Positions 1 through 41,027 of a stretch of DNA of 41,027 nucleotides are shown here, in pieces. Position numbers and translations under genes: made by a program. The notes beneath the pieces are model-generated. The model was not told the DNA's origin, did no database searches, and was given only the letters and a program-made list of their open reading frames with translations. This DNA is from an uncultured Lachnospiraceae bacterium (GTDB taxonomy: Bacteria; Bacillota; Clostridia; Lachnospirales; Lachnospiraceae). The stretch's first letter is position 1, and every line of letters starts with the position of its first letter. The DNA is taken from NCBI GenBank assembly GCA_947174185.1, contig CAMWHY010000008.1, positions 1-41,027 on the forward strand, read 5' to 3'.

Positions 1-372
1 ATCCAAGGTTGATGCACAAAATCTACAACCCATCCTGCAACCCACCTGAGAAGAGATACAGACCGAATTGCCATGATGATATTTCATCAGAACCGTTTCA
101 ATCAGATTGCCGTCCCCAAGCTGAAACAGATATTTTCTTGTGCCGTCCTGTTCGGAAATCTGTTCTCTCACCATATGAAGTGTGGTAAAAGAATATTCCT
201 GACCCAGCCTTTCCCGAAACGCTTTGGGCAGATTGGTCATCTCTTCATAAGAACCGGCAAGCTTCTTATGCATCCATTCATAAAGCTGTGCCCCACGAAA
301 CTCCTTCTCGCCCAATACCCTGATTTCTTCCTTTAACTCATCTAAAGCAAAAGATTTGAGATCCTTCAACAT
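1..372 (-). CDS. rlmN: 23S rRNA (adenine-C2)-methyltransferase RlmN, N-terminal part (cut by window edge)
   Basis: RlmN is a radical SAM enzyme that methylates C2 of adenine 2503 in 23S rRNA and A37 of some tRNAs. The first 124 codons can be read on the minus strand from an ATG at 370-372. The encoded protein begins MLKDLKSFALDELK and reaches the radical SAM cluster motif CRMGCRFC (CxxxCxxC) just before the window ends. The preceding stretch with EFRGAQLYEWMHKK and GTRKYLFQLGDG is typical of the RlmN N-terminal domain. The start codon overlaps the end of rsmB by 7 bases, so translation is probably coupled. In Clostridia this gene usually follows rsmB. The rest of the gene lies outside the window, so intactness cannot be judged. 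Confidence 0.93.
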   Translation of the reverse strand, partial: MLKDLKSFALDELKEEIRVLGEKEFRGAQLYEWMHKKLAGSYEEMTNLPKAFRERLGQEYSFTTLHMVREQISEQDGTRKYLFQLGDGNLIETVLMKYHHGNSVCISSQVGCRMGCRFCASTLD

Positions 373-1838
373 CCATCCTGCTTTCTTCTAAATTTTGCTA
401 TGAAAAATCCATCGCTTTGGTGGATTCCCGGAAGCAGCTGAAGCTGGTTGCTGCCATCCGGCATACCTAATTCCGATAATTTATCCGATTCCGACGTTAT
501 ATTTGCACTTCCAGACATGTCTGTCTTCTTAGACATGCCTGTTTTCAACAGCATCTCCGTCTCCAGCGGCACAGCCTCCATAGGTAACTGTTCCAAAATC
601 CACGCTGCGTTTTTTTCATTTTCCTCTTCACTGATCGTACAGGTACTATACAACAGGATACCGCCCGGCTTCAGATAACGATAAACCGTCCCCAAAATCT
701 TTCTTTGCAGCTCAGACAGCTCCCTGATCTGTTCTTCTGTCACACGATACCGGATGTCCGCCTTATGTCCGATCACGCCAAGCCCCGAACATGGAAGATC
801 AGCAATCACCACATCTGCCTTTCCAAGCATCGACTCATCCAACACTGCGGCGTCCCATGTCTGAATTCTTATCCTGTCCTTTTCCATCATGTCAGGATGC
901 AGACGCATCGCATTATCCCTGATGAATCCAAGTTTATATTCTGAAATATCTCTGGCATCCACCACTCCGTTTATGCCTGTTTTCTCCGCCGCATGCATCG
1001 CCTTGCCGCCCGGTGCGGCGCAGACATCAATGACCAGATCTCCTTCCCGGATACCGGCAAGCTCAACTGCCAGCATGGAACTGATATCCTGTACAGCAAA
1101 CATCCCTTCTTCGTACCCGTAAATCTTTGCAACACCATCCACATGTTCCAGACGGTAAGCGTAGGAAAGATACGGATGCTCACTGATACGACACCCCTGT
1201 AGGGCTGCCTTTTCTTTCCATTGCTCCTGCTGCCCCTTCGTCAGCGTCTCCTTCAGCCGGATGGTGAGCGCCGAGGGTTTTTGAAACTCTGCCAGCATTT
1301 TTTCCACGGTTTCCGCACCATACCGTTTGGACCACATATGTACCAGCCAAATTGGCATGGAATATCTGACGGAAAAATACTGCTCCAAGTTCTCTTTGGA
1401 AGGCCAGATGATCTGTTCCTTCTCCCGGCTGACCGCTCTGAGAACTCCATTGACAAATCCTTTTAATCCTTGAAATCCCTTACCCACCGCAAGATTGACC
1501 GCCTCATTGCAGGCTGCGGAATCCGGCACCGTTTCCATATAAAGGATCTGATATACTCCCATCCGCAGAATATTTAATATCACCGGCTTCATCTTTCCAA
1601 CGCCTGTCCGGGAATACTGACCGATCACATAATCCAGCGTGATCTTCTGTTCCACACAGCCTTCCGCCAGACGTTTGATAAAAGATTTATCCCGGACATC
1701 CATGTAATCATATTTATCCAAAACGTCTCTGATCAGAAGATTATCCTTGATAGGCGCAGCCGTTTCCCTTTCGGGCAGAAGCTCCATTAATATCTCCAAA
1801 ACGATCGCCCGGGTCTTTGTCGCTTTTTTTCCGCCCAT
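366..1838 (-). CDS. rsmB: 16S rRNA (cytosine-C5)-methyltransferase RsmB
   Basis: RsmB methylates C967 of 16S rRNA. The 490-residue product has an N-terminal NusB-like RNA-binding domain (about residues 8-140) and a C-terminal Rossmann methyltransferase domain. The SAM-binding motif DVCAAPGG is at 271-278. The PCSG motif is at 349-352, and the YSTCTI motif contains the presumed catalytic Cys400. The start is supported by GGAG five bases upstream. It lies one base after the zinc peptidase gene and overlaps rlmN, in the usual def-fmt-peptidase-rsmB-rlmN order. One oddity is a Ser/Thr/Met-rich insert around residues 430-465, with two short similar blocks (TGMSK and TDMSG), between the last catalytic motif and the final strand. 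It makes the protein longer than the usual 430-450 residues. Confidence 0.95.
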   Translation of the reverse strand: MGGKKATKTRAIVLEILMELLPERETAAPIKDNLLIRDVLDKYDYMDVRDKSFIKRLAEGCVEQKITLDYVIGQYSRTGVGKMKPVILNILRMGVYQILYMETVPDSAACNEAVNLAVGKGFQGLKGFVNGVLRAVSREKEQIIWPSKENLEQYFSVRYSMPIWLVHMWSKRYGAETVEKMLAEFQKPSALTIRLKETLTKGQQEQWKEKAALQGCRISEHPYLSYAYRLEHVDGVAKIYGYEEGMFAVQDISSMLAVELAGIREGDLVIDVCAAPGGKAMHAAEKTGINGVVDARDISEYKLGFIRDNAMRLHPDMMEKDRIRIQTWDAAVLDESMLGKADVVIADLPCSGLGVIGHKADIRYRVTEEQIRELSELQRKILGTVYRYLKPGGILLYSTCTISEEENEKNAAWILEQLPMEAVPLETEMLLKTGMSKKTDMSGSANITSESDKLSELGMPDGSNQLQLLPGIHQSDGFFIAKFRRKQDGC

Positions 1839-1839
1839 C

Positions 1840-2529
1840 TTATCTCCGCCTTCTCCCGTAAAGCGACATCAGACGAAGCAGCTGCAGAATTGCGATTGCC
1901 GCAGAAGCTACATACGTCATGGCTGCCGCCCGCAATACCTTTTTACAGTCGCCAGCTTCCACAGAAGACAGGATACCATAAGATTCCGTCAACTTTATGG
2001 CGCGTCGGGAAGCGTCAAATTCCACAGGAAGCGTTATCACCTGAAATAATACGGCAAAGGAAAACACAAAAATTCCAACATTGATCAAAAATTGGTTATA
2101 ACTGAATATCGTACCTGCTATGATTAGCCAGATCCATACCTTAGAACCGATATTTGCCACCGGAAGGATCAGGGAACGGAGAGTCAGCGGAAAATACTGC
2201 TCCTGATGCTGAATCGCATGACCACACTCATGGGCAGCCACTCCCACTGCCGCAACGGAACTGACACCATAAACCGCTTCCGAAAGGCAAAGTTTTTTAT
2301 TGATCGGATCATAATGATCCGTCAGCTTTCCGGCAACCTGACAAACCACAACATCCGTAATCCCGGCTGCCTGCAGCATCCTTCTGGCAGTATCTTCCCC
2401 TGTCATCCCTGACATACTGCGGGTCTGGCTGTATTTATTAAATACAGAATTGACACGGGCCGATGCCAACATGGATATCACACCCATGATAAGAATTAAA
2501 AAATACAAATAATCTGACATGTGCAGCAT
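1840..2529 (-). CDS. Membrane zinc metallopeptidase, YugP/Zn_peptidase_2 family
   Basis: A membrane-embedded neutral zinc metallopeptidase of the YugP type (peptidase M48-like superfamily); its substrate is unknown. It has an N-terminal hydrophobic segment and the zinc-binding helix AAHECGHAIQHQ (HExxH-type, around residue 100). Two or three further membrane segments follow (around 120-170), then the PVEFDASRRAI stretch conserved in the family. An upstream GTG gives three more residues, but the ATG at 2529 has GAGAG eight bases before it and is preferred. This gives 229 residues. It sits between fmt and rsmB, a common position for this family in Clostridia, and is probably co-transcribed with them. 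The role within this translation-related operon is not clear from sequence. Confidence 0.88.
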   Translation of the reverse strand: MLHMSDYLYFLILIMGVISMLASARVNSVFNKYSQTRSMSGMTGEDTARRMLQAAGITDVVVCQVAGKLTDHYDPINKKLCLSEAVYGVSSVAAVGVAAHECGHAIQHQEQYFPLTLRSLILPVANIGSKVWIWLIIAGTIFSYNQFLINVGIFVFSFAVLFQVITLPVEFDASRRAIKLTESYGILSSVEAGDCKKVLRAAAMTYVASAAIAILQLLRLMSLYGRRRR

Positions 2530-2557
2530 ATTGTTCACTCTCTTTCTTAATTGTCTT

Positions 2558-3487
2558 TTATTCCAGTCTGCTTCCTTCTTCCATATGATACCCCAGCAGA
2601 AAATCCTTCACGGGCATCCGCCTCTTTCCTTCTAACTGTAGTTCCATGATCCTTACCACCCCTTCTCCACAGGCGATAGAGACGCTTTCTTTCTCTACGG
2701 CAAGGATCGTTCCCGGCGCATGCGCATGAACTGACTGGTTCCACTGTGCTTTCCAGATCTTCAATGTTTTTCCGTTCCACATAGTATAAGCACTTGGCCA
2801 GGAATTCATTCCGCGGATCTGCTGTTCTATCTGCTTCGACGTCCTGCTCCAGTCAATCCGTCCATCCTCCTTTTTCAGCATCCTTGCATATGTGCTGAAT
2901 GAGGCATCCTGTTTTCTTTTTGTTACATCACCACGCCAGATTCCATCCAACGTTTCCACAAGAAGATCCGCGCCAAGAACAGAAAGTTTTTCAAACAGAC
3001 TTTCTCCTGTCTCGTCCTGTGCGATCAAAACTTCCCTCTGCGTAAGGATATCTCCCGTATCCAGTCCCTCATCCATCTGCATGATCGTAACGCCCGTCTT
3101 ATCTTCCCCGTTGATGACCGCCCACTGGATAGGCGCCGCTCCCCGGTACTTTGGAAGCAAAGAGGCATGGATATTCACACAGCCATATCGGGGCATCTCC
3201 AGAATTTCTTTGGAAAGTATCTGTCCAAATGCTGCCGCAACAAAGATATCTGCATGATAAGACCTTAACTGCTCCACTGCCTCCGGCGCTTTGATCTTTA
3301 CCGGTTGAAACACCGGAATATCATATTTCAATGCACATTCCTTGACCGGGGAATACAGGACTTCCTTTCCCCTGCCACGCTGCCTGTCCGGCTGCGTCAC
3401 GACTGCCTTAATTTTATGTCCGGCTTCAATCAGCTTTTCCAATGCTGGCACCGCAAAATCCGGCGTCCCCATATATACGATATCCAT
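2558..3487 (-). CDS. fmt: Methionyl-tRNA formyltransferase
   Basis: Fmt transfers a formyl group from 10-formyl-tetrahydrofolate to initiator Met-tRNA, which provides fMet for translation initiation. The 309-residue product starts MDIVYMGTPDFAVPALE. It carries the active-site stretch NIHASLLPKYRGAAP at 105-119, where Asn105 and His107 are catalytic, and Asp143 in GLDTGDIL. The C-terminal tRNA-binding OB domain follows. An ATG 24 bases further upstream is in frame, but the chosen start has a GGGGAGG ribosome binding site seven bases away and matches the family N-terminus. It lies 42 bases after def, whose product removes the formyl group later, and the two genes form a classic pair. Confidence 0.97.
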   Translation of the reverse strand: MDIVYMGTPDFAVPALEKLIEAGHKIKAVVTQPDRQRGRGKEVLYSPVKECALKYDIPVFQPVKIKAPEAVEQLRSYHADIFVAAAFGQILSKEILEMPRYGCVNIHASLLPKYRGAAPIQWAVINGEDKTGVTIMQMDEGLDTGDILTQREVLIAQDETGESLFEKLSVLGADLLVETLDGIWRGDVTKRKQDASFSTYARMLKKEDGRIDWSRTSKQIEQQIRGMNSWPSAYTMWNGKTLKIWKAQWNQSVHAHAPGTILAVEKESVSIACGEGVVRIMELQLEGKRRMPVKDFLLGYHMEEGSRLE

Positions 3488-3529
3488 TCCTGACCTCCCC
3501 ACAAACCACATATCTGCTGCAGCTCTCTT

Positions 3530-4006
3530 TTACTCCTCTTCATCAGACGGAGTATCCTCCAGCCCTTCCTCTACCCGTTCTACATACAGGTGTCCATCCA
3601 GATGTTCCAGTTCATGGCAGATCGCTCTCGCTAAAAGCTCCCTGCCCTCTACTTCGATCTCCTGCATGTCCTCATTCATCGCAACCACTTTGACATAATT
3701 CGGTCTGGTAACGATCCCCCTCTTACCGGGAACGCTCAGGCATCCTTCATAATCTTTCTGCTCGCCGCTGCTTTCTACGATCCTTGGATTAACCAGTACA
3801 ATCGGATCCTCACCTGTCACATCGATCACTGCGATCCGTTTCAGGACGCCGACCTGCGGCGCCGCCAATCCCACGCCGTTGGCATCATACATGGTCTCCA
3901 ACATATCCATGATCAGCTCTTTGGTACGTTCATTTACTTCCTTAACTTCCCGACACACTTTTTCAAGTACGTCATCTCCCATTACCCTGATGTTCCTGAT
4001 AGCCAT
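3530..4006 (-). CDS. def: Peptide deformylase
   Basis: Removes the N-formyl group from nascent proteins. It is a metalloenzyme, usually iron-dependent. All three family motifs are visible: GVGLAAPQ at 44-51, EGCLS at 87-91 with the metal-binding Cys89, and HELEH at 131-135 with two metal-binding histidines and the catalytic glutamate. The 158-residue length fits the short class of deformylases, and the tail is acidic (SDEEE). The ribosome binding site AAGGA lies upstream of the ATG. A 149-base gap separates it from priA, so an internal promoter is possible, but transcription is in the same direction. Its partner fmt follows directly. Confidence 0.97.
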   Translation of the reverse strand: MAIRNIRVMGDDVLEKVCREVKEVNERTKELIMDMLETMYDANGVGLAAPQVGVLKRIAVIDVTGEDPIVLVNPRIVESSGEQKDYEGCLSVPGKRGIVTRPNYVKVVAMNEDMQEIEVEGRELLARAICHELEHLDGHLYVERVEEGLEDTPSDEEE

Positions 4007-4155
4007 AATGTAACTTCCTTTCCTCTCATTAGCGATATTATTTTAAGTGATTGCAAAACAATTGCTTTCTTACTTTTCGTTCCAAAATTCTGTCGATGAG
4101 GTTTACATAACTCTTTCGCAATTACCCAGCAATATTATATAGGTGTATACGGTAT

Positions 4156-6456
4156 TTAAAACAGGTTGACCGGGTCAAAATCAAACTGCAGCATCTGACT
4201 TCCCTGCTCCATATCCTTCGTCATTCCTTCGATCCAATCCTTGCATGCGATCAGAAACTGCTTGCTCTCATGCTTGATATATAATACCGTCCGATGGATA
4301 TCATTGATCCTGGCCAACGCTGCCGGCACTGGTCCGATGATCTGCGTCTGTTCCTTTTCCTGACTTTCCGATAACAGTTCCGATATCTTATCTGCAATCT
4401 TTTGTGCCAACGCCATCCCTTCCGCTTCCTCTTTCGCAAAGATCTGCACAGCCAGCATATGCTGCACCGGCGGGTATCCTGCCAGCCGGCGGTACAAGAT
4501 CTCTTCCTGATAAAAGCTGAGATAATCCTGCTTTGCGGCATTGACGATGCCATAGTTATCCGGCTGATACGTCTGGATAACCACTTCACCCTTTTTATCT
4601 CCTCTGCCTGCTCTGCCTGCCGCCTGGGTCAGCAGCTGGAATGTCCTTTCCGCCGCCCTGTAATCTCCTACGCTTAATGACAGATCCGCAGCGATCGCCC
4701 CAACCAGCGTCGTATTTGGGAAATCATGCCCCTTAACGATCATCTGCGTACCGATCAGAACATCCGCCTCATGAGCCGCAAAAGAAGACAGGATTTTTTC
4801 ATAATCCTCTTTCTTCCGTGTCGTATCCGCATCCATGCGAAGCACCCTGACAGAAGAATACCATTTTTTTAATTCTTCTTCAATACGCTGCGTCCCGGCT
4901 CGAAAACCTGCAATATAAGACGAGCCGCATTCCGGACATTTCGTAAGCATATCCGTCTGATATCCGCAATAATGACATACCAGCTTCTGCTCCTTCTTCT
5001 GATACATGCCATTCGCATGATGCTGCGACAGGGAAACATCGCAATGTGGACATTTTACCACATAACCGCACTCTCTGCACGATACAAATCCGGCATAGCC
5101 GCGGCGGTTGATAAAAAGCATGATCTGTTCTCCCCGAAGCAGCCGTTCCAGCATCAATTCCTTTAGCTTCCGGGAAAACAAACTTTTATTGCCTTCCTTC
5201 AACTCCTTTCTCATATCCGCAATATATACCTGCGGAAGGACCGCATTCTGCGGACGATGCCTGAGCTGATATAAGTGATATTCCCCTTTTACCGCCCTAT
5301 AGTAAGATTCCAAAGACGGCGTCGCCGATCCCAGCACCAGCGCGGCATGATCTCTTTTCGCAATATATTCAGCCACTTCCCTGGCATGGTATTTGGGCAT
5401 CTTCTCACTTTTATAGCTATTTTCGTGTTCTTCATCAATCACGATCAGCCCCAACTGCATAAATGGAGTAAATAAAGCTGACCTGGGACCAATCATAACA
5501 TCCAGTTGTCCTGTTCTGGCACGTTCATACTGATCGAAGCGCTCCCCGTCGGAAAGTCTTGAATGAAGCACCGAAACCCGGTCGCCAAACCTTGCATAAA
5601 ACCGCATCAGCGTCTGAAACGTCAATGCGATCTCCGGAATCAGCACGATTGCCTGTTTCCCCATGGAGATATTTTTCTCGATCAGCTCCATGTACACTTC
5701 CGTCTTGCCGCTTCCCGTAATGCCATGCAACAGCGATACGCCCGGTTCCGTCTCCTGCATACTCTTAAAGATGCCATCCACCGCCTGCTGCTGTTCCACT
5801 GAAAGCACCGGCTTCTCAACCCTTCGGTCGCTTCTCATCAAGGGATTACGATATTCCCTTGTCGTTACGATCCGAAGGACACCCTGTTTTTCTAAAGAAT
5901 GGATCGTCGAAGGAGCCACATTCATTTTGCCGGTTACCAGCTGATAAGGCAGCTCCTTGACGGATAAAAACTCCTGCAAAAGCCTGCGTCTTGCAATCTG
6001 ACGACAGGGATGACATTTCCCTGCCAGCTCTGTCAATATCTCATCCCCAACAATACACTGTAAACATCTATACTGCTGTTCCCTGATCTTCTTTTTCACT
6101 GGCAGGACAGTCTTCATCGCCGTGATCATAGTAGAACCATAATTGCTCTTCATCCAGTAAGCCAGCTGCAGTGTCCTTGCTTCCACACTGACCGCCTTTT
6201 CATTAATAGAGATGATTTCTTTGATACGGGATTCCTCCCATTGGGATTCCTCCGTCAGCTCCATAATATACGCTTTTCTTTTACTGTCCCCCCTGCCAAA
6301 TGGTACGATCACCTCATCTCCCACCTTCGCTGTCTGCCGCAAATTTTCCGGAAGGCGGTATTGGAACAACCGGTCTACCTTTTCATGGGAGATATCAACT
6401 ATCACATTAGCATATTTATTAATATTCATCGCTTTATCCACATCTTGTAATATCAT
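4156..6456 (-). CDS. priA: Primosomal replication restart helicase PriA
   Basis: PriA recognises stalled or collapsed replication forks, unwinds the lagging strand and starts reloading of the replicative helicase. The 766-residue product has an N-terminal 3'BD-like DNA-binding region. Walker A GITGSGKT is at 245-252 and the DEEH box at 341-344. A zinc-binding insertion carries eight cysteines in pairs (C460/C463, C469/C472, C494/C497, C507/C510). The helicase C-lobe includes GTQ and QAAGRAGR. The ATG overlaps the murE stop as ATGA, which implies translational coupling. An alternative start nine codons downstream (MNINKYANVI) fits the family N-terminus about equally well and cannot be excluded. 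Confidence 0.96.
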   Translation of the reverse strand: MILQDVDKAMNINKYANVIVDISHEKVDRLFQYRLPENLRQTAKVGDEVIVPFGRGDSKRKAYIMELTEESQWEESRIKEIISINEKAVSVEARTLQLAYWMKSNYGSTMITAMKTVLPVKKKIREQQYRCLQCIVGDEILTELAGKCHPCRQIARRRLLQEFLSVKELPYQLVTGKMNVAPSTIHSLEKQGVLRIVTTREYRNPLMRSDRRVEKPVLSVEQQQAVDGIFKSMQETEPGVSLLHGITGSGKTEVYMELIEKNISMGKQAIVLIPEIALTFQTLMRFYARFGDRVSVLHSRLSDGERFDQYERARTGQLDVMIGPRSALFTPFMQLGLIVIDEEHENSYKSEKMPKYHAREVAEYIAKRDHAALVLGSATPSLESYYRAVKGEYHLYQLRHRPQNAVLPQVYIADMRKELKEGNKSLFSRKLKELMLERLLRGEQIMLFINRRGYAGFVSCRECGYVVKCPHCDVSLSQHHANGMYQKKEQKLVCHYCGYQTDMLTKCPECGSSYIAGFRAGTQRIEEELKKWYSSVRVLRMDADTTRKKEDYEKILSSFAAHEADVLIGTQMIVKGHDFPNTTLVGAIAADLSLSVGDYRAAERTFQLLTQAAGRAGRGDKKGEVVIQTYQPDNYGIVNAAKQDYLSFYQEEILYRRLAGYPPVQHMLAVQIFAKEEAEGMALAQKIADKISELLSESQEKEQTQIIGPVPAALARINDIHRTVLYIKHESKQFLIACKDWIEGMTKDMEQGSQMLQFDFDPVNLF

Positions 6457-7955
6457 CCGGCATGAGCATTAGAATTACTTTCCTCAAGTACCTCCCGGAT
6501 CAACTCTCTTTCATCCATCGGATATTTTACTCCTCTGATTTCCTGATAATCCTCATGCCCTTTGCCTGCCAGAATAATAATATCCCCCGGAAGTCCGTGA
6601 CGGATCACATAGGCGATCGCTTCCTTCCTGTCCGGGATTGTAATATATTCCCCATCCGTTTTTCCAATTCCAGTCACAATATCCGCAATAATATCCAGAG
6701 GCTCCTCCATCCGTGGATTATCGGACGTGATCACAGTCAGATCCGCCAGACGGCCGCTGACCTCTCCCATCTCAAACCGACGGAGTTTGGAACGGTTCCC
6801 GCCGCATCCGAACATGCAGACCAGCCGCTCCGGCTCATATTCCCGCAAGGTCTCCAACAGACTTTTCAGTGCCATGGCATTATGCGCATAGTCGATCATC
6901 AGGATAAACTGATTGGAAACCGGAATCATCTCGATCCTTCCCTTCACCTTCGCCTGTAGCAGCGCCGCCTGGATTCCGTCCTTGGAAACTTTAAAATGCC
7001 TGCAGATCGCCAGCGCCGTCAGAGCATTGTAAACGCTGAATGTTCCCGGAAAATACGCCTTAACATCCATCTCCAGAATTCCCTCAGCCCGGAAGGACAC
7101 TCCAAGCCGTCCGTCTTCTTTTAAGAGTTTTAGATCTGTGGCACGCAAATCTGTGGCGCGCCCCAGATGATTGTGTTCCCCCAGTCCAAAGGTCTCTACC
7201 TGACAGGTATGCCCCTTCAGGATCTGCTCACAATGTTCATCGTCTCCATTCAATATCCCGATCCTGCACTGCTGAAACAACAGACTTTTACAGTGCAGAT
7301 AGTCATCAAAATCCTTATGTTCGTTCGGTCCGATATGATCCGGCTCAATATTGGTAAATATCCCATAATCAAATGTAAAACCCGCACTCCTGTGCATCAT
7401 CAGCCCCTGGGAGGATACCTCCATCACCACGACCTCACAGCCTGCCTCCACCATCTCCGCAAAATATTCCTGCAGATAGTAGGACTCCGGTGTCGTATTT
7501 TCAGAAGGGATCGTACGCTTCCCGGTGATCGTCTCGATTGTGCCGACAAGTCCCACCTGGTATCCGGCATGTTCTAAGATCGATTTTACCAGATAGGTCG
7601 TTGTGGTTTTTCCCTTTGTCCCCGTAATACCAATCGTTTTTAATTTCTCTGCCGGATGTCCGAAATATGCCGCTGAGATACATGCCATGGCATATCTGGT
7701 ATCCTCCACGGTAACTACTGTCACCTGATCATCCGTTACAGCAACCGGTTTTTGTACCACAAGCGCCGCCGCCCCTGCTTTCACTACCTCGTCAGCCACG
7801 CTGTGTCCATCAAACTTCGCCCCCTCGATACAGATAAAAAGGCATCCCTCTACGATCTTACGGGAGTCATATACGACCGCCGTAATCTGCTTCTCTATAT
7901 TTCCCTGCACGCACTGATACGCAAGCCCGTTCAGCAATGTTTCCAATGCTGGCAT
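6453..7955 (-). CDS. murE: UDP-N-acetylmuramoyl-tripeptide synthetase MurE (meso-DAP type)
   Basis: A cytoplasmic Mur ligase that adds the third amino acid to UDP-MurNAc-L-Ala-D-Glu in peptidoglycan synthesis. It has the Mur ligase N-terminal domain and then the ATP-binding loop GTKGKTTT around residues 112-119. The central domain has the ENTTPE stretch typical of MurE. Near residue 415 the C-terminal domain carries DNPRMEEP. DNPR at this place is the established signature for meso-diaminopimelate selection, whereas lysine-adding enzymes differ, so the cell wall is predicted to be the DAP type. A TTGGAGG ribosome binding site precedes the ATG. It is the first gene of the block reading through priA to rlmN. 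Confidence 0.95.
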   Translation of the reverse strand: MPALETLLNGLAYQCVQGNIEKQITAVVYDSRKIVEGCLFICIEGAKFDGHSVADEVVKAGAAALVVQKPVAVTDDQVTVVTVEDTRYAMACISAAYFGHPAEKLKTIGITGTKGKTTTTYLVKSILEHAGYQVGLVGTIETITGKRTIPSENTTPESYYLQEYFAEMVEAGCEVVVMEVSSQGLMMHRSAGFTFDYGIFTNIEPDHIGPNEHKDFDDYLHCKSLLFQQCRIGILNGDDEHCEQILKGHTCQVETFGLGEHNHLGRATDLRATDLKLLKEDGRLGVSFRAEGILEMDVKAYFPGTFSVYNALTALAICRHFKVSKDGIQAALLQAKVKGRIEMIPVSNQFILMIDYAHNAMALKSLLETLREYEPERLVCMFGCGGNRSKLRRFEMGEVSGRLADLTVITSDNPRMEEPLDIIADIVTGIGKTDGEYITIPDRKEAIAYVIRHGLPGDIIILAGKGHEDYQEIRGVKYPMDERELIREVLEESNSNAHAG

Positions 7956-7991
7956 ATCAAATCCTCCAATGCATATTAATCTATATTATAT

Positions 7992-8018
7992 ATTATACCT
8001 ATTTTTCGCAAATGACAA
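7992..8018 (-). promoter_or_regulatory. Putative sigma-A promoter of the murE operon
   Basis: On the minus strand TTGTCA (8018-8013) is followed by TATAAT (7997-7992) at a 15-base spacing. A shifted -10, TAATAT (7995-7990), gives the optimal 17 bases. The site is about 40 bases before the murE start, and no other gene lies between. Assignment is by eye only. Confidence 0.5.
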
Positions 8019-8176
8019 GGGAATCACACTTCCTGACAAATAAACTCCTTTTTCTCTATAAAATCAAATTTTTCAACAAATTAATTATGTTTCACATTTT
8101 CAACACAAAAAAAACACACCTTTCGTATATCTTATCTATCAGATAGTGATTCACTTACTATCTCCCCCTCATAACG

Positions 8177-8201
8177 AAAACCACCGCGAAGCGGTGGTTT
8201 T
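8177..8201 (-). terminator. Rho-independent terminator after the acyltransferase-like gene
   Basis: A perfect 11-bp stem, AAAACCACCGC against GCGGTGGTTTT, with a three-base loop lies 19 bases after the stop at 8220. On the minus strand the stem ends in TTTT. The rest of 7998-8176 is A/T-rich and holds no convincing gene. Confidence 0.7.
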
Positions 8202-8219
8202 CACTCTTTTGGGAATCTA

Positions 8220-9275
8220 TCAGTTATTCTCCGGCTTTTTTCCATACATAAAACTGAGAACTCCATGAAACAGCCATAGCAGGAAAAGTTCCACAACAAT
8301 CAGGACCACGAGCATCACAACATTACGCAGAAAATCATGATCAAAGATCGCAAACACCTGATCACCGGCCAGTCCAGCAAGCGCCGCCACCTTAAAATCA
8401 AGACAAGTTGCCAGCACAATCAGGGATGACTGCCCAAGATATTCCAACGGTCTGCATTCATGAATCCATCTGCACAGAAAGAGCAGACCACTGCAAAGGC
8501 ATATCGCGGCCAGAAAATAGAAAAGCATCTCCCCGGTAAGCAGATAACGGAAGGATATCGTTACACCGGCTTTCTCCTGATTCTTCAAGGCAAGAAACGT
8601 TCCAAAGCCGGTCAAGGCAAACCCGGACAGGATCATTATCATTTTCTTTTGAGCCAGATATCCGAGCAGCATGGCAAGACCTTCCCCAACGGCACAGAAA
8701 AACATTCCTACGCAACCGCGCCATACGGTATAGACGCACTGCAGCAAAAATACCTCCACTGACATTTCCTTTCCATAAAGATATACCGGAATACCATTAA
8801 TTCCACAGATGATCGTCGCAAGAACTGCTGTAAGGATCAGCGCGATGGGATAAAACAGTTTCTTACGTATCGTCCAGTATACTGTCACACCAACGAAAAA
8901 TACAGGCAAAAACCATAGAACAGCCCCACCGTAGAAAGACAATATATCCCAGATCATAGCGATCGTATCTTCCCTTGTAAACCGCATCGGAAATAAAAGC
9001 ATACCTGCGCACCGGACAGTCACTGCCAGAAGACTCATCCAGCAATAAGGGAGCATAATCTCCTTCGCGCCCTTTCTGATGATTTCCGGCACACTCAGCT
9101 TTGATATTTCTGATTCTTTGCCATAAAGTCCCGCCGCTGTAAAAAACAGCAGCATGACAAAGGCTTCCACCCATATCTTAAATGTCTCCGGCATGATCCC
9201 CGAATAACCCAGAACCAGTATACAAATACCGACCCCCGCATAAACATTGATATATCTGTTTCCACTCTCCTGCAT
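8220..9275 (-). CDS. Acyltransferase-3-like membrane protein lacking conserved histidines
   Basis: A polytopic membrane protein of about 351 residues with roughly ten hydrophobic segments. The order of features matches the acyltransferase-3 family (O-acetylases of sugars and cell-surface polymers): a first helix ending VLGYSG, a second with FVMLLFFTAAG, and the mid-protein VLWFLPVFF motif. In active members the first two usually read LGHS and FHMPLFFxSG. Here Tyr24 and Val40 take the places of the histidines, so catalysis is doubtful. The ATG at 9275 is preferred because AGAGGA precedes it, whereas an ATG six codons upstream has no ribosome binding site. It follows recJ after a short gap, may be co-transcribed, and is closed by a terminator. 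Confidence 0.75.
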   Translation of the reverse strand: MQESGNRYINVYAGVGICILVLGYSGIMPETFKIWVEAFVMLLFFTAAGLYGKESEISKLSVPEIIRKGAKEIMLPYCWMSLLAVTVRCAGMLLFPMRFTREDTIAMIWDILSFYGGAVLWFLPVFFVGVTVYWTIRKKLFYPIALILTAVLATIICGINGIPVYLYGKEMSVEVFLLQCVYTVWRGCVGMFFCAVGEGLAMLLGYLAQKKMIMILSGFALTGFGTFLALKNQEKAGVTISFRYLLTGEMLFYFLAAICLCSGLLFLCRWIHECRPLEYLGQSSLIVLATCLDFKVAALAGLAGDQVFAIFDHDFLRNVVMLVVLIVVELFLLWLFHGVLSFMYGKKPENN

Positions 9276-9306
9276 AAGATTCCTCTTCCCCATTTTTTAT
9301 TGATAC

Positions 9307-11106
9307 TTAACAAAAATCTTCCATAATAAATTGGATGCTTTTCTGTCCCTGGTATTCATTCCACTGTGGATAAAACGCCGCAGAAAATTTCAATCCCTCT
9401 CCTCTGCCGCAAAAAACTTCCCGCACCTTTTCCTCTCCATACCGTTCTGTCAGAAAATCCTTAAATTCTTTATTTTTATCATAAAATAAAGTCAGCTCAG
9501 CCGTCCCACCATCGGTATCCCTGATTTGATACTTTCCGACCTTTCCTTCCGCCCCCAGAATCCTTGCGCGATATAGCAGCACATCCTTCTTTGCAAACAG
9601 CGGCTTTGGATTACCGTTTCCAAACGGCTCTAATAAAGAAAACTGGTCTAATAACCGGGGCGTAACGTAAGAAAACGGCACTTGCGCGTCAATACGGAGC
9701 TTCTCTTTAAAATCCGGCTCTGTCAGTCTGCTATTTTCATTCAGTCTCCGCCTCAGTTCCGCCAATTTATCTTTCGGAAGGGAAAATCCTGCCGCCTGCG
9801 CATGGCCGCCAAATTTTGTAAAAATATCCCTGACCGCTGACAATTCCCGATACATATCATAACTTTCTATCGATCTGCCCGATCCCTTTAGTCCATCCTC
9901 CGCATCTGTGATGATCAACGTTGGATGATGATACCGCTCTCTGATCCTTCCGGCAATAATACCCGCAATACTTTCATGGCATTCCGGCAGATAGATCACA
10001 TATACGGAAGATCCGTCATGTTCTCCCCGCTCGATCTGTTCCACTGCTTTTGATGTTCCCTGTTCGGTAATCGCCTTTCGGCTGTCATTCATTGCCTTCA
10101 GTTCTCCGGCAAGGCGCATCGCCTCAGATTCCTGATCTGCCATCAACAGCTCCAACGCTCTGGATGCCGTATCAATACGCCCTGTTGCATTGATGCATGG
10201 GCCTAACAGATATCCCAGATGATACGCCGTCACCGGCGAACCCCATCTGCCCATAACACTAAGCAGTGCCTTTAAACCCACATATGACGTATTGCACATC
10301 AGCTTCAGTCCTGTCTTCACCAGCGCCCGGTTCTCATCCTTCAGCTCCATGACATCGCCTACGGTCGCAAACGCCGCCAACTGCAGCATTTCTGCTTCCC
10401 GCTGACGCCAGGTCTTCTCCCAGCCATCCTCATTCAGAAGCCGCCCTGCACAACCTCCGTCCACCATGGCATATATCAGCTTATATGCCACAAATGCTCC
10501 GCAAATGCCTGGAAACGGATAATCACAGTCCTCCCGCTTAGGATCTATGACCGCCTCCGCAGGCGGTAAGAGGTATGTTTTTCTACCACCTGTCTCTTCA
10601 TAGGGCACCTCATGATGATCGGTAACGATCACAGTCATGCCAAGCTCATAGGCATAGGCGATCTCCCCTTTCGCCGCAATGCCATTGTCACAGGTGATGA
10701 CCGTATCTACACCGGCTTCTGCCGCATCCCTGATCAGATCCCTGCTTAGTCCATATCCATCCCTGACTCTGTGGGGAATCACAGCATCAGCGTCAGCCCC
10801 CAGAAACTGAAAGCCCTTTAAGAGGATCGCCGTAGAACATACGCCATCAATATCATAATCTCCGATCACCCGAAGTCTTTTCCCCTGCGCAATCTTCTCC
10901 TCCAACTTCCGGCACGCGGTATCCATATCTTTTAACAGCATAGGATCATGAAAACTTTTACTGTCGCCATAAAGATACTGAACGATCTCCTGCTCTGTCA
11001 CGACTTCCCGATTTCTGATAAGTCTGGCAACCAACGGATCAATATGATATTTTGCCCCAATCGACTGAAAATCCGCGCCCTTGGTTATCAGAAGCCACTG
11101 ATTCAT
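9307..11106 (-). CDS. recJ: Single-stranded-DNA-specific exonuclease RecJ
   Basis: A 5'-3' exonuclease on single-stranded DNA, used in recombination and mismatch or base excision repair. The 599-residue product has the DHH phosphoesterase core: GDYDIDGVCST near residue 82, ITCDNGI near 137 and TDHHEVP at 162-168. These supply the metal-binding aspartates and histidines. The DHHA1 motif GGHAQAAGF is near residue 455, and a C-terminal OB-like region follows. GGAGGAG lies just upstream of the ATG. It is divergently arranged from the trigger-factor-like gene, with a 176-base A/T-rich region between them that must hold promoters for both. Length and motifs indicate an intact gene. Confidence 0.95.
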   Translation of the reverse strand: MNQWLLITKGADFQSIGAKYHIDPLVARLIRNREVVTEQEIVQYLYGDSKSFHDPMLLKDMDTACRKLEEKIAQGKRLRVIGDYDIDGVCSTAILLKGFQFLGADADAVIPHRVRDGYGLSRDLIRDAAEAGVDTVITCDNGIAAKGEIAYAYELGMTVIVTDHHEVPYEETGGRKTYLLPPAEAVIDPKREDCDYPFPGICGAFVAYKLIYAMVDGGCAGRLLNEDGWEKTWRQREAEMLQLAAFATVGDVMELKDENRALVKTGLKLMCNTSYVGLKALLSVMGRWGSPVTAYHLGYLLGPCINATGRIDTASRALELLMADQESEAMRLAGELKAMNDSRKAITEQGTSKAVEQIERGEHDGSSVYVIYLPECHESIAGIIAGRIRERYHHPTLIITDAEDGLKGSGRSIESYDMYRELSAVRDIFTKFGGHAQAAGFSLPKDKLAELRRRLNENSRLTEPDFKEKLRIDAQVPFSYVTPRLLDQFSLLEPFGNGNPKPLFAKKDVLLYRARILGAEGKVGKYQIRDTDGGTAELTLFYDKNKEFKDFLTERYGEEKVREVFCGRGEGLKFSAAFYPQWNEYQGQKSIQFIMEDFC

Positions 11107-11225
11107 CTTTCTCCTCCATTTTCATTCATTATACATCAATCCTCTTATTTTAGCTATATCTTGTATTACTTTTCTACTCTGGTGTGATAATGTTAATGAT
11201 TATTGTTTTATTTCCATAAAATTTG

Positions 11226-11234
11226 TGCTATACT
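11226..11234 (+). promoter_or_regulatory. Extended -10 promoter element before the trigger-factor-like gene
   Basis: TGCTATACT reads as an extended -10 (TGnTATACT), 49 bases before the ATG at 11283. No good -35 is visible at the right distance, which fits an extended -10 promoter. The ribosome binding site TGGAGG is at 11271-11276. Confidence 0.45.
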
Positions 11235-11282
11235 TAATTTCGGTTTATTTTATATCCCAACATTTTTAAATGGAGGCTTACC

Positions 11283-12449
11283 ATGAGTAAAAATGAAATC
11301 AGTAAATCAAAACAGAAACGTCTGGACATAGAAAATGCCAGAAAAGAACAGCAGCGGAAAAAGACTCTGGCAAACCTGATCGCTATCCTGATCCCCGTAA
11401 CGATCATCCTGGTGATCTGTCTTGTCTATTTTATGTATCAGAGCAGACAGCTGAATTATGGAAAATATCTAACGGAAGAAGGACTGATCAGTGATGTTGA
11501 TCCTGCAGATTACATCCTGTTTGACTATAAGAATCTTTCTTACAACAGAGCAGAGCTTCTTCCAGATGACGCAACAATAGACGCAGAAATTGCATCTACC
11601 TGCGAATCGCTCGCCGAACTTTCTGATGATGCGGATCTGGTTACGGCCTCTGAGAATAAGATCAGCCTTTCCTATACTTCTTCCATCGGAGGTGTCTCCT
11701 ACAATGCAGCTACACAGACAGATTATACCATCGGGAGCGGTATGGTCTCCGACCTGTTTGATGAAACACTGATCGGTCATAACCCCGGTGACAACTACCA
11801 GACAGAGATCACCTATCCTGCCGATTATCCTGACACGGATTTTGCCGGTGTAACCTTTACCTATGACATCACGATCCACGGCATCTATGTCACTCCGGAA
11901 TTCACAGACGAACTGGTTGCAGTCAATTTTAGTTCGATAGCCACCACGGCTGAAGGCTACCGGGAATATCTTATCCAACAATATTTTAATAAAAACTTAC
12001 GAACAGCTATTACCGACTCGCTGACCAATGATAACACAGTATTGAAATACCCTGCCGATTATCTGGAGAATGTGGAGAAAATCTATCTCTCACAGAACAC
12101 ACAGCAGTATAATCAAACTAACCAGATGTTTTATGAAATTCTTGGATATAATGCATACAACTCAGTATATGAAATGTTCGGCTATGCCACGGAAGCAGAA
12201 TACCTTGCATCCGTAAATTCCATGGCTTCCAGTGATGTCGCCTATTATCTTGCCGTGATGACTGTCTTTGAAAATGAGGGAATGACAAATACCAGAGAGG
12301 AAGTGATGAACTACTACTCTGAGCAGGGCCATGATACCGCATCCTTCCAGGCACTGGAGACACAATATCATTTCAACTATCTGGCACAGATGGCGCTTGC
12401 CGATAAAGTAACGAATTATCTGATGGAAACAGTAACGATCATAGATTGA
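11283..12449 (+). CDS. Membrane-anchored trigger-factor-like FKBP-type prolyl isomerase/chaperone
   Basis: A 388-residue protein with a short, highly charged cytoplasmic N-terminus, one transmembrane helix (about 30-52) and an extracytoplasmic remainder. Residues about 150-205 resemble the FKBP domain of trigger factor. In particular SGMVSDLFDETLIGHNPGD followed by EITYPADYPDTDFAGVTFTYDITIHGI, taken as separate blocks, matches the pattern of a loop, VGMxxGE, then xFPxDY...LAGKxaxFxVxV. The last 180 residues are helical and glutamine/tyrosine-rich, like the trigger factor C-terminal chaperone arms. The ribosome-binding N-terminal domain is absent and replaced by the anchor. This suggests a surface foldase acting after Sec export. 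The convergent block nearby includes secDF, which fits but proves nothing. Confidence 0.7.
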   Translation: MSKNEISKSKQKRLDIENARKEQQRKKTLANLIAILIPVTIILVICLVYFMYQSRQLNYGKYLTEEGLISDVDPADYILFDYKNLSYNRAELLPDDATIDAEIASTCESLAELSDDADLVTASENKISLSYTSSIGGVSYNAATQTDYTIGSGMVSDLFDETLIGHNPGDNYQTEITYPADYPDTDFAGVTFTYDITIHGIYVTPEFTDELVAVNFSSIATTAEGYREYLIQQYFNKNLRTAITDSLTNDNTVLKYPADYLENVEKIYLSQNTQQYNQTNQMFYEILGYNAYNSVYEMFGYATEAEYLASVNSMASSDVAYYLAVMTVFENEGMTNTREEVMNYYSEQGHDTASFQALETQYHFNYLAQMALADKVTNYLMETVTIID

Positions 12450-12477
12450 TGGATAGGATCGCTATTTGATAAAAGAC

Positions 12478-12505
12478 AAAAGGAAGTCCGCCGGACTTCC
12501 TTTTT
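12478..12505. terminator. Bidirectional terminator between convergent genes
   Basis: AAAAGGAAGTC and GACTTCCTTTTT form a hairpin with a CGCCG loop between the ends of the plus-strand gene at 12449 and the minus-strand gene at 12521. Runs of A and T on both sides let it work in either direction. Confidence 0.85.
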
Positions 12506-12520
12506 ACTTGCAAAACTGTC

Positions 12521-13309
12521 TTATTCTTCTGACGAATCATAGATCCGATAATTTTCCAGCTCCTGCTCATCTCCCCTGAAGACATCCAGATCGATATACT
12601 TTTCTTCCCCTGAATATCCTTCCAGCATCCCTTTATCACTATATTGCCAGAATACCCAGTTCCGACCGCCAAAAATTGGATGATAATAGATATTTCTGAT
12701 CCAGAGCGGGTATTCTGTGAATTCCCCCTTGATCACCGTTTGGTATGCCGTCATGGTGGTATAGATGACCGGCTTGCATCCATAGTAAGCTTCCAGCTCA
12801 TCTAACAGAAGCTGCAGTTCTTCCCTGATTGCTTCCACATCAATGACATCCTCATAACTGCTGTAATACTCCACATCTACGGCAGGCACAAGCATGCCAT
12901 CCCATTTTCCAACGACTTCGATATAATGCTCCGCCTGAGTCTTACCGCTGCTTTCAAAACTAAAGAAATGATAAGCCCCGACTGCAAGATCGGTCTCCAG
13001 CGCACCCGCCAGATTCTCCTCAAACCGGATATCCTGATGACTGCTCCCTTCCGTAGCTTTCATATATACGAAAGAAAGCCCGTTCTCCAATACCTGCCAG
13101 TCGACATCCCCCTGATAATAGGAGATATCCACACCCTTTACGTTATATCTCTCCGCCATCTTCAGGGCAAGTTTTATCCTTCCCTGATATACTCCTGCAG
13201 CAAATGCAGCAAATGCGGCAATCAGTACAGACAGAACCACCAGCCACATTCCAACTTTATGCTTTTTTGATCCCTTCTTTTTGATATCCTTATCCATCCT
13301 CTTACACAA
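12521..13309 (-). CDS. GH25 family muramidase (lysozyme), membrane-anchored
   Basis: A glycoside hydrolase family 25 enzyme, which cleaves the beta-1,4 bond between MurNAc and GlcNAc in peptidoglycan. A basic cytoplasmic tail and one hydrophobic helix (about 20-41) anchor it or act as an uncleaved signal. The catalytic domain follows, with KGVDISYYQGDVDW (Asp61), FVYMKATEG, GAYHFF and PAVDVEYYS. In the last, Asp145 and Glu147 are the expected acid pair. WQYSDKG and YIDLDVF near the C-terminus complete the fold. The start is uncertain: the longer form begins with TTG, and an ATG four codons later directly abuts AAGAGG. It is the last gene after secDF, 31 bases downstream, and ends at a shared terminator. 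Confidence 0.9.
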   Translation of the reverse strand: MCKRMDKDIKKKGSKKHKVGMWLVVLSVLIAAFAAFAAGVYQGRIKLALKMAERYNVKGVDISYYQGDVDWQVLENGLSFVYMKATEGSSHQDIRFEENLAGALETDLAVGAYHFFSFESSGKTQAEHYIEVVGKWDGMLVPAVDVEYYSSYEDVIDVEAIREELQLLLDELEAYYGCKPVIYTTMTAYQTVIKGEFTEYPLWIRNIYYHPIFGGRNWVFWQYSDKGMLEGYSGEEKYIDLDVFRGDEQELENYRIYDSSEE

Positions 13310-13340
13310 TTGCCTAAATCATCAACCGGAATACGCAAAA

Positions 13341-15782
13341 TCAGTCATCATCTTCTTCCGTCTGCGGGAATTTATCCCGAAGCAGCCCCCATAATGGTGC
13401 AGCCAGAAAGATAGAAGAATACGTTCCACATAAAATACCGACCATCAGCGGAAGCGCAAACTCTTTGATGGATGACACACCCAGAATGTAAAGCACTGCA
13501 ATCATAATAAATGTAGTCAGAGAAGTAAATATACTCCTTGAAAGCGTCTGCGCCACACTCTTATTCACAACGTCATTCAGCGTCTCCCTGCGTCCCATAG
13601 CACGCTTATTCTCACGCACCCTGTCAAAGATTACGATCGTTGCATTGATCGAATACCCGACGATCGTCAGCATACAGGCAATAAACGTAGAGCCGACACT
13701 CAATCTGATGATTGCATAGAATGTCAGGACGACCATAACATCATGTAAAAGTGCTGTCACCGCACTGGCACCGAAACGAATATCGCTAAACCGGAACCAG
13801 ATATAGATCATCATGCAAAGCGTCGCTATCAGAACAGACATGATAGCTTCCCGTCGCATTTCTCCGGAAACAGTCGCACCAATGGTTTCCATCTCGATTT
13901 TACCAGGCGTTACTCCAAAATTCGTTGCCAAAAGCTGTTCCAACGCCTCACGCTCCTCTTTTTCCAGCGCCCGGGTCTTAAAGATGATCTCGTTCGTATC
14001 GTTCACGGTCTGCCAGGATACATTGGCATCCTTCGTAATTTCCTCCAGTCCCGCAACAATCACTCCATCAATCTCTTCCCTGTCAGGCACACTGTCAAAA
14101 GTAACGCTTGTCGCCGTACCACCAATAAAGTCCAGACTGTAATTTAATACAGAACCAATCGACGCCCTATTGATAAACAGCATAATGATTCCAACTAATA
14201 TGACTGCGCCGGATATTCCAAAGAAAGTCTTTCTTTTTCCCACATAATCAAACGTCTTGCCGTCCTTCGCGGCACCATACCATTTGACATCCTTAAATCC
14301 CATTGCATAAAGACTGTTCATCAGCATTTTGGTAATGACCAGCGCCGTAAACATGGATATGACAATACCCATCGCCAGCGTATAAGCAAAGCCCTTCAGG
14401 CTTCCACTTCCCATCGCAATCAGCACGACCGCGGCAATAAGCGTCGTAATATTACCGTCGATGATCGCGGAAAATGCCTTAGAGAATCCGGATTTGATTG
14501 CAGACTGGACGGTCATTCCATCCTTGATCTCCTCTTTGATCCTGGCGAACACAATCACATTGGCGTCCACTGCCATACCAATGGACAGAATGATACCAGC
14601 GATACCAGGCAGCGTCAGCGTTACTTCAAATAGATTGATACTAAGAAGCATCAGTATAACATATAAAACCAATGCCAAAGAACTTGCAAATCCTGAAATC
14701 CGGTAAACACATATCATCAGCAGGATCACCAATATAAGTCCGATCACACCTGCTGTCAGACTGGTCTTGATGGCATCCGTGCCAAGCTGAGCTCCTACCA
14801 CATTGGAACGCAATTCCTGAAGTTCAACCTTCAGACCTCCGATACGGATACTCTGTGCCAGTCGATTTGCCTCTTCAATATCACGCATGTTTGTGATCTG
14901 CGCCTGACCTCCCTCGATTCTGGAATTTACATTCGGCACACTTAACACTTCTCCATCATAATAAATCGCAATCGTGCCATGCAGCCCCGGTCTTCCTACT
15001 GCGGCTCCGGTAGCTTCTGCAAATTTGACCGCCGCTTCATCACTAAAAACAAGACTGACAACATACTGCGGTCTACTATATTCATCCGTATAACCGCCGC
15101 CCTTGGCAGATACCACGTCTGTACCACTTAAAATGGCGCTGCCGTCCGCAACGATCTCATCAATGCTTCTGGTCAGCTCGTACTGCGGTTTTATCGCCGT
15201 CTGATTTTCGACTTCATAGGGAACCGGACTGCCGGTTTCGTCCACCATGATCTCATCCGTTTCCCTATCATACAGATAAGCCGCATTAGCCATAGGGCAG
15301 AATAAAACATCATTCTCCGAATAAACCTGCAGACCGCTTCCGGTCGTCATGTTCTGATAATTCATCTCACCGTTCGGATCCGTCGCCTGAATAAAATATA
15401 ACGATCCCGGCGATCCCAGTTCCTGCAATACCTTATTGGCATCCGTCACCCCAGGGATCTCAATATTGATACGCCTGTCCCCCTCCGGATACACCTGTGC
15501 TTCCGTAGAGAATTTATCGATACGCTTTCTCAGTTTATAGATTGTATCACTGATATCCTCTGCGGTAGGCGTTTCTTCACCGACTGCCTCATAGGTAATG
15601 CTGACACCGCCCGCCAGATCAAGTCCCAATTTAATCTGTTCTACGGAACCTGTTTTTTCCGGGCCGACGCCAAACATAGCAATATATCCAAGCGCCGCCG
15701 TAATGACGATAAATGCCAGAAAACTCAGATAACCTGTCCCTTTTTTCATGTTTCTAACCATTCCTTTCCCGTCTGTATTCAT
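13341..15782 (-). CDS. secDF: Protein translocase SecDF (fused SecD and SecF)
   Basis: An accessory membrane component of the Sec translocon that uses the proton gradient to help pull exported proteins out. SecD and SecF are joined in one 813-residue chain. The SecD half has the first membrane helix, the LGLDLAGG motif at 52-59, a large extracytoplasmic P1-like domain and five clustered helices near 325-490. The SecF half begins with a helix around 515-535 and NYSLDFIGGT near 545, followed by a second periplasmic-type loop and five more helices. TAGGA lies seven bases upstream of the chosen ATG, and further in-frame ATGs at codons 8 and 12 are possible. It is tightly linked (32 bases) to the SCIFF maturase gene, as in many Clostridia. 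Confidence 0.95.
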   Translation of the reverse strand: MNTDGKGMVRNMKKGTGYLSFLAFIVITAALGYIAMFGVGPEKTGSVEQIKLGLDLAGGVSITYEAVGEETPTAEDISDTIYKLRKRIDKFSTEAQVYPEGDRRINIEIPGVTDANKVLQELGSPGSLYFIQATDPNGEMNYQNMTTGSGLQVYSENDVLFCPMANAAYLYDRETDEIMVDETGSPVPYEVENQTAIKPQYELTRSIDEIVADGSAILSGTDVVSAKGGGYTDEYSRPQYVVSLVFSDEAAVKFAEATGAAVGRPGLHGTIAIYYDGEVLSVPNVNSRIEGGQAQITNMRDIEEANRLAQSIRIGGLKVELQELRSNVVGAQLGTDAIKTSLTAGVIGLILVILLMICVYRISGFASSLALVLYVILMLLSINLFEVTLTLPGIAGIILSIGMAVDANVIVFARIKEEIKDGMTVQSAIKSGFSKAFSAIIDGNITTLIAAVVLIAMGSGSLKGFAYTLAMGIVISMFTALVITKMLMNSLYAMGFKDVKWYGAAKDGKTFDYVGKRKTFFGISGAVILVGIIMLFINRASIGSVLNYSLDFIGGTATSVTFDSVPDREEIDGVIVAGLEEITKDANVSWQTVNDTNEIIFKTRALEKEEREALEQLLATNFGVTPGKIEMETIGATVSGEMRREAIMSVLIATLCMMIYIWFRFSDIRFGASAVTALLHDVMVVLTFYAIIRLSVGSTFIACMLTIVGYSINATIVIFDRVRENKRAMGRRETLNDVVNKSVAQTLSRSIFTSLTTFIMIAVLYILGVSSIKEFALPLMVGILCGTYSSIFLAAPLWGLLRDKFPQTEEDDD

Positions 15783-15814
15783 GGATTTTTCCTATCCAGC
15801 TTCGTATTCCAAAT

Positions 15815-17200
15815 CTATATGCTTTTTTCGGAAAGTTGCTCCTGCATGTCCGCTTCTGCCGCTTTCATCATAATTGCGCATTCGATCCTCTTTTTCTGCA
15901 GTGTGCATCCAATCTCATAGGCAGCATGGATATCTCCATGGAAGTTATACGCATTTGCCGCGCATCCACCACTGCAATAAAATTTAGCGAAGCAGTTCCT
16001 GCACGCTTCCTTGGAATAAACATTGCACTCATGGAACATACTGCGGATCTTTTCATTGGTGATTCCATCATAGACATTACCCATCAGAAATTCTTTCTGC
16101 CCAACAAACTGGTGGCATGGGTAAAAATCTCCTCCCGGCGTCACAGCCAGATATTCACAGCCGGAACCACAGCCCGACAGGCGCTTTGCCACACAGGGGC
16201 CCCCATCCAGATCGATCATAAAATGAAAGAAGTTAAAAGACCTGCCTTCTTTTTTACGTTTCAGCATCTCTACGGCAAGTTCATCGTACTGCTGCAGTAA
16301 GACAGGAACATCTTCCTCCCTAAGGGCATAATCCGCCTCCGGCGGTGCAACCACCGGCTCCACAGAGATCTGTCTGAATCCAAGGTCGGCAAGATGCAGC
16401 ACATCCTTGGAAAAATCCGTATTATAATGCGTATAAGTTCCCCGGACATAATAATTGGTCTGATCTCTTGATTCCGCTGCCTTGATATACTTTGGAAGTA
16501 TCCTCTCGTAACTTCCCTGTCCTCCCCGGCTGGGACGCATACGGTCATTTACCTCTTTGCGTCCATCGATGCTGAGGACAAGATTACTCATTTCCTGATT
16601 GACAAATTCCATGATCTCATCTGTCAAAAGCGTTCCATTCGTTGTCAGTGTAAAACGGAATTTTTTATTTGCAGGCTTCTCCAGACTGCGTCCATAGGCA
16701 ACCAGCTGCTTCACAACCTCCCAATTCAACAGCGGCTCTCCCCCAAAAAAATCCACTTCCAGATTGACCCTGTTTCCGGAGTGCTCTACCAGATAATCCA
16801 ACGCCTTTTTACCGACCTCCAGGCTCATCAGCTCCCGGTCTCCGTGATACTCTCCTTCTCCTGCAAAACAATACCGGCACGCCAGATTACAGTCGTGAGC
16901 CACATGAAGACACATTGCCTTGACAACCGTCTCCCGTTTCATAAACTGGTCGATATAATTCTCGTAAATATCATCTGTAAAGAGCATATTCTCTTTCACC
17001 AGTTCCAGAATCTCTTCCAACGGTTCCGCAAGCTCAGAACCTGCATACTTTTCTCTGATCGCATCCACATCCATCCCTGACGACAGATCCTTTTCTATTT
17101 TAGGGATCAGATCATAGGTCACATCATCCACCACATGAATGCTTCCGCTATTGACATCTAATACAATATTATAACCATTACTCTGATATTGATGAATCAT
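15815..17200 (-). CDS. scfB: SCIFF peptide thioether maturase (radical SAM/SPASM)
   Basis: A radical SAM enzyme that installs thioether cross-links in the SCIFF peptide encoded just upstream; the family is known from CteB and ScfB. The first 90 or so residues (MIHQYQSNGYNIVLDVNSGS onward) form the peptide-recognition region. The radical SAM cluster motif is CNLACRYC, with Cys104, Cys108 and Cys111. FFGGEPLL and the TNGTLL stretch complete the SAM-binding core. The C-terminal SPASM region is rich in cysteines from about residue 345 to 440 (for example CGSGCEY, CRNCFAKFYCSGGC) and should bind two auxiliary iron-sulfur clusters. AAGGA precedes the ATG. The 461-residue length is normal and the gene appears intact. 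Confidence 0.95.
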   Translation of the reverse strand: MIHQYQSNGYNIVLDVNSGSIHVVDDVTYDLIPKIEKDLSSGMDVDAIREKYAGSELAEPLEEILELVKENMLFTDDIYENYIDQFMKRETVVKAMCLHVAHDCNLACRYCFAGEGEYHGDRELMSLEVGKKALDYLVEHSGNRVNLEVDFFGGEPLLNWEVVKQLVAYGRSLEKPANKKFRFTLTTNGTLLTDEIMEFVNQEMSNLVLSIDGRKEVNDRMRPSRGGQGSYERILPKYIKAAESRDQTNYYVRGTYTHYNTDFSKDVLHLADLGFRQISVEPVVAPPEADYALREEDVPVLLQQYDELAVEMLKRKKEGRSFNFFHFMIDLDGGPCVAKRLSGCGSGCEYLAVTPGGDFYPCHQFVGQKEFLMGNVYDGITNEKIRSMFHECNVYSKEACRNCFAKFYCSGGCAANAYNFHGDIHAAYEIGCTLQKKRIECAIMMKAAEADMQEQLSEKSI

Positions 17201-17303
17201 AATATATTATCCTTATCTATATACGTATCGTTAACATGTAACTGTTTTTTGCCTTATGAAAACAAAGACAATGCCATGAAACATGTCTGTATTCTATCAA
17301 AGA

Positions 17304-17326
17304 AGCAGCGACTCATCACCGCTGCT
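17304..17326 (-). promoter_or_regulatory. Hairpin between SCIFF peptide gene and maturase gene
   Basis: AGCAGCG and CGCTGCT (7 bp) enclose a nine-base loop. On the minus strand the stem is followed by TCTTT, only a weak T run. The position, 27 bases after the peptide stop and about 100 bases before the maturase start, suggests a partial terminator or mRNA-end stabiliser that makes more peptide than enzyme. Confidence 0.45.
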
Positions 17327-17352
17327 CCCCAAAACATTCATATTCTTATGAA

Positions 17353-17496
17353 TTACTTCTGATGCTCACAACTCTGATTTCCAACGGTACAGGATGTCTT
17401 GCATGCTGACTGGCAGGAAGTCTGGCACTCTCCACAGCCGCCCTTCTTCATGCTCTTCTTAAAATCCCTCGTATTTAATGTTTTAATATGCTTCAT
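17353..17496 (-). CDS. scfA: SCIFF ribosomal peptide precursor (six cysteines in forty-five)
   Basis: A 47-residue precursor of the SCIFF family, a ribosomally made peptide present in almost all Clostridia and modified with thioether links by the neighbouring radical SAM enzyme. The product begins MKHIKTLNTRDFKKSMKKGG, and the C-terminal core has six cysteines at 21, 24, 28, 32, 36 and 43 (spacing Cx2Cx3Cx3Cx3Cx6C). This is the family hallmark. GGAGG lies about nine bases upstream of the ATG. The gene is too short for ordinary ORF cut-offs. The product's biological role is not established. Confidence 0.96.
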   Translation of the reverse strand: MKHIKTLNTRDFKKSMKKGGCGECQTSCQSACKTSCTVGNQSCEHQK

Positions 17497-17564
17497 ACTC
17501 TTCTTCCTCCACTCTGTCCATAAATATTAATGATATCTTCTGTCCATCTCGTAGAACATAAAAC

Positions 17565-17570
17565 ATTGTA
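17565..17570 (-). promoter_or_regulatory. Putative -10 element for the SCIFF operon
   Basis: TACAAT on the minus strand (17570-17565), preceded by TGTGG, is about 69 bases upstream of the SCIFF peptide start in a 138-base A/T-rich gap. The -35 region is weak (TTTCTA), so this is tentative. Confidence 0.35.
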
Positions 17571-17634
17571 CCACATATTTCCATAAATAGAAAGCATTTT
17601 TTTACTTATCTTATCTTTTCTTTTTCCTGATCAT

Positions 17635-18000
17635 CTATCTGGAAATCATGCCGCCCATCATTCCACCACCGCTGCACAGGCACAATACGGTCAAAAATTC
17701 TCTATCTATTTCAAATGCAGAACCGTCTACGATCATGGAAATCAGCGTCAGTAAAAGAAAATATGCCAATCCCATCAACAGACCAAATAAAAAGCGATGA
17801 TGTCCGGCGCGGCTTCCGGCAAGCATTCCGGAAATCAGACAGGATACGACATAGACTGCAATGATCCCTACGGATACCACTCCGGGCGAAAGATCAAACC
17901 AATATAACAAAAATGACATGCTGATCAGCAGCATTGCCGTAATCACATACGAAATCAATAAATATTTTAATAAATGCAGGTTCAAATCCTTATTTTCCAA
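17635..18000 (-). CDS. TIGR04086-like four-helix membrane protein
   Basis: A small integral membrane protein of 121 residues with four hydrophobic segments (about 12-34, 39-62, 67-90 and 99-118). It has small-residue motifs such as SCLISGMLAGSRAG in the second loop and CSGGGMMGGMISR at the C-terminus. This layout matches the TIGR04086 family of unknown function, which often lies beside the SCIFF cluster in Clostridia. The start is a TTG with GGGGAG eight bases upstream, and no ATG fits. It is transcribed towards scfA with a 138-base gap. Family assignment is from memory of layout and context and not from a profile search. Confidence 0.7.
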   Translation of the reverse strand: MENKDLNLHLLKYLLISYVITAMLLISMSFLLYWFDLSPGVVSVGIIAVYVVSCLISGMLAGSRAGHHRFLFGLLMGLAYFLLLTLISMIVDGSAFEIDREFLTVLCLCSGGGMMGGMISR

Positions 18001-18196
18001 AATCTCTGCTCCCCTCCGCCTTGTTCAGAATCCATCTTTTTTAATGTATATTCATAACTTTATTAAAACTTGACTTTTCACAGATATCTTTTATAATTTA
18101 TTATTAAATAAATAATCAGCAGGGCATAAAACAGACTCGTCCGGATTATTTACCATTTTGATAAAATCAACTATTATAAAAGGGGTGAACCAGATC

Positions 18197-19525
18197 TTGG
18201 ACCAAACCGAATGGATACAACTTATTATCATTATCTTTCTGTTAATTCTGTCGGGCTTTTTTTCTTCAGCAGAAACCGCATTCTCCACAGTCAATCAGAT
18301 ACGGCTGCAGAATCTCGCTGATGAAGGCAACAAAAAAGCCGCACTGGTATTAAAGATCCTATCGGTATACAGCAAGATGCTCAGCACGATCCTGATCGGT
18401 AATAACATCGTCAATATCGCTTCCTCTTCTATTGCCACCATCTTTGCCACAAATGTTTTCGGCAGCTGGGCAATCGGTATCGCCACAGGCACTTTGACTA
18501 TATTTGTTCTTTTATTCGGTGAAATCATCCCAAAAACCTGGGCAAAATTAAATAACGAAAAACTTACCCTTGCCTATGCACCTGTCATCCACGGTCTATG
18601 CGTGCTATTAACGCCGGTCATTTTTGTGGTTGATAAGCTATCCAATGCTATCCTGCGCATCCTCGGCATCGATCCGAACCGGAAAGTCATCAGCATTACA
18701 GAAAGTGAACTGCTCTCCTATGTTGATGCGAGTCACGAAGAGGGTGTCATTGAATCCGAAGAAAAGGAAATGATCTATAATTTATTTGACTTTTCAGACT
18801 CCGTGGCAAAGGATATCATGATCCCAAGGATCGATATGGTAGAAATCGATGTCCACGCTTCCTATGAAGAGCTTCTGGATGCATTCCGAAAAAGCATGTA
18901 TACAAGAATCCCTGTCTATGAAAATACTCCGGATCACATTATTGGCGTCGTCAATATCAAGGATCTGATCCTCATCGACGACATGGATAAATTTAAGATC
19001 AGAAAAGTGATACGCGACGTATATTATACATATGAATACAAGAAAATACCTGACCTCCTGAACGAGATGCGTGAAAAGACCGCCGGAATCTCCATTGTGC
19101 TCAATGAATATGGCGCAGCAGAAGGTATGATCACCATGGAAGATCTTCTGGAAGAAATCGTCGGTGAGATCCGTGATGAGTATGATGAAGATGAGAAAGA
19201 ACTTTTGCAGTGCGTCGGAGATCATGAGTACCTGATCGAGGGCAGCATGAAACTGGACGATATCAACAATCAACTTCAGACCGAGCTGAACAGCGATGAC
19301 TACGACTCCATCGGCGGCATCGTCATAGAACATCTGGACGACCGTCTGCCTACTGTCGGCGAGGAAGTCATCTTGGAAGACGGCACCAGACTGCGCGTCG
19401 AAAGCTTTGAAAACAACCGCATCCAATCCGTAAGGATGTTTCTTCCCAAACTAAATGGGGATACGGAAACAGAAAACGACAATAAGAATGATAAAGATGC
19501 CTCCAACGAAGAGACTCCACAATAA
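18197..19525 (+). CDS. CNNM/CorC-type membrane protein with CBS pair (hemolysin C family)
   Basis: A membrane protein of the CNNM (DUF21) family, linked to divalent cation transport such as magnesium efflux in studied bacteria. It is often annotated as hemolysin. The N-terminal CNNM domain has an opening helix with LSGFFSSAETAF, then further helices and FGEIIPKTWAK. It is followed by a CBS domain pair (about residues 195-310, with DIMIPRIDMV and GVVNIKDL) and a CorC/HlyC C-terminal domain ending near ESFENNRIQSVRMF. Chosen start: TTG at 18197 with AAAGGGGTGA suitably placed. A TTG 13 codons upstream lacks this. An acidic, charged tail follows. It is convergent with sigH and shares its terminator. 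Confidence 0.9.
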   Translation: MDQTEWIQLIIIIFLLILSGFFSSAETAFSTVNQIRLQNLADEGNKKAALVLKILSVYSKMLSTILIGNNIVNIASSSIATIFATNVFGSWAIGIATGTLTIFVLLFGEIIPKTWAKLNNEKLTLAYAPVIHGLCVLLTPVIFVVDKLSNAILRILGIDPNRKVISITESELLSYVDASHEEGVIESEEKEMIYNLFDFSDSVAKDIMIPRIDMVEIDVHASYEELLDAFRKSMYTRIPVYENTPDHIIGVVNIKDLILIDDMDKFKIRKVIRDVYYTYEYKKIPDLLNEMREKTAGISIVLNEYGAAEGMITMEDLLEEIVGEIRDEYDEDEKELLQCVGDHEYLIEGSMKLDDINNQLQTELNSDDYDSIGGIVIEHLDDRLPTVGEEVILEDGTRLRVESFENNRIQSVRMFLPKLNGDTETENDNKNDKDASNEETPQ

Positions 19526-19527
19526 AG

Positions 19528-19567
19528 AAAAAGGACTTGGTACTTATAAATTGCCAAGTCCTTTTTT
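19528..19567. terminator. Bidirectional terminator overlapping the end of sigH
   Basis: A perfect 13-bp stem, AAAAAGGACTTGG against CCAAGTCCTTTTT, has a 13-base loop. The sigH stop codon (19544-19546) lies within the loop, and the right arm encodes the last sigH residues KKGLG. It serves both the plus-strand CBS gene and sigH. Confidence 0.85.
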
Positions 19568-20173
19568 AATTTTATTTTTTACTCTCTGCAAGGCATTATC
19601 CGTAGATTTTTCATCCCTGCCGAGTATTTTCGCAATCTCAATATAATTCAGCCCCACCATGCAGAGATCACAAACCTGTCGTTCCAGCGGACTCAATTCC
19701 TCATTGATGAGCTTTTCTATCCGTTCCACATTTTCCCGGGATATCATACGTTCTTCCGGATTTTTTTCCAACGGGGCCTCCAACGCATTGATTAACTGCA
19801 TCTCCTCCCCCGCCCCGTCATCCATCTGCGCCGAAGCATAGAGAGAAATATAATGATTTAATGGAAAATGCTTTTTCCGGTCAGCCGCCTGGATCGCAGT
19901 ATACATCTGCCTGGAAATACAGACATCCGCAAAGGTAAAAAAACTGGCATCCCGTCCCGCATCATAATCCCTGACAGCTTTAAACAGACCGATCATCCCT
20001 TCCTGAATAATATCTTCATTGTCCCCGCCCAGGATATACATCCGCTGTGCCTTTTTCCGGACAAGCGCCTTATATTTTTCTATGATATATTCCATGATCT
20101 CCGCTTCACCGTCCCTGATACGGGTGATCAATTCTTCATCTGTCTGATTTTCATAGATTCTGATATCCCTCAT
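19544..20173 (-). CDS. sigH: RNA polymerase sporulation/transition-state sigma factor SigH
   Basis: Sigma-H (Spo0H) directs transition-phase and early sporulation transcription in Bacillota. The 209-residue product has sigma-70 region 2 (EYIIEKYKALVRKKAQRMY, then GGDNEDIIQEGMIGLFKAVRDYD and FFTFADVCISRQM) and region 4 with the helix-turn-helix LNYIEIAKILGRDEKSTDNALQR, each read as a separate block. The ATG at 20173 gives the usual family length. A GTG five codons upstream is the alternative, and neither has a strong ribosome binding site. The position after rlmB in an ispF-cysS-mrnC-rlmB-sigH block is the normal clostridial order. Its last codons form part of a terminator stem. Confidence 0.94.
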   Translation of the reverse strand: MRDIRIYENQTDEELITRIRDGEAEIMEYIIEKYKALVRKKAQRMYILGGDNEDIIQEGMIGLFKAVRDYDAGRDASFFTFADVCISRQMYTAIQAADRKKHFPLNHYISLYASAQMDDGAGEEMQLINALEAPLEKNPEERMISRENVERIEKLINEELSPLERQVCDLCMVGLNYIEIAKILGRDEKSTDNALQRVKNKIKKGLGNL

Positions 20174-20209
20174 GCTAACATACCACACTCCATATCGCAG
20201 TCTGCCTCT

Positions 20210-20950
20210 CTACTCCATTCTCTGCCTTACGATCTCATACGCAAGCACGCCAGCCGCTACAGACGCATTTAAAGAATCGATCTTTCCCTTCATGGGAATC
20301 GCAGCACGGAAATCACATTTTTCCTTTACCAGACGGCTGACCCCTTCTCCTTCACTGCCGATCACCAGACCAATCGACCCCTTCAGATCCAGCCGGTACA
20401 TGATCTCTCCATCCATATCCGCGCAGATAAACCACATCCCTTTCTTTTTTAACTGCTCAATCGTGGTTGAAAGATTCGTTACCTTAGCTACTTTTATATA
20501 ATTCAGCGCCCCCGCCGATGTCCTTGCCACCGTAGCAGTCAATCCCACCGCGCGGTTTTTCGGGATAATGACGCCGTGGGCTCCCGCCTGATGAGCCGTT
20601 CTGATGATTGCTCCAAGATTGTGCGGATCCTCTATTCCGTCCAGCAGAAAAAGAAAGGGGGATTCTCCTCTGTCCTCCGCTTCCTTGAAAAGATCCTCCA
20701 CCTCCGCATAATCATAAGCCGCCGCATATGCGATCACACCCTGATGTTTCCCTGTCTGCGACATCTGATCGAGACGTTCCTTCGGGACAAACTTGATCAG
20801 GGAATCATGCTTTTTCGCTTCCCGTTTGATCGTCATCACCGGTCCATCCTGACAACCGTCCAGAATAAATATCTTATCAATGGTTTTTCCGGACCGATAT
20901 GCCTCTATGACGGCATTTCTTCCCTCGATCATCATCTCTGTATATCCCAT
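20210..20950 (-). CDS. rlmB: 23S rRNA (guanosine-2'-O)-methyltransferase RlmB (SpoU family)
   Basis: Methylates the ribose of G2251 in 23S rRNA. It has an N-terminal L30e-like RNA-binding domain (about 1-80), then the knotted SPOUT methyltransferase domain. The three family motifs are visible: DPHNLGAIIRTA near residue 112, LVIGSEGEG near 198, and IPMKGKIDSLNASVA near 220. The product is 246 residues, which is standard. It starts one base after the mrnC stop codon region and is very probably co-transcribed with it. An internal ATG pair at codons 6-7 is an alternative start that better matches the family beginning (IEGRNAV). Confidence 0.95.
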   Translation of the reverse strand: MGYTEMMIEGRNAVIEAYRSGKTIDKIFILDGCQDGPVMTIKREAKKHDSLIKFVPKERLDQMSQTGKHQGVIAYAAAYDYAEVEDLFKEAEDRGESPFLFLLDGIEDPHNLGAIIRTAHQAGAHGVIIPKNRAVGLTATVARTSAGALNYIKVAKVTNLSTTIEQLKKKGMWFICADMDGEIMYRLDLKGSIGLVIGSEGEGVSRLVKEKCDFRAAIPMKGKIDSLNASVAAGVLAYEIVRQRME

Positions 20951-20951
20951 G

Positions 20952-21434
20952 TCATCTACACCTTCCTATCTCCCCGTCGTCTTCCACATCCTGCTGCATT
21001 CCCCACAGACCGGTACGCTCCCATCCCCGCTTGACCAGTTCCAGCACCCGTTCCATATCTTTCTTCAGATAAAGATATCCGATGACTGCCTCCATTCCGG
21101 TAGCCTTCCGGTAATCTCCCAAACTTGCGTTCTTTGGAACCGTGTGTGATTTTGCGTTTCTGCCTCTGCGGTATACATCCTTTTCTTCCTCCGTCAAATC
21201 CTCCAGCACCGCCATGATCAGATCAGCCTGGGTCTTAGCTTTCACATAATCCGTTGCCTTTTTATGCAATTTTCTCACCGGACAGTTCCTCTGCTCCACC
21301 AGGATCGTACGGACAATAAGTTCATAAACACAATCTCCCATGTAAGCGAGCACTAAAGGGGAGTAGGAATTCAGTTCCTGCTCCCCCAGTTGAAACTTCT
21401 CTTTCATCTGTTGTAATATATTTTCTTCCGGCAT
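20952..21434 (-). CDS. mrnC: Mini-ribonuclease 3 (MrnC)
   Basis: An RNase III-like enzyme without the double-strand RNA-binding domain, which in Bacillus matures 23S rRNA ends. The 160-residue product has the catalytic motif YSPLVLAYMGDCVYEL, with Asp34 and Glu38 as expected metal-binding residues. It also has the basic stretch RRGRNAKSHTVPKNASLGDYRKATGMEAVIGYLYL later in the chain, here described as two blocks around 105-140. The second acidic site is in TGMEAVIGYLY. It lies between cysS and rlmB, the conserved neighbourhood for this gene in Bacillota. A short proline/tryptophan-containing tail beyond the catalytic fold is slightly long, but nothing looks broken. Confidence 0.94.
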   Translation of the reverse strand: MPEENILQQMKEKFQLGEQELNSYSPLVLAYMGDCVYELIVRTILVEQRNCPVRKLHKKATDYVKAKTQADLIMAVLEDLTEEEKDVYRRGRNAKSHTVPKNASLGDYRKATGMEAVIGYLYLKKDMERVLELVKRGWERTGLWGMQQDVEDDGEIGRCR

Positions 21435-21507
21435 TTCTCATCTCCATAGGCATCTTATCTTTCCCGTATGGCGCCTATTTCTGCCGCCCATACCCGAAGT
21501 CAGTCTT

Positions 21508-22917
21508 TTAAGCTTTATGCCACTTCACTCCTTCTCTGGTATCTTCCAGAACGATGCCTTTCTCCAATAACTCTGCCCTGATTGCATCTGCCTTCACAAA
21601 ATCTTTTTCTTTCTTGGCAGCCTTACGTTCTTCAATCTTCGCAAGCACATAGCTTTCCAATTCCGCATCCACCGCATTGTCTGCCTGCAGCTTCTTTGCG
21701 GCAGTCAAAAGATCCAAAGACAACACCCTGTCAAAATCTTCTGCCAGCAGCCGTTTTGTCTGATCGGAAATATCCGACTTCAGCATATCATATACCACCG
21801 TCAGCGCCATGGACGTATTCAGATCATCGGACAACGCGTCATTAAATTTTTCCCGGAATTTCTGAAATGCCTCCTCATCCTTTTCCCCGTCCTCCGACAG
21901 TTCCGCAATCTTCTTCACCAGCTTCGTATAAGCTGCCGTGATATTATCCAATACCTCATAGGAAAACTCCAGCGGCTTCCGATAATGTGATTGAAGACAG
22001 AACATTCTGTACTCAAGCGGCAAATATCCCTTTTCCTCCAGCAGGGAAACCGTCAGAAATTCCCCCTTGGATTTGCTCATCTTTCCATCCTTATCGATCA
22101 AATGGTGCACATGAAACCAGTAATTACACCACTTATGTCCCAGATAAGATTCACTCTGCGCCACCTCATTGGTATGGTGCGGGAAGATATTATCCACGCC
22201 GCCGCAGTGAATATCCATATATTCACCCAGATGCTTCATGCTGATGCAGGAACATTCAATATGCCATCCCGGGTAACCATAACCCCAGGGGCTTTCCCAC
22301 TTCAATTCCTGATCATCAAATTTGGACTTTGTAAACCACAGTACAAAATCGCTCTTGTTTCTTTTATTCGTATCTTCCTGTACATCGTCACGCACGCCTA
22401 CCATCAACTCTTTTTCATTCTGATTGGAAAAGATATAATAATCCTTTAACTTAGAAGTATCAAAGTAAACGTTATCTCCGGCAATATACGCATAATCCTT
22501 TTCCAAAAGAACTGTGATCATATGAATAAACTCGTCGATACAATTTGTCGCAGGTTCTACCACATCCGGTGTCTTAATATTTAATTTTGCACAATCGTCA
22601 AAAAAGGCATCTGTATAAAATTTTGCAATCTCCATAACCGTCTTTTTTTCACGCTTTGCACCCTTTAACATCTTATCCTCTCCGGTATCCGCATCCGAAG
22701 AAAGATGCCCTACATCTGTGATATTCATGACACGCTTCACATCATATCCGGCGTAACGCAGTGCCTTTTCCAGAATATCTTCCATAATATAGCTTCTCAG
22801 ATTGCCAATATGCGCATAATGATAGACGGTGGGACCACAGGTATACATTGCCACCTTCCCTTCCACATTTGGCACAAATTCTTCCACCTGCCGGGTTAAT
22901 GTATTATAAATCTTCAT
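21508..22917 (-). CDS. cysS: Cysteinyl-tRNA synthetase
   Basis: Charges tRNA-Cys with cysteine; class I synthetase. The 469-residue product shows the zinc-ligand segment YTCGPTVY (Cys27) and the HIGH-like HIGN at 36-39. Further zinc ligands are WHIECSCIS and HTNEVAQSE in the middle, and the KMSKS loop is present as DGKMSKSKGEF near residue 270. The C-terminal DALR-like helical anticodon-binding region follows, ending EDTREGVKWHKA. No frameshift or missing motif. It is transcribed together with ispF upstream (42 bases) and mrnC downstream (73 bases). Confidence 0.97.
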   Translation of the reverse strand: MKIYNTLTRQVEEFVPNVEGKVAMYTCGPTVYHYAHIGNLRSYIMEDILEKALRYAGYDVKRVMNITDVGHLSSDADTGEDKMLKGAKREKKTVMEIAKFYTDAFFDDCAKLNIKTPDVVEPATNCIDEFIHMITVLLEKDYAYIAGDNVYFDTSKLKDYYIFSNQNEKELMVGVRDDVQEDTNKRNKSDFVLWFTKSKFDDQELKWESPWGYGYPGWHIECSCISMKHLGEYMDIHCGGVDNIFPHHTNEVAQSESYLGHKWCNYWFHVHHLIDKDGKMSKSKGEFLTVSLLEEKGYLPLEYRMFCLQSHYRKPLEFSYEVLDNITAAYTKLVKKIAELSEDGEKDEEAFQKFREKFNDALSDDLNTSMALTVVYDMLKSDISDQTKRLLAEDFDRVLSLDLLTAAKKLQADNAVDAELESYVLAKIEERKAAKKEKDFVKADAIRAELLEKGIVLEDTREGVKWHKA

Positions 22918-22959
22918 TGATCCTTATTCCTTTCCAAGATATAAACCTATATACTCCGC

Positions 22960-23523
22960 TTATATTTTCGGGCATCCACCGCACCCTGCGCAGCCACGGG
23001 ACGCATCGTTATCTTCCGCATCACAGACAATGCGCTGTGCATATATCTCTCTGGGAGTATTTAACATACAAATCGCCTGCGCCGAGATTCCTTCCTTCTG
23101 ACCGGTAAATCCCAATCCTTCTTCTGTCGTAGCTTTTACATTGATCTGGGAAATATCGATCTGCAGAACATCTGCAATATTGGTACGCATTTGATCTATA
23201 TAAGGGCGCATTTTCGGTGCCTGTGCAATAATCGTAGCATCAATATTTTCGATCATAAAGCAGTGTTCTTCCAGCAGCTTTCCTACATCCGCCAAAAGCT
23301 TCAGACTGGATACCCCTTTATACTTTTCATCCGTATCCGGAAAATGCAGCCCGATATCCCCTAACGCCGCCGCACCAAGAAGCGCATCCATAACTGCATG
23401 AAGAAGGACATCTGCATCCGAATGACCAAGCAGTCCCTCCTCATAGGGAATCTTCACACCGCCTAAGATCAGGTCCCTGTCTTTTACTAATCTATGGACA
23501 TCATATCCCATTCCGATACGCAT
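22960..23523 (-). CDS. ispF: 2-C-methyl-D-erythritol 2,4-cyclodiphosphate synthase with cysteine-rich tail
   Basis: IspF makes the cyclic diphosphate intermediate in the MEP isoprenoid pathway. The metal ligands are present: Asp8 and His10 in GYDVHRL, and His42 in [26 protein letters not shown] at 33-38 and EGLGFTG near 135-141 complete the active site. Typical proteins end near residue 157. This one is 187 residues long and has an added tail (about 156-187) ending [11 protein letters not shown], with cysteines at 178, 181 and 184 in a CxxCxxC pattern, plus Cys167. The tail is in the same open frame, with no sign of frameshift. It leads the operon with cysS, mrnC, rlmB and sigH. The function of the tail is unknown. 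Confidence 0.93.
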
Positions 23524-23590
23524 AGCTCACTCCATCCTTTACGTCGCAGCTCTGCTGTGACCCAAATCCCGGCAAAAATGTCTTTTTACG

Positions 23591-24406
23591 CTATTTTTGC
23601 AATACCTCGCCCAGCTCCATTGCCGCCTGCAGCGCTGCCCTCAGATAATCTTCGATTTCCTGAATAGAACTGGTCTGCCTCTCTGCCAGACCGTTGGCGT
23701 CCGTGATCGAAGTCGTAATTTCATTCAGATCCGCAAAAATTGACTGTAACGCCGTATTGATCTCCACTGCAGAAGTACCGCTGGCAGTCGCCATCTCGCC
23801 CATCTCCTTGGCAACTACGGTAAATCCTCTGCCCGCCTCTCCGCTTCTGGCTGCCTCAATGGAAGCATTCAACGCTAATATCTTCGATTTAGAAGCATTG
23901 GCCTTGATCTTTGACACTACTGTAGAGGTATTCTCTACGCCCTTACTAATGCTCCCTGTCTTCTCCTGCATACTCTGCAGCTTGTCAAACAGATTTTCAA
24001 AATGAATCGTCATCATATCTATCGCATTATTGATCTGATCTATGGCATCCATAAAAATCTCTGCTTTTTCCATTGCAAGATCATTATCATTTTTTGCATA
24101 GGTTGTCACGATACAGCCGACTACCGTGCCATCCTCCTCCACCGGAACATATGTGATCTCATACTTCTTTCCGGTTTCATCAATTCCATCATCACAAACA
24201 GACTCCCCGGTACGAAGTACCTTTTCCAGCATTTCTGTTTCAGTTGTCGCACCGTCTCCCACGCTGTGTTTCGGCTCGATACCGATTGCATCGCAAAAAA
24301 CCAATGTATGACTTTCATCAAACACCTCCAGAAGCATCTCCTGCTGTCTTAACATATAACGCGTTTTTTGTAATACATCCACTGTCTGTTCTAACTTTTT
24401 CTGCAT
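23591..24406 (-). CDS. Soluble methyl-accepting chemotaxis-type signalling protein
   Basis: A cytoplasmic chemoreceptor-like protein of 271 residues with no membrane helix. Residues about 1-105 form an N-terminal coiled region and a small PAS/GAF-like sensor domain (LLEVFDESHTLVFCDAIG, ITYVPVEEDGTVVGCIVTTY). After this comes a short MCP signalling domain. Its hairpin tip is recognisable at about 175-205 (SKILALNASIEAARSGEAGRGF, with EMGEMA following). This is the part that contacts CheW and CheA in known receptors. The signalling domain is much shorter than in classical receptors, and no HAMP domain is present. It could regulate chemotaxis or another CheA-type pathway. It is monocistronic with its own promoter and a palindromic operator upstream. 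Confidence 0.85.
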   Translation of the reverse strand: MQKKLEQTVDVLQKTRYMLRQQEMLLEVFDESHTLVFCDAIGIEPKHSVGDGATTETEMLEKVLRTGESVCDDGIDETGKKYEITYVPVEEDGTVVGCIVTTYAKNDNDLAMEKAEIFMDAIDQINNAIDMMTIHFENLFDKLQSMQEKTGSISKGVENTSTVVSKIKANASKSKILALNASIEAARSGEAGRGFTVVAKEMGEMATASGTSAVEINTALQSIFADLNEITTSITDANGLAERQTSSIQEIEDYLRAALQAAMELGEVLQK

Positions 24407-24475
24407 AAACTCAATGTTCCTTTCTTCCTCAAGTCTCTGATGTTACAAGGTTTTCTCCATTTCACAGCTTATCAT

Positions 24476-24504
24476 ATTATAACATTAATATAGTTTAATG
24501 TTAA
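24476..24504 (-). promoter_or_regulatory. Promoter with embedded palindromic operator before the soluble chemoreceptor gene
   Basis: TTAACA (24504-24499) and TATAAT (24481-24476) are separated by 17 bases on the minus strand, a near-ideal sigma-A promoter. A perfect inverted repeat, TAACATTAA-n6-TTAATGTTA (24480-24503), spans the spacer and touches both elements. A dimeric DNA-binding protein at this site would directly control the promoter. Confidence 0.65.
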
Positions 24505-24533
24505 GCAAAATATAGTATTTATCCTCTTTACAG

Positions 24534-25232
24534 TCACATACTCCTTGTATGACGGTCACCATGAAGTATCCTTCCGGTATTCGTCTGATTAAGCTCAACG
24601 ATTTTTCCATGACGATTATAATAAGTCAATAAAGTGGAATTGCGAGCCGGCTGAATGGTATGATTTTTTGTCAGGATATCTACAACACCTTTCGTATCAT
24701 GCCGTGCGATCAGCTCCTTGATCAATGCATCTTTGTCCATCTGCGCATCTTCCCCGGCGGATGCCGCAGCGGATGTGCTTTTGACCGGCTCTGTTCCAAA
24801 ATTGTCCGCAGTCTGAACCCTTGGGTGTTCTTCATCTGTTTTTTGTGTCTGTTCTGCTTTTCCGTCATCTCCATACCAGATGAAATTAAAAATTCCAACA
24901 AAAAAATTTTTTACTCCATTTAGAATACTACGAAACAGATCTTCCCCTGCCTGCCCCTCCGCTTTGGAAGTATCTTTCATGACAGACGAGGTATCATTGA
25001 CGGAATGCGCTTTTGCAGAGACAGACTTTACATCTGCTGCTTTTTTATGACTCTCCCCGGCTTCCTTTATTTTCTTTTCATTCTCTTTATCATTCTGGTC
25101 CTTATGATCCCAGACGACCCCTTTTTCATCATATTGCAGTAAAAACGGGGGTGCATCCATGTCTGTTTTAGATGGTCTTACCGAATGATTTCTATAGGAA
25201 TTGATATTGTTATTATTTACGCCATTAACCAT
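24534..25232 (-). CDS. Hypothetical hydrophilic protein
   Basis: Not recognised. The 232-residue product starts MVNGVNNNNINSYRNHS, with GGAGG seven bases before the ATG at 25232, so the longer upstream reading is not used. It has no signal peptide or clear membrane helix, apart from one hydrophobic stretch (FRSILNGVKNFFVGIFNFIWYG, about residues 100-121). That stretch could be amphipathic or membrane-associated. The first half is rich in Lys, Asp, Ser and Ala and looks disordered. The last 60 residues (DALIKELIARHDTKGVVDIL and TLLTYYNRHGKIVELN) look folded. It lies between a chemoreceptor gene and the repeat-rich zinc-ribbon gene. Its N-terminal style resembles two other small orphans in this window (36342-36968, 40635-40919). 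Confidence 0.75.
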   Translation of the reverse strand: MVNGVNNNNINSYRNHSVRPSKTDMDAPPFLLQYDEKGVVWDHKDQNDKENEKKIKEAGESHKKAADVKSVSAKAHSVNDTSSVMKDTSKAEGQAGEDLFRSILNGVKNFFVGIFNFIWYGDDGKAEQTQKTDEEHPRVQTADNFGTEPVKSTSAAASAGEDAQMDKDALIKELIARHDTKGVVDILTKNHTIQPARNSTLLTYYNRHGKIVELNQTNTGRILHGDRHTRSM

Positions 25233-25325
25233 GGACAGCCTCCATACAATAAAGCCAAAGCAACACAATCAGTATAACAAATTTCCGACCAATATGCAAT
25301 GTAAACAGGTCATGCCGCCTGTAGC

Positions 25326-25359
25326 AAAAAAGGGAACCATCATCATGATCATTCCCTTT
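25326..25359 (-). terminator. Terminator after the zinc-ribbon repeat gene
   Basis: On the minus strand AAAGGGAA and TTCCCTTT pair around a 15-base loop and run into TTTTTT. It lies 45 bases after the stop at 25405. Confidence 0.75.
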
Positions 25360-25404
25360 CATTAAATACTCTGATTATTTACTCTGATAAAACTCCTTCA
25401 TCCA

Positions 25405-26556
25405 TTACTGCGTACGGGGTCCCAAAAGGGGATTGCCGGCTAGTAAGGGATTGGCTGCGCCAGGTCCTGTTGCAGGCTGCTGTGACATTCCATAACTTGG
25501 CTGGAAACTTTGCTGCTGCGGTGCCCCATAACTCGGCTGAAAGCTTTGCTGCTGCGGTGCTCCATAGCTCGGCTGGAAGCTCTGCTGCTGCAGTGCCCCA
25601 TAACTCGGCTGGAAACTCTGCTGCTGCGGCGCCCCATAACTCGGCTGGAAGCTTTGCTGCCGTGGCGCTCCCAATAACGGATTGGCAGCATATACAGCCG
25701 CATTCTGCTGGGGAGCATTATTGAACTGATGAGCCGGCGCTCCTAATAATGGATTCGGCGCATACGTTGGAGCATTAGACTGCGGACTCTCCATACTACC
25801 GTTCAGCGACGGCGATTCAAACATCGGTTCTGCCGGCTGTCCCATCGGTTGATTAAGCGACGGTGATTCGAATATCGGCTCTGCCGGCTGTCCCATCGGC
25901 TGATTGAGCGATGGTGATTCAAATATTGGCTCTGCCGGCTGTCCCATCGGCTGATTGAGCGACGGTGATTCAAACATCGGCGCTACTGCCGGCTGTCCCA
26001 TCGGCTGGTTGAGCGACGGTGATTCAAATATCGGTGCTGCTGCCGGCTGTCCCATCGGCTGATTCAATGACGGTGATTCAAACATCGGCGGTGTTGCCGG
26101 CTGTCCCATCGGCTGATTGAGCGACGGCGATTCAAATATCGGCTCTGCTGCCGGCTGTCCCATCGGCTGATTGAGCGACGGTGATTCAAACATCGGCGGT
26201 GTTGCCGGCTGTCCCATCGGCTGATTCAATGACGGTGATTCAAACATCGGTTCCTCACTCGGCATGACCGCTGGTTTCACTGTAGGTTGATTTAACGATG
26301 GCGATTCGAATAACGGCTGTTCTGTAGCTTCTTTTCTTGCCACAAAATCCAACTTAGGGGTATTCATTGCCGCAACCGGTTTTGCATTATATATGGAATT
26401 CAAACCGATTGAACCAAACGCATTACTCCTACCACTCTTTTTTGTATCTTTATGCATCTGCTTTACATATTTTTTGATATTATATTTACAACCCGGACAT
26501 GTTTTTGCAGTATCATCAACAATCCTCTTACAACCCGGGCACTCTAACATCGCCAT
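25405..26556 (-). CDS. Zinc-ribbon protein with long disordered tandem repeats
   Basis: A 383-residue protein starting at an ATG (26556) with GGAGG eight bases upstream; an earlier ATG abuts GAGGGG and is unlikely. The N-terminus is a small zinc ribbon, CPGC-x10-CPGC (Cys6, 9, 20, 23). It is followed by a basic patch and then almost entirely low-complexity sequence. Ten FESPSLN units of 17-18 residues come first, eight of them with NQPMGQPA. After these come NPLLGAP motifs, five 12-residue QQQSFQPSYGAP units, and a final NPLLAGNPLLGP. No membrane helix or signal peptide is present. Such proline/glutamine/aromatic-rich repeats suggest a flexible scaffold or phase-separating protein, but that is inference. 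It may be co-transcribed with the HPt and HD-GYP genes. Confidence 0.85.
   Translation of the reverse strand: MAMLECPGCKRIVDDTAKTCPGCKYNIKKYVKQMHKDTKKSGRSNAFGSIGLNSIYNAKPVAAMNTPKLDFVARKEATEQPLFESPSLNQPTVKPAVMPSEEPMFESPSLNQPMGQPATPPMFESPSLNQPMGQPAAEPIFESPSLNQPMGQPATPPMFESPSLNQPMGQPAAAPIFESPSLNQPMGQPAVAPMFESPSLNQPMGQPAEPIFESPSLNQPMGQPAEPIFESPSLNQPMGQPAEPMFESPSLNGSMESPQSNAPTYAPNPLLGAPAHQFNNAPQQNAAVYAANPLLGAPRQQSFQPSYGAPQQQSFQPSYGALQQQSFQPSYGAPQQQSFQPSYGAPQQQSFQPSYGMSQQPATGPGAANPLLAGNPLLGPRTQ
25489..25668 (-). repeat. Five 36-bp in-frame tandem repeats
   Basis: Five near-identical 36-base units encode QQQSFQPSYGAP variants in the C-terminal part of the zinc-ribbon protein. Differences are mainly at third codon positions, with one Ala-Pro to Ala-Leu change. 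Confidence 0.85.
25798..26313 (-). repeat. Ten 51-54-bp in-frame tandem repeats
   Basis: Ten units encode FESPSLN-type repeats of 17 or 18 residues. Eight central copies are nearly identical and the outer two are degenerate. The unit length varies by one codon (AEP, AAEP, TPP endings), so copy number is likely to vary between strains by slippage or recombination. Confidence 0.88.
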
Positions 26557-26595
26557 AGCTGTAACCTCCATCCCCTCATAATGATCATTAAACTC

Positions 26596-26955
26596 TTACG
26601 GAAAAGTTTTATTAATCATTGATACGATCTTATCATATTCCTCTATAACCGCCGGCATCATGGCTGCCCCCTCCTCAAATTTTCCAGACCGGAAACATTC
26701 TACCTGATCGCGGATCGCAAAAAATAACCCCTGAAGTGCAAGATTGCCGCATACTCCTTTTAATGTATGAGCGGCTGTAAATGCTCTATTGCAGTCCTTC
26801 TCTTCAACTGCTGCCACCAGTTCCTGATAATTAGGATCTGCCAAAAATTTTTTCAGGAACTTTTCATACATGGCCTCATTATGTAAAAAACGCTCCATAG
26901 CACCTTCTAAATCCACACCTGCATTAAGCAGTTCCTGTTTTGCTTCGTCTGTCAT
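26596..26955 (-). CDS. Histidine phosphotransfer (HPt) domain protein
   Basis: A single-domain HPt protein of 119 residues. HPt domains carry phosphoryl groups between receiver domains and kinases in phosphorelays. The motif AAHTLKGVCGNLA includes the phosphorylatable His63, surrounded by predicted helices that make the four-helix bundle. The N-terminus (TDEAKQELLNAGVDLEGAMERF) is typical of stand-alone HPt proteins. It lies 53 bases after a REC-HD-GYP gene, so phosphotransfer with that receiver is the natural guess. No histidine kinase is encoded beside it, and the donor must be elsewhere in the genome. Confidence 0.92.
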   Translation of the reverse strand: MTDEAKQELLNAGVDLEGAMERFLHNEAMYEKFLKKFLADPNYQELVAAVEEKDCNRAFTAAHTLKGVCGNLALQGLFFAIRDQVECFRSGKFEEGAAMMPAVIEEYDKIVSMINKTFP

Positions 26956-27008
26956 AATTCCTTCCTTTCTATATTCAGTTTATTTAAAGCAGATATTTTT
27001 AATATAAC

Positions 27009-28079
27009 TCATCCCTTATGGCTATCCGCAAATCCCTCGATCCTTGTCCTTGCATACTCCATACACTTTAGTATCTTCGGTGCAAAGATACCGCATTTAC
27101 CCTCCATAATCATTTGATATGCAGTATCTTTATCTAATGCTTTTTTGTAGACGCGTTCCGAAACCAGCGCATCGTAAACATCCACCACTGATACCAGCTG
27201 TGCGGACAAAGGAATATCATCCCCCTTCAATTGATCCGGATAACCTTTGCCATCATATCGTTCATGATGATGACGACAGATTTCATAAGATGTCGTAAGC
27301 TGCTCATTGTCTTGCACGATATCCAGCAATTTCAATATTTTGCAGCCCTTGGTCGTATGGCTTTTCATAATCTCAAATTCTTCCGGAGTCAACTTGCCCG
27401 GCTTTAAAAGAATCCCATCTGGTATGGCAATCTTACCGATATCGTGAAGTGCCGATGCCCGAACGATGACATTGATCTTTTCCTGTGTCAGACCAGAATC
27501 CGGAAACAGCTCCATATATGCCTCCGCCATGATCCGCGTCAGACCTTTCACTCGTTTGACATGCTCGCCGGATTCAAGATCCCGGAACTCGACAATATTG
27601 CTGACCACATCGATCAGATTCTCATTAAAGAGCTCCATCTTCCGTTCCTGTTCGTGAAGTTTTGCCCTCTGTTTTTCCACCTTATGCGCCAGCGCATCCG
27701 CGCTTCGATACGTTTCTACCAAGTTATTGATCCGCTGGATCACCGTCTGCGCCACAAATGGTTTGGATATGACTGCGCTTGCACCCATGGAATAACAGGA
27801 AAACTCTGTCTGCTCATCATTTTGCGCCGTGATCAAAACTACCGGAATGTGCTCCAGAACTTTTCTGGAATTTAAGATCTGCAACACCTGATATCCGTTC
27901 ATCACCGGCATTACAAGATCCAGAAGGATGACCGCAATGTCATTCATATGTATGCCAAGCTGTGTAACTGCTTCCCTTCCATTCGTCGCCTCTAAAATGC
28001 CATAATCCTTTTCAAACATCTGCTTCAGCAGTTCACGGTTTTGTTCATCATCATCAACAATCAGTATGTAACTTCTCAT
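27009..28079 (-). CDS. Response regulator with HD-GYP domain (probable cyclic-di-GMP phosphodiesterase)
   Basis: A 356-residue protein in the style of RpfG. The N-terminal receiver domain has the acidic pair in VDDDE (8-12) and the phospho-acceptor Asp54 in LLDLVMP. A coiled linker follows (about 125-165). The HD-GYP domain has ALHDIGKIAIPDGILLKPG (HD near residue 213), HHERYDGKGYPDQLKGDDIPL with the GYP signature near 275, and VVDVYDAL. Such domains usually break down cyclic-di-GMP, which controls motility and surface growth. A SD-like AGGAGA lies before the ATG. It is followed by the HPt gene and may lead a three-gene transcript ending with the repeat protein. Confidence 0.93.
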   Translation of the reverse strand: MRSYILIVDDDEQNRELLKQMFEKDYGILEATNGREAVTQLGIHMNDIAVILLDLVMPVMNGYQVLQILNSRKVLEHIPVVLITAQNDEQTEFSCYSMGASAVISKPFVAQTVIQRINNLVETYRSADALAHKVEKQRAKLHEQERKMELFNENLIDVVSNIVEFRDLESGEHVKRVKGLTRIMAEAYMELFPDSGLTQEKINVIVRASALHDIGKIAIPDGILLKPGKLTPEEFEIMKSHTTKGCKILKLLDIVQDNEQLTTSYEICRHHHERYDGKGYPDQLKGDDIPLSAQLVSVVDVYDALVSERVYKKALDKDTAYQMIMEGKCGIFAPKILKCMEYARTRIEGFADSHKG

Positions 28080-28380
28080 CGGCTTACTCTCCTGTCAGTT
28101 ATGTATAATATTACTACTAACCTCCATGTCGCCTTCGGTGGCTCAAATAAAATCGAAAAACGCCGCTTTCGCTGCGACTCAAATCCGGATGAAAATGCCG
28201 CTTTTAAACAAACGAGTTTGTTTTTCTTAATGCAAAAATAAATGCTGCACTTTAGCGTTCATTTTCGCCTGCAAATATTATATCATAAATTCAGAGAAAG
28301 AAAATAGTAAAGTATCATAAATATTTTTTTTGCATTTTGCACAAAGTTTCCGAAAATTATTTTTGCAGTCTGCCCCGTTC
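28080..28380. other. 301-base non-coding gap with an imperfect 36-bp repeat
   Basis: No convincing gene on either strand. Two imperfect copies of a unit containing CTCAAAT and GCCGCTTT lie 36 bases apart (about 28133-28206). A small hairpin AAACAAAC-GA-GTTTGTTT follows at 28206-28223. The remaining part is A/T-rich leader of the REC-HD-GYP gene and trailer of the genes read from 30805. Confidence 0.6.
28133..28206. repeat. Imperfect 36-bp direct repeat, two copies
   Basis: CTCAAAT at 28142 and 28178 and GCCGCTTT at 28162 and 28196 mark two diverged copies, about 36 bases apart. Only two copies are present, so this is not a CRISPR array. It may be part of a dispersed intergenic element. Confidence 0.45.
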
Positions 28381-28959
28381 TCAATCAATTCTGCCAAAAA
28401 GTAGTAAGTCGGCTTTCTTTTTATCCACCATGATTTTTTTTAAGTCTTTACGATTCAAATTTACCATTCCGTCGGAAACGCAGCGACGCACACATCTTTG
28501 AATCCCCTCTTCACGAACAAAGGCGATTTCCATCACCCAGGTTTTCTCTTTGTCATTATAGTATCCCTTCCATTCCGAAAGCGTCCCCATGGGCGGTACG
28601 ATCTTTAGATCCCACGCTTCTTTGCCCAAGTCAAATGCTTTCAGCACTTCCTCTATTTTGGAAAAGTCCTTGACCTCTTGTTCCATCCCCCTGAAGGACA
28701 GGAAAAAATGATAGTCAAGATTGGGATCGATCCGCGACATTTTAGCGTCAAAGCTTTTGTCCCAGATGATGATCCTGATTCCCAGAAATGCAATAAGAAG
28801 TCCCACTATTCCCACAATTATCCCAATCATTGACACATGGTTATCCTCAACACCAAGAAAAACCACCATGAAAATTGCAAAAATGCCCAATGTCACTAAG
28901 ATTGAGCCAAATGTAGTCCAGCTTCTGCGTTTAGAAATAAGATACATCATGGTTCTCAT
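28381..28959 (-). CDS. Hypothetical two-helix membrane protein
   Basis: Not recognised. It has 192 residues with two hydrophobic helices near the N-terminus (about 17-36 and 44-62). These are followed by a soluble C-terminal domain with YHFFSLSFRG-like beta pattern (seen as YHFFLSFRGMEQEVKDF), IVPPMGTLSEWKGYY, and a basic end (NRKDLKKIMVDKKKADLLLFGRID). The start codon overlaps the previous stop as TAATG, so translation is coupled. It forms a unit with the 161-residue and 385-residue genes upstream and lies at the end of the operon downstream of the two-component system. The function is unknown. The soluble part may sit on the cytoplasmic face because it lacks secretion features. Confidence 0.75.
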   Translation of the reverse strand: MRTMMYLISKRRSWTTFGSILVTLGIFAIFMVVFLGVEDNHVSMIGIIVGIVGLLIAFLGIRIIIWDKSFDAKMSRIDPNLDYHFFLSFRGMEQEVKDFSKIEEVLKAFDLGKEAWDLKIVPPMGTLSEWKGYYNDKEKTWVMEIAFVREEGIQRCVRRCVSDGMVNLNRKDLKKIMVDKKKADLLLFGRID

Positions 28960-29444
28960 TAATCCTGAACCACCTTTCCACCAACAGTGTGTTGGATATG
29001 CGGTCCATGTTTCTTTACAAATGCCACAAAACCATCGATCTGGCCTATGCCGATATTAAAATTAACATCCGCCTTTCCTTGCAGCATGGGCTTATCATAC
29101 TTAGGGGCTACTAAATATTCTCCACGCATAATTTTTTCATCCTTGTCACAAATACCAAATTCTCCTTTAAAGGTAGCAATATACCCAATTTCATTTAAAT
29201 TCCATTTTTTATATGCCGGCATCCATCCGGAGGGCCAAAGAAACAATAATTCCCCTTTTTCGGTAACATAAGCAGACCCATAAGCAGAATTAGCAGACTC
29301 AAATTTATCCTTGGGGGGATATTTTTCCTCTACGTCCTTAAGAAATTCATCAATGATTTTTTTACCAACCGTCTTTTCATATATTACAGCGCCGATTATA
29401 AAAATAAATAATCCTGCAACGATAGCAATTCCTTGTGGTGTCAT
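28959..29444 (-). CDS. Hypothetical single-pass membrane protein
   Basis: Not recognised. The 161-residue product begins MTPQGIAIVAGLFIFIIGAV, a single N-terminal membrane helix. A soluble domain follows with repeated short beta-like blocks (SAYGSAYVTEKGELLFLW, NEIGYIATFKGEFGICD, VNFNIGIGQIDGFVAFVKKHG). The ATG at 29444 has GGAGG eight bases upstream and is preferred over an in-frame ATG five codons earlier. The region WNLNEIGYIATFKG followed by a strand resembles a PH-like arrangement, but this is weak. It overlaps the next gene by one base. Read with the neighbours, it is part of a membrane module placed downstream of a LytTR-type two-component system. Confidence 0.75.
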   Translation of the reverse strand: MTPQGIAIVAGLFIFIIGAVIYEKTVGKKIIDEFLKDVEEKYPPKDKFESANSAYGSAYVTEKGELLFLWPSGWMPAYKKWNLNEIGYIATFKGEFGICDKDEKIMRGEYLVAPKYDKPMLQGKADVNFNIGIGQIDGFVAFVKKHGPHIQHTVGGKVVQD

Positions 29445-29550
29445 AATTATTTCCTCCATATTAAATAAATTTATGATTCAATATACTATGTAAATTCTTA
29501 TAAAACCATAGTCCTAATATTTTGATTTTCCTTAACCGATAACATATCTT

Positions 29551-29619
29551 TTAAATTTGCTCCTTTTTAAAAATTTTCTTCAATTCATCTTCAAGCCACT
29601 GCAATGAAAGTTTTTGCAT
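29551..29619 (-). CDS. Possible 22-residue small protein
   Basis: A short frame encodes MQKLSLQWLEDELKKIFKK and three more residues, a strongly amphipathic helix. It starts 29 bases after the stop of the 385-residue gene, with AAGGAGGG upstream of the ATG. The 12-base spacing is longer than usual. It could be a small regulatory or membrane-associated peptide of this operon, or a chance frame. No leader or processing site like that of AgrD is visible. Confidence 0.3.
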   Translation of the reverse strand: MQKLSLQWLEDELKKIFKKEQI

Positions 29620-29647
29620 TGTTTCTAATAACCCTCCTTCTCGCCTG

Positions 29648-30805
29648 CTATTTCTTTTTCTCCTGCGTTATATCTATGATTGGAACCCTGCAATCCTCCA
29701 AGGCTTTCAGTGTCAGTCCTATATTATGCCGGTCCTTTACAGGCAGCACGATTTCTTTCCCGTTTTTCAGGCGGAAATAAACATCCTGTACTATAAACCG
29801 ATACCTAAGAGTTCCCCACGTATAGTACACATAAGCGATTTCCCTGATTTGTTCCTTTGGAATAGCAATCGGATCGAATACCATGGGATTTAGCGACGCA
29901 CCTGCTAGTGAACCAATAATATAACGATCTGAAATTACCAGGTTATGTTTTTTCATAAACGGCAAACCCTTATTTAAGTCTGCCTGTAGCTGTTCTAAAA
30001 AATCCTCCCCGACATTTGACAGATATGTATTTGCGTTCTTGATGATTTTATCCTTTTCATCCTTCTTTTTAGCCTTCTTTCGAATCAATGTAATGATGCC
30101 CAAAGGAATCATCACAAATATAATGCATAAAATGACAATCCCTATACCCAAACCTATTTCTGTTATGACCTCCGTCGAATAAAGAGCAACAAGAGCAAAT
30201 GAATAAATAATACCCATCATTGAACAAATTAGGATAATAATAAAATTCAATCCCCAAAATTCCCTCAACTGAAAGATGATTTCATGCAGTTCCAGCGCTC
30301 TCTTATCCTCCGGAGCATACCGATATTTGCTCGTGTCAATTGTCTGCTTACTTTTTTTATTATGAATGGCTTTAACCATAACTATAAAAATATCACCTAT
30401 AATCAATATCAATATTCCATATCGAAACATCTGACTGTTATAATAATACAAAGACAATATCGATCTGCCACTCTGGGTCACACCTATAACCTTGTGGGAG
30501 TTTGTATTAATAAATACATTTCTTTTTATAGAATCACCATCGTATATCATACCTTTGATCTCATATTCACTGGCTCTTCCAAACACAGCAAAAGCCGGAG
30601 CCCAAAACGACTCCTGTGGGTCATCTTCATACTCCAGCTTAATATACCTTGTTGAGTTACGGTATTCCATTTTAACAGGGATCAGCTCCACACGCTTTTC
30701 AACCTTAATATGTACCCCGAATTGTGCCAACAAGGTAATCACTATAAATCCCAGAAAAATAAAATTCACAATAAAAATTTCATAATTCTTTTTTATAAAA
30801 TTCAT
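29648..30805 (-). CDS. Hypothetical four-helix membrane protein with possible PH-like C-terminal domain
   Basis: Not recognised. A 385-residue protein with hydrophobic segments at about 9-29, 128-148, 190-213 and 218-242. The first loop (about 30-127) is a beta-rich extracytoplasmic domain. The last 110 residues (ISDRYIIGSLAG, IPKEQIREIAYVYYTW, VQDVYFRLKNGKEIVLPV) have the strand-then-basic-loop look of bacterial PH-like domains, which is only a resemblance. AAAGGAG precedes the ATG. The 129-base gap upstream contains a promoter-like element and the pair of 16-base direct repeats that also lies before the two-component operon. It heads a unit with the 161- and 192-residue genes and is A/T-richer than the kinase genes. 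Confidence 0.8.
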   Translation of the reverse strand: MNFIKKNYEIFIVNFIFLGFIVITLLAQFGVHIKVEKRVELIPVKMEYRNSTRYIKLEYEDDPQESFWAPAFAVFGRASEYEIKGMIYDGDSIKRNVFINTNSHKVIGVTQSGRSILSLYYYNSQMFRYGILILIIGDIFIVMVKAIHNKKSKQTIDTSKYRYAPEDKRALELHEIIFQLREFWGLNFIIILICSMMGIIYSFALVALYSTEVITEIGLGIGIVILCIIFVMIPLGIITLIRKKAKKKDEKDKIIKNANTYLSNVGEDFLEQLQADLNKGLPFMKKHNLVISDRYIIGSLAGASLNPMVFDPIAIPKEQIREIAYVYYTWGTLRYRFIVQDVYFRLKNGKEIVLPVKDRHNIGLTLKALEDCRVPIIDITQEKKK

Positions 30806-30856
30806 TTCTAAACAGACTCCTTTGTAATTTTTTTGCCAACTTTGACCTGCATATAA

Positions 30857-30928
30857 AATTTACCCCGGTGCCGTCTGTTTTCCAACCTGAATTGCACCAA
30901 ATGACTATTTTGTTGCACGAAATGACCA
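30857..30928 (-). promoter_or_regulatory. LytTR-type direct repeats and promoter before the membrane module
   Basis: On the minus strand, TGGTCATTTCGTGCAA (30928-30913) and TAGTCATTTGGTGCAA (30907-30892) are direct repeats 21 bases apart. Downstream, TTGGAA (30885-30880) and TAAATT (30862-30857) make a 17-base-spaced promoter, with the -10 starting 29 bases after the repeat pair. The same repeats occur before the regulator gene. Two direct repeats with this spacing are typical of LytTR response regulator sites. Confidence 0.65.
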
Positions 30929-30934
30929 TAACAT

Positions 30935-32233
30935 TTATAAAATCACCACCGTCTGGAACTTTTCCTGGTCACAGGAGATTGCAAAGTCGCCACCATATTT
31001 ATCCACCACAGCCTTTACGTTTATAAGACCCACACCGTGCATCTCTCCGTCGGAATCCAGAACAATGCCGTCCTTGATCTGCACTTTTTCCGCCACGGGA
31101 TTCTTTACGGAAAAGATCATCTTTTCGCCCTCCTGCACCAGCTTAATATTTATGACGGCTTTACGTCCTGCGCTTACGACCTTCACGCACTCATGGATGG
31201 CGTTGTCAAGCAGGTTGGAAAGCAGGATTACCGTCTCCTCCCCATCCAGCCGCATCCCGCTCATGTCGCCTACCCTGAAAATCATGGACACCCCCTGTTC
31301 CCTCGCAACATGGAACTTCTGGTTCAGGACTGCGTTCACGACAGGATGGTTCGTATTGACCGCCGACATCTCCACGGATATACTCTCCGTCAGCTTCTCT
31401 GCAAGCGCGGCAGCAGCCTGCGTGTTCCCTTCCTTTAACAGCACCTGTATCGTCCTTATCTGGTTCTTGTAATCATGCATCTTCCGTCCCTGCCGCTCAT
31501 AGACCGCCTGCATATCCCGGTAATGCGCAAGCTGGCTTTCCTTCTTCTGGTCTGACAGCGCGTTTTCCCTTAACAGCTCCCCCTTATCACGGATGCTCTT
31601 CATCACCGCCATCACAAGGAAGTTTATCATGATCTGTCCCGCCGCAATAAAAAGATAGATTGCCTGCACCTTTTTTTCGCGGATGTAAAAAGAATACATA
31701 GGCAGCATGGATGCCACAGTGAACAGCGGCACTACGCAGAATTTCTGCCATTCCTTATAGGAAAGTTCCTTATTATTTTTCTTCCCTTTCCATATCCTCT
31801 GCAATATAAATAGCAGGAAAACCCAGACCAGCTTTGCGAGCAGTCCCAGAAAGATAATGCCGGACGCATATTCTTCCTCCTTGGCTATCAGTATGTTTTC
31901 AACCTGTAGTGAAAAGAAGTCTATCAAATACAACAGCGGATAATACAGTACAAAAAAGAAAATACACTGCTTTAACTCCATCTTATAAAACACCGCGCAG
32001 AATGCTGTGAATACCAAGACTACCAGCGTAATCTTGATTCCCATTGGCCCCAGATATTCCCCCGGAAATGCAGCGACAAAGTTAGCAAGGTACAGAACAA
32101 TATATCTGCACTTATCCTGCCATCCCTTCCGTTTCCTTTTCATAAACATATCAAAAAAGTAAACGATCCCCCACGTCTCTATCGCTATGAGGCATAAAGA
32201 AAGTATCCACATTCCTATTTCTTCTATTTCCAT
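30935..32233 (-). CDS. Sensor histidine kinase, AgrC-like (GHKL family)
   Basis: A 432-residue membrane kinase. The first 210 or so residues form six or seven membrane helices without a large extracellular domain, as in peptide-sensing AgrC/ComD-type kinases. A dimerisation helix follows with KMHDYKNQ, where His253 is the expected phosphorylation site. The GHKL ATPase comes next, with the N box LLSNLLDNAIHEC, then GMHGVGLINVKAVVDKYGGDF (the G box). The ATG at 32233 has GGAG five bases upstream and follows the regulator stop by two bases; an earlier GTG that overlaps it is less likely. The stimulus is unknown because no agrB- or agrD-like gene is present in the window. It is transcribed with the LytTR regulator. 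Confidence 0.92.
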   Translation of the reverse strand: MEIEEIGMWILSLCLIAIETWGIVYFFDMFMKRKRKGWQDKCRYIVLYLANFVAAFPGEYLGPMGIKITLVVLVFTAFCAVFYKMELKQCIFFFVLYYPLLYLIDFFSLQVENILIAKEEEYASGIIFLGLLAKLVWVFLLFILQRIWKGKKNNKELSYKEWQKFCVVPLFTVASMLPMYSFYIREKKVQAIYLFIAAGQIMINFLVMAVMKSIRDKGELLRENALSDQKKESQLAHYRDMQAVYERQGRKMHDYKNQIRTIQVLLKEGNTQAAAALAEKLTESISVEMSAVNTNHPVVNAVLNQKFHVAREQGVSMIFRVGDMSGMRLDGEETVILLSNLLDNAIHECVKVVSAGRKAVINIKLVQEGEKMIFSVKNPVAEKVQIKDGIVLDSDGEMHGVGLINVKAVVDKYGGDFAISCDQEKFQTVVIL

Positions 32234-32235
32234 AA

Positions 32236-32931
32236 TCACTCCGCCCCCTTGTACAATGTGTACTGCCGCTTCACTTCCTGATACCTTGATTTCGGTACGG
32301 ATATCTCCTTCCCCGTGGTCAGGACCATGATATAGCTGCTGATCCTCTCGATGTATTTCATGTTGATAAGGAAGCTCTGGTGTATCCGCACAAAGCCCAT
32401 TCCCTTCAAGTCCTCTTCCAGCTCATCCATCTTTTTATAAATGCTGAATGTCTTTCCCTGCGTGTAAAACACATTCTTGTGTTTACTCGTTTCAATATAG
32501 ATGATGTCGTCCACCTTTAGCCGCATATTCCCCTCCACGAAGCCGAACTCCACCACCCGATCCTCCTGCTGGATTTCCCAAAGGATATCATCCATGCATT
32601 CCTGCAAGGTCTGATCCAGGTCATCTTTTAAAAGGAAACGGCTCGCCTTCACCTTGTATCCATCCAGCGCATAATTCACATAAGCAGTGACCAGTACGAT
32701 ATGCACCTTCGGGCATTCTGCCTTTATCTGTCTTGCTGTCTCCAAGCCATCCATGCCATCCATGTTGATGTCAAGGAATACGATGCGGCATTTCCGTATA
32801 TAGTCCATATCCCTACACAGACTTTTCCCGGAGCCGTATTCCTTTATTTCAAAATCCTGACCGCAGGCTTCCAGCAGCGCCTTAAGTGTACCGCGGTCAT
32901 CCTCCTTGTCATCGCAGATTACTATCTTCAT
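32236..32931 (-). CDS. LytTR-family response regulator (AgrA-like)
   Basis: A 231-residue response regulator that binds DNA through a C-terminal LytTR domain. The receiver domain has CDDKEDD (Asp7/Asp8), the phosphorylated Asp54 in FLDINMDGMDG, Thr82 in VTAY and Lys102 in LLKDDL. The LytTR domain covers about 130-230, with DIIYIETSKHKN, KTFSIYKKMDELEEDL and FVRIHQSFLINMKYIERI. A ribosome binding site GGGAGG lies upstream of the ATG. It is the first gene of the operon with the kinase. Direct repeats of the LytTR type lie upstream of its own promoter and upstream of the membrane module at 30805. This implies autoregulation and control of that module. Confidence 0.94.
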   Translation of the reverse strand: MKIVICDDKEDDRGTLKALLEACGQDFEIKEYGSGKSLCRDMDYIRKCRIVFLDINMDGMDGLETARQIKAECPKVHIVLVTAYVNYALDGYKVKASRFLLKDDLDQTLQECMDDILWEIQQEDRVVEFGFVEGNMRLKVDDIIYIETSKHKNVFYTQGKTFSIYKKMDELEEDLKGMGFVRIHQSFLINMKYIERISSYIMVLTTGKEISVPKSRYQEVKRQYTLYKGAE

Positions 32932-32952
32932 CGTACCAACCTCCCATCAAAC

Positions 32953-33024
32953 ATAATATTGGATTATAGGGAACCTTATCAAATTTCATTGCACGAAACT
33001 CCCAATTATTGCACCAAACGACCA
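32953..33024 (-). promoter_or_regulatory. LytTR-type direct repeats and promoter before the two-component operon
   Basis: On the minus strand, TGGTCGTTTGGTGCAA (33024-33009) and TGGGAGTTTCGTGCAA (33004-32989) are direct repeats 20 bases apart. Two -10 candidates follow: TATAAT at 32968-32963 and TATTAT at 32958-32953. The second has the same distance (30 bases) from the repeats as at the other site (29). No good -35 is visible, which fits activator dependence. Confidence 0.65.
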
Positions 33025-33101
33025 TAATCACCACTCACATATTACTTTCCAGTTTATTTAAGCTATCAGTTCGCCACATTTGTATTTTAAAAATCAAAAA
33101 A

Positions 33102-33146
33102 TAAAAAGTCCAGAATGCTTGGCTTACCAAGGTTTCTGGACTTCTT
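33102..33146 (-). terminator. Terminator of the tRNA transcript
   Basis: On the minus strand GAAGTCCAGAA pairs with TTCTGGACTTT, and a nested CTTGG/CCAAG stem closes the loop. A T-rich tail TTTTTATTTTTT follows. It is directly after tRNA-Met. Confidence 0.85.
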
Positions 33147-33150
33147 CAAG

Positions 33151-33224
33151 TAGCGAGAGGGGGATTTGAACCCTCGACACCACGGGTATGAACCGTGTGC
33201 TCTAGCCAACTGAGCTATCTCGCC
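33151..33224 (-). tRNA. tRNA-Met(CAT), elongator type
   Basis: A 74-base cloverleaf with anticodon CAT in the loop TTCATAC, acceptor stem GGCGAGA with TCTCGCT (G1:U72 wobble), D arm GCTC-AGTTGGCTA-GAGC and TTCAAAT T loop. The 3' CCA is not encoded. The loop and acceptor match elongator tRNA-Met of Bacillota rather than initiator. The tRNA-Ile2 type is less likely because the loop is not CTCATAA. The T stem GAGGG/CCCCC has one A:C mismatch (position 50:64). Confidence 0.93.
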
Positions 33225-33228
33225 ACAA

Positions 33229-33301
33229 TGGAACCTATAGGGCTCGAACCTATGACCCTCTGCTTGTAAGGCAGATGCTCTCCCAGCTGAGCTAAGACCC
33301 C
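33229..33301 (-). tRNA. tRNA-Val(TAC)
   Basis: A 73-base cloverleaf with anticodon TAC in the loop CTTACAA, D arm GCTC-AGCTGGGA-GAGC, anticodon stem TCTGC/GCAGA and T stem ATAGG/CCTAT around TTCGAGC. The acceptor stem is GGGGTCT/AGGTTCC with discriminator A73. It contains G3:U70, G4:U69 and U5:G68, three wobble pairs in a row. The 3' CCA is not encoded. It lies first in the transcript, four bases before tRNA-Met. Confidence 0.93.
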
Positions 33302-33346
33302 AGAATAGCAAAGTAGTTTGTGACCTTATTTTCAACCTGCTTTGCT

Positions 33347-33375
33347 ATTATATCGAATCCCCGTAAGATTGTCAA
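33347..33375 (-). promoter_or_regulatory. Perfect-consensus sigma-A promoter of the tRNA operon
   Basis: On the minus strand TTGACA (33375-33370), a 17-base spacer and TATAAT (33352-33347) match the sigma-A consensus at all 12 positions. It lies 45 bases upstream of tRNA-Val. An inverted repeat AATAGCAAAG/CTTTGCTATT (33304-33313 and 33340-33349) overlaps the -10. Confidence 0.85.
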
Positions 33376-33431
33376 CATTTTTTACAGAGAATTATTCAAC
33401 CTTATGATTCCGTAATATTCTGTAGCACTAC

Positions 33432-36017
33432 TTATGATCTGCACAGGGCTTTCAACTCCCCGTCCTGCACATCGATCAGAATGGTATCCCTTGCATGGAT
33501 CTCATCCGCTAAGATCAGCTTCGCGCTCAATGTCTCCACAGTCTTCTGAATATAACGTTTCAACGGTCTTGCGCCATACACCGGATCATAGCCATGCTCC
33601 GTAATATAACTTTTTGCGTCTGCTGACAGCTCCACGCTGATCTCCTTCTCCAGAAGGCGGCGGTTAAGCTCCTCGATAATCAGATCTACAATACCTGCAA
33701 TATTTTCCTTTGTCAACGGTTTAAACAGAATCACTTCATCCAGACGGTTTAAAAATTCCGGTCTAAAATGCAGTTTCAGTTCCTCCATGACTTCCGCCTG
33801 CGCCGCATCACTGATATTGCCGTTTTCATCTATCCCTTCCAACAGTGCCGGCGCGCCGATATTGGACGTCATGATCAGTATCGTATTCTTAAAATCCACT
33901 GTCCTTCCTCTGGAATCTGTGATCCTGCCGTCATCCAGCACCTGAAGAAGCACGTTAAATACATCCGGATGCGCCTTTTCCACTTCGTCGAAAAGTACAA
34001 CCGAGTAAGGTTTTCTTCGCACCGCCTCTGTCAGTTGTCCCCCTTCATCATAGCCCACATATCCCGGAGGCGCCCCGATCAGTCTTGCCACGGAATGCTT
34101 TTCCATATATTCACTCATATCCAGCCGGACGATATTCGCCTCGTCATCAAACAATGTCCGGGCTAAGGATTTGGCAAGCTCTGTCTTTCCCACGCCGGTG
34201 GGTCCTAAGAATAAGAAAGAACCGATGGGCTTCCCCGGATCTTTTATGCCCGCTTTGGAGCGGATGATCGCCTCAGACACTTTGGTCACGCCTTCCTCCT
34301 GCCCGATGACACGCTGATGCAGCTCCGCATCCAGATGTAGAATTTTGTTCCGTTCCGATTCCGTGAGTTTTGCTACCGGAATACCGGTCCACCTTGATAC
34401 GATCCGTGCAATCTCTTCGTCAGAGACGCTTTCATGCACCATGGAAGCCTCTTTCTTCTTTACAAGTTCTTCCTCCGACTCCAATTGTTTTTTGAGCGCG
34501 GGAAGCGTTCCGTAAGTAAGCTCCCCGGCACGTTCCAGATTGCCCTCCCGCTGTGCGATCTGGATCTCGTTATTCACGGATTCGATCTCTTCACGGAGCT
34601 TGGACAGCCGTTCCACCGCACCTTTTTCATTTTCCCACTGGGTCTTATCCTTATCAAACTGTTCCTTTGCCTCCGCCAGCTCCTTCTTCAGCGTCTCCAG
34701 CCGTTCCTGGCTCAGATGATCTTCTTCCTTTTTCAAGGCAGCTACCTCGATCTCCATCTGCATGATACGACGCTGCATTTCATCCAGTTCTGTGGGCATC
34801 GTGTCCAGCTCTGTCTTGATCAGGGCGCATGCCTCATCCACCAGATCGATAGCTTTGTCCGGAAGAAAACGGTCGGAAATATAGCGGTGGGAAAGTATTG
34901 CTGCGCTGACCAGCGCATTATCCATGATCTTCACGCCATGGAAAACCTCATATCGTTCCTTTAATCCCCGCAGGATAGATATCGTATCTTCCACTGTGGG
35001 CTCATCCACCTGCACCGGCTGGAACCGGCGTTCCAGCGCCTTATCCTTCTCCACGTATTTACGGTACTCGTCTAATGTGGTTGCACCGATACAGTGCAGC
35101 TCGCCCCGCGCCAGAAGGGGTTTTAACATATTGCCGGCATCCAGAGAGCCTTCCGTATTTCCTGCGCCCACGATGGTATGCAGCTCATCAATAAAGAGGA
35201 TGATCTTCCCCTCCGACTTTTTCACTTCATCCAGAACTGCTTTCAGACGTTCTTCAAACTCACCGCGATATTTTGCGCCCGCCACAAGCGCGCCCATATC
35301 CAGTGCAAAGAGCTGCTTATCTTTTAACGCCTGCGGCACGTCGCCCCTGACGATACGCTGTGCCAGCCCCTCTACCACCGCCGTCTTGCCGACGCCAGGC
35401 TCACCGATCAATACCGGATTATTTTTTGTCTTTCTGGACAGGATGCGGATCACATTGCGGATCTCGCCGTCCCTGCCGATCACCGGATCCAGCTTCTGGT
35501 TTCTCGCCCGCTCCACCAGATCCTGCCCGTATTTTTCCAAGGTATCATACGTCGCTTCCGGATTGTCGCTTGTCACCCTCTGATTTCCTCTGACCTGCAT
35601 CAGCGCATTCAGAAAACGATCCCTTGTCAGTCCGTATTCCTGAAACAGTTTCCTGATCTCTTTATTCGGATGCTTTAACATCGCAAGAAAAAGATGCTCC
35701 ACGGATACATAGTCGTCCCCCATGGCTTTCGCCTCATCCTCAGCGCTGATCAGCACCTTATTCAGATCCTGCCCCACCATGATCTGTCCGCCCTGTACCT
35801 TGACGCGTTTTGCAAGAGCCTGTTCCGCCCTTCCAATAAAATGTTCCTTGTCAATCTCCATCTTTTCAATCAGTTTTAAGATCAGACTGTCCGGGAGATT
35901 CAGAAGTGCGTACAGCAGATGCTCCTGCTCAATTTCCTGATTCCCGTATTCATAAGCCAGCTTTTCACAATCCTCTACCGCCTGCATGGAATTTTTCGTA
36001 AATTTTGATATATTCAT
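33432..36017 (-). CDS. clpB: ATP-dependent chaperone ClpB (disaggregase)
   Basis: A hexameric AAA+ machine that dissolves protein aggregates with DnaK. The 861-residue product has two Clp_N repeats (1-145), the first ATPase domain with GEPGVGKT at 205-212 and [10 protein letters not shown], and a long coiled middle domain (about 400-530). The second ATPase domain has [15 protein letters not shown] near 605 and [15 protein letters not shown]-terminal small domain completes the family layout, and no part is missing. It ends 130 bases before the tRNA promoter block. A CIRCE-like operator overlaps its promoter, so HrcA control and heat induction are expected. Confidence 0.97.
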
Positions 36018-36117
36018 ACCCTCACCCTGCCTTTCTATGCCCGCCTGTATACGCAGCCCATAACATTTCAGCCCCGTAACTACTTCCTGTTAGATTATTT
36101 TATCACTTTACATAATA

Positions 36118-36160
36118 TATATACCACAAATTGTTAGCCACTTCAATAGGTGAGTGCTAA
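36118..36160 (-). promoter_or_regulatory. clpB promoter overlapped by a CIRCE-like operator
   Basis: TTAGCCACT-n9-GAGTGCTAA (36134-36160) matches the HrcA-binding CIRCE element (TTAGCACTC-n9-GAGTGCTAA), with one perfect arm and one imperfect arm. On the minus strand TTGAAG (36146-36141), 17 bases and TATATA (36123-36118) form a promoter whose -35 lies inside the CIRCE spacer. The start of clpB is about 100 bases further. Confidence 0.8.
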
Positions 36161-36184
36161 TTTTTTATTTTTATTTCCTAAAAT

Positions 36185-36240
36185 AAAAAGACAGCAGCAC
36201 CACCACAAGAATCTTGTGTGATAACTGCCGCCGTCTTTTT
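36185..36240. terminator. Terminator between the 208-residue orphan gene and clpB
   Basis: AAAAAGAC and GTCTTTTT enclose a nested CACAAG/CTTGTG stem. A T run follows on either strand. It can end transcription from the minus-strand gene at 36342. Confidence 0.7.
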
Positions 36241-36341
36241 ATATTAAGTAGTGCAGCCGTAAATAATAACTGGCAATATCGCACTGCCTATCAAACCTTT
36301 GCCGCATCAGTACTCCGCGCTTCCCTATCAGCGTTTGAAGC

Positions 36342-36968
36342 CTACTCCTTTGATGCGTAATAATCCTCAAAAAGCTGTCTGGCCGCATCCATCGTATCCT
36401 TACAGATACCCGGAAGTTCTCTGCCCCAGGTTCCCGTTGCCATTTTAAAACCTTTTTCCATGGCTTTCTGCATTTCTTTCATTTTCTCAACATCGTCTCC
36501 TGCAAGCGCGCTTGCAAAGTCAAAGAGGCGCTGGGAAGTCTGCTTTACGCCCCAGTATCCATCCTCTGCGATATCCGCCTGTGCCTGCGACTTCGTAGCG
36601 GCATCTACAGTAAATTTACCACTGGAGAGCACTCTCCATAAGGATTCATCCCCGGAAGCTATACTGTAAGATTTCCCCTGACCACTCACCATCTGGCGCA
36701 CAATTTTCAGTAAGCTCTGTTCTCTGGCTGCCTGATCAGCCTTCAGCCGATCCACCAGAGCCGCTCTATCACTCTTGCTCATCTTATTGACCGAATAAGT
36801 TGCGTCAGTCTTCTCTTTGCTTTCTGATTTTTCATATACAGCGGCTTCCTCTACTGCCTTGGTCTCTTTACTTTCCGCAGTCTTTTCAGCCGTCTTCCCT
36901 GTCTGCTCCTTCTCATAGCCTGAATAAACGCCTGAAGAAGCTGTGCCCGTTACTGCACCTACACTCAT
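36342..36968 (-). CDS. Conserved Lachnospiraceae-type hypothetical protein
   Basis: A 208-residue protein starting MSVGAVTGTASSGVYSGYE, with AGGAGG seven bases before the ATG at 36968. The first 60 residues are low complexity (Lys, Glu, Thr, Ala, Ser). The remaining domain is helical, with KSDRAALVDRLKADQAAREQSL, DIAEDGYWGVKQTSQRLFDFASALAGDD and FKMATGTWGRELPGICKDTMDAA as blocks. The pattern of GYWGVxQTSxRxxDFAxALxG and a following xxTWGxELPxI is one I recall from unannotated Lachnospiraceae proteins, and no function is known to me. No signal peptide or membrane helix. It is monocistronic with its own terminator. Confidence 0.8.
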   Translation of the reverse strand: MSVGAVTGTASSGVYSGYEKEQTGKTAEKTAESKETKAVEEAAVYEKSESKEKTDATYSVNKMSKSDRAALVDRLKADQAAREQSLLKIVRQMVSGQGKSYSIASGDESLWRVLSSGKFTVDAATKSQAQADIAEDGYWGVKQTSQRLFDFASALAGDDVEKMKEMQKAMEKGFKMATGTWGRELPGICKDTMDAARQLFEDYYASKE

Positions 36969-36989
36969 AATGATTCCTCCTGTCTTCAT

Positions 36990-37522
36990 TTTTCATAAGC
37001 CCTGTTTGATACACAGTCTCACTGCATGATAAAACACGCAATCACCCTGCATTTATAACACATGGGCAAACTTGCTCTGTCTAAATTGAGAAACGGATTC
37101 CGCTTGAGACAAGCGTTACATGTCCTCCATCAATCTGGAAAACACGGATAGATATGCAATCTCCCAACGAAAGGAAAATAACTCTGTATACCGACTATCC
37201 ATGTCCAATGCAGAATGCCGAAATCCATTTCGGACAGATTTTCCACAAAAGATTCTCTCTGAAAAACTTCTGTTATTCTTTATATCGGAGGTTATGAATA
37301 ATCTCTTAACCCCAAAGCACGATTCGACTATAAAGATCACCAAATGACCATTAATCGTATGCCGGATGTTCCGGCTCATCATTAATCAACTCAAATAATC
37401 TAAGTAGAAAATGCAATTTATATCTGTAATTTTCTGTGGTAATGTGTTAAACTATAAAAGGTTTAAACGAAAAATATTTTTATTAAAATGCTAAATTTTG
37501 AAATTAAGAAGGGAGCGCAACA
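36990..37522. other. 533-base gap, no convincing gene
   Basis: Two short overlapping frames exist (37120-37347 plus, 75 codons; 37116-37382 minus, 88 codons), but neither has a ribosome binding site and neither is recognisable. The last 100 bases are A/T-rich and hold the promoter region and GGGAG ribosome binding site of the chemoreceptor at 37523. A TATAAA sequence near 37455 is a possible -10. The segment may be the remnant of a decayed gene. Confidence 0.5.
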
Positions 37523-39010
37523 ATGAATTACAAGAATTTATCTGATATGCAACGTGCTAACGGAACAAGCGTCATCGCATATTCGCTTATGAACATTGTT
37601 CTGGTAATTTGCTATCTGGTCGAAGTCATTAAGGGAGACAGGGACATACCATACTACATCGCATTCTGCGCACTCGCACTGATTCCGCTGATTGCCTGTA
37701 TCATTATCTATAAAAGGAATCAAAATTCGCCCACGATACCGTATCTGATGACCATAGGCTTTACCGTATTTTATCTTTATATCTTGTTTACAACCACTTC
37801 GCCGGTAGCTTATACATACGGTTTTATGATCGCAGTCTTATTAATTTCATATAACAACGTCCGTTTATCTGTTTACTATGTTGCGGTCGTCACACTGGGC
37901 AATATCATCCAGGTTGCAGTTATGGGCTTTTCTGGCGACATAACCAAAGATTTGCTTCCGGATATTGAGATCCGTATCGGTTCTGTCGTCCTGTTTTCTT
38001 TATTTTTGTATATGTCCACAATTGTATCTGATAAGATCAATAAAAACCGTCTGGAGCTGGTAGAATCAGAACAAGAACACACCAAAAATATGATGCAGCA
38101 GATCCTGCAGATTGCAGATCAGATGAGTTCTTCCATCCAGATTGTTACAGAAAAAATGAATATATTGGAATCTACCGCTGAAAAAACCAAATTTTCCATG
38201 CAGGAAGTTGCACAGGGCAACAATGAAACTGTGGATTCCATACAGATGCAGATGGAACAAACGGAAGAGATCCAGCAGAGTATCCAAAGGGTCAGCGAGT
38301 CTTCTATTTCTATTATAGAAAATATCAGATCCACACAGCAGGAGCTGAATGATTCAAAACACAGTATTAATGACCTGATCAGATATGTCAATGTTTCCAA
38401 TGAAGCTAATGAAAGTGTTTCCAGAGAACTTGCGGAACTAAATGAATATACAAACCAGATGCAGTCAATCATTGATATGATCGACAATATCACTTCACAA
38501 ACAAGTCTGCTCTCCTTAAATGCAAGCATTGAAGCAGCCCGTGCCGGAGAAGCCGGAAAAGGCTTTGCCGTTGTTGCTTCCGAAATTTCCAATCTTGCAA
38601 CGCAGACCCAAAATGCTACTGTTGACATTACGACTCTGATCGGCAACATTTCCAATGAACTTACTGAAGTAGTTAAGGTCATAGAAAACATGATACATAA
38701 TATTCAGGCACAAAATGAAGCTGCCAACAACACGGCAAGAAACTTCGAGACCATCGCAGAAAAGACAGAACAGGTTGCCACTTCGGCAGGGCAGATGAGA
38801 CAGATGGTCAAGGAACTGGGAAGCGCCAACGAAGTTATCGTCAAAGGCATTGAGACCATCTCCGCAGTTACAGAAGAAGTCACCGCCCACTCTACGGAAA
38901 CTCTGAACGTTAGTGAAGAAAATAATGCGATTACCATCGAGGTCGGACAGATCATTAACAATCTGAACCAGATGGCTAACAGGCTTCGTTCTATGGAGCA
39001 GCAGCCATAA
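37523..39010 (+). CDS. Methyl-accepting chemotaxis protein with six-helix membrane sensor
   Basis: A 495-residue receptor. The first 175 residues contain six membrane helices with very short loops, so it has no extracellular ligand-binding domain and may sense the membrane or proton/redox state. No HAMP domain is visible. The rest is a long coiled-coil MCP signalling domain. Its tip is TSLLSLNASIEAARAGEAGKG (split here: SLLSLNASIEAARAG, EAGKGFAVVASEIS), the conserved CheW/CheA contact site near residue 335. Glutamine/glutamate-rich helices on both sides may carry methylation sites. It starts at an ATG with GGGAG upstream and ends before a strong terminator at 39060. It is on the opposite strand to its neighbours. 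Confidence 0.93.
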   Translation: MNYKNLSDMQRANGTSVIAYSLMNIVLVICYLVEVIKGDRDIPYYIAFCALALIPLIACIIIYKRNQNSPTIPYLMTIGFTVFYLYILFTTTSPVAYTYGFMIAVLLISYNNVRLSVYYVAVVTLGNIIQVAVMGFSGDITKDLLPDIEIRIGSVVLFSLFLYMSTIVSDKINKNRLELVESEQEHTKNMMQQILQIADQMSSSIQIVTEKMNILESTAEKTKFSMQEVAQGNNETVDSIQMQMEQTEEIQQSIQRVSESSISIIENIRSTQQELNDSKHSINDLIRYVNVSNEANESVSRELAELNEYTNQMQSIIDMIDNITSQTSLLSLNASIEAARAGEAGKGFAVVASEISNLATQTQNATVDITTLIGNISNELTEVVKVIENMIHNIQAQNEAANNTARNFETIAEKTEQVATSAGQMRQMVKELGSANEVIVKGIETISAVTEEVTAHSTETLNVSEENNAITIEVGQIINNLNQMANRLRSMEQQP

Positions 39011-39059
39011 CATAATATGTCATACATTTCATAATATGATCAATACAAAATTATCAATG

Positions 39060-39093
39060 AAATCCCCCGTCGCTTCACAGTGACGGGGGATTT
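39060..39093. terminator. Bidirectional terminator after the chemoreceptor gene
   Basis: A perfect 12-bp stem, AAATCCCCCGTC against GACGGGGGATTT, has a ten-base loop. It lies between convergent genes ending at 39010 (plus) and 39124 (minus). Confidence 0.9.
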
Positions 39094-39123
39094 TATCAAC
39101 TCTTATAATGAGAACAGGTTCAT

Positions 39124-39801
39124 TTACAACTCTTCTGCCGGTTTTGACTGCGGTTTACTGCAGGTAATCGTCAAATTGCCATTTCTACAGCGGATCGCAT
39201 CAATCAACTCCTTCTCCTTCTTCGGATCCTTCAGGACGATCTCATAACTCAGTTCAAACATACTTCCCAGATCGGTAGTTTTGACCTTTATCAGTTCTGC
39301 AGAGACCAGATATTGCTCAAATATTTCATTAAACACATCTTCATAATCCAGATTTTCCGGAATCAATACATTCAGCGTCTTATACTTCCTTCCTGATTCA
39401 GCAAAATGAGTTGCATTGATCAGGAAAAATACCAGTCCCACAACAGCCACGATACATATACTGAACGTAAGATATCCCATACCGTTTGCCAGCCCTACAA
39501 CAATAGAAAAAAACAACGCCGTCATATCCTTGGAATTGCCTGGCGCCGAACGGAAACGCAGCAGCGCAAATGCTCCCATAACTGCAATGGACGTACCCAG
39601 ATTGCCATTGACGATCATGATTACTACCTGAACCAATGCCGGAAGCAGAACCAGCGCTGTAACAAAGTTCTTGGTATAGTGGGACCGGTACATATAAATC
39701 AGGGCAATCATAAAGCCGCAGGCAATGGACGCCCCGGTGCAGATCAGAAGCTCCGAAACGCTCATCAGACCTTCCGCCTCATTAAGTATGCTTGTAAACA
39801 T
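39124..39801 (-). CDS. DUF4956 membrane protein paired with a VTC-domain protein
   Basis: A 225-residue membrane protein of the DUF4956 type. Four hydrophobic helices lie in the first 130 residues, including FRSAPGNSKDMTALFFSIVVGLANGMGY between the third and fourth, which is the family signature (blocks FRSAPGNSKD and GLANGMGYL). A cytoplasmic C-terminal domain (about 140-225) follows with a ferredoxin-like look. GAGGAGAAGG precedes the ATG. The gene follows a VTC-domain gene after 50 bases, and the pairing is conserved in many bacteria. By association with VTC it is thought to be part of a polyphosphate-related complex, but its own role is unknown. Confidence 0.85.
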   Translation of the reverse strand: MFTSILNEAEGLMSVSELLICTGASIACGFMIALIYMYRSHYTKNFVTALVLLPALVQVVIMIVNGNLGTSIAVMGAFALLRFRSAPGNSKDMTALFFSIVVGLANGMGYLTFSICIVAVVGLVFFLINATHFAESGRKYKTLNVLIPENLDYEDVFNEIFEQYLVSAELIKVKTTDLGSMFELSYEIVLKDPKKEKELIDAIRCRNGNLTITCSKPQSKPAEEL

Positions 39802-39851
39802 ATCCTTCTCCTCGTTGTTGTTCTTTTATATATATTTCTTTTCCATTCCAT

Positions 39852-40550
39852 TTAAATAGGTATGGATAGACCGTTCTTCCCCTTATAGATACTGCCATAC
39901 TTTGAAAAAGAATTGGGATAAATCTGTAGTTCCGACAACATCGATGCAAACCATTTCGGCAGGGCAACCGGCGCTTTCAGTTCTAAGACTCTGATATCCT
40001 CATCAAAGAACAGCTCCCCCTCATCTCCCGCCAAGAGGTCAAGCGCATCCTCCCTGCTCCTGATCCCGCGGTCTATCGTAAATCTGACGCTGTCCTGTTC
40101 CGCCAGATAATACGCCTGTCTGTCATATGCCAAAAACAGGCTTGGCTGCAACGGATAAAAATGCAGTGCATAATCGATCTCCTGTAAAATCTGACAGTCG
40201 TATTCTCCGGGATAAACGCCCTGCTCCAGATATGCTTTCGCCGTATGTAATGGCATCTCAATCCTACGTTTATAAACCGTTCCCTTCCACTTCTTCTTCA
40301 GTTCCAGATAGACCGTGGAATCCTCTGTGGGAATACCATAGCTTCTAAGCCGCAGCTTTTCCTTATAGACCGGCTTGTCAATGGAACGGCGGATCAGCTC
40401 ATGGTTCTCCGTATCATAATAAATATTGCAGACCGTATGCAGGCCGTACGCATCTAAGACCGCACGCTCCCCCAGAAGGGAAAACAGTTCCTGAGCCTGT
40501 TCCTTTGTCAAAAGATACTTTTTCTCTACCCGCTTAAAGGTACTATTCAT
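39852..40550 (-). CDS. VTC-domain polyphosphate polymerase-like protein
   Basis: A 233-residue protein consisting of a VTC domain, the catalytic fold of eukaryotic polyphosphate polymerase (triphosphate tunnel metalloenzyme superfamily). Tunnel residues are visible: FKRVEKKYLL at the N-terminus, YKEKLRLRSYG, VYLELKKKWKGTVYKRR (basic wall), DRQAYYL, FTIDRGIRSRE and VLELKAP near the C-terminus. Chosen start: ATG at 40550 with GGAGC seven bases upstream; a longer reading begins 17 codons earlier without family similarity. It is transcribed with the DUF4956 gene. A CotH-like protein, often the third member, is not in this cluster. Confidence 0.88.
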   Translation of the reverse strand: MNSTFKRVEKKYLLTKEQAQELFSLLGERAVLDAYGLHTVCNIYYDTENHELIRRSIDKPVYKEKLRLRSYGIPTEDSTVYLELKKKWKGTVYKRRIEMPLHTAKAYLEQGVYPGEYDCQILQEIDYALHFYPLQPSLFLAYDRQAYYLAEQDSVRFTIDRGIRSREDALDLLAGDEGELFFDEDIRVLELKAPVALPKWFASMLSELQIYPNSFSKYGSIYKGKNGLSIPI

Positions 40551-40581
40551 ATTCTTTGCTCCATGATATTCTTTTAGCAAG

Positions 40582-40620
40582 AAAAGGGGGGATACTCCCA
40601 TTAGGGAAGCATCCCCTTTT
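40582..40620 (-). terminator. Terminator after the small orphan gene
   Basis: On the minus strand AAAAGGGGATGCTTCCC pairs with GGGAGTATCCCCCCTTTT around TAAT, followed by CTT. It separates the 94-residue gene from the VTC operon. Confidence 0.8.
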
Positions 40621-40634
40621 ATTGTTTTTGGTTT

Positions 40635-40919
40635 TTATACTGCAGATACCATCGGAATCGTATCCGCGCTAAATCTTGTCATTGTTCTCATCTGTGCCAT
40701 GATATCCTGATAATCCATCGCTTCCGGCTGCTTCAATAGATGATCTTTCGTCTCGTTCCGTAAAGGCTGCTGATCCATCTTTTCCACAACTGCTGTCGTT
40801 TCCCCGCGGGTTGTCTCCTGTCCAATCTTTTTCACAGGCTGAAGACTTCTCGGATTGCCGTACACTGCCGAAACTCTATAATTATGTAATCCAAACGAAC
40901 CTATGCCGCCGATCCGCAT
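40635..40919 (-). CDS. Hypothetical small protein
   Basis: Not recognised. The 94-residue product starts MRIGGIGSFGLHNYRVSAVYG, from the ATG at 40919 with AGAGGAG eleven bases upstream. A GTG four codons earlier directly abuts this ribosome binding site and is unlikely. The sequence is hydrophilic, with no signal peptide or membrane helix. A charged linker in the middle (TRGETTAVVEKMDQQPLRNETKD) leads to a C-terminal helix with YQDIMAQMRTMTRFSADTIPMVSAV. The N-terminus resembles, in style only, the starts of the proteins at 24534 and 36342. It is monocistronic, with a strong terminator downstream and the window edge 108 bases upstream. Confidence 0.7.
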   Translation of the reverse strand: MRIGGIGSFGLHNYRVSAVYGNPRSLQPVKKIGQETTRGETTAVVEKMDQQPLRNETKDHLLKQPEAMDYQDIMAQMRTMTRFSADTIPMVSAV

Positions 40920-41027
40920 GCTGTCATTCACTCCTCTTCCCTAAATCTCTGATATCTCACTTTTTCGTTCATTTTACCATATTATTTTAACTATGCCAAG
41001 GTATATTCTAAAATTAATGTGAAGCAA

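Follow-up and report, generated by a model that had tools for sequence, protein, structure and literature searches.

An Agr-like regulatory cassette without recognised signal genes, its membrane-protein cargo seemingly exchanged at the start codon, in a Lachnospiraceae genome

What does an Agr-type two-component system control when no recognised signal gene accompanies it and the genes that follow belong to no recognised family? The question is raised by a locus of an uncultured Lachnospiraceae bacterium, within the 41,027 nucleotides of DNA analysed here (the window), which belong to a 2.96 Mb assembly of 97.45% completeness. All five genes of the locus were found in place on the minus strand, in the order RR, HK, M1, M2, M3: a LytTR-type response regulator (RR, 32236..32931, 231 aa); a polytopic GHKL (AgrC-type) histidine kinase (HK, 30935..32239, 434 aa), whose GTG start overlaps the RR stop; and three proteins for which hydropathy predicts about four membrane segments (M1, 29648..30805, 385 aa), a single N-terminal segment (M2, 28959..29459, 161-166 aa) and two N-terminal segments followed by a C-terminal domain of ~125 aa (M3, 28381..28959, 192 aa, its start overlapping the M2 stop). 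M2 is 166 aa long from its first ATG and 161 aa from its second, which has GGAGG just 5′ of it and is the likely start (29444), in agreement with the 161 residues given by a first-pass annotation made from the sequence. That annotation had also described three membrane-associated proteins directly after a GHKL kinase and a LytTR regulator, an arrangement borne out by the open reading frame list, Pfam domains and hydropathy.

RR carries the Pfam domains Response_reg (7.4e-16) and LytTR (9.1e-21), and HK carries a GHKL ATPase domain (HATPase_c_5, 1.5e-17). The pair thus has the makings of an AgrC/AgrA-type (GHKL/LytTR) system, namely a receiver-plus-LytTR regulator, a polytopic membrane kinase with a GHKL ATPase and, as predicted from sequence, paired direct repeats 5′ of its own and its target promoters; RR does not belong to the curated AgrA equivalog (NF046049, 37.5 bits against a cut-off of 400). 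RR is 91-92% identical to its copies in two other Lachnospiraceae MAGs, L003 and L004, with dN/dS of 0.16-0.19 between these and the window and 0.36 between L003 and L004. Orthologs of HK are present in other genera, and comparison with those at L014, L053 and L052 gave 51-61% identity in the sensor half and 81-90% in the kinase half. The L004 kinase is missing 22 sensor residues and the L053 kinase a stretch near the ATP lid, so that some of the copies may be inactive.

The stretch from clpB to the HD-GYP gene has no recognised agrB, agrD, bacteriocin or exporter gene, judging from open reading frames of at least 60 aa, profile searches of the five proteins and four gaps read in their minus-strand frames; within that scope, the earlier statement that no agrB/agrD, bacteriocin or ABC exporter gene lies alongside holds. 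On this evidence, a strict definition of Agr quorum sensing, with agrB and agrD in the locus, would exclude the system, and Pfam and NCBIfam searches of the five proteins found no co-encoded bacteriocin with cognate immunity protein of the blp kind. Neither agrB nor agrD was recognised by eye beside L014, L052 and L053, where profile searches covered part of the open reading frames. AgrB genes occur elsewhere in the window's assembly (L059 and L060), together with an AgrB-like gene scoring under its cut-off (L069).

A pointer to what the pair controls is a predicted direct-repeat operator, GTCATTTSGTGCAA occurring twice with a period of 20-21, which is found 5′ of RR and again 5′ of M1. Predicted operator 1, before RR (32989..33022, minus strand), reads GTCGTTTGGTGCAA-6-GGAGTTTCGTGCAA with a period of 20, and predicted operator 2, between HK and M1 (30892..30926, minus strand), reads GTCATTTCGTGCAA-7-GTCATTTGGTGCAA with a period of 21. 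Exact core pairs with a period of 19-23 number two in the whole assembly, both at this locus, and none in the reversed control, confirming the initial observation that M1 lies behind the same binding-site-like repeats as the regulator gene. Allowing up to three mismatches in the 14-base repeat, at a period of 20 or 21, yielded no pair in the 2.96-Mb assembly beyond operators 1 and 2.

The layout of operator 1 recurs in L014, L017, L053, L052 and L054, and more weakly in L055, so that the upstream pair is present in seven of nine readable loci (these six, the window, L003 and L004); in the remaining two, L003 and L004, the proximal repeat copy has been deleted and the promoter also lost, and feedback is therefore not essential there. 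Beyond HK, a pair is present at all seven readable loci: in the window, in L003 and L004, where both 14-mers of operator 2 are identical, and, before other genes, in L014, L053, L052 and (weaker) L056. L052-L056 were picked by HK similarity and not by operator, L017 was found through the operator itself, and L014 through both. Two of six operator matches were without such a system and were set aside, one (G220) being a short tandem repeat and the other (G047:C24) lying inside a long reading frame.

A promoter is predicted before RR (32953..32982, minus strand) as TTGATA-18-TATTAT, its -35 element six bases past operator 1; TTGATA-18-TAT(A/T)AT stands at this distance in the RR promoters of four loci, with hexamers at matching positions in L014, L053 and L017. 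Before the cargo the promoter hexamers are weak, matching at 7-8 of 12 positions, as expected of activated promoters, and a sigma-70 scan gave no excess (14 against 14.8 in shuffles). Proximal repeats in Staphylococcus centre near -60, whereas here, by our own count, they would centre near -50. The AgrA-activated promoters P2 and P3 are reported to have spacers of 18 and 20 (PMC4227749). Our literature search found nothing joining LytTR, Lachnospiraceae and direct repeats; as far as their accessible portions go, PMC6222199 deals with an OmpR-family regulator and has no bearing on these repeats, and PMC5945754 has none on this system.

If the repeats mark targets, the genes behind them should indicate the output, and these differ between relatives. 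A check for loss of synteny found the order RR-HK-operator-M1-M2 kept in L003 and L004. In three other genera (L014, L052 and L053) the RR/HK orthologs are flanked by the operator on both sides, and unrelated genes follow. Past the operator, M1-M2(-M3) follow at three of the seven loci, small-protein sets at three and a 693-aa surface-like protein at one. Pfam assigns the L014 cargo to DUF3879 (3.5e-50) and DUF4885 (1.7e-54); the L053 and L052 cargo is linked to it by BLAST only, DUF3879 being matched in none of the five and two proteins scanned there, respectively. Because the same switch precedes unrelated genes in relatives, the output seems to have been exchanged and the control kept. The first-pass annotation had judged both signal and output unusual: the unusual output stands, but since other genes follow orthologous RR/HK in three genera it is specific to the window's lineage, and the regulator is not tied to the M1-M3 module.

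The point of exchange may be visible in the M1 leader (30806..30891, minus strand), which includes the ribosome-binding site and is homologous to the post-operator leader of L014, with a local alignment score of 56 that none of 2000 shuffles reached. This homology runs to the ribosome-binding site and then ends, the first 300 coding bases not being similar to those of L014 (score reached by 415 of 500 shuffles). Alignments of the M1 leader with L053 and L052 were not significant (score reached by 227 and 49 of 2000 shuffles). Our reading is that an Agr-like regulatory cassette, with no recognised signal genes, kept its control and apparently exchanged its cargo at the start codon. As to direction, we infer that operator and leader form a cassette that precedes small-protein sets in related genera, and that the cargo past the start codon was here replaced by M1-M3. 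A more sweeping version, which we put forward tentatively, would make RR/HK, operator, leader and ribosome-binding site a self-contained sensing cassette and exchangeable expression slot, specific for one operator that is nowhere else in the chromosome; across Lachnospiraceae, unrelated gene sets would be exchanged in it precisely at the start codon, and its occupant here, M1-M3, would be a new three-part membrane machine.

The cargo itself gave no match above curated cut-off in Pfam or NCBIfam and no credible one in PADLOC or PDB sequences, so that the three proteins indeed remain of no recognised family, as had been said of them. M1 against MAG1210 (E 0.00047, 18.9 bits) fell far under the 275-bit cut-off, and M3 against SLATT_6 (E 0.0037, 17.3 bits) far under that of 27.1 bits; M3 is not taken for a SLATT 2TM effector, the match covering residues 18-59 only, which are membrane helices. 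M1 probably has a ~90-aa loop after its first segment and a ~140-aa C-terminal domain. AlphaFold predictions had a mean pLDDT of 40.8 for M1 (3 alignment rows) and 45.1 for M2 (4 rows). Pleckstrin-like C-termini of M1 and M2, favoured by eye, found no support when profiles of the M1 C-terminus, M2 and the M3 C-terminus were compared with each other (E 0.12-0.4, a weak test on very shallow alignments), and a DUF3592-like N-terminus of M1, suggested by eye, had no Pfam match.

M1-M3 are under purifying selection. M1 is 83% identical in L003 and 77% in L004 (dN/dS 0.34-0.35; dS 0.26-0.50 among the window, L003 and L004), and occurs at full length in one of 397 family genomes, the window's own, in addition to L003 and L004; its N-terminal half occurs alone in G022 and G344. 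M2 is 95% identical in L003, 94% in L004 and 44-45% in G047, and M3 is 89% identical in L003; its G022 relative, at 63%, carries an additional fused domain. Twelve of 15 genomes matching the M1 profile did so weakly over the membrane stretch (E 4e-5 to 0.0044) and were set aside. Nor do we claim as kin a 226-aa G047 protein resembling M1 mostly in a membrane stretch (23% over 83 residues, E 0.026), or matches to M2 in G189 (30%, E 3.8e-4) and to M3 in G116 (21%, E 4.6e-6). A mobile-element reading was rejected after searches found no match for M1 in plasmids or viral contigs, M2 in phages or viral contigs, M3 in viral contigs, or HK in plasmids at E 1e-30.

We consider it probable that a dedicated Agr-like two-component cassette without recognised signal genes controls one membrane-protein module, a wiring supported, at the level of sequence comparison, by gene order, the operator and its exclusivity in the assembly, conservation, the difference in cargo and the leader homology to one locus. 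The polytopic N-terminal half of HK would detect an external cue, probably a peptide produced elsewhere, and HK would phosphorylate RR; RR would then bind, at both promoters, a pair of direct repeats separated by two helical turns and, acting as an activator rather than a repressor, would raise its own operon in feedback together with M1-M2-M3. Once in the membrane, the three proteins would most likely alter or shield the cell envelope, for instance in a role in immunity or stress. Since M1-M3 have no recognised fold or function, this output step, envelope protection or immunity, is a weakly supported guess.

One form of that output, which we regard as a realistic if minority possibility, is that M1-M3 are an immunity or self-protection island like those beside Blp/Agr-type bacteriocin regulators, induced by RR against a competitor's or sibling's toxin, with no toxin gene of its own here. 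This reading varies the output step of the explanation above and leaves its wiring as it is. M1-M3 would suit it as membrane proteins of small size that belong to no catalytic family, and so would the turnover of the cluster: of a 229-aa gene that is whole in L004 and disrupted in L003, the window retains an 86-base remnant (29555..29640, minus strand; 83 of 86 bases matching, blastn 2e-37), and L003 has a second M2 copy, 61-66% identical, and an extra 220-aa gene. In G047, the relative of M2 stands immediately ahead of a short open reading frame with a glycoside-hydrolase-like domain (Rv2525c, 4.4e-20) and of another that is pretoxin-like by eye, without a Pfam match. A precedent is the variable immunity region of the pneumococcal blp locus, which is under a two-component system according to the available text of PMC6422914. 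Against such a role, the locus yielded no recognised bacteriocin, toxin or known immunity family, and in G022 the neighbours of the M3 relative and of the relative of the M1 N-terminal half are Hsp70 and DnaJ-like genes.

Adjacency, the shared operator, membrane location and the lack of a recognised agrB-like processing gene nearby would also fit M1-M3 being accessory proteins that modulate HK or process its signal. We think this unlikely, as other genes occupy that place in the orthologous loci of three other genera (L014, L052 and L053), whose genomes have no M1 at E 0.001 (a weak profile match, E 0.0013, occurs in G268), and relatives of the M1 N-terminal half and of M3 occur without such a kinase in the stretches read from G022 and G344. 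That the neighbourhood is accidental, operator 2 being a leftover and M1-M3 driven otherwise, is very unlikely: cargo does vary among genomes and a strong sigma-70 promoter is absent before M1, but gene order is kept and the 14-mers of operator 2 are identical in the window, L003 and L004 despite the M1 dS of 0.26-0.50, even as the RR operator decayed in the latter two.

Among known systems, the proposed cassette resembles Agr (AgrBDCA) in its polytopic GHKL kinase, LytTR regulator, paired repeats 5′ of long-spacer promoters, apparent autoregulation and second target promoter, and differs from it in its membrane-protein output and lack of a recognised agrB/agrD. LytTR Regulatory Systems are laid out as a regulator and a membrane inhibitor. 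They share with our locus the linkage of a LytTR DNA-binding domain to membrane proteins (PMC6193735, in its available part), whereas RR is a receiver-domain protein partnered by a histidine kinase, and the membrane proteins follow as apparent targets. In the pneumococcal blp locus (BlpRH), as far as the accessible text of PMC6422914 describes it, a two-component pair likewise lies beside variable small-protein cargo under one operator; here, in contrast, no pheromone, transporter or bacteriocin gene was recognised, and M1-M3 are unrelated to any scanned family. Closer to home, L069 of the same assembly is like the ortholog cassette L014 in having a LytTR/GHKL pair shortly 5′ of a DUF3879 gene; it differs in having an AgrB-like gene and, by eye, an AgrD-like open reading frame, and its RR and HK are only ~21-23% identical to the window's over the BLAST matches.

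Six DUF3879 places from a 99-genome sample were read with their surroundings. In three of them (L069, L212 and L214) LytTR/GHKL or kinase genes stand a short way ahead; this is not so in L213 and L215, L216 is at a contig edge, and L014 is a further case from outside the sample. DUF3879 genes gain a first regulatory context from these places; our literature search found nothing on DUF3879 or DUF4885. More broadly, the locus offers a compact, testable case of a retained switch with a changed output: across genera, regulator and operator are orthologous and the genes behind them are not. It predicts a one-locus regulon with a named operator, and whatever cue the sensor responds to should induce M1-M3, a membrane module made up of three uncharacterised families.

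The contig carries on its minus strand, in this order, genes for a LytTR response regulator (RR, 32236-32931), a GHKL histidine kinase (HK, 30935-32239) and three membrane-associated proteins, M1 (29648-30805), M2 (28959-29459) and M3 (28381-28959), with RR overlapping HK and M2 overlapping M3. On one side of the cluster lie clpB, tRNA-Val and tRNA-Met, on the other an HD-GYP gene; clpB and the HD-GYP gene were identified by eye. RR and HK were assigned to families by Pfam and NCBIfam, in which M1, M2 and M3 had no match above the curated cut-offs; the best weak matches, below cut-off, were MAG1210 for M1 (E 0.00047, 18.9 of 275 bits) and SLATT_6 for M3 (E 0.0037, 17.3 of 27.1 bits). The M3 helices gave a single PADLOC match (E 0.023), PDB sequences searched with M1-M3 yielded no credible match, and hydropathy indicates about four membrane segments in M1, one in M2 and two in M3. 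These searches bear out the first-pass annotation, which had placed three membrane proteins without recognised family behind a GHKL/LytTR pair. Its 161-residue M2 is probably right, since the second ATG of that gene, its likely start, is preceded by GGAGG. Elsewhere in the window, positions 25405-26571 encode a 388-residue protein that has a zinc-ribbon-like motif at its N terminus and carries a MFESPSLNQPMGQPA-type repeat in many copies.

Paired direct repeats resembling GTCRTTTSGTGCAA lie upstream of RR (32989-33022, 20 bases apart) and, between HK and M1, upstream of M1 (30892-30926, 21 bases apart), confirming that regulator and module sit behind the same binding-site-like repeats. In the 2,963,768-base assembly (97.45% complete), the exact core pair with a period of 19-23 occurs twice, both times at the RR/HK/M1 locus, and its reversed-pattern control does not occur. 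The 14-base repeat with at most three mismatches in 28 positions, a search confined to periods 20 and 21, was found in one place at each period, before RR and before M1. A weight matrix detected no operator pair when run on 50 mononucleotide shuffles of the window, but having been trained on sites of the window and of loci L003/L004, L014, L017, L052 and L053 it is a weaker test than the pattern searches. Distant kinase paralogs at four loci (L036, L043, L049 and L051; 29-31% identical) have a sister operator of GTCRTTTTCTGCAA-like pairs with period 20, which suggests an operator family whose members differ at few positions.

Among 299 genomes of the family searched with HK (E 1e-30), 27 matched, seven of them, including the window's own, at 52% identity or more (G000, G268, G047, G264, G122, G029 and G074; partial in G029 and G074); contigs of these genomes were read as L014 and L052 to L056. 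Searching the 299 genomes for the operator returned six places in five genomes; of these, neither the match in G220 nor that at G047:C24 stands in front of an RR/HK-type system. L014 and L017 first surfaced through the operator search and L052-L056 were picked on HK alone; L017, found through the operator, is therefore no independent evidence for it. The pair stands upstream of RR in seven of nine readable loci (the window, L014, L017, L052, L053, L054 and, more weakly, L055; L003 and L004 complete the nine) and shortly downstream of HK in all seven loci readable that far (the window, L003, L004, L014, L052, L053 and, more weakly, L056).

Several of these loci have peculiarities of their own. 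L055 (2176-3823, G029) has an apparent single-frame RR-HK fusion at a contig end, and in L017 (4587-5654) RR breaks off after about 43 residues and its frame continues into a terminase-like protein (by eye), reflecting either phage insertion or an assembly chimera. Ranks of similarity to the window conflict between L053 (RR 80%, HK 64%) and L052 (RR 63%, HK 72%), and recombination between RR and HK may be responsible. More distant RR/HK pairs in L057 and L058 (kinase 31-34% identical) precede large proteins starting MSIAGLG along with other small proteins, which form a further unstudied class of cargo.

The RR promoters of the window, L014, L053 and L017 (n=4) read TTGATA-18-TAT(A/T)AT, with the -35 element six bases past the operator, and those of L052 and L054 TTAACG-20-TATAAT, four bases past it; the cargo promoters have weak hexamers only (best 7-8 of 12). 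In Staphylococcus, according to PMC4227749, the direct repeats bound by AgrA lie upstream of P2 and P3, promoters with spacers of 18 and 20, and the proximal repeats are centred near -60; in the window the centre, counted by hand, would be near -50. Promoter layout and the AgrA parallel argue for, without proving, activation by RR of its promoters. A sigma-70 scan of the region showed no excess (14 sites versus 14.8 in shuffles), and terminator-like sites showed some (8 versus 3.8).

In the window, L003 and L004, HK is followed by M1-M2(-M3). The L014 group includes DUF3879 (3.5e-50) and DUF4885 (1.7e-54) proteins; L053 and L052 have small-protein sets, a 222-residue protein of L053 being 86% identical to one in L014 and the first proteins of L052 and L053 sharing 97% identity, and no DUF3879 match was found in five L053 and two L052 proteins. 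In L056, where no RR was seen, a truncated HK is followed by a 693-residue surface-like protein. Alignment of the window with L014 is close from the HK end up to and including the operator, and the M1 and L014 cargo leaders align as far as the ribosome-binding site (score 56, reached by none of 2000 shuffles), while the first 300 coding bases show no similarity (415 of 500 shuffles as high). Because leaders align and coding starts do not, it is well supported for this pair that the coding cargo was swapped while promoter and leader were retained. Against L053 and L052 the M1 leader gave no significant alignment (227 and 49 of 2000 shuffles as high), and for these other pairs of loci the operator alone is in common. 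M1-M3 look like the newcomer, a direction of swap that we infer from small-protein sets spanning three genera and M1-M3 three near relatives. On another contig of the window's assembly, L069 (6383-10229) has a LytTR-type regulator, a kinase, an AgrD-like ORF (by eye) and an AgrB-like gene, then a DUF3879 gene; in L212 a kinase fragment likewise precedes DUF3879 (70% identical to the L069 counterpart), and in L214 DUF3879 lies one gene beyond an RR/HK pair, with neither arrangement in L213 or L215.

Over its N-terminal membrane half HK is 51-61% identical in L014, L053 and L052, compared with 81-90% over the kinase half; both halves are 95-98% identical in L003 and L004. A sensor half that evolves faster is as expected for a changing receptor. 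The L004 copy of HK is missing 22 sensor residues, and the L053 copy a stretch near the ATP lid, so some copies may not be functional. As first reported for the window, no agrB/agrD was recognised at its locus, nor beside L014, L052 or L053; AgrB genes occur elsewhere in its assembly at L059 and L060 (1.6e-30 and 5.8e-35), the L069 gene falling below the curated cut-off. HK may respond to a peptide from one of these loci, to a peptide from a neighbouring organism or to some other cue. The original observation was right, and the wiring of RR/HK to M1-M3 is well supported by comparison between loci. GHKL/LytTR regulation is an already known kind of system; no description of a variant that lacks signal genes, has its own private operator and drives an exchanged output of membrane proteins was found among the open-licence papers and listings searched.

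For M1-M3 we prefer, at about one chance in three, the reading that they protect the envelope or confer immunity; it is based on indirect leads, namely their membrane location, the absence of a catalytic family, gene loss and duplication within the cluster, and the surroundings of relatives. The M1 N-terminal half also occurs in G344 and, with M3 relatives, near Hsp70 and DnaJ-like genes in G022, where M3 is fused to a further domain and no kinase was seen in the stretch read; one gene row there (L015, 917-5746) comprises the fused M3 homolog, Hsp70, the DnaJ-like protein and the M1 half. A G047 relative of M2 adjoins a TmtA-like gene (PADLOC 1.9e-111), a short glycoside-hydrolase-like ORF and an ORF that is pretoxin-like by eye, with no Pfam match; this stretch (L016, 3194-8278) also encodes an 89-residue protein with zinc-ribbon-like cysteines.

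Searching contigs with M1 returned two loci, L003 and L004, both in Lachnospiraceae MAGs, in which RR (91-92% identical to the window), HK (90-97% by BLAST), M1 (84% and 76%, respectively) and M2 (94-95%) are all present. M3 is 89% identical in L003, and L004 ends before it. Similarity of L003 to the window extends, with gaps, over positions of about 28377-33115; L003 carries an additional M2-like gene and a 220-residue gene between M2 and M3, and lacks the clpB and two tRNAs that L004 and the window have in common. Relative to the window, M1-M3 have dN/dS values of 0.25-0.35, and RR and HK values of 0.07-0.19; comparing L003 with L004 gives 0.36 for RR and 0.13 for HK. In both relatives the distal operator copy before RR is degenerate and the proximal copy is deleted with the RR promoter, apparently between TGGGAG repeats (L003 5749-5879, L004 5761-5946), the M1 operator being intact. 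This loss provides a natural test of the need for autoregulation.
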